IMG/VR virus record: IMGVR_UViG_3300037584_002022
Location: 1-24,013 of that record
Strand: one strand, 5' to 3'
DNA from: a virus
DNA: 24,013 nucleotides
Both the position numbers and the translations under genes were made by a program. The notes under the pieces are model-generated. The model did not search any database. It had not been told where the DNA came from and saw only the letters and a list, made by a program, of their open reading frames with translations. Of this stretch, positions 1 through 24,013 are shown in pieces; position 1 is the stretch's first letter, and every line of letters starts with the position of its first letter.

Positions 1-117
1 GGTACACCTTCATCTTTTACTGCGAATAGATCAGTAGTTGTTAATTCTGCTGGTACAGCATTGGTATATGCTCCAGCAAGTGTAGATTTAAAGACGACTT
101 GGAATATACCACTCTAA
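1..117 (+). CDS. 3' end of a phage structural protein (partial)
   Basis: An open frame runs from the first base to a TAA at 115-117, giving the last 38 residues of a protein whose start lies outside the window. The visible tail is Ser/Thr/Ala/Val-rich and ends in TTWNIPL. This composition is common in the beta-rich C-termini of phage fibre and baseplate proteins. Its place upstream of other fibre genes suggests a virion structural protein, but the exact role cannot be read from this fragment. Confidence 0.6.
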   Translation, partial: GTPSSFTANRSVVVNSAGTALVYAPASVDLKTTWNIPL

Positions 118-120
118 ATA
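114..120 (+). promoter_or_regulatory. Putative T4-type late promoter CTAAATA
   Basis: CTAAATA resembles the T4 late-promoter core TATAAATA and the (C/A)TAAATA variants described for cyanomyoviruses. It lies 19 nt upstream of the ATG at 140, and its TAA is the stop codon of the upstream gene. The motif is short, so only its placement supports it. Confidence 0.45.
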
Positions 121-139
121 ATACAGGGATTAAAAGATT

Positions 140-565
140 ATGGCACTAACAGCATATAACGGAAAAAGTAATACAGGTGGTTCTCAGATACAAACTCTGG
201 TTAATCATACTAATAGTTCTGGTGGTGTTGAAAGGGTAATTATAAGTTTTATTAGAACACATGATAGTAGTCCAGCTAATGGATATTTTAATATTCAATG
301 GGGTAATGCTAGTGATCTTATAGATCTTCAGGTAACTTATCATATTTCATCTGGTAAGAATCCTGCTCTTGGTGCAACTGGATATAATACTGCCGTATAT
401 CAAAATGCTGGCAATTATATGGGACATACTGGTGGAGGTGGTGGAGTTACGGGAAATTTACCAACAGAACTCTATATTGCCGATGGTGAGAAGTTTATGT
501 TAACTTCTTATGGTCAAAGTCATGTGAAAGGATATAGCATTTTGGTGATACCAGAGGGAAGTTAA
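140..565 (+). CDS. Small virion structural protein, unknown role
   Basis: This 141-residue protein has no recognised catalytic motif. It is rich in Gly, Ser, Asn and Thr, has alternating hydrophobic segments (VERVIISFIRTH near 30-41; IDLQVTYHISS near 61-71) and a glycine run near residue 98. It ends GYSILVIPEGS, a beta-rich ending. That profile suits a small beta-sandwich phage appendage protein. It has no signal peptide or membrane segment. It sits between a structural gene and the collagen-like fibre gene, ending one base before the fibre's GTG start, so the two are probably translated together. It could be a fibre-attachment or capping protein, but this rests only on context. Confidence 0.6.
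   Translation: MALTAYNGKSNTGGSQIQTLVNHTNSSGGVERVIISFIRTHDSSPANGYFNIQWGNASDLIDLQVTYHISSGKNPALGATGYNTAVYQNAGNYMGHTGGGGGVTGNLPTELYIADGEKFMLTSYGQSHVKGYSILVIPEGS
554..558 (+). promoter_or_regulatory. Shine-Dalgarno sequence deciding a GTG start
   Basis: GAGGG lies seven bases before the GTG at 566. The spacing is good and no ATG in the same frame follows closely, so it supports GTG as the true start of the collagen-like fibre gene. Confidence 0.6.
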
Positions 566-2263
566 GTGGCAAATATTAATTTTCCAAATAATCCAACAAT
601 TGGTGATACTCATGTTTTTGGTGCAGCGTCATGGAGATGGAATGGATATGCTTGGGATAGAATAGCATCTCCTGGTTCTCCTGGACCTCCTGGTGCTACA
701 GGTTCTCCTGGTTTAACTGGTCCTAGTGGACCTGCTGGTCCTGCTTCTACTGTTGCTGGACCTCCAGGTCCTGCTGGAACTCCTGGAACTCCTGGATCTG
801 TTGGTCCTCCTGGAACTCCAGGTGCTGCTGGTCCTCCTGGACCTACTGGTGGTCCTCCTGGTCCCGAAGGTCCTCCTGGTCCTCCTGGTCCTGAAGGTCC
901 TCCTGGTCCTGAAGGTCCTGCTTCTACTGTTGCTGGTCCTCCTGGACCTCCTGGTCCTCCTGGTCCTGAAGGTCCTCCTGGTCCAGCTGGTAATCCGTCT
1001 ACTACTGTAGGTCCTCCTGGTCCTCCAGGATCAACTGGTTCGCCTGGTACTGAAGGTCCTCCTGGTCCTCCTGGTCCTGCTGGTGGTCCTCCTGGTCCTC
1101 CTGGTCCTGCTGGTGGTCCTCCAGGTCCTGCTGGTCCTCCTGGTCCTCCAGGATCAACTGGTTCGCCTGGTACTGAAGGTCCTCCTGGTCCTACTGGAAA
1201 TCCTGGTCCTCCTGGTCCTTCTGGTGGTGCTAGTGTATCAGTTCCTATTGGTGCTATTATTTTATGGTCTGGATCAACATCAACTATTCCAACTAATTAC
1301 GCTTTATGTGACGGTTCAAATAGCACACCAAATTTAACAGACAGATTTGTTATTGGTGCTGGTAGTGGTTACTCTGTTGGTTCTACTGGAGGTAGTGCTA
1401 ACTCTGCTATAGGTTCACATACACATGATGCTACTACAACAACCAGTTTAACTGGTAGCAATCACACTCATACATTCTCTGGATCTGGAAATCATACTCA
1501 TGATTTTTCAGGCAGTGCTTCTAATCATCAGCATGATTTTTCTGGATCTGCTAGTAATCATACTCATGATTTTACAGCAGGTGGATCTCATACCCATACA
1601 TTCTCTGGATCTGGATCTCATACTCATACTGTAAGTGCTGGATCTCATACACATACATTCTCTGGTTCTGCATCACACACTCATAGTGCTAGTGGAAGTG
1701 GTGGTAGTCATACTCATAGTGCTACCTTTAGTGAAAGTGCTCATCAACATACATCTGCTATACCTTCTGGATCTCAAGGAATTGATACTGACAGTCATGG
1801 ACATGATATGAGCATTTATCCTGGTGCTAGTAACTCTCTAACTTGGGGAGCAACTACTGGTGGTACTGTTTCTGTTGGTTCTGCCAATCCTAGTGTTTCT
1901 GTAAGTGTTGGTAGTGGAAGCGTTTCGATATCTGGTAATACAGGTAGTGCTTCATCTTCTGGTAGTACTGGTAGTGGAAGCGTTTCGATATCTGGTTCTA
2001 CTGGATCTGGTGGATCTTCCTCTTCAGGAACTACAAGTTCTGCTGGTGCTGCTAGTATATCTGGTAGTACAAGTTCTGCTGGTGCTGGTTCTGTAACTGG
2101 TACGACTGATAGTGGTGGAAATGCTGTTTCTGGTACAACTAGTGCTACTAATGCTAGTATGACAGCCTCTTCTAGTACAACCGTTGCTTCGTTTGGTACT
2201 GGTGTATCGGGAGCTAATTTACCACCATATTATGCTTTGTGTTACATAATGAGGATAACCTAG
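566..2263 (+). CDS. Collagen-like tail fibre with tail-collar domain and His-x-His arm
   Basis: This 565-residue protein probably forms a trimeric tail fibre. Residues 1-31 ([10 protein letters not shown]...[10 protein letters not shown]) match the short Trp-rich adaptor found at the N-terminus of many phage fibres. Residues about 36-221 are collagen-like Gly-X-Y repeats, dominated by GPP, GPE and GPA, with breaks at PASTVAG (59-65 and 118-124) and NPSTTVG (143-149). Residues about 226-285 match the phage tail-collar domain ([30 protein letters not shown]). From 285 to 413 there are twelve HxH motifs about ten residues apart. A His-free Ser/Gly/Thr arm of similar length follows (about 436-545), then the collar-type ending [14 protein letters not shown]. 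In T4 gp37, HxH motifs in the tip needle bind iron. Translation starts at GTG. The next gene is a prolyl 4-hydroxylase. Confidence 0.88.
1010..1069 (+). repeat. 60-bp exact direct repeat, copy 1 (collagen tract)
   Basis: By eye these 60 bases match positions 1133-1192 exactly, at an offset of 123 bp (41 codons, in frame). They encode the [20 protein letters not shown] segment of the collagen-like shaft. Confidence 0.85.
1133..1192 (+). repeat. 60-bp exact direct repeat, copy 2 (collagen tract)
   Basis: This is the second copy of the repeat at 1010-1069. Recombination between the two would delete or duplicate 41 residues without breaking the frame. Confidence 0.85.
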
Positions 2264-2293
2264 TTTGCATAATCTAGATTCTTGTAGTATAAT
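2264..2293 (+). promoter_or_regulatory. Possible sigma-70-like promoter for the prolyl hydroxylase gene
   Basis: A perfect TATAAT at 2288-2293 is preceded by TTTGCA (2264-2269, four of six bases matching TTGACA) with an 18-bp spacer. It lies in the 49-bp gap between the fibre stop codon and the ATG at 2313. TATAAT is common in AT-rich DNA, so this is moderate evidence. Confidence 0.4.
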
Positions 2294-2312
2294 ATGAGAA
2301 ACGAGTGTGGTT

Positions 2313-2927
2313 ATGAATGATTTAATTCAGGTTATAAAAGTTCTCAGTGAATCTGATCTAGAAATAGTTAATAATCATATTGATACTCTAGAATTTAATA
2401 AGTCTTCGGTTTTTAATTATAGTGATAATAAAACTGGTTCTGACATAAGAGAAGATGTTAGAACAAGTACTGGTACTACTCTTAATGAGAATCAAGAAGC
2501 AACTGTTTTATTACATAGTAAGATTAATGCTTCTTTAGAAGAATATTCTAGAAGAATTACTAATTATCATAAAAATTTTTCTTATTATCCTGCTCCCTGT
2601 GGTATAGATACAACTTGCTGGAGAGAAGGTATACAGATATTACAATATGTTGATGGGCAACAATATAAATTTCATCATGATTGTGCTACTGATCCCACAA
2701 TACGAGAGTATGAAAGAAAAGTATCTGTAATTCTTTATCTTAATAGTGATTTTGCAGGTGGAAATACTGCTTTTCCTCATAGGACATATAAACCTAATGC
2801 TGGAGAAGCATTAATATTTCCTTCTAATTGGTGTTATCCCCATGCTGGAACACCAGTAACTAATGGTACTAAAAGAGTGGCAGTAACTTGGTACTATGTT
2901 GATCATGTACTACATAATAAGAGATAG
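2313..2927 (+). CDS. Prolyl 4-hydroxylase (2OG-Fe(II) dioxygenase)
   Basis: The 204-residue product has the full prolyl 4-hydroxylase active-site pattern. The segment YVDGQQYKFHHD (112-123) fits the family's YxxGQxYxxHxD, with iron ligands H121 and D123. FAGGNTAFP (147-155) fits the FxGGxTxFP strand. H177 is the distal iron ligand and K187, ten residues later, is the expected 2-oxoglutarate-binding lysine. Such enzymes hydroxylate proline on peptides using O2, Fe(II) and 2-oxoglutarate. I chose ATG 2313 over GTG 2307 because GAG at 2303-2305 is well spaced for it. No signal peptide is visible, so it should act in the host cytoplasm. The collagen-like fibre encoded just upstream, rich in Gly-Pro-Pro, is the obvious candidate substrate. 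The fold is clear; the substrate is inferred. Confidence 0.88.
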   Translation: MNDLIQVIKVLSESDLEIVNNHIDTLEFNKSSVFNYSDNKTGSDIREDVRTSTGTTLNENQEATVLLHSKINASLEEYSRRITNYHKNFSYYPAPCGIDTTCWREGIQILQYVDGQQYKFHHDCATDPTIREYERKVSVILYLNSDFAGGNTAFPHRTYKPNAGEALIFPSNWCYPHAGTPVTNGTKRVAVTWYYVDHVLHNKR

Positions 2928-2935
2928 GTAAAATT

Positions 2936-3145
2936 ATGGGAATTCCAGTGGGAGATGATGAATATGTCGATAAGATAATTATCGATGTTTGTGCTAGAAA
3001 ATTTTTATTGCGTAGTAGTAAAGGGACTTCTAGAAAAGTTGAATGTGAAACCACAGAACAGTTTATGGATGTTTTGGAGGTTATTACTAATCAGGCAGAT
3101 CCAGATTTAATTGAGTACACTGATTTGGCAATTGTTGATTCATGA
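2936..3145 (+). CDS. Small conserved-type phage protein, unknown function
   Basis: This 69-residue acidic protein has no recognised domain. It starts MGIPVGDDEYVDKIIID and contains a predicted beta-hairpin (DVCARKFLLRSS, KVECETTEQF) followed by a helix (FMDVLEVITNQ). It lacks membrane segments. The gene starts eight bases after the prolyl hydroxylase stop, and its TGA overlaps the ATG of the next small gene. The operon-like packing suggests it is real, but nothing in the sequence gives a function. Confidence 0.6.
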   Translation: MGIPVGDDEYVDKIIIDVCARKFLLRSSKGTSRKVECETTEQFMDVLEVITNQADPDLIEYTDLAIVDS

Positions 3146-3258
3146 AAACTGATAAAGTTAAAGATGATGATTTGAAAAAAGAAAAGAATAAAGATATTAA
3201 AGAACAAACTGAAGAGGAGAAAGAGTTTATCAAGATTCATCGTCAGTTTGATCGCTAG
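3142..3258 (+). CDS. Tiny highly charged protein (38 aa)
   Basis: An ATG at 3142 overlaps the previous stop codon (ATGA) and opens a 38-codon frame ending in TAG at 3256-3258. The product is almost entirely Lys, Asp and Glu over its first 28 residues, then ends FIKIHRQFDR. It would be a soluble charged helix or disordered peptide. The stop/start coupling and lack of competing frames favour a real gene, but its small size leaves doubt. Function unknown. Confidence 0.5.
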   Translation: MKTDKVKDDDLKKEKNKDIKEQTEEEKEFIKIHRQFDR

Positions 3259-3271
3259 GTTAAGTAACTAG

Positions 3272-3278
3272 CTAAATA
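3272..3278 (+). promoter_or_regulatory. Putative late promoter CTAAATA
   Basis: CTAAATA matches the cyanomyovirus late-promoter type and lies 34 nt upstream of the 1959-aa gene start at 3313, in a 54-bp intergenic gap. A perfect palindrome sits between it and the start codon. Confidence 0.5.
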
Positions 3279-3288
3279 GACCATAGGA

Positions 3289-3304
3289 ACTTTTGGCCAA
3301 AAGT
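3289..3304 (+). repeat. 16-bp perfect palindrome in the leader of the giant tail gene
   Basis: ACTTTTGGCCAAAAGT equals its own reverse complement. It lies downstream of the CTAAATA motif and touches the GGAG ribosome-binding site (3305-3308) of the gene at 3313. As RNA it could fold into a 6-bp stem with a GGCC loop next to that site. As DNA it could be a dimeric protein's binding site. Confidence 0.7.
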
Positions 3305-3312
3305 GGAGTAAG

Positions 3313-6300
3313 ATGCCTTTAAATAAATTAGAGAATTTTATAAAGAATACTGAAGGACGTATTCTTTATGTAAACCCAAATGATCTTGACGCTACTGATG
3401 GTATCGAGAATCAAGGTAATTCATTAACTAAACCTTTCAAGACAATTCAGAGAGCACTGATTGAGTCTGCAAGATTTTCATATTTGGAAGGAAATGATAA
3501 CGATATAACAGAAAAAACAACTATTTTATTATTTCCTGGTGAGCATTTAGTTGATAATAGACCAGGTTTTGGAATTAAAAGTGTTGCTGGAGATGCTAGA
3601 GCAGTAACTCCTAGCGGAGCTGTAAGTAATATTGGTGCTACAGAGACATTTACTCTAACTTTAAACTCTAATTTTGATTTAACACAAGAAGATAATATAC
3701 TTTATAAGTTCAATAGTGTTCATGGTGGTGTTGTTGTACCTCGTGGTACATCTATTGTTGGACTAGATTTAAGAAAGACAAAAATAAGACCTAAGTATGT
3801 TCCAAACCCAACAGATGATGATGTACCAAATTCTGCTATATTCAGAATTACTGGTTCTTGTTATTTCTGGCAGTTTACTATCTTTGATGGTGATGAAACA
3901 ACCCTAGTATATACTGATAATCAAGATTTTGGTTCTGCTAATCAATCTAAACCAACATTCTCTCACCATAAACTAACAGTATTTGAATATGCTGATGGAG
4001 TTAATAATATTGAGAGTTATCAATTAACAGACCTTCAAGTATATTATAGTAAGTTATCAAACGCATTTAACAGAGCATCAACTAGAGAGATTACTCAAAA
4101 GTTCCCAGTTAATACTGGAGGGTTTGCTCCACAAAGACCTGAGTTTGAAATTGTTGGTGCATTTGCTACTGATGATAAAGCAATATCAAGAATTATTGCT
4201 GGTGATGGTGCTACTGCTGGTAATTTAGTTACTGTAACTACATCTTTACCTCATGAAGTGTCTGCTGGAACACCTATTAAAATTAATGGTGTTAACGTAA
4301 CAGATTTCAATATATCAACAAAGGTACAGAACGTAATAGATGAGAATAGATTTACATACTTACTTCCTTTTGTTAGACCAAATTTACCTGCTGGACCATC
4401 TGCTGGTTTAAGTGGTTCTGGTGCTTTTGTTTCTGTTGAGACTGATACTGTTACTGGTGCTTCTCCATATATCTTTAACTGTTCAATGAGATCAGTTTAT
4501 GGTATGTGTGGTATGCATGCTGATGGATCTAAGGCAACTGGATTCAAATCTATGGTTGTGGCACAGTTTACTGGTGTTTCACTACAAAAGGATGATCGTG
4601 CTTTTGCTGAATATAATCCTACCAATAGGGGTTATGATAAGATTTCATATACAAAACAGACTGGAAATAAACTATCTTCAGAATCTTCATCATTAATTAA
4701 TGAAACTGTTTATCATTTAAAATCAACTGCTGTTTATAGAGAGGGTTGGAAAAACATTCACGTTAGAGTTTCTAACGATGCTGTTATTCAGATTGTATCT
4801 GTTTTTGCGATTGGATACCATATGCACTTCCTCATGGAGTCAGGTGGTGATGCTTCAGTTACAAACTCAAACTCAAACTTTGGTCAGTTTGCTTTAGGTG
4901 CTGATGGATTCAAGAAGAGAGCATTTGATAAAGATAATAGAGGTTTCGCTACTAATATTATTGCTCCGAGAGCAGTAGTATCAGATAATTTTGAGGTAGA
5001 ATGGTTACAGGTAGATAAAGATAGCACACAGAAAATATATGCTGCTTGTGTTAGTGGTAATAATAGTGATGGTACTAGCATTAACTTAAACGATCCTGCG
5101 GTTACACGTAAAAATCGTATATACTTACTAGGACAAACTAACCCAACTCTTCCACCTTCAGATATTGCTCAGGGATTTAGGATAGGTGCTAAAGTTAATG
5201 AGAAATTAGAAATTAATGCTGGTGCTTATTCTGCTACCATCTTTATGTCTAAAGGTGCAAAGCAAGTTGCGTCTTCTACATCCGAAAAGAAATATACATC
5301 TGTTTTCCACTCTGATCCTGTAAATAATGTAAATGATTCAATATATGTAATTGAGGATGTTGGTGGACATGAATTGATGAATGGTGAATCCATCAGAATC
5401 ATTTCTGAATCTGGAAGATTACCTGAAGGACTAGATCCACATGCTGTATATTTTGCTATTACCAGCACTCAAGATAGTGATCTAGCTACCAATGAAATAA
5501 GAATAGCATCATCAAGAGCAAATGCTGAACTAGCTGATCCAGAGTACCTTAAAACTATTTCTGATCGTGCTTCTGGTGATTTAAAAATTCTCAGTAGAGT
5601 TTCTGATAAGAGGCCAGGTGAATTAGGACATCCACTTCAGTTTGATACTACAACTTATAATGGAGCATGGGATCTTGACAATCCATCTACATTAAGTGAT
5701 AGAATTGGTGGTTGGTTTGTTCATGTTGATATGGATAATACTATCAATAAAGGATTGATAGGAAGTTCACTTTATAGTACTTATTATACTGGAACAGCAC
5801 CAGCAGAACTTACTGGTGAAGAGATTCCATATATTGTTAGAAGGGATGATAGTAGAAGTCTAGATGAGAAATTATTTAAGGTTAGATATGTAGTACCTAA
5901 AGAGATAGTTGATGCTAAAGATCCTACAGATGGATTTATATTACAGGATTCTAGTTCAACTGGTGTTACTAGAATAGAAGATTTTGATAGAACTGAGATT
6001 GGAAATGGTAATGATCTTACTATACAACCAAATGATCCTGGTTATGAATTTGATAGAAACCTAAGATTCATAGCACATTTAAGTTATGATACTAATTCTA
6101 CCATTGCTACAGTTAGATCTGACAAGACACATAATTTAAAGCCAAATGATCAAATTATTATTAGGGGTATTACAACAACCACTAATACTACAGGATTATT
6201 TGATAAAGAATTTAATGGAACTTTCAAGGTTGAAACTGTAATTGATGATAAAACTTTTACCTATAAGGTGAAGAAATTAGTTGATGGCGAACCTGTTGGT

Positions 6301-9192
6301 GAGACAATAATTGTAGGAACATATACAAATAGTAATCATGTTAGGAATACTGATCTTCCTAGATTTGAAAGAAACGATACAAAGCAGAATCTTTTCATCT
6401 ATCGTGCTGAGACAATAACACCATACAAATATAATGTTCAAGATGGTGTTTATCATTTATTTGTTCTAAATGGTAATAATACTGTTGAGAAGGAATTTAC
6501 TTCTGCAAAGTATAATCAGAGTGTTGTTGATCTTTATCCACAGTTAGATAGAGATAATACAGATGATAATCCTCAAGCATCTCAGTCATATGCTCAATTA
6601 TTTCCAATAGGTCAAGTTTCAACTAATGATCTTAAGAAGAGTATAACCAGAGAGACTATTAATACATTTGTAGATACTTTTGGTATTAGTAATACAATCA
6701 ACACTATATCAAGTAGTGTTACTAATCCTACTTTAACATTAAGTTCTGAACATCATTTAAATGGTTTAAGATATGTTGAAGATGGTGATATTACTAGTAA
6801 TACTAATAACGCAGCACCTCATGTATCAGGTACTTATCATAATATCAAACTATTCTCTAGTTCAGTATCTCCATCAAGTGCTCCTTGGAAAGGTGCTACT
6901 GCTAAAGTAGTTGTAGATGATACAACAAAATTAGTTACTTCAGTAGAAATAATTGAAGGTGGATCTGGATATTCCGCAGGTGATGAACTATATTTTGATG
7001 CTTCTTCTGTTGCTAACGGAGGAATAGGTGGTGCACCTACTAATAGTAAGATTACTGTAAAGGCAGATCATATTTCCATAGTTAATGATATAAATTATCT
7101 ACAAGTAACAGGTATAACAACTGGTACTGATGCTTATTATAGAATTCAATCAACACCTGATGAGAATCAAGTAAACATCCGCACACACGTTGATAATCCT
7201 ACTATTCTACCTGGTCAGCAAATACTTGATCTAGGACCTTATTCTGAAGTTACTGGATTTGATCCTACAACTGATTCTGAGACTGTAGATAATGTTACGA
7301 CTACTACATTTACTACTTCTACTCCTCATGGATTATCAGCAGGTAATCGTATTAGATTCCTCAATAAGGATGATAAGAATTTAGTTGATATTGTTGTTAG
7401 TGAAGTTAAGACTGATGCTACTGGTAATCCCACAATATTTACATCAATAACAACAGGAATTACACTTACGTCTACTGCTGCTAATGATGCTACAACTCCT
7501 AAGTATCTTCTTAAACATGGATTAGGTTCTCATGATGCTATATCTGGAAGAGCTGGCGAGAATCTAGGTACAAGAGGTGTACCATTCTTTGACCATGATA
7601 CACTTCAGTTAGGTTCTATTATAGCAACTGAAGGTCAGTTCTTAGTCAATTTTGGTGATGGAACGGTAATTAATAGTGGAACTGCTGCACAAAAGTTATC
7701 TAAGAGAAGATCTGTTGAATCGAGATTCCCATTAGGATCTTATATTCAAATTGATAATGAAATTATGAGGGTTCGTAAGAAGTCTCTTGATGGAACTAAC
7801 TTTGATAATCTAGTTGTAATTCGTGGTGCTTTAGGTACAAATATTGCTCCACATGATGCTAAATCTGTAATTAGGAAGATTAAACCATTACCTCTTGAGG
7901 TAAGAAGACCATCTATCTTGAGGGCATCTGGTCATACATTTGAATATCTTGGTTATGGTCCAGGTAACTACTCAACTGCTCTACCACAGATAACTAAGAG
8001 AACTCTAACTGAAAGAGAAGAGTTCTTATCACAGTCACAAGAAACATCTTGTGGTACTGTTGTTTATACAGGTATGAATGATAAGGGTGATTTCTACATT
8101 GGAAACACCAAGATTTCTGCTGACAGTGGTGAACAAGTAACATTTGATATTCCAATCCCAACTGTAACTGGTGAAGATCCAAGTAAGTTAAGTGTTATCT
8201 TTGATGAAGTTATTGTTAAAGAGAGAATACTTGTTGAAGGTGGAGCATCTAACCAGATACTTTCACAGTTCAATGGTCCTGTCACATTCAATGGAACGGT
8301 TAGATTTAGTAAGGATTTAACTGTCACTCAGAAATTAAAAGTTCTAGGTGTAGTTAATTTCCAAAATGAAAAAGATAATAGCTCAACAAATTGTGCTAGT
8401 GGTAGTTTAGATGCTGCTCTCAATGTTACTGGTGGTGTTGCTATTGGAAAGAATCTTTATGTATGTAAAGAGATTAAGACCTTCTCTAGTGAACAAGCAG
8501 TTAGTACTAGTTCTGGTGCATTAGTGGTTTCTGGTGGTATTGGTGTTGCTAAAAATGCTTATATTGGTGGACTTGCTTCTATTACTGGTAACACAACTAT
8601 TGGTGGTACATTAGAAGTAACTAATGACACTACTCTTAAGGGTAATGTAACTCTTGGGGATGATGTTAGCACTGATACGGTAGCATTTAATTCTAAGATT
8701 AGCACTAATTTACTTCCATCAACAAGTGGTAAAACTATTGGTGACGCTACTGATAAATGGGGCAATATTTTTGCTTCTGATACTACTTTTGATTCTGTTA
8801 ATATTGTTGGTACTACTCCTTCTAATAGCAAAACTTCAGGTGCTTTAAAAGTAGCAGGTGGTGTTGGTATTAGTGGAGATCTAAATGTCGGTGGTGATAT
8901 TACTGCCTTCTCTGCTTCTGATAGTACATTAAAACAAAATGTTGTTGTTATTCCAAATGCTTTAGATAAAGTTAAAGCAATTTCGGGTAATACTTTTGAT
9001 TGGGTAGAAGGTAGGTCAAGTAAGATTGGTGCTGATACTGGTGTAATTGCCCAAGAAATTCAAGCATTAGGATTGCCTGGTGTAACTACTGTTAGGGATC
9101 ATGGTATTATCGCTGTAGATTATCAAAAACTTGTTCCTCTTCTAATAGAAGCAATTAAGGAACTTTCAACTAAGGTTGATGCTTTATCATAA
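3313..9192 (+). CDS. Giant tail protein with beta-helix and S74 chaperone domain
   Basis: This 1959-residue protein is probably a tail-fibre or baseplate appendage. Residues 15-50 (GRILYVNPNDLDATDG, LTKPFKTIQRALIES) resemble the start of pectate-lyase-like beta-helix phage proteins, and the long Asn/Thr/Ser/Gly-rich body fits beta-solenoid folds. GGSGYSAGD (1216-1224) is a motif common in phage structural proteins. Three related fibre repeats begin near 1701, 1735 and 1843 (pattern AL.V.GG(V/I)). The last 91 residues match the intramolecular chaperone/Peptidase S74 domain: S1869-D-S-T-L-K1874-Q-N places Ser and Lys five residues apart, as in the known self-cleaving Ser-Lys dyad. Such domains drive trimer folding and then cut themselves off before the serine. 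The start is ATG 3313 with GGAG upstream. I recall similar proteins in cyanomyoviruses. Confidence 0.87.
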   Translation: MPLNKLENFIKNTEGRILYVNPNDLDATDGIENQGNSLTKPFKTIQRALIESARFSYLEGNDNDITEKTTILLFPGEHLVDNRPGFGIKSVAGDARAVTPSGAVSNIGATETFTLTLNSNFDLTQEDNILYKFNSVHGGVVVPRGTSIVGLDLRKTKIRPKYVPNPTDDDVPNSAIFRITGSCYFWQFTIFDGDETTLVYTDNQDFGSANQSKPTFSHHKLTVFEYADGVNNIESYQLTDLQVYYSKLSNAFNRASTREITQKFPVNTGGFAPQRPEFEIVGAFATDDKAISRIIAGDGATAGNLVTVTTSLPHEVSAGTPIKINGVNVTDFNISTKVQNVIDENRFTYLLPFVRPNLPAGPSAGLSGSGAFVSVETDTVTGASPYIFNCSMRSVYGMCGMHADGSKATGFKSMVVAQFTGVSLQKDDRAFAEYNPTNRGYDKISYTKQTGNKLSSESSSLINETVYHLKSTAVYREGWKNIHVRVSNDAVIQIVSVFAIGYHMHFLMESGGDASVTNSNSNFGQFALGADGFKKRAFDKDNRGFATNIIAPRAVVSDNFEVEWLQVDKDSTQKIYAACVSGNNSDGTSINLNDPAVTRKNRIYLLGQTNPTLPPSDIAQGFRIGAKVNEKLEINAGAYSATIFMSKGAKQVASSTSEKKYTSVFHSDPVNNVNDSIYVIEDVGGHELMNGESIRIISESGRLPEGLDPHAVYFAITSTQDSDLATNEIRIASSRANAELADPEYLKTISDRASGDLKILSRVSDKRPGELGHPLQFDTTTYNGAWDLDNPSTLSDRIGGWFVHVDMDNTINKGLIGSSLYSTYYTGTAPAELTGEEIPYIVRRDDSRSLDEKLFKVRYVVPKEIVDAKDPTDGFILQDSSSTGVTRIEDFDRTEIGNGNDLTIQPNDPGYEFDRNLRFIAHLSYDTNSTIATVRSDKTHNLKPNDQIIIRGITTTTNTTGLFDKEFNGTFKVETVIDDKTFTYKVKKLVDGEPVGETIIVGTYTNSNHVRNTDLPRFERNDTKQNLFIYRAETITPYKYNVQDGVYHLFVLNGNNTVEKEFTSAKYNQSVVDLYPQLDRDNTDDNPQASQSYAQLFPIGQVSTNDLKKSITRETINTFVDTFGISNTINTISSSVTNPTLTLSSEHHLNGLRYVEDGDITSNTNNAAPHVSGTYHNIKLFSSSVSPSSAPWKGATAKVVVDDTTKLVTSVEIIEGGSGYSAGDELYFDASSVANGGIGGAPTNSKITVKADHISIVNDINYLQVTGITTGTDAYYRIQSTPDENQVNIRTHVDNPTILPGQQILDLGPYSEVTGFDPTTDSETVDNVTTTTFTTSTPHGLSAGNRIRFLNKDDKNLVDIVVSEVKTDATGNPTIFTSITTGITLTSTAANDATTPKYLLKHGLGSHDAISGRAGENLGTRGVPFFDHDTLQLGSIIATEGQFLVNFGDGTVINSGTAAQKLSKRRSVESRFPLGSYIQIDNEIMRVRKKSLDGTNFDNLVVIRGALGTNIAPHDAKSVIRKIKPLPLEVRRPSILRASGHTFEYLGYGPGNYSTALPQITKRTLTEREEFLSQSQETSCGTVVYTGMNDKGDFYIGNTKISADSGEQVTFDIPIPTVTGEDPSKLSVIFDEVIVKERILVEGGASNQILSQFNGPVTFNGTVRFSKDLTVTQKLKVLGVVNFQNEKDNSSTNCASGSLDAALNVTGGVAIGKNLYVCKEIKTFSSEQAVSTSSGALVVSGGIGVAKNAYIGGLASITGNTTIGGTLEVTNDTTLKGNVTLGDDVSTDTVAFNSKISTNLLPSTSGKTIGDATDKWGNIFASDTTFDSVNIVGTTPSNSKTSGALKVAGGVGISGDLNVGGDITAFSASDSTLKQNVVVIPNALDKVKAISGNTFDWVEGRSSKIGADTGVIAQEIQALGLPGVTTVRDHGIIAVDYQKLVPLLIEAIKELSTKVDALS
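8917..9192 (+). other. Peptidase S74 / endosialidase chaperone domain (sub-feature)
   Basis: Codons 1869-1959 of the giant tail protein encode this domain. It starts SDSTLKQN, continues with FDWVEG, GVIAQEIQ and IIAVDYQKLVPLLIEAIKEL, and ends in a coiled-coil-like helix. The predicted cut is just before S1869, which would leave a mature protein of about 1868 residues. Confidence 0.85.
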
Positions 9193-9198
9193 TAAATA
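9192..9198 (+). promoter_or_regulatory. Putative late promoter ATAAATA
   Basis: ATAAATA begins on the last base of the giant tail gene's stop codon and ends 17 nt before the ATG at 9216. That ATG has no clear Shine-Dalgarno sequence, so transcription from here would give a short leader. Confidence 0.5.
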
Positions 9199-9215
9199 AC
9201 TAAAAATCATTATAA

Positions 9216-11132
9216 ATGGCTAATATTACCAAATCATTTAATTTCCGTAATGGAGTCCAAGTTGATGATGACAATCTTTTAGTAAACCCATCGGGTCTGG
9301 TAGGTATAGGAACCACGGTTCCTACAGAGGCTTTAGACGTTAGGGGAGATTGTGTAGTATCGGGACTTGTAAGTTCTACTACTGCTAAATTTGGTACTCT
9401 TGAAGTTACTGATTTAAGTATCGGAACAAATGTTTTTGGTACTGATAGTATTATTGGTGCTGGAGTTAGTATAAATTCTGGAATTATAAGTGCTTTAAGT
9501 TCTGCTGGTGTTGTTACCTATTATGGTGATGGTGGTAAGTTAGATAATATTCCTACTTCTCAATGGAAAGATTTAAATATTGGATTAGGTTTTACCAGTA
9601 TATACAATGAAGGTTTTGTTGGAATAGTTACTGGAGATCCAAGATTCGCTCTTCAAATTTCAGGATCAAATGATTTATCTAACTTTATTGATGGTGTAGG
9701 TATTACTTCTGAAGGTGGTATAGTTGCTACTGGTATAGTTACTGCAGGTATAGTTAAGTCACAGGCTTTTATAGGTAATGTTACTTCTGGTATTAGTACA
9801 TTAGGAATTTCAACTGCTGATAAAATAGATGTTGCTGGTATAGTTACAGCACATGGTGGTTTTGATGGCGATTTAGATGGTAATATTGTTAGTGGAGTAT
9901 CTACTATAACTCAAGTAGAATCAACTAATGTAAATGTTTCTGGTGTTGTAACTGCTACTACTTTTAAAGGTGCTGTTGAAGGTGGTGTAACTGGTAATTT
10001 AATTGGTAATGTAACAGGTCATGTTGCTGGTAATATAGTTGGTCTTGCTGCTACGATTAATGGTCCACTATCAGTAAGTGGTGATATTACTGGATCTACT
10101 GAAGTAAACACTGTAAGAGTAGTTTCTTCATCTTCTAATCTAGGAATTACAACTGTAAGTACGTTAAATATAACTCAGAAATTGGGTATTGGTATTCCTG
10201 CACCTGCTAATAATATTGACATATACAGTTCAACAGATACTACAGCAGGTTTTATTGGAAAAGAGAAGTCGGTTATTCTTTTAGGTCAAAGAACTGCTAC
10301 TGGAATAGGTGAGAGTGTTACTGCTCTTAGATTTGGTGCGAGTGATAAATCATTCGAGATAGTGAATGGAGACTGTGGAGACATTACTAATGTTTTACAT
10401 GGTGGTACATTTGTTGGTGCTGCTAATACAGGATCATTTAAGTGGTTATATGGTCAAGGTAATTCTAACTTGATGACACTTACTTATGACGGTAAGTTAG
10501 GTATCGGGAAAGCAAATCCAGAGACTGCATTGGACGTTGTTGGTGTAGCTACATTTGCTAATTCTGTTAGAGTTGATGGAAGTCTTACCGTTAATGGAAC
10601 AATATTCGGTGATGGATCTGGAATATCAAATATAACTCTTCCAGCGATTATTAATAATACTAATCTTAATACTACAACTGGAATCTCAACACTTAACGCA
10701 TTACAAGTTGCTGGATCTATTGGAGTTAATACCGTAGCGATTGGTACTGCTATAGAAAATGTTGGAAATGGTATTGGTGTTGATGCTCAACGTGATACCG
10801 CACTATTCTTGAGAGTTGGTATTGGAACTACTTTACCTGGTACTTCATTGGAGGTGAAGGGTGGATTATTTGGTAACATGCCAGGTAATGTAAGTACAGA
10901 AACTCTTGTTGTTGGTAAAACATTAACTCAATGTGCTGTTGATTTTTCTGATGCTGGTAAGGATTTACAGGGAGTAAGTGCTGGTAGATATTTCATGCTT
11001 CCACCCAAGATAACTACAACTCAGAGAAATAATATAACGTCAGGTAATCTCTATCCAGGTGCTATAATTTACAATACTACCACAAATAAATTACAAGTTT
11101 ATAACAGCAGTTCATGGGTTGATTTACATTAA
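9216..11132 (+). CDS. GIGTT-repeat virion structural protein (fibre-like)
   Basis: This 638-residue protein carries four copies of a GIGxxxPxxxLDVxG-type motif, near residues 30, 324, 429 and 535. That motif is common in trimeric phage tail fibres. Between copies lie short beta repeats such as GIVTAGIVKSQAFIGN, VTATTFKG and VTGNLIGNVTGHVAGNI. The C-terminus (TTTQRNNI at 600-607, then IIYNTTTNKLQVYNSSSWVDL) is a widely shared phage fibre ending. The start MANITKSFNFRNGVQV is typical of a virion-attachment segment. It has no chaperone domain, unlike the gene before it. The TAA overlaps the next ATG (TAATG), indicating coupled translation. It is very probably a virion protein; its exact place in the tail is not clear. 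Confidence 0.8.
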   Translation: MANITKSFNFRNGVQVDDDNLLVNPSGLVGIGTTVPTEALDVRGDCVVSGLVSSTTAKFGTLEVTDLSIGTNVFGTDSIIGAGVSINSGIISALSSAGVVTYYGDGGKLDNIPTSQWKDLNIGLGFTSIYNEGFVGIVTGDPRFALQISGSNDLSNFIDGVGITSEGGIVATGIVTAGIVKSQAFIGNVTSGISTLGISTADKIDVAGIVTAHGGFDGDLDGNIVSGVSTITQVESTNVNVSGVVTATTFKGAVEGGVTGNLIGNVTGHVAGNIVGLAATINGPLSVSGDITGSTEVNTVRVVSSSSNLGITTVSTLNITQKLGIGIPAPANNIDIYSSTDTTAGFIGKEKSVILLGQRTATGIGESVTALRFGASDKSFEIVNGDCGDITNVLHGGTFVGAANTGSFKWLYGQGNSNLMTLTYDGKLGIGKANPETALDVVGVATFANSVRVDGSLTVNGTIFGDGSGISNITLPAIINNTNLNTTTGISTLNALQVAGSIGVNTVAIGTAIENVGNGIGVDAQRDTALFLRVGIGTTLPGTSLEVKGGLFGNMPGNVSTETLVVGKTLTQCAVDFSDAGKDLQGVSAGRYFMLPPKITTTQRNNITSGNLYPGAIIYNTTTNKLQVYNSSSWVDLH

Positions 11133-14002
11133 TGTCTATTTCTGTAACCAAAACTGGTCCATATTTTGCTTCGGGTGAAATAAAATGGAGTGCGATGAGA
11201 TCCAACTGTAAGGAATCTTCTAGTGGATCTATTTCTGCCTCAGAACTTTTTCAGAATACCAATATTAGAGATATAAATCCAATAGTACCTCATTGTACTG
11301 AAAATAATCAGGTTACAGATGAATTTACACTTAGTAGTGGTAAGTATCTATTTTCTGGAAATGCTACTGATTGGAAAGCATCTTTGATGCGAAATTTTGT
11401 AAAACGATATACTGCAAATCAGTCAGGAATAGATTCTAATCTTGATCTTGGTTTATATACTTCTAGTGGTAATAAAGGTCTTGATTGGGATGGTCAAGGT
11501 GTTGCTGATGCTGCTGGATCAGTTAATGGAAATTACACTAGAAATATTCAAAAAATAATAAACATTACTGGTAGTGCTAGTTCTACTGATTCTGGAAATA
11601 ATGGTGAACCTGGTGGAGGTGGTATAGGAAACGAGAAAGAACCTGCTTGTAGATTGGTTCTACCCAATCCAATGAAAGGAATTAATATAAGACTTAATAA
11701 TAGTGGATCTATTATTGGTGCTGGTGGTAAAGGTGGAAATTATACTTCATGGCAAACTAATAGTGATCCAGGTAAAGATGGGGGTACAGCATTACAAGTA
11801 TTCCATGAGGGTTCTGAAGTTCCTACTATAATAAACAATACTGGTCAAATATTTGGTGGCGGTGGTAGTGGTGAGCAAGGTGCTATGGGATTTCCTGGTT
11901 CTGCAGGACAATGTACTTCATCTGGATCATCTACTAGCATATACATTGGAGGTTTTTATGATACATGTAGTGGAGGTGGTGCTGGTTGTAGTGCTGGTGA
12001 TAGTACCGTTGGAACTGTTTGTTTTTGGCAGATAGATTGTGATGGTGATGGAACTTTTGATGGTAGTATTTGTGCTACTTGGTGCGAATCTACTACATAT
12101 TGGACTAATAATTATGGATCTAGTACAACTCCACAACCAGGTATTGGTGGTGCTGGTGGAAATGGTGAAGGAAGTGGTCAACCTAGACAAAATGGTTTCC
12201 AAGGAACTAATCCAGTTCAGGCATCATGTAGTTCTGGTAGTTTAGAAGGTGGTCAAGTAGCAACTGGTGGTGGTGCTGGTGGTAATGGTGGTGCTTATGG
12301 TCAACCTGGATCTTCTACAACAGGAATTCCTGGTGATGGTGGAAGAGGTGGTGCTGCTATTTGTGGAAAGAATTATACTGTTACTGGATCTACTGGTGGT
12401 ACAAATATAATGGGTACTGTTGGAAACTTATGTGATGGTACTCCTGCTCCTATAATAACTCAACCAGGTCCCCCAGTTATTACTGTAGGTATGCTTAATG
12501 GAAAGAATAAGCACGTTAGATTTAATAGACCAGCAAACTTCTTACATGTAACATCTAGACATCCAAATGATCCTGAAGATGATACAAAATCTGGTGGTAA
12601 TGTTGCTTTCATTCTTCGAGATATATGTAATGACAAAGCAATGCGTGATTATGCATTACGAGATTTGGTTATCTATGATAAAGATAATACATCACAAGAG
12701 ATATTAAGATGTAGTTATAATCATCCTAGTACAACTGATCATGAATTAGATCTTGCACCAGGAAGTTATCCTCTGAAATGGATTGGTTTAAATCCTTATA
12801 ATACTGCTACGGCTCCTTTTGGTTATGATATAAACAATGACACTTATGTTCCAGATGATAGGAGTGGATTTGGATCTGATCCAACGGAACCAAATCATAA
12901 TCGTAGAAATCCTGCCGTAATAGTTAATAATGACCAGCAAATAGATCTGTGGGATACAACAAATCCTGATATTAATAGAAGATTTATATTGTTACCTGAA
13001 GCTGGTGGAACTTCAAATATTCAACTTTGGGAAAGATCTTGGGATACAAATAGAGGTCATAATAATGCTACTGATTTCCCTGCCATTAATAATCTTTGGC
13101 ATCAATATATGAGAGATCTAGCAGTCACTACAAGTAATATTGATACACAAACAAGTGCTTCATTTGGAAGTGATGATTATGTCCAAGACGGTATATGGGA
13201 ATTTAATGTTGATCAAGGAGCAACAGGAGTCTATACAATAAAAGTTAGATCAGATAACAATGCCAAGTTTTATTGGGGAGTAACTCCAGATATAACACCT
13301 AGCAATGCATTAGGTTTTATGGAAACTACACCATTCGATAGTCATGGTGCTAATTTTGGTATAGGAGAAGCACCTACAGGATTTACTGAACTAGGTCGTA
13401 TTTGGCCATACTCAAGTGAAGGTGGAAATGGTCAGACAAATTGGTTTAATGGTTGGTCGAGACAGTTAAATGCTTCTGGACAACCAAATCAGGGTTGTAC
13501 CTACTGGCAATTAAATTTAACTAATGTAGGAAAAATATATTTGTTAATTAGATTAGTTAATCAACCTATTAATAACCCATCTGATCCTGCTGATAATGAT
13601 GCTTGGGCAACCAACCCAAATGGAGTTGCCTTCGAGGTCTTTAATCCTAGTGGTAGTGTAATTGCTAGATCTACTGATATATTAGATAAGTATGGTACTT
13701 TTGGATTACCCGAAGTACAATGGAGTGTTACTAATGTATCTCATGGTGTACCACCAGATTATATGCAGGGAACTTCTATGGCTCTAACTTCAACTGGAAC
13801 TAAATCAGAATTTCTCTCAGATAATGTCTTTAATGATAGTGTTCCTGATGCTTCCTCTGGTACAGCAACAATGAAACCACAATGTAACAATGATGGAACT
13901 GTAGTAACAGGAGGAGTTACTAAAGGTATGGAATATAAGTTCGTGGCAAATAATACAAATAATGGTGTCAATACAGATGAGAAGACGATTATAATAAACT
14001 GA
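11132..14002 (+). CDS. Glycine-rich adhesin-like tail protein
   Basis: The 956-residue product begins with a motif seen in phage tail adhesins (GEIKWSAMRSN, SGSISASELFQNTN at about 15-46). Residues about 150-430 are glycine-rich (GEPGGGGIGNE, GAGGKGGN, FGGGGSGEQG, GGAGGNGGAYG). This resembles proteins whose tips form polyglycine-II sandwiches, such as the gp38 adhesin of phage S16. The region is interrupted by a Cys-rich insert (seven Cys between 261 and 318) holding DCDGDGTFDGSI (302-313), a calcium-loop pattern. The C-terminal half is an unrecognised beta-rich domain with many Trp and Asn. It is the last gene before a strong terminator, ending the structural block. A receptor-binding role is inferred from composition and position. 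Confidence 0.7.
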   Translation: MSISVTKTGPYFASGEIKWSAMRSNCKESSSGSISASELFQNTNIRDINPIVPHCTENNQVTDEFTLSSGKYLFSGNATDWKASLMRNFVKRYTANQSGIDSNLDLGLYTSSGNKGLDWDGQGVADAAGSVNGNYTRNIQKIINITGSASSTDSGNNGEPGGGGIGNEKEPACRLVLPNPMKGINIRLNNSGSIIGAGGKGGNYTSWQTNSDPGKDGGTALQVFHEGSEVPTIINNTGQIFGGGGSGEQGAMGFPGSAGQCTSSGSSTSIYIGGFYDTCSGGGAGCSAGDSTVGTVCFWQIDCDGDGTFDGSICATWCESTTYWTNNYGSSTTPQPGIGGAGGNGEGSGQPRQNGFQGTNPVQASCSSGSLEGGQVATGGGAGGNGGAYGQPGSSTTGIPGDGGRGGAAICGKNYTVTGSTGGTNIMGTVGNLCDGTPAPIITQPGPPVITVGMLNGKNKHVRFNRPANFLHVTSRHPNDPEDDTKSGGNVAFILRDICNDKAMRDYALRDLVIYDKDNTSQEILRCSYNHPSTTDHELDLAPGSYPLKWIGLNPYNTATAPFGYDINNDTYVPDDRSGFGSDPTEPNHNRRNPAVIVNNDQQIDLWDTTNPDINRRFILLPEAGGTSNIQLWERSWDTNRGHNNATDFPAINNLWHQYMRDLAVTTSNIDTQTSASFGSDDYVQDGIWEFNVDQGATGVYTIKVRSDNNAKFYWGVTPDITPSNALGFMETTPFDSHGANFGIGEAPTGFTELGRIWPYSSEGGNGQTNWFNGWSRQLNASGQPNQGCTYWQLNLTNVGKIYLLIRLVNQPINNPSDPADNDAWATNPNGVAFEVFNPSGSVIARSTDILDKYGTFGLPEVQWSVTNVSHGVPPDYMQGTSMALTSTGTKSEFLSDNVFNDSVPDASSGTATMKPQCNNDGTVVTGGVTKGMEYKFVANNTNNGVNTDEKTIIIN

Positions 14003-14073
14003 TGTAATTCTCAAATAATATACATACCTTTGTATGGATTGTACGAGAAGCTCTATAATTTCTTAAAGAACCA

Positions 14074-14089
14074 GTGGCAGAACTGTCAC
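14074..14089 (+). terminator. Hairpin upstream of the main terminator
   Basis: GTGGCA (14074-14079) pairs with TGTCAC (14084-14089) around a GAAC loop, with one G-U pair. It lies four bases before the next hairpin. It may help termination or protect the 3' end of the structural transcript. It has no U-tract of its own. Confidence 0.4.
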
Positions 14090-14113
14090 AAGACCCCCTC
14101 AAGGGGGTTTTTT
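14090..14113 (+). terminator. Rho-independent terminator ending the structural block
   Basis: ACCCCC (14093-14098), loop TCAA and GGGGGT (14103-14108) form a GC-rich stem that extends by AT and G-U pairs, followed by T's at 14108-14113. It is the clearest terminator in the window and separates the late tail genes from the helicase group. Confidence 0.9.
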
Positions 14114-14115
14114 AA

Positions 14116-14124
14116 TGCTATAAT
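14116..14124 (+). promoter_or_regulatory. Extended -10 promoter for the helicase group
   Basis: TGCTATAAT is an extended -10 element (TGn plus a perfect TATAAT), three bases after the terminator T-tract. No TTGACA-like -35 lies at the right distance, which is usual for extended -10 promoters. The next start codon is 21 nt downstream at 14146. Confidence 0.55.
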
Positions 14125-14145
14125 ATATTCAACTGAGAAACATTG

Positions 14146-15312
14146 ATGCCATTACGTCCACACCAACTTGATGCTCTGGATGCTATGGCAAACCATAATA
14201 AGGGGCAAATCATCGTACCTACAGGTGGTGGTAAAACCATGTGTATGATTGACGATACTGAAAGATCAGGTGGTACTACTGTTGTAGTCGCACCACGCAT
14301 ACTATTAGCAGAGCAACTATCATCTGAGTTCCTAGAACAGATTGATAATGTATCTGTGATGCACGTACACAGTGGTGAGACACCCCATTACTCTTCAACT
14401 AAGTCAGATGATGTTGCTGATTGGGTTTTTCTTAACAGACTATTTGGTAAGAGAAGTTTAATCTTTACTACATATCATTCATTACACAGAGTACAACAAT
14501 CAGGTATTCCTGTAGATACAATTTACTTTGATGAGGCACACAATAGTGTTAATAGGAACTTCTTCCCTGCTACTAAATTTTATGGAACTGGAGGTGCTAG
14601 TAGGTGCTTTTTCTTTACTGCTACTCCTAAGCATAGTCTTACTATCCAAAAAGCTGGAATGAATGATAGAGAGGTGTATGGTGATGTTTTGATTAATGTA
14701 CCAGCACCTAAGTTAGTTGATGAAGGTTATATTCTACCACCTAAAGTTGAGGTGTATAAGAGTCGTTTACTTAGAAAGGATGAGATCTATTCTGAGGTAG
14801 AGTCAGAGCATATGATCGGTGCTATTGATAGATTAGAAGTGGATAAGGTTCTTATCTGTGCTAAGTCTACCAAGCAAATCACTGGTCTTTTATCTGAATC
14901 TGACTTCTGTTATGAGTTAAAGATGCGTGGTTATTCTTGGATGACTATCACATCAAAGACAGGTGCTATTGTCAATGGTCATAAGGTAGGTAGAGATGAG
15001 TTCTTTGAGACTCTTAATGCTTGGGGCAAGGATGATAATAAGAAGTTTGTAGTTCTGCATCACAGTATATTGGCAGAAGGTATTAATGTAAAGGGATTAG
15101 AGGCAGCGTTGTTTATGCGTAATATGGATTACATTACTATCTCTCAAACGATTGGTAGAGTAATTCGTTTGGGAAATGAGTATAAAACACATGGCAAAGT
15201 CTGTGTTCCTGTGTATAATAATGTTGGGATCTCTACTGCTCGTAAGGTTGAGGCAGTTGTTGATACTGTATTCAAGAGGGGTGAACCTGCTATTTCTGTT
15301 ATCACACGATGA
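14146..15312 (+). CDS. Superfamily 2 DEAH-type helicase
   Basis: This 388-residue protein carries the core SF2 helicase motifs: PTGGGKT (25-31, ATP binding), VVVAPRILLAEQ (motif Ia area, 47-57), DEAH (129-132), TATP (158-161) and QTIGRVIR (334-341, motif VI arginines). Such enzymes use ATP to unwind or translocate along nucleic acid. It is short, with little beyond the two RecA-like lobes. The family resembles UvsW-like and restriction-type helicases, but I cannot place it more exactly. I chose ATG 14146 over an in-frame TTG three bases earlier, as it begins MPLRPHQLDAL, a typical Q-motif-like start. Its stop overlaps the next ATG. It may act in phage replication, repair or recombination. Confidence 0.85.
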   Translation: MPLRPHQLDALDAMANHNKGQIIVPTGGGKTMCMIDDTERSGGTTVVVAPRILLAEQLSSEFLEQIDNVSVMHVHSGETPHYSSTKSDDVADWVFLNRLFGKRSLIFTTYHSLHRVQQSGIPVDTIYFDEAHNSVNRNFFPATKFYGTGGASRCFFFTATPKHSLTIQKAGMNDREVYGDVLINVPAPKLVDEGYILPPKVEVYKSRLLRKDEIYSEVESEHMIGAIDRLEVDKVLICAKSTKQITGLLSESDFCYELKMRGYSWMTITSKTGAIVNGHKVGRDEFFETLNAWGKDDNKKFVVLHHSILAEGINVKGLEAALFMRNMDYITISQTIGRVIRLGNEYKTHGKVCVPVYNNVGISTARKVEAVVDTVFKRGEPAISVITR

Positions 15313-15839
15313 ACATCTTTGTAACTAATCCTGATCCACATAAGTCTGCTACTGAGTTACCTGACAAACATGTGGTCAAGATGCCATTAGAGACTTGTCA
15401 GATGCTCTCTATCATATACTCTAAGTGGTATTATGATTGGGGTAAGATACACAAGAAAGATGGTACTGCCTATGCTACAGAGAAGGGTGCTTTCCGTAAT
15501 CATCCATGTACTCAATGGGCAGCAGATAGTATATACAATACGGCATGGTTGATTCAACATGGATGTGCATTATCTGATGAGTATTCCTATCGTTATGGTA
15601 AAGTACATGGATGTGCTGATGCCTTATTTGAGGCAAAGAAAACATTTCATAGATGTGCTGGTGAGGTCATTACTTGTCATTGTATGGTAGAATCATTCAC
15701 AAGGGCAATGCCTGATGAGATCAAAACTGATAGAACTATTGATACCTTTACTGCCTATCAAAAGTATATCAACACTAAACCTTGGGTAAAGGATAACTAC
15801 CTACGCAAACCTGAACGCAAACCTTCTTGGATTCAATGA
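15309..15839 (+). CDS. Conserved phage protein with DKHVVKM motif, unknown function
   Basis: This 176-residue protein starts MNIFVTNPDPHKSATELPDKHVVKMPLE. I recall a phage family with this layout (MNIF...DP...A...DKHVVKM..E..QML) that has no assigned function. It contains many His, Cys and Trp residues (HPCTQWAADS, HRCAGEVITCHC), suggesting a metal site or active site. The DKH segment weakly recalls pyrimidine-dimer glycosylases, but I would not call it that. Its start overlaps the helicase stop (ATGA) and its stop overlaps the methyltransferase start, so all three are coupled. A DNA-related role is inferred from these neighbours only. Confidence 0.7.
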   Translation: MNIFVTNPDPHKSATELPDKHVVKMPLETCQMLSIIYSKWYYDWGKIHKKDGTAYATEKGAFRNHPCTQWAADSIYNTAWLIQHGCALSDEYSYRYGKVHGCADALFEAKKTFHRCAGEVITCHCMVESFTRAMPDEIKTDRTIDTFTAYQKYINTKPWVKDNYLRKPERKPSWIQ

Positions 15840-16798
15840 GAGACACAATTCTATTTGGTGACTGTAGAGACACCCTCAAACAGTTTGATGAGAAGGCGAG
15901 GATGTGTGTTACATCCCCACCTTACTATGGATTGAGAGATTATGGTGGAGAAGATTCGCAGATAGGGCAAGAGCAGACTCCAGAAGAGTTTATTGATGAG
16001 TTAGTCAAAGTATTCAGAGAGGTGAGAAATGTGCTTACAGATGATGGAACTTGTTGGGTTAATGTTGGGGATAGTTACTATAATTACAGGCCAGGTAGAG
16101 GACAAGGATTGGTTAAACAAACAGTCTCAAATACTAAACAAGACTTACCAGATGTGTGTCCTCGTAGAGGAAATAGACTCGAAGGACTCAAAGAAAAAGA
16201 CCTCATTGGAATCCCTTGGATGTTCGCCTTCGCAATGCGAGCAGATGGATGGTATTTGAGACAGGATATTATATGGCATAAACCTAATCCAATGCCTGAG
16301 AGTGTAAGAGATAGATGCACTAAGTCGCATGAGTATATCTTTTTGTTTAGTAAGAACAAGAAGTATTTTTATGATAATGAAGCGATTAAGGAACCAGCAA
16401 AGGATTGGGGAACCAGAGATAGAACTAAAGGTAAGTATCATAATGAAGGAACTGGATTGCAACCACACTCAGGATTGAGTAAGAGTTATCCTAAAAAGAA
16501 TAAGAGATCAGTTTGGAGTGTAACTAATAAACCTTACAGGGGAGCTCACTTTGCTGTATATCCACCCGATCTAATTGAACCTTGTATCAAAGCAGGGAGC
16601 GAAAAAGGTGACATTATATTAGATCCATTCATGGGAAGTGGAACGACTGCTATGGTGGCAAAATCACTAGGTAGAGACTACATTGGATGTGAATTACATG
16701 AGGATTATGGTAATCTAATTCAGAAGAGAGTAGAAGAATATCAACCAGTTGCGGAAGTGACACAATCACCTTTACTTGATGCTATAAATCAGGTATAA
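15836..16798 (+). CDS. Orphan DNA methyltransferase (N4-C or N6-A type)
   Basis: The 320-residue enzyme has catalytic motif IV TSPPYYG (26-32) near the N-terminus and the S-adenosylmethionine-binding motif I DPFMGSGTT (263-271) near the C-terminus. That order is typical of beta-class amino-methyltransferases. TSPPY rather than DPPY leans towards N4-cytosine, although some N6-adenine enzymes share it. IIWHKPNPMPESVRDR and SHEYIFLFSK are conserved segments of this family. I chose ATG 15836, which overlaps the previous stop (ATGA), over an in-frame TTG at 15827. No endonuclease gene is visible in the window, so it may protect phage DNA from host restriction or mark it for another purpose. Confidence 0.88.
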   Translation: MRDTILFGDCRDTLKQFDEKARMCVTSPPYYGLRDYGGEDSQIGQEQTPEEFIDELVKVFREVRNVLTDDGTCWVNVGDSYYNYRPGRGQGLVKQTVSNTKQDLPDVCPRRGNRLEGLKEKDLIGIPWMFAFAMRADGWYLRQDIIWHKPNPMPESVRDRCTKSHEYIFLFSKNKKYFYDNEAIKEPAKDWGTRDRTKGKYHNEGTGLQPHSGLSKSYPKKNKRSVWSVTNKPYRGAHFAVYPPDLIEPCIKAGSEKGDIILDPFMGSGTTAMVAKSLGRDYIGCELHEDYGNLIQKRVEEYQPVAEVTQSPLLDAINQV

Positions 16799-16799
16799 T
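16771..16799 (+). promoter_or_regulatory. Possible sigma-70-like promoter for the pyrE group
   Basis: TTTACT (16771-16776, four of six matches) and a perfect TATAAT (16794-16799) are separated by 17 bp. The -10 overlaps the methyltransferase stop codon, and the 46-aa gene starts 24 nt later. Confidence 0.45.
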
Positions 16800-16822
16800 A
16801 AGTTCATTCAGAGGAACCCCCA

Positions 16823-16963
16823 ATGCGTTGTAAAGTTCAACTCTATGTTGCTGGTACTGTCTTTAATGAAGAGGTAGTAGCAGTCGATTATCAAGAGGCA
16901 AGACAAGTTGCTCTTGCAAGAAACCCTAATGCTAGGGTTGTTTCTGTAACTGCGGTATTTTAA
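16823..16963 (+). CDS. Small conserved phage protein (46 aa)
   Basis: A 46-codon frame starts at ATG 16823, preceded by GAGGAA (16811-16816), and ends in TAA directly before the pyrE ATG. It starts MRCKVQLYVAGTVFNEEVV and continues with an Ala/Arg-rich helix (YQEARQVALARNPNARVV). I recall small cyanophage proteins with the same pattern (VQLY.aG..F.E.V.A....A...AL.RNP.A.V). The predicted fold is a small beta-alpha-beta unit. Function is unknown. Confidence 0.75.
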   Translation: MRCKVQLYVAGTVFNEEVVAVDYQEARQVALARNPNARVVSVTAVF

Positions 16964-17545
16964 ATGGTATTAGAATATGTTGGAGATCTCTTTGATTACA
17001 AACCAAAGGTATTAGAACTTCTTAAGAGAGATGCTTACAAGAAGGGTGAATTTACACTTTCATCTGGACGTAAGAGTGAGCATTATGTAAACTGTAAACC
17101 TGTAACATTAAATGGTAAAGGTCTAACATGGGTATCATGTATGATCTTTGAACATATTGACACTGATGTTGTGGCAGTTGGTGGACTTACACTAGGTGCT
17201 GATCCATTAGTTTGTGGTGTTGCTGCAGTTGGATTTAATGCTTCTACAGGAAAACTTAATCTTGATGCCTTGATAGTTCGTAAAGAACAGAAGGGGTATG
17301 GTGCTAATGCTTGGATTGAGGGCAAACTGCCACCAAAAGGATCTAAAGTAGTTGTACTTGAAGATGTTACTACTACGGGTGCTTCTGCTGTTAAAGCAGT
17401 AGAGAAGTTGCGTGAAGCTGGTTATGTGGTGGATCGTATTATTACCATAGTAGATCGTCAGGTAGATGGTGAGGCAGACACTAACGTACTTGCTGCTAAA
17501 TGTGAACTTATTAGCTTATTTTCTTTGGAGGAACTATACACATGA
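16964..17545 (+). CDS. pyrE: Orotate phosphoribosyltransferase
   Basis: The 193-residue enzyme fits OPRTase, which joins orotate and PRPP to make orotidine 5'-phosphate in pyrimidine synthesis. FTLSSGRKSEHYVNCKPV (30-47) matches the family's N-terminal substrate region. RKEQKGYGANAWIEG (106-120) matches the flexible catalytic loop (compare RKE.K.hG....iEG). VVLEDVTTTGAS (130-141) is the PRPP-binding motif, here with TTTG where many enzymes have TTGG. Length is close to the usual bacterial 200-215. It starts immediately after the preceding stop, and its own stop overlaps the next ATG. In a phage it would raise nucleotide supply during replication, paired with purN further on in the same run. 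Confidence 0.88.
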   Translation: MVLEYVGDLFDYKPKVLELLKRDAYKKGEFTLSSGRKSEHYVNCKPVTLNGKGLTWVSCMIFEHIDTDVVAVGGLTLGADPLVCGVAAVGFNASTGKLNLDALIVRKEQKGYGANAWIEGKLPPKGSKVVVLEDVTTTGASAVKAVEKLREAGYVVDRIITIVDRQVDGEADTNVLAAKCELISLFSLEELYT

Positions 17546-17805
17546 TATTAACACAGAAAGTTATTGATGAAATCCAAGTTGCAATGCGACACACCAAAAA
17601 GAATGGTGATCTTAATTGGCAAAATGGAGATGAGATTGAGGTTCAACTTGCTGGCACATTCGCAGCAGATAAGTTCATAGTTATTAAGAACAAATCTAAA
17701 GATCCTGTTGTATCTACTCCACCACATCCTGATTTTGACTATGAGAAAAAGGAGTGGAAAGGTGGATCTAATTCATTAGGAAGATCAGCAGGGCATAATC
17801 TATGA
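17542..17805 (+). CDS. Small protein of unknown function (87 aa)
   Basis: The ATG overlaps the pyrE stop (ATGA) and has a strong GGAGG (17527-17531) within the end of pyrE. The product is polar: an N-terminal helix (LTQKVIDEIQVAMRHTKK), a beta-rich middle (DEIEVQLAGTF, DKFIVIKNKSK) and a charged Gly/Ser tail. No family is recognised and no membrane segment is seen. Its stop overlaps the following start, so it is part of a coupled run. Confidence 0.65.
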   Translation: MILTQKVIDEIQVAMRHTKKNGDLNWQNGDEIEVQLAGTFAADKFIVIKNKSKDPVVSTPPHPDFDYEKKEWKGGSNSLGRSAGHNL

Positions 17806-17942
17806 GTAATGAACCTCTAACTTCTTACGAAGAGTTTAACTTATGGTTACAGAGTTGTCCATCAAAAGTAAAAGAATATGAGTATAAATCAGATTCTATT
17901 GTTATTACATTTGAAATGAAACTTCAGGGGGATCATGGGTAG
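17802..17942 (+). CDS. Small protein of unknown function (46 aa)
   Basis: ATG 17802 overlaps the previous TGA, and the frame ends in TAG at 17940-17942, overlapping the next gene by eight bases. The 46-residue product is acidic, starting MSNEPLTSYEEFNLWLQSC, with a strand-like end (SDSIVITFEMKL). No family is recognised. Overlap on both sides and the lack of any other explanation for the stretch support it. Confidence 0.6.
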   Translation: MSNEPLTSYEEFNLWLQSCPSKVKEYEYKSDSIVITFEMKLQGDHG

Positions 17943-18213
17943 TAGAACACCTTCAGATTATCGCAAATTTTATCATTGCCCTAATCCAAAGAAACTATCT
18001 CCTAACGGTGGACAACCCGAAGGATATGTGAATAAGGATGGCACATGGGCAGCAATTCCAATTATAGGAAGTGAAACTAAGTTGTGTATTATTCACAATG
18101 GAGAACATATGCACACAGCAAGGAATTACAAGGATGCAATGTCATACATAAAGAAACAAATTTCTATTGAGAAGAAACTCAAAAAGAAAGGTTCATTGGA
18201 GAAGTTTTTATGA
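17935..18213 (+). CDS. Small basic protein of unknown function (92 aa)
   Basis: This 92-residue protein has a GGGG-containing ribosome site (CAGGGGG, 17924-17930) four bases before its ATG. It contains CPNPKKLSPNGGQPEGYV, a beta segment (KLCIIHNGEHMHTARN) and a strongly basic C-terminal helix (YIKKQISIEKKLKKKG). The basic tail would suit nucleic-acid or membrane-surface binding, but no family is recognised. Its TGA overlaps the next ATG. Confidence 0.6.
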   Translation: MGSRTPSDYRKFYHCPNPKKLSPNGGQPEGYVNKDGTWAAIPIIGSETKLCIIHNGEHMHTARNYKDAMSYIKKQISIEKKLKKKGSLEKFL

Positions 18214-18524
18214 GTGAAGATCAAACACCACTTGAAACGTGGAATCGTGCCAAAACTTTATTATTAGAGTCATTGTATAAACCTGACCATCAACTGAGAA
18301 GTTGTGCTTACAATCAGGAATGTAAGGATGAATTGATAGCAATAAGAGATCAGGTGATTGATATGGTTCAATCAATGCCCAATCCTCATGTAGAACCATT
18401 GCCATTTGGTAAGAAGAATAGTCATGTAGAACCTACCATTAATACACCACATGGTGATATTAGCGAGACTCTAATGAGTGGAGCATTAGGAGATTATTAT
18501 ATGACAGAGAAGAGGGAGTATTAA
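18210..18524 (+). CDS. Small protein of unknown function (104 aa)
   Basis: This 104-residue acidic protein is helical in its first 60 residues (PLETWNRAKTLLLESLY, CKDELIAIRDQVIDMVQ) and then low-complexity. A HVEPLPFGKKN/HVEPTINTPHG near-repeat starts around residue 60. It has two Cys at 31 and 37 but no clear metal site. The start overlaps the preceding stop (ATGA). No family is recognised. Confidence 0.6.
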   Translation: MSEDQTPLETWNRAKTLLLESLYKPDHQLRSCAYNQECKDELIAIRDQVIDMVQSMPNPHVEPLPFGKKNSHVEPTINTPHGDISETLMSGALGDYYMTEKREY

Positions 18525-18526
18525 TT

Positions 18527-18778
18527 ATGACTGAAAAGATTGACACTCAAGGAATGAGTGGTGATGCAGTTGAAGGATGTACGGATAATGTATATCCTCA
18601 CGATGAAAATGGAGATCCTATTCTTCCAAAAGCTGAGTTTAAAGAACTACCTATCTTTGATACTAAAGAGAGAGCAGAGTTAAAGGAGATTATGCTAGAA
18701 GCATTAAAAGAGTATCATAGTGTACCTGATTGGCAGAGGAGACACCCTCATTGGACTTTAGATCAGTTTCAAGAATGA
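18527..18778 (+). CDS. Small acidic protein of unknown function (83 aa)
   Basis: The 83-residue product is acidic, with an unstructured start (IDTQGMSGDAVEGCTDNVYPHDENGD limited to about residues 5-30) and a C-terminal helical half rich in Glu, Leu and Lys (ERAELKEIMLEALKEYHS). It ends HPHWTLDQFQE. The ATG is two bases after the previous stop, with AGAGGGAG (18511-18518) upstream. Its TGA overlaps the next start. No family is recognised. Confidence 0.6.
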   Translation: MTEKIDTQGMSGDAVEGCTDNVYPHDENGDPILPKAEFKELPIFDTKERAELKEIMLEALKEYHSVPDWQRRHPHWTLDQFQE

Positions 18779-19041
18779 CTAAGAAACATAGTTATACTAA
18801 TCCAGAAGATAAGTTTGATGCTGCTTATGTTGAGGCACAAGTTACTGAAGGTAAGAAGTATTATGATGAGCAAGGATGGGAGACCACCCCACCCATTTCT
18901 GATAGAGAATGTATCTTTCGGTGTTTAGAGAACTGTATCAATCTTGCTGGACTTGATAAGAAACAAGTCATGAGATTAGCAGAAGACTTTAAGACTAAAA
19001 AAACAGAGTTTGTAAGAAACGAGGAGTATCCAGTATTATGA
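18775..19041 (+). CDS. Small protein of unknown function (88 aa)
   Basis: I chose ATG 18775, which overlaps the preceding TGA, over an in-frame TTG at 18730 that would run deep into the previous gene. The 88-residue product has a Tyr/Asp-rich first half and a helical second half (ISDRECIFRCLENCINLAGL, KKQVMRLAEDFKTKK). Three Cys lie in the RECIFRCLENC segment (pattern CxxxCxxxC), which could bind a metal, but no family is recognised. The stop overlaps the next ATG. Confidence 0.65.
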   Translation: MTKKHSYTNPEDKFDAAYVEAQVTEGKKYYDEQGWETTPPISDRECIFRCLENCINLAGLDKKQVMRLAEDFKTKKTEFVRNEEYPVL

Positions 19042-19619
19042 ATCTTGATTCTATTATAGTTAGTGATTTTTTAGATGATCCCGATAAGGTCAGAGAATCT
19101 TTAATTAAACAGAATGTTGAGTTTGTTATTGATATGCCTGAAAAATTTCCTGGTAAAAGAACTCTAAGGGCAGATGAAGGTTATCAAAAAATGGTGGAGG
19201 AAAAGTTGGATAAAATTCTTCCATTTAAGTGGGAAATGGATATGAGTTCATCAACTTATTGTTTTCAATTATGTTTAGAAGGTGATGAGTCGTGGATACA
19301 TGTAGATCCGACAAAATGGGCAGGTATATTATATCTAACTCCTGATGCACCTAAAGATTCTGGTACTGTAATTTATATTGAAGATTATGATAAGGTCATG
19401 GGAGAAACTATTAAAAAAGTTAAAGAGACTGGAGATAATTCTTTATATACAAGTGTGAGGAATGAAAATGAAATAACTACAGTAGTTGGTAATGTTTATA
19501 ATAGATTATTATTACTCAGAGGATATTATTTACCACATAGAAGTAATATTTCTGGATTTGGAGATTGTTTGGAAAATGGTAGATTAACACAAGTATTTTT
19601 CTTTGATGAGGTAAAATGA
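19038..19619 (+). CDS. 2OG-Fe(II)-oxygenase-like protein (DUF6445 type)
   Basis: The 193-residue protein has a double-stranded beta-helix oxygenase signature: H88-V-D90 (SWIHVDPTKWAGILYL), a distal H167 (YYLPHRSNISGFG) and R182 (NGRLTQVFFF) as the likely 2-oxoglutarate ligand. The blocks WIHVDP.WAGILYL.P..P..SGT and RLLLLRG...H.S correspond, from memory, to the DUF6445 family, whose substrates are unknown. It lies between small unknown genes and purN and overlaps both (ATGA). It could modify a nucleotide, amino acid or protein; the sequence does not say which. Confidence 0.75.
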   Translation: MNLDSIIVSDFLDDPDKVRESLIKQNVEFVIDMPEKFPGKRTLRADEGYQKMVEEKLDKILPFKWEMDMSSSTYCFQLCLEGDESWIHVDPTKWAGILYLTPDAPKDSGTVIYIEDYDKVMGETIKKVKETGDNSLYTSVRNENEITTVVGNVYNRLLLLRGYYLPHRSNISGFGDCLENGRLTQVFFFDEVK

Positions 19620-20140
19620 GACTAGGAATTATGTGTTCTGGCAACGGAACCAACTTCGAGAACATAGTTACAAATCCATTATGTAGTAAGCATGAAGTTG
19701 TGTTGATGATACACAACACTAAACAATGTGGTGCTGTCGCAAGAGCAGCAAAGTTTGGTATTCCTCATGTAAGAGTACCACATAAAGATGAAGATCACAT
19801 GATAGATCTCTTTGAAGCATGGAGAGTAGATCTTATCATACTAGCAGGATATATGAGAGTATTAAAGAATCCATCTAAGTTTCCATGTCCTATCATTAAT
19901 GTTCATCCATCATTACTTCCTAAGTATAAGGGATTACATGCTGTTGAGCAAGCAATGGAGTCAGGAGATCTTGTTAGTGGGTGTACTGTTCACTATGTGA
20001 ATGAAGAATTGGATGGTGGTGAGATAATAATGCAAGGTGAGGTTCCAATATTACCAAACGATAGTGTAGAAACATTAACTAAAGCTATACAACGGAAAGA
20101 ATATGCTATACTACCAGCAGCTATTGATTCATTACAATAA
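19616..20140 (+). CDS. purN: Phosphoribosylglycinamide formyltransferase
   Basis: The 174-residue enzyme transfers a formyl group from 10-formyltetrahydrofolate to GAR in purine synthesis. MCSGNGTNFENI (6-17) is the phosphate-binding start, LAGYMRVL (76-83) and NVHPSLLPKYKG (95-106) are family hallmarks. Catalytic residues N95, H97 and D133 (ELDGGEII) line up with E. coli N106, H108 and D144. It is shorter than the bacterial enzyme (about 212), mostly through trimmed loops and C-terminus, as in other cyanophage copies. The start overlaps the preceding stop. Known from cyanophages as a host-like metabolic gene; here it shares a gene run with pyrE. Confidence 0.93.
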   Translation: MRLGIMCSGNGTNFENIVTNPLCSKHEVVLMIHNTKQCGAVARAAKFGIPHVRVPHKDEDHMIDLFEAWRVDLIILAGYMRVLKNPSKFPCPIINVHPSLLPKYKGLHAVEQAMESGDLVSGCTVHYVNEELDGGEIIMQGEVPILPNDSVETLTKAIQRKEYAILPAAIDSLQ

Positions 20141-20143
20141 ATA
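20137..20143 (+). promoter_or_regulatory. Putative late promoter ATAAATA
   Basis: ATAAATA contains the purN stop codon (TAA, 20138-20140) and lies 22 nt before the ATG at 20166, in the same layout as the motifs at 114 and 9192. Confidence 0.45.
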
Positions 20144-20165
20144 ATCATACCTATTAGGTGTTTTT

Positions 20166-20465
20166 ATGCTATCCACTCAATACCGTTTAAGGTTGGAAGG
20201 AATATGTAAAGATATTGCTTCAGGGAGAGAAGTTAGTCTGGATGATATGATCTGGGCAAATAAGTTATCAAAAGCAAATACCGCAGCAAGAGGTATGTTA
20301 AACACTGCAAGAAAGATGAATCAGACACCTGAAGATTCTTTTCTGAATAGTTTGAATTTAGGCGACCCCGATTCAAACAATCACCGTAGGGGTTTTGGAG
20401 ATCCACAAGATGTTGTGGACTGGTTTCATCAAGATAGATCGGACGATTGGAGGCAACGTGACTAA
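20166..20465 (+). CDS. Small phage protein, paralogue A (99 aa)
   Basis: The 99-residue protein begins with a helical domain (RLRLEGICKDIASG, LDDMIWANKLSKANTAARGML) and ends with an acidic, polar tail (VVDWFHQDRSDDWRQRD). The helical half resembles the next gene's product: both have an IC..I...G..V.L....IW.NKL...N..A pattern. It has no known enzyme motif. AGGTG upstream (20156-20160) and a late-type motif support expression. Function unknown. Confidence 0.7.
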   Translation: MLSTQYRLRLEGICKDIASGREVSLDDMIWANKLSKANTAARGMLNTARKMNQTPEDSFLNSLNLGDPDSNNHRRGFGDPQDVVDWFHQDRSDDWRQRD

Positions 20466-20466
20466 A

Positions 20467-20661
20467 ATGGCAAGAGGACAAAAATTGAAATTGACAGATA
20501 TTATCTGTAGAATCATTACAACTGATGGAACAGTTGATCTTAATGAGAGAATATGGATGAATAAGTTATGTGAGAGTAATGAAGAGGCAAAGCAATTAGC
20601 TGGTGCTATGCTCTGTCCAGACTTTTATGATCCCGATGGGATAGATCCTGCCTTCTACTAG
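20467..20661 (+). CDS. Small phage protein, paralogue B (64 aa)
   Basis: From ATG 20467 the product is 64 residues: MARGQKLKLTDIICRI, then VDLNERIWMNKLCESNEEAKQLAGAM and a short acidic end. It matches the helical half of the preceding gene, and the alignment favours this ATG. A GTG at 20458 is an alternative, since GGAGG (20449-20453) is four bases before the GTG but thirteen before the ATG. A much longer in-frame start at 20395 would overlap the neighbour by 70 bases and is unlikely. Function unknown. Confidence 0.65.
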   Translation: MARGQKLKLTDIICRIITTDGTVDLNERIWMNKLCESNEEAKQLAGAMLCPDFYDPDGIDPAFY

Positions 20662-20708
20662 GCATAAATTTTTGTTACAAAGTAGTTGTTGATACAGACA
20701 CATTTGTA

Positions 20709-20715
20709 ATAAATA
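20709..20715 (+). promoter_or_regulatory. Putative late promoter ATAAATA in the 131-bp gap
   Basis: ATAAATA lies 77 nt upstream of the 46-aa gene at 20793. The gap (20662-20792) also contains an AT-rich inverted repeat (TTTGTTACAAA at 20671-20681 against TTTGTAATAAA at 20703-20713), a possible two-codon leader and a hairpin over the ribosome site. Confidence 0.4.
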
Positions 20716-20739
20716 ATTGGGAGAATTAGAGGGAACAAG

Positions 20740-20790
20740 ATGACCTGAAACTCCTATATCATGTAGTTCAAATTGTAGTTTACGGAGTTT
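20740..20790 (+). promoter_or_regulatory. Leader with two-codon ORF and ribosome-site hairpin
   Basis: GAGGG (20729-20733) precedes an ATG at 20740 that reads Met-Thr-stop (TGA 20746-20748). Just after it, AAACTCC (20748-20754) can pair perfectly with GGAGTTT (20784-20790), which contains the GGAG ribosome site of the gene at 20793. The layout could couple ribosome arrival on the mini-ORF to opening of the hairpin. It is inferred from sequence alone. Confidence 0.4.
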
Positions 20791-20792
20791 TT

Positions 20793-20933
20793 ATGCACAA
20801 CTTAATACCACATAATCAACTGTCATCTGAAGATGACCATGATGATTTACTAGCGGAATACTACGAGTGCTTAATTGACTGCGAAGACACTGCTTCAAGT
20901 TGTAAACGTATCTGTAGGGAGGTTTTAGTTTAG
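20793..20933 (+). CDS. Small acidic Cys-containing phage protein (46 aa)
   Basis: A 46-codon frame starts at ATG 20793, six bases after the GGAG site at 20784-20787, and ends at TAG 20931-20933. The product starts MHNLIPHNQLSSEDDHDDLL, is acidic in the middle and contains Cys at 26, 30, 37 and 41 (CLIDC then CKRIC, two CxxxC pairs). The two pairs could bind a metal ion such as Zn or form disulfides. I recall short cyanophage proteins with a similar start. Its own leader and a following terminator make it a single-gene unit. Confidence 0.7.
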   Translation: MHNLIPHNQLSSEDDHDDLLAEYYECLIDCEDTASSCKRICREVLV

Positions 20934-21014
20934 ATCTAAACGTACACATTTCTATTCTAACATGACAATTCACACACATCCACCTTAAATAGTTTCAAAA
21001 AATCAAATAATCAG

Positions 21015-21045
21015 AAAACCCTTGACAAATATTGTCAGGGGTTTT
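21015..21045 (+). terminator. Rho-independent terminator containing a promoter -35 box
   Basis: AAAACCCTTGACA (21015-21027) pairs with TGTCAGGGGTTTT (21033-21045) around an AATAT loop, giving a 13-bp stem with one G-U pair; the T-tract is short and part of the stem. It ends the 46-aa gene unit. TTGACA in its left arm doubles as the -35 of the next promoter. Confidence 0.8.
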
Positions 21046-21050
21046 ATAAT
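21022..21050 (+). promoter_or_regulatory. Consensus sigma-70 promoter inside the terminator
   Basis: TTGACA (21022-21027), a 17-bp spacer and TATAAT (21045-21050) match the bacterial sigma-70 consensus exactly. Transcription would start near 21057, leaving about 13 nt of leader before the ATG at 21070, with no clear Shine-Dalgarno. This suggests early expression of the following oxygenase gene by host RNA polymerase. Confidence 0.8.
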
Positions 21051-21069
21051 ATAAAAAAGTATTTTTATA

Positions 21070-21636
21070 ATGAGTGATATTAGGGTCTATGATAACTTTG
21101 TAAGTGAGGAAGAGTTTCTTCCTATACATCAATATTTTGTAGATACTAGAACTGGTTTCAATGGTGAGAGTGTTCCTTGGTATTGGGTAGATGGTGTTAA
21201 TAAATTTGGTGATGGTAGATTTATGTTTGTAAATCTCTGCTATGGCAATCTTCAGATTGTAAATCATACCATGTTTCAGGTTTTGGTTCCTATTCTAATG
21301 AAAATAGATCCATTGTCATTAACTAGGATTAAAGCAAATTTAACTGTAAGGGATGATACACCAGTTGATGATAGTCATTATCATACAGATGATAACTATT
21401 GTAATTGTGTAGAGGATGGTGGTAAAGGAGAAGATGCTACCATGACTACAGCAATTTATTATGTAAATACAAACAATGGAGGTACGCAATTTAAAAATGG
21501 TGAACAAGTTAATAGTGTTGCTAATAGATTAGTTGTATTTCCTTGTCACATGTATCATGCACCTATAGGGCATACTGATGAAAAAAATAGAATTGTAATT
21601 AATTTTAATTATTTTCATTCTCAAACAGGTATTTAA
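21070..21636 (+). CDS. 2OG-Fe(II) oxygenase superfamily protein
   Basis: The 188-residue protein has an oxygenase core: H105-T-D107 (SHYHTDDNY) as the HxD iron pair, GGTQF (137-141), H163 as distal ligand (MYHAPIGHTD) and R174 (EKNRIVINFNY) as the probable 2-oxoglutarate anchor. The substrate is unknown. A Cys/Gly insertion (NYCNCVEDGGKGEDA, 109-123) follows the HxD motif and could cover the active site. The gene sits behind a consensus host-type promoter, so it is likely expressed early. It is clearly distinct from the prolyl hydroxylase at 2313, lacking that enzyme's YxxGQxY and Lys pattern. Confidence 0.8.
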   Translation: MSDIRVYDNFVSEEEFLPIHQYFVDTRTGFNGESVPWYWVDGVNKFGDGRFMFVNLCYGNLQIVNHTMFQVLVPILMKIDPLSLTRIKANLTVRDDTPVDDSHYHTDDNYCNCVEDGGKGEDATMTTAIYYVNTNNGGTQFKNGEQVNSVANRLVVFPCHMYHAPIGHTDEKNRIVINFNYFHSQTGI

Positions 21637-21657
21637 TTATTAGGAGACTATGTTATA

Positions 21658-21870
21658 ATGTACGAACAAGCATTGTTAGAAATGAATAACCCATTAAGTT
21701 CGGTTAAAATGGTAAGAGAATCGTATTCTAGGTACTTACAAAAGAACTTTACTGAAGTTCAGGTACAGTTTAGAGATGAGGAACCAGCGTGGATACCTTA
21801 TGATACACTACTAGCAATTAAGGAAAATGAAGTTGAATTTCAAAGGAGAGTAAAAAATGGAAATGCATAA
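21658..21870 (+). CDS. Small protein of unknown function (70 aa)
   Basis: The 70-residue product is helical at the start (EQALLEMNNPLSSVKMVRES), then has a short strand (TEVQVQFRDEEPAWIPYDTL) and a charged C-terminal helix. AGGAGA (21642-21647) is the likely ribosome site, ten bases before ATG 21658. It overlaps the next gene by 14 bases. No family is recognised. Confidence 0.6.
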   Translation: MYEQALLEMNNPLSSVKMVRESYSRYLQKNFTEVQVQFRDEEPAWIPYDTLLAIKENEVEFQRRVKNGNA

Positions 21871-22057
21871 TGATGATGATTGTATCCCATGTACTACAAC
21901 AGGTGTAGAATTACATTTTGAAGACAAACATTGGTTAGCATTAATAGAGCGTGGTGTTAAGGGTCTGGGTGGTGATATGAATACCCTTACTTGTTATGAC
22001 TCTAAACAACAATGGAAGAAACTAGAAATTATCTATGATGTTAAGGATAAAACATGA
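21857..22057 (+). CDS. Small protein of unknown function (66 aa)
   Basis: AAAGGAGAG (21842-21850) precedes ATG 21857. The 66-residue product begins with an acidic HNDDDCIPC segment and has DKHWLALIERGVKGLGG in the middle, likely a helix. It contains three Cys and three His but no recognised zinc pattern. Its TGA overlaps the nitrilase-family ATG. Function unknown; coupling suggests shared expression with the enzyme that follows. Confidence 0.6.
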   Translation: MEMHNDDDCIPCTTTGVELHFEDKHWLALIERGVKGLGGDMNTLTCYDSKQQWKKLEIIYDVKDKT

Positions 22058-23013
22058 AGAATACTATTAGAATTGCTGGAGCTCAAATACCAATTAAAGA
22101 TAATGACATTCAATTTAATAAGAATGAGATTTTCAAGGCATTGGATTGGGCAAAGGAAAATGCGGTTGATTGCTTATTAACACCAGAAGGATCTTTATCA
22201 GGATATGGTTCTTGGTGGATGTCAAAGATGGAAGAATTGGAGGGTTCTTTATTAGAAGTTGAAGATTATCAAAAGAAGGTTGGAGTTGAACTACATTTAG
22301 GAACACTTTTACAAAATAGAGAACATATAGGATTTGTAAATAGAAATCATATTAGACATTATGGGAAGGATGGTAATTTATATGGATTATCCAATAAAAC
22401 ATATATTGTACCTGGTGATGGTGCATGTCTTAATTCAACTGCTGGAGGATTAAGTCCACTATACCCATTTAATATGCCTAATGTAACTAAGAATGACGGT
22501 CAACCATATCAAATTCTTGGTATGGTGTGTAATGATATGTGGGGATCTAGTAAAGATACACATAAAGATGATGTTCCTGATATGGCATTAAATGAAATGC
22601 TAGTAGAAAGAAAAGTAGATCTTGTATTTCATGCTACAAATAACTATAAGTTTCCACCACAAATGATTGTTGAATCTCCATATATGAAAGAAACTTTTGA
22701 TATGTGGCATGAGAGTCATTTAAGGATGACTGCATGGGGAGCGTGTTCAACAATATTAACTGTTGATGGGTGTACTCCTTGGGCATGGGATGGTGATGAA
22801 AATGAGTATAATACTTATGAGTCAGGATCTCAAAGTGGTGTTATAACTGGTTTAGGTGAGAGAGTGGTTGGTGTTCCAAGAACAGGAAGACAATACTTTC
22901 ATTATGATTTGGACATTAATGCTAGAGAGAAAAACATACTGAGACATAATGCTTATAATAGTAAAGTAATGGATTTAAAGGATGATGCCAAATCAAGAAT
23001 CATTACAAATTAA
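22054..23013 (+). CDS. Carbon-nitrogen hydrolase (nitrilase superfamily)
   Basis: The 319-residue protein shows the Glu-Lys-Cys triad of this superfamily in order: E45 (LLTPEGSLSGYG), K115 (LSNKTYIVPGD) and C159 (ILGMVCNDMWG). It also begins IRIAGAQIPI, like the first strand of the fold. The length suits a single nitrilase domain. Members hydrolyse amides, nitriles or carbamoyl compounds to release ammonia; the exact substrate cannot be read here. A region beyond the Cys (about 160-260) is His/Trp-rich. The gene is unusual for a phage and might supply nitrogen or remove a modified metabolite during infection. It overlaps the preceding gene (ATGA) and the small gene after it by 29 bases. Confidence 0.82.
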   Translation: MKNTIRIAGAQIPIKDNDIQFNKNEIFKALDWAKENAVDCLLTPEGSLSGYGSWWMSKMEELEGSLLEVEDYQKKVGVELHLGTLLQNREHIGFVNRNHIRHYGKDGNLYGLSNKTYIVPGDGACLNSTAGGLSPLYPFNMPNVTKNDGQPYQILGMVCNDMWGSSKDTHKDDVPDMALNEMLVERKVDLVFHATNNYKFPPQMIVESPYMKETFDMWHESHLRMTAWGACSTILTVDGCTPWAWDGDENEYNTYESGSQSGVITGLGERVVGVPRTGRQYFHYDLDINAREKNILRHNAYNSKVMDLKDDAKSRIITN

Positions 23014-23143
23014 GTATGAATCACAGATAGATTCTTTCACTTTTATGTGGGAGGGTGAGATGAAGTATTTTCGTGATTATGAAGGTGCTGAAGATTGGAT
23101 TCTATTGAATACTGCAAGACAGAATGAATATAATAGAAACTGA
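22985..23143 (+). CDS. Small protein overlapping both neighbours (52 aa)
   Basis: A 52-codon frame runs from ATG 22985, inside the end of the nitrilase gene, to TGA 23141-23143, inside the start of the next oxygenase. It fills the otherwise unexplained gap between them. The product (MPNQESLQIKYESQIDSF, then MWEGEMKYFRDYEGAEDW) is polar and aromatic-rich with no recognised family. Double overlap is typical of this compact genome, but without homologues the call is tentative. Confidence 0.5.
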   Translation: MPNQESLQIKYESQIDSFTFMWEGEMKYFRDYEGAEDWILLNTARQNEYNRN

Positions 23144-23825
23144 TTATGGAATGACTTATGTTCCTTTCATCAATACTGAATTAATATCACCCTTTGCTCC
23201 AGAGTGGAGATTTTACATAGCAGAGAAGATTCTATCAAGGATAGATTGTAACAGATTAAAGAATTATCTTTTGAGTAAACAACCAGAGATTCTTGCTATA
23301 AAAGATAAACTTACTGATGCTGGAACTGGATTGGGTAATGATAGTACAACTGCCAGATTCAGATCATATAATGTAATGACATGGGATCAACCTGATATTA
23401 ACATATTGAAGGAGGAGATTTCTATCATGCATGATAACTACTATAGGGATATAGTTGATAGACCAACACCAGAGGTTTCACTTGGTGGGTGGATGAATAT
23501 TATGAAGAAAGGTGATAGAATTAAGAGACATAATCATGGATTCTTAGATAATACTTACATAAGCGGTCATTTTACTGTTTGTTGTGACAGTACCAGAACT
23601 GTATATACTAATCCTTATGAACATTGGGATGAGTTTGAATTATTAAAAAGAGTTGAGGAGTATGGTCTGGAATTTAATCATTCATTATATGCCTCTAAGA
23701 ATACTGCAGGTCAATTAACATTATTTCCAGGATATATTCCACACTTTACTACAGAACATAGATCTGATAGTGATAGAATAACATTAGCATTTGAAATCAT
23801 ACCAGAATATGAAACCATTATTTAA
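23124..23825 (+). CDS. 2OG-Fe(II) oxygenase-like protein (HxH type)
   Basis: The 233-residue protein fits the family of putative 2OG-Fe(II) oxygenases often described as TIGR02466/PF13759: GGWMNIMKKGDRIKRHNHG (121-139), then ISGHFTV, LTLFPGYIPHFTTEHRS and DRITLAFEI. The iron site here is H136-N-H138 rather than HxD, as I recall for that family, with distal H207 and R218. The substrate is unknown. The N-terminal 110 residues are helical and poorly recognised. It overlaps the small gene before it and the cut-off gene after it. Confidence 0.78.
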   Translation: MNIIETDYGMTYVPFINTELISPFAPEWRFYIAEKILSRIDCNRLKNYLLSKQPEILAIKDKLTDAGTGLGNDSTTARFRSYNVMTWDQPDINILKEEISIMHDNYYRDIVDRPTPEVSLGGWMNIMKKGDRIKRHNHGFLDNTYISGHFTVCCDSTRTVYTNPYEHWDEFELLKRVEEYGLEFNHSLYASKNTAGQLTLFPGYIPHFTTEHRSDSDRITLAFEIIPEYETII

Positions 23826-24013
23826 ATTAAGAGAAATTGCTTGGGCAATAGTGTCTGAGGTAGAGGATTGGTTATATCCTTATCGAACTGATGATACAGA
23901 ACCATTATGGGCAGAGAAAGATGTTGATGATGATAGTGTAGTAACCTATATGAAAGCACAAATGGATGCTAACAACGATAGGATAGATCGACTACAATCT
24001 GAGATGCTTTATG
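23809..24013 (+). CDS. 5' part of a small acidic protein (partial)
   Basis: An ATG at 23809, overlapping the oxygenase stop by 17 bases, opens a frame still open at the window's end (68 residues visible). The start MKPLFKLREIAWAIVSEVED is amphipathic and could associate with a membrane surface. It is followed by acidic stretches (EKDVDDDS) and a helix (MKAQMDANNDRIDRLQSEM) suited to a coiled coil. No family is recognised. Confidence 0.55.
   Translation, partial: MKPLFKLREIAWAIVSEVEDWLYPYRTDDTEPLWAEKDVDDDSVVTYMKAQMDANNDRIDRLQSEMLY

Follow-up and report, generated by a model that had tools for sequence, protein, structure and literature searches.

A collagen-like tail fibre gene and a linked prolyl 4-hydroxylase gene in T4-like cyanophages: a probable collagen-hydroxylation unit

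Does a phage that builds a collagen-like tail fibre also bring the enzyme that hydroxylates it? The question is raised by a 24-kb window (the whole stretch of 24,013 nucleotides analysed here) in which a collagen-like fibre gene is followed by a gene for a prolyl 4-hydroxylase (P4H). According to a published analysis, bacteria and viruses have no enzymes for collagen proline hydroxylation and show no preference for proline in the Y position of Gly-X-Y triplets (PMC3368898), and the viral use of P4H genes, it has been written, 'remains cryptic' (PMC9301287). The window is a fragment of a T4-like cyanophage, the closest relative of which is the single-cell virus AG-345-F15 (Kyanoviridae, Salacisavirus).

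The fibre gene, the hydroxylase gene and their neighbours

The two genes and their parts are as follows.
566-2263, + strand: collagen-like tail fibre, 565 aa (Pfam PF01391, 2.7e-16; PHROG tail fibre families including phrog_5073 and phrog_1800, tail collar fibre)
566-673, + strand: fibre N-terminal domain, residues 1-36 (phrog_33894 spans residues 1-49; similar N-termini in 34/111 of the loci surveyed below)
674-1225, + strand: collagen shaft, residues 37-220, 53 Gly-X-Y triplets, the proposed substrate (direct parse)
737-757, + strand: repeat break 1, GPASTVA (direct parse)
914-934, + strand: repeat break 2, GPASTVA (direct parse)
989-1009, + strand: repeat break 3, GNPSTTV (direct parse)
1226-2263, + strand: C-terminal tail-collar-like domain with 12 HxH motifs in residues 285-413 (PHROG tail collar matches; HxH positions)
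2313-2927, + strand: P4H, a 2OG-Fe(II) oxygenase, 204 aa from the ATG (PF13640, 2.2e-17; phrog_61, 4.6e-37)
2673-2681, + strand: iron-binding HxD, H121-H-D123 (invariant in 45 orthologues)
2841-2873, + strand: H177, the distal iron ligand, to K187, the 2-oxoglutarate-binding Lys ten residues on (invariant in 45 orthologues)

The GTG-start open reading frame at 566-2263 encodes a protein that scores 59.5 bits against the Pfam Collagen family PF01391, for which the cut-off is 27.2. The 184-residue Gly-X-Y shaft of this protein lies between a short N-terminal domain (residues 1-36), probably for virion attachment, and a tail-collar-like C-terminal domain that is likely to be the trimerisation and tip region. 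The sequence-only reading had described a fibre with about 185 residues of Gly-X-Y rich in Gly-Pro-Pro, and direct parsing agrees with it: of the 53 triplets, 37 have Pro in X, 31 have Pro in Y and 23 are GPP. The shaft is interrupted by three seven-residue breaks (GPASTVA twice, GNPSTTV once) and by three single-Gly insertions; the hinge role that the sequence-only reading gave the breaks is hypothetical. The four-residue pattern GPPG, which we used throughout as the marker of Pro-in-Y collagen, occurs 23 times in the fibre, whereas shuffled versions of the same residues contain it 0.5 times on average and never more than 3 times, and the longest strict Gly-X-Y run is 12 triplets compared with 6 in 1000 shuffles. 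The shaft of the nearest relative (L005:4461-6035) is shorter, with 43 triplets against 53 when counted in runs of at least 6; the difference from the shaft at 674-1225 consists of tandem duplications, and close relatives thus vary in shaft length. The 12 HxH motifs of the C-terminus (window positions 1418-1804) recall the iron-binding HxH sites in the tip of T4 gp37, and by this likeness they are possibly a second iron link within the fibre.

The P4H gene starts at a conserved ATG (2313), 49 bp after the fibre stop, with an alternative GTG (2307) six bases upstream. The complete P4H pattern that had been noticed from the sequence at this distance from the fibre proved to be there with every catalytic motif: Y112-xx-GQ-x-Y118-xx-H121-x-D123, FAGGNTAFP, H177 and K187. 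H121, D123 and H177 form the HxD...H iron triad of collagen-type P4Hs, and K187 stands ten residues past the distal His as the 2-oxoglutarate Lys. Together with R135 and W193 these four residues are invariant in 45 P4H orthologues; R135 aligns with a conserved Arg of the Chlamydomonas enzyme Cr-P4H, presumably R161, which we take to lie near the bound peptide. A profile of 40 orthologues gave eight sequence matches in the PDB, all of them P4Hs, including those of B. anthracis, Chlamydomonas and PBCV-1 and human P4HA2. The AF2 model of the protein (pLDDT 88.5) has the double-stranded beta-helix fold, its top matches being prolyl hydroxylases with TM-scores of 0.55-0.66: Cr-P4H bound to (Ser-Pro)5 came out best, followed by PBCV-1 vCPH, PHD2 and bacterial P4Hs. 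Comparison with three relatives gave dN/dS values of 0.14-0.35, that is purifying selection, which indicates that the P4H is a working gene. Plasmid relatives of the P4H are remote (28-40% identity).

Around the pair we identified the following features.
114-120, + strand: CTAAATA ahead of the gene group 140-3145, a candidate late promoter of T4 type (motif count and position)
140-565, + strand: 141-aa protein adjoining the start of the fibre gene, one half of a repeated two-gene adhesin module (9/34 loci with GPPG, 0/77 others)
2936-3145, + strand: 69-aa protein preceding the long fibre, with no specificity for the pair (67/68 loci without and 31/43 loci with P4H)
3272-3278, + strand: CTAAATA, second candidate late promoter, ahead of the phrog_529 fibre gene (motif count and position)
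3313-9192, + strand: 1959-aa fibre (phrog_529, E=0) with a C-terminal S74 chaperone (PF13884, 3.8e-9)

The 141-aa protein matched nothing in Pfam or PHROG. Its relatives stand before other fibre genes in L005, where the two-gene module, a protein of 134-141 aa and then a fibre-like protein, is repeated at 875-1926, 1954-3847 and 4035-6035; the fibre-like proteins of these modules have an N-terminal FP..P...D.H motif in common. CTAAATA occurs twice in the 24 kb compared with 7.7 copies expected by chance, and may be avoided elsewhere in the window. Both copies are intergenic, on the + strand and directly before structural genes, and they bracket the gene group 140-3145; from their likeness to T4 late promoters we regard them as candidate late promoters. 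Sigma-70-like sites in the gene gap were not commoner than chance. Three further likely 2OG-Fe(II) oxygenases are encoded in the window, at 19038-19619 (match to phrog_1644 only), 21070-21636 (weak match to phrog_81) and 23124-23825 (match to PF13759), and none of them adjoins a collagen gene.

Distribution of the hydroxylase with respect to collagen type

P4H orthologues at 40-56% identity are found in P-SSM2, AG-345-L05, ACG-2014f and S-CAM7, in each case in the same place, between Gly-X-Y genes and the long phrog_529 fibre that follows. The phrog_529 fibre, which lies outside the pair, served as syntenic anchor of a survey in which loci around it were collected from IMG/VR with four fibre queries and one P4H query. 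Dereplication by upstream sequence left 111 loci, and 10 kb upstream were scored in each (43 loci with P4H, 68 without), with Gly-X-Lys (Lys-in-Y) collagen as internal control. GPPG was present at least once in 36/43 loci with P4H and in 2/68 loci without (p about 1e-19), and at least twice in 33/43 and 1/68. The adjacency survey with controls that the sequence-only reading had proposed as a check thus came out in its favour. Because some loci had been picked via P4H, the survey was repeated on the fibre-selected loci only, with 17/22 against 2/68 (p 4e-12). The Lys-in-Y control gave 12/43 against 12/68 (p 0.24; p 0.04 in the fibre-selected subset). The presence of P4H is therefore tied to Pro-in-Y collagen much more strongly than to collagen-like repeats in general. 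The same holds among loci with any collagen-like gene, where at least two GPPG were found in 29/38 loci with and 1/13 without P4H (p 2e-5), and among expanded cassettes (33/42 against 1/18, p 1e-7). When 29 local gene families were compared, none came near the P4H/2OG family as a positive predictor of GPPG: it was present in 34/34 loci with GPPG and in 19/77 others (p 3e-15). In second place stood a 56-aa frame, the first member of which is contained within a P4H gene. Other 2OG oxygenases of the same phages had no such link to GPPG in the dereplicated loci. The distance from the end of the nearest GPPG gene to the P4H is 16-53 bp in several lineages and 0.5-0.9 kb in many others.

Seven of the 43 loci with P4H are devoid of GPPG, and six of these have Lys-in-Y collagens. 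In several loci with P4H the neighbouring collagens are mainly of the Lys- or Thr-in-Y type, and ACG-2014f combines P4H with a Thr-in-Y collagen and almost no GPPG. Loci with P4H and no Gly-X-Y at all are rare, and the apparent exceptions carry interrupted GPPGPPG segments: L014, L027, L041, L047 and L056 were dismissed as such exceptions when short GPPGPPG blocks split by STVAG breaks were found on inspection. GPPG counts were adopted because the strict Gly-X-Y regular expression missed these interrupted blocks.

Complete genomes gave a similar picture. We compared 21 cyanophage genomes. Four of them have a member of the P4H clade and represent three species, since P-SSM2 and P-SSM5 are almost identical; the other 17 have none. 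PF01391 was found over the family cut-off in 4/4 of the former and in 1/17 of the latter, S-CAM9, so that the outcome named beforehand as speaking against a fibre-modifying role, a hydroxylase equally common in phages without Gly-X-Y proteins, is not what we observed. The GPPGP pattern, counted in DNA, occurs 37-38, 37-38, 10 and 1 times in the four genomes with P4H and 0-1 times in those without, and the 17 genomes without P4H still hold up to five other 2OG oxygenases each. The P4H of P-SSM2 is PSSM2_031, which has five collagen-like neighbours.

How far the association reflects shared ancestry was addressed on trees. Along the P4H tree the neighbouring collagen switches its Y-residue type 11 times (shuffles: mean 18.3, minimum 14), and the fibre tree has about 15 changes of P4H. 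Independent contrasts are few because P4H and GPPG follow related clades: of the seven well-supported ones (starred branches) about 3.7 have GPPG changing with P4H and 0 against it, which is the expected direction but not significant at this low power; for the Lys control the figures are 0.8 and 0.7. Pagel's test of correlated evolution was discarded as support for the coupling of GPPG and P4H, since it was unspecific, with a likelihood ratio of 49.9 for GPPG but also 39.6 for the Lys control.

A GPPGPPG scan of all IMG/VR also recovered genuine Y-Pro-rich collagens in non-cyanophage contigs, with no P4H within the retrieved flanks. Y-Pro collagen therefore does not need P4H, and the pairing of fibre and P4H is a feature of a lineage and not a rule. 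A scan of cellular genome contigs gave three matches in cellular assemblies, which we read as phage contigs. One contig (L435), from the Pelagibacteraceae (SAR11) single-cell assembly AG-345-F21 of the same plate series, has a GPPG gene with a P4H of 91% identity next to it; a co-sorted virus, contamination or an unexpected host are alternative explanations of its origin.

Proposed function and its alternatives

We consider it likely that fibre and P4H form a two-gene collagen-hydroxylation unit in the adhesin cassette of the Kyanoviridae (T4-like cyanophages). The phage would make a trimeric fibre with a Pro-rich Gly-X-Y triple-helix shaft, and both genes would be expressed together late in infection, probably from one late transcript. 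The P4H would act in the cytoplasm of the cyanobacterium, which is rich in O2 and 2-oxoglutarate, and would use these and host Fe(II) to turn Y-position prolines of new, unfolded chains into 4-hydroxyproline, and the hydroxylated chains would then trimerise and fold. Hydroxyproline in the Y position raises triple-helix stability; hydroxylation of the shaft would stiffen and heat-stabilise the fibre, and a thin fibre exposed to warm surface water could profit from the added stability. The earlier suggestion that the phage hydroxylates its own shaft with its own enzyme gains support from the P4H family, the conserved link to collagen-like genes and the Pro-in-Y specificity of that link, but it loses generality with the unpaired Y-Pro-rich collagens outside the cyanophages.

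It is also conceivable, if unlikely, that the P4H modifies another protein of the host or the phage, for example EF-Tu, which Pseudomonas and Bacillus P4Hs modify, and came to the cassette by chance or shared descent. Among its fold matches are two P4H structures that involve EF-Tu, from P. putida (a complex) and B. anthracis (PDB 5v7y, from its title), the related clades leave few independent contrasts, and six loci with P4H have Lys-type collagens only. A passenger of this kind is however hard to reconcile with a link that is to Pro-in-Y collagen and not to the cassette, with the rarity of P4H in loci lacking any Gly-X-Y, and with the absence of such a link for the other 2OG oxygenases of the same phages. 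We give still less credence to a broader collagen hydroxylase acting on Y-position Lys, or on Lys and Pro, with hydroxyproline not its main product: about a quarter of the loci with P4H have mainly Lys-in-Y collagens and the P4H clades track the Y-residue type, but the relatives in sequence and fold are prolyl and not lysyl hydroxylases, the full set shows no enrichment of P4H with Lys-type collagen, and Lys-type loci can have an LH3-like enzyme of their own.

Least probable is a PiuC/YbiX-type iron-regulated dioxygenase unrelated to collagen, a reading that derives from the annotation of the P-SSM2 orthologue as piuC and from a weak similarity to NCBIfam PRK05467. This identity was rejected, as the score of 29.9 bits is far below the equivalog cut-off of 143 and the label in P-SSM2 is therefore misleading; in addition, the PDB sequence relatives are all P4Hs with no PiuC-type chain among them, and the distal His with a Lys ten residues on is of the P4H type. 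In this lineage of abundant ocean phages P4H is tied to precisely those collagens that contain the substrate expected for it, and the pairing offers a substrate for a common 'auxiliary' gene. Phage hydroxyproline is directly testable in the cultured isolates P-SSM2 and S-CAM7, and the pairing could serve materials work as a compact bacterial source of hydroxylated collagen.

Related viral systems and lysine-type loci

Among viruses of eukaryotes, PBCV-1 (Paramecium bursaria chlorella virus 1) is already known to encode a P4H and mimivirus to modify the lysines of collagen, and a bacterial P4H is known to act on collagen peptides. The PBCV-1 collagen prolyl hydroxylase, vCPH (PDB 5c5t, 5c5u), shares with the phage P4H its viral origin and its fold (Foldseek E 1.3e-10 with the AF2 model), but it belongs to a eukaryotic giant virus and is about 21% identical. 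Its substrates are presumably repeats of the Pro-Ala-Pro-Lys type and not a Gly-X-Y tail fibre encoded by the next gene. The closest solved sequence relative (3.6e-16) is the P4H of B. anthracis (PDB 3itq, 5hv0), a host of BclA-type collagen-like proteins; this enzyme differs in being cellular and in having EF-Tu as a further substrate, and we know of no two-gene unit that it forms with a collagen. It hydroxylates (PPG)n with a preference for Y-position Pro (PMC8968730), and vCPH was reported to modify viral Pro-rich proteins (Eriksson 1999, as cited in PMC9301287). E. coli EPclPs and similar phage and prophage fibres have Gly-X-Y shafts like that of the fibre at 566-2263, and such fibres were described as having neither a prolyl hydroxylase nor a Pro preference in Y (PMC3368898); the present fibre differs from EPclPs in its Pro at 31/53 Y positions and its neighbouring P4H gene. 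Mimivirus resembles the phage in encoding collagens together with their modifying enzymes, L230 and R699 (PMC9546862), but is an amoeba virus that hydroxylates and glucosylates lysine. The assumption that collagen-like proteins of bacteria and phages 'do without' hydroxylation is thus too broad for viruses, given the P4H of PBCV-1 and the collagen lysine-modifying enzymes of mimivirus (PMC9301287, PMC9546862). In our search of the open-licence literature, no phage was described that pairs a collagen with a hydroxylase of its own; an earlier mention elsewhere is possible.

A lysine counterpart was found in S-CAM9, in which a collagen with Thr and Lys in Y is directly followed by two 2OG oxygenases and a 618-aa fusion protein. 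Three parts of this protein match, respectively, human procollagen galactosyltransferase 1 (COLGALT1), the glucosyltransferase domain of LH3, and the lysyl hydroxylase domain of LH3 and mimivirus L230. Such fusions were located as follows.
L456:10414-12252: GT25, GT_PLOD and lysyl-hydroxylase-like 2OG fusion of Synechococcus phage S-CAM9, adjoining a Lys-containing collagen-like fibre
L062:14352-16256, L194:7442-9349, L196:4826-6730 and L080:11779-13683: the same GT25-PLOD-LH fusion in four further marine contigs

All are single proteins of 618-636 aa with the lysyl-hydroxylase-like 2OG domain at the C-terminus. The fusion is confined to loci with Lys-containing collagen, the four further contigs all being of the Lys-in-Y type, and was absent from every other record tested. 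It is matched by mimivirus L230 and R699, and by homology it also contains the galactosyltransferase step that has not been assigned in mimivirus. As the lysine counterpart of the P4H pair, the fusion supports reading both as collagen modification. Marine cyanophages may thus, in a reading for which we find the case evenly poised, carry interchangeable animal-like collagen-modification toolkits matched to the Y residue of the fibre, P4H with Pro-in-Y and a galactosyltransferase, glucosyltransferase and lysyl hydroxylase polypeptide with Lys-in-Y. If so, the tails of marine cyanophages would generally be built with hydroxylated (and glycosylated) collagen.

Lys-in-Y loci without the P4H clade (such as L140, L143, L145 and L128, upstream of the long fibre) often have a divergent 2OG oxygenase adjoining, in 6/12 cases compared with 4/56 of the other loci without P4H, and the closest PDB match of one such enzyme is PBCV-1 vCPH. 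Convergent 2OG oxygenases also stand less than 50 bp from Gly-Thr-Ser/Asn repeat proteins in two virus contigs, at 2982-3437 (- strand) next to L311:1352-2941 and at 9273-9902 (+ strand) next to L333:9946-14961 (- strand).
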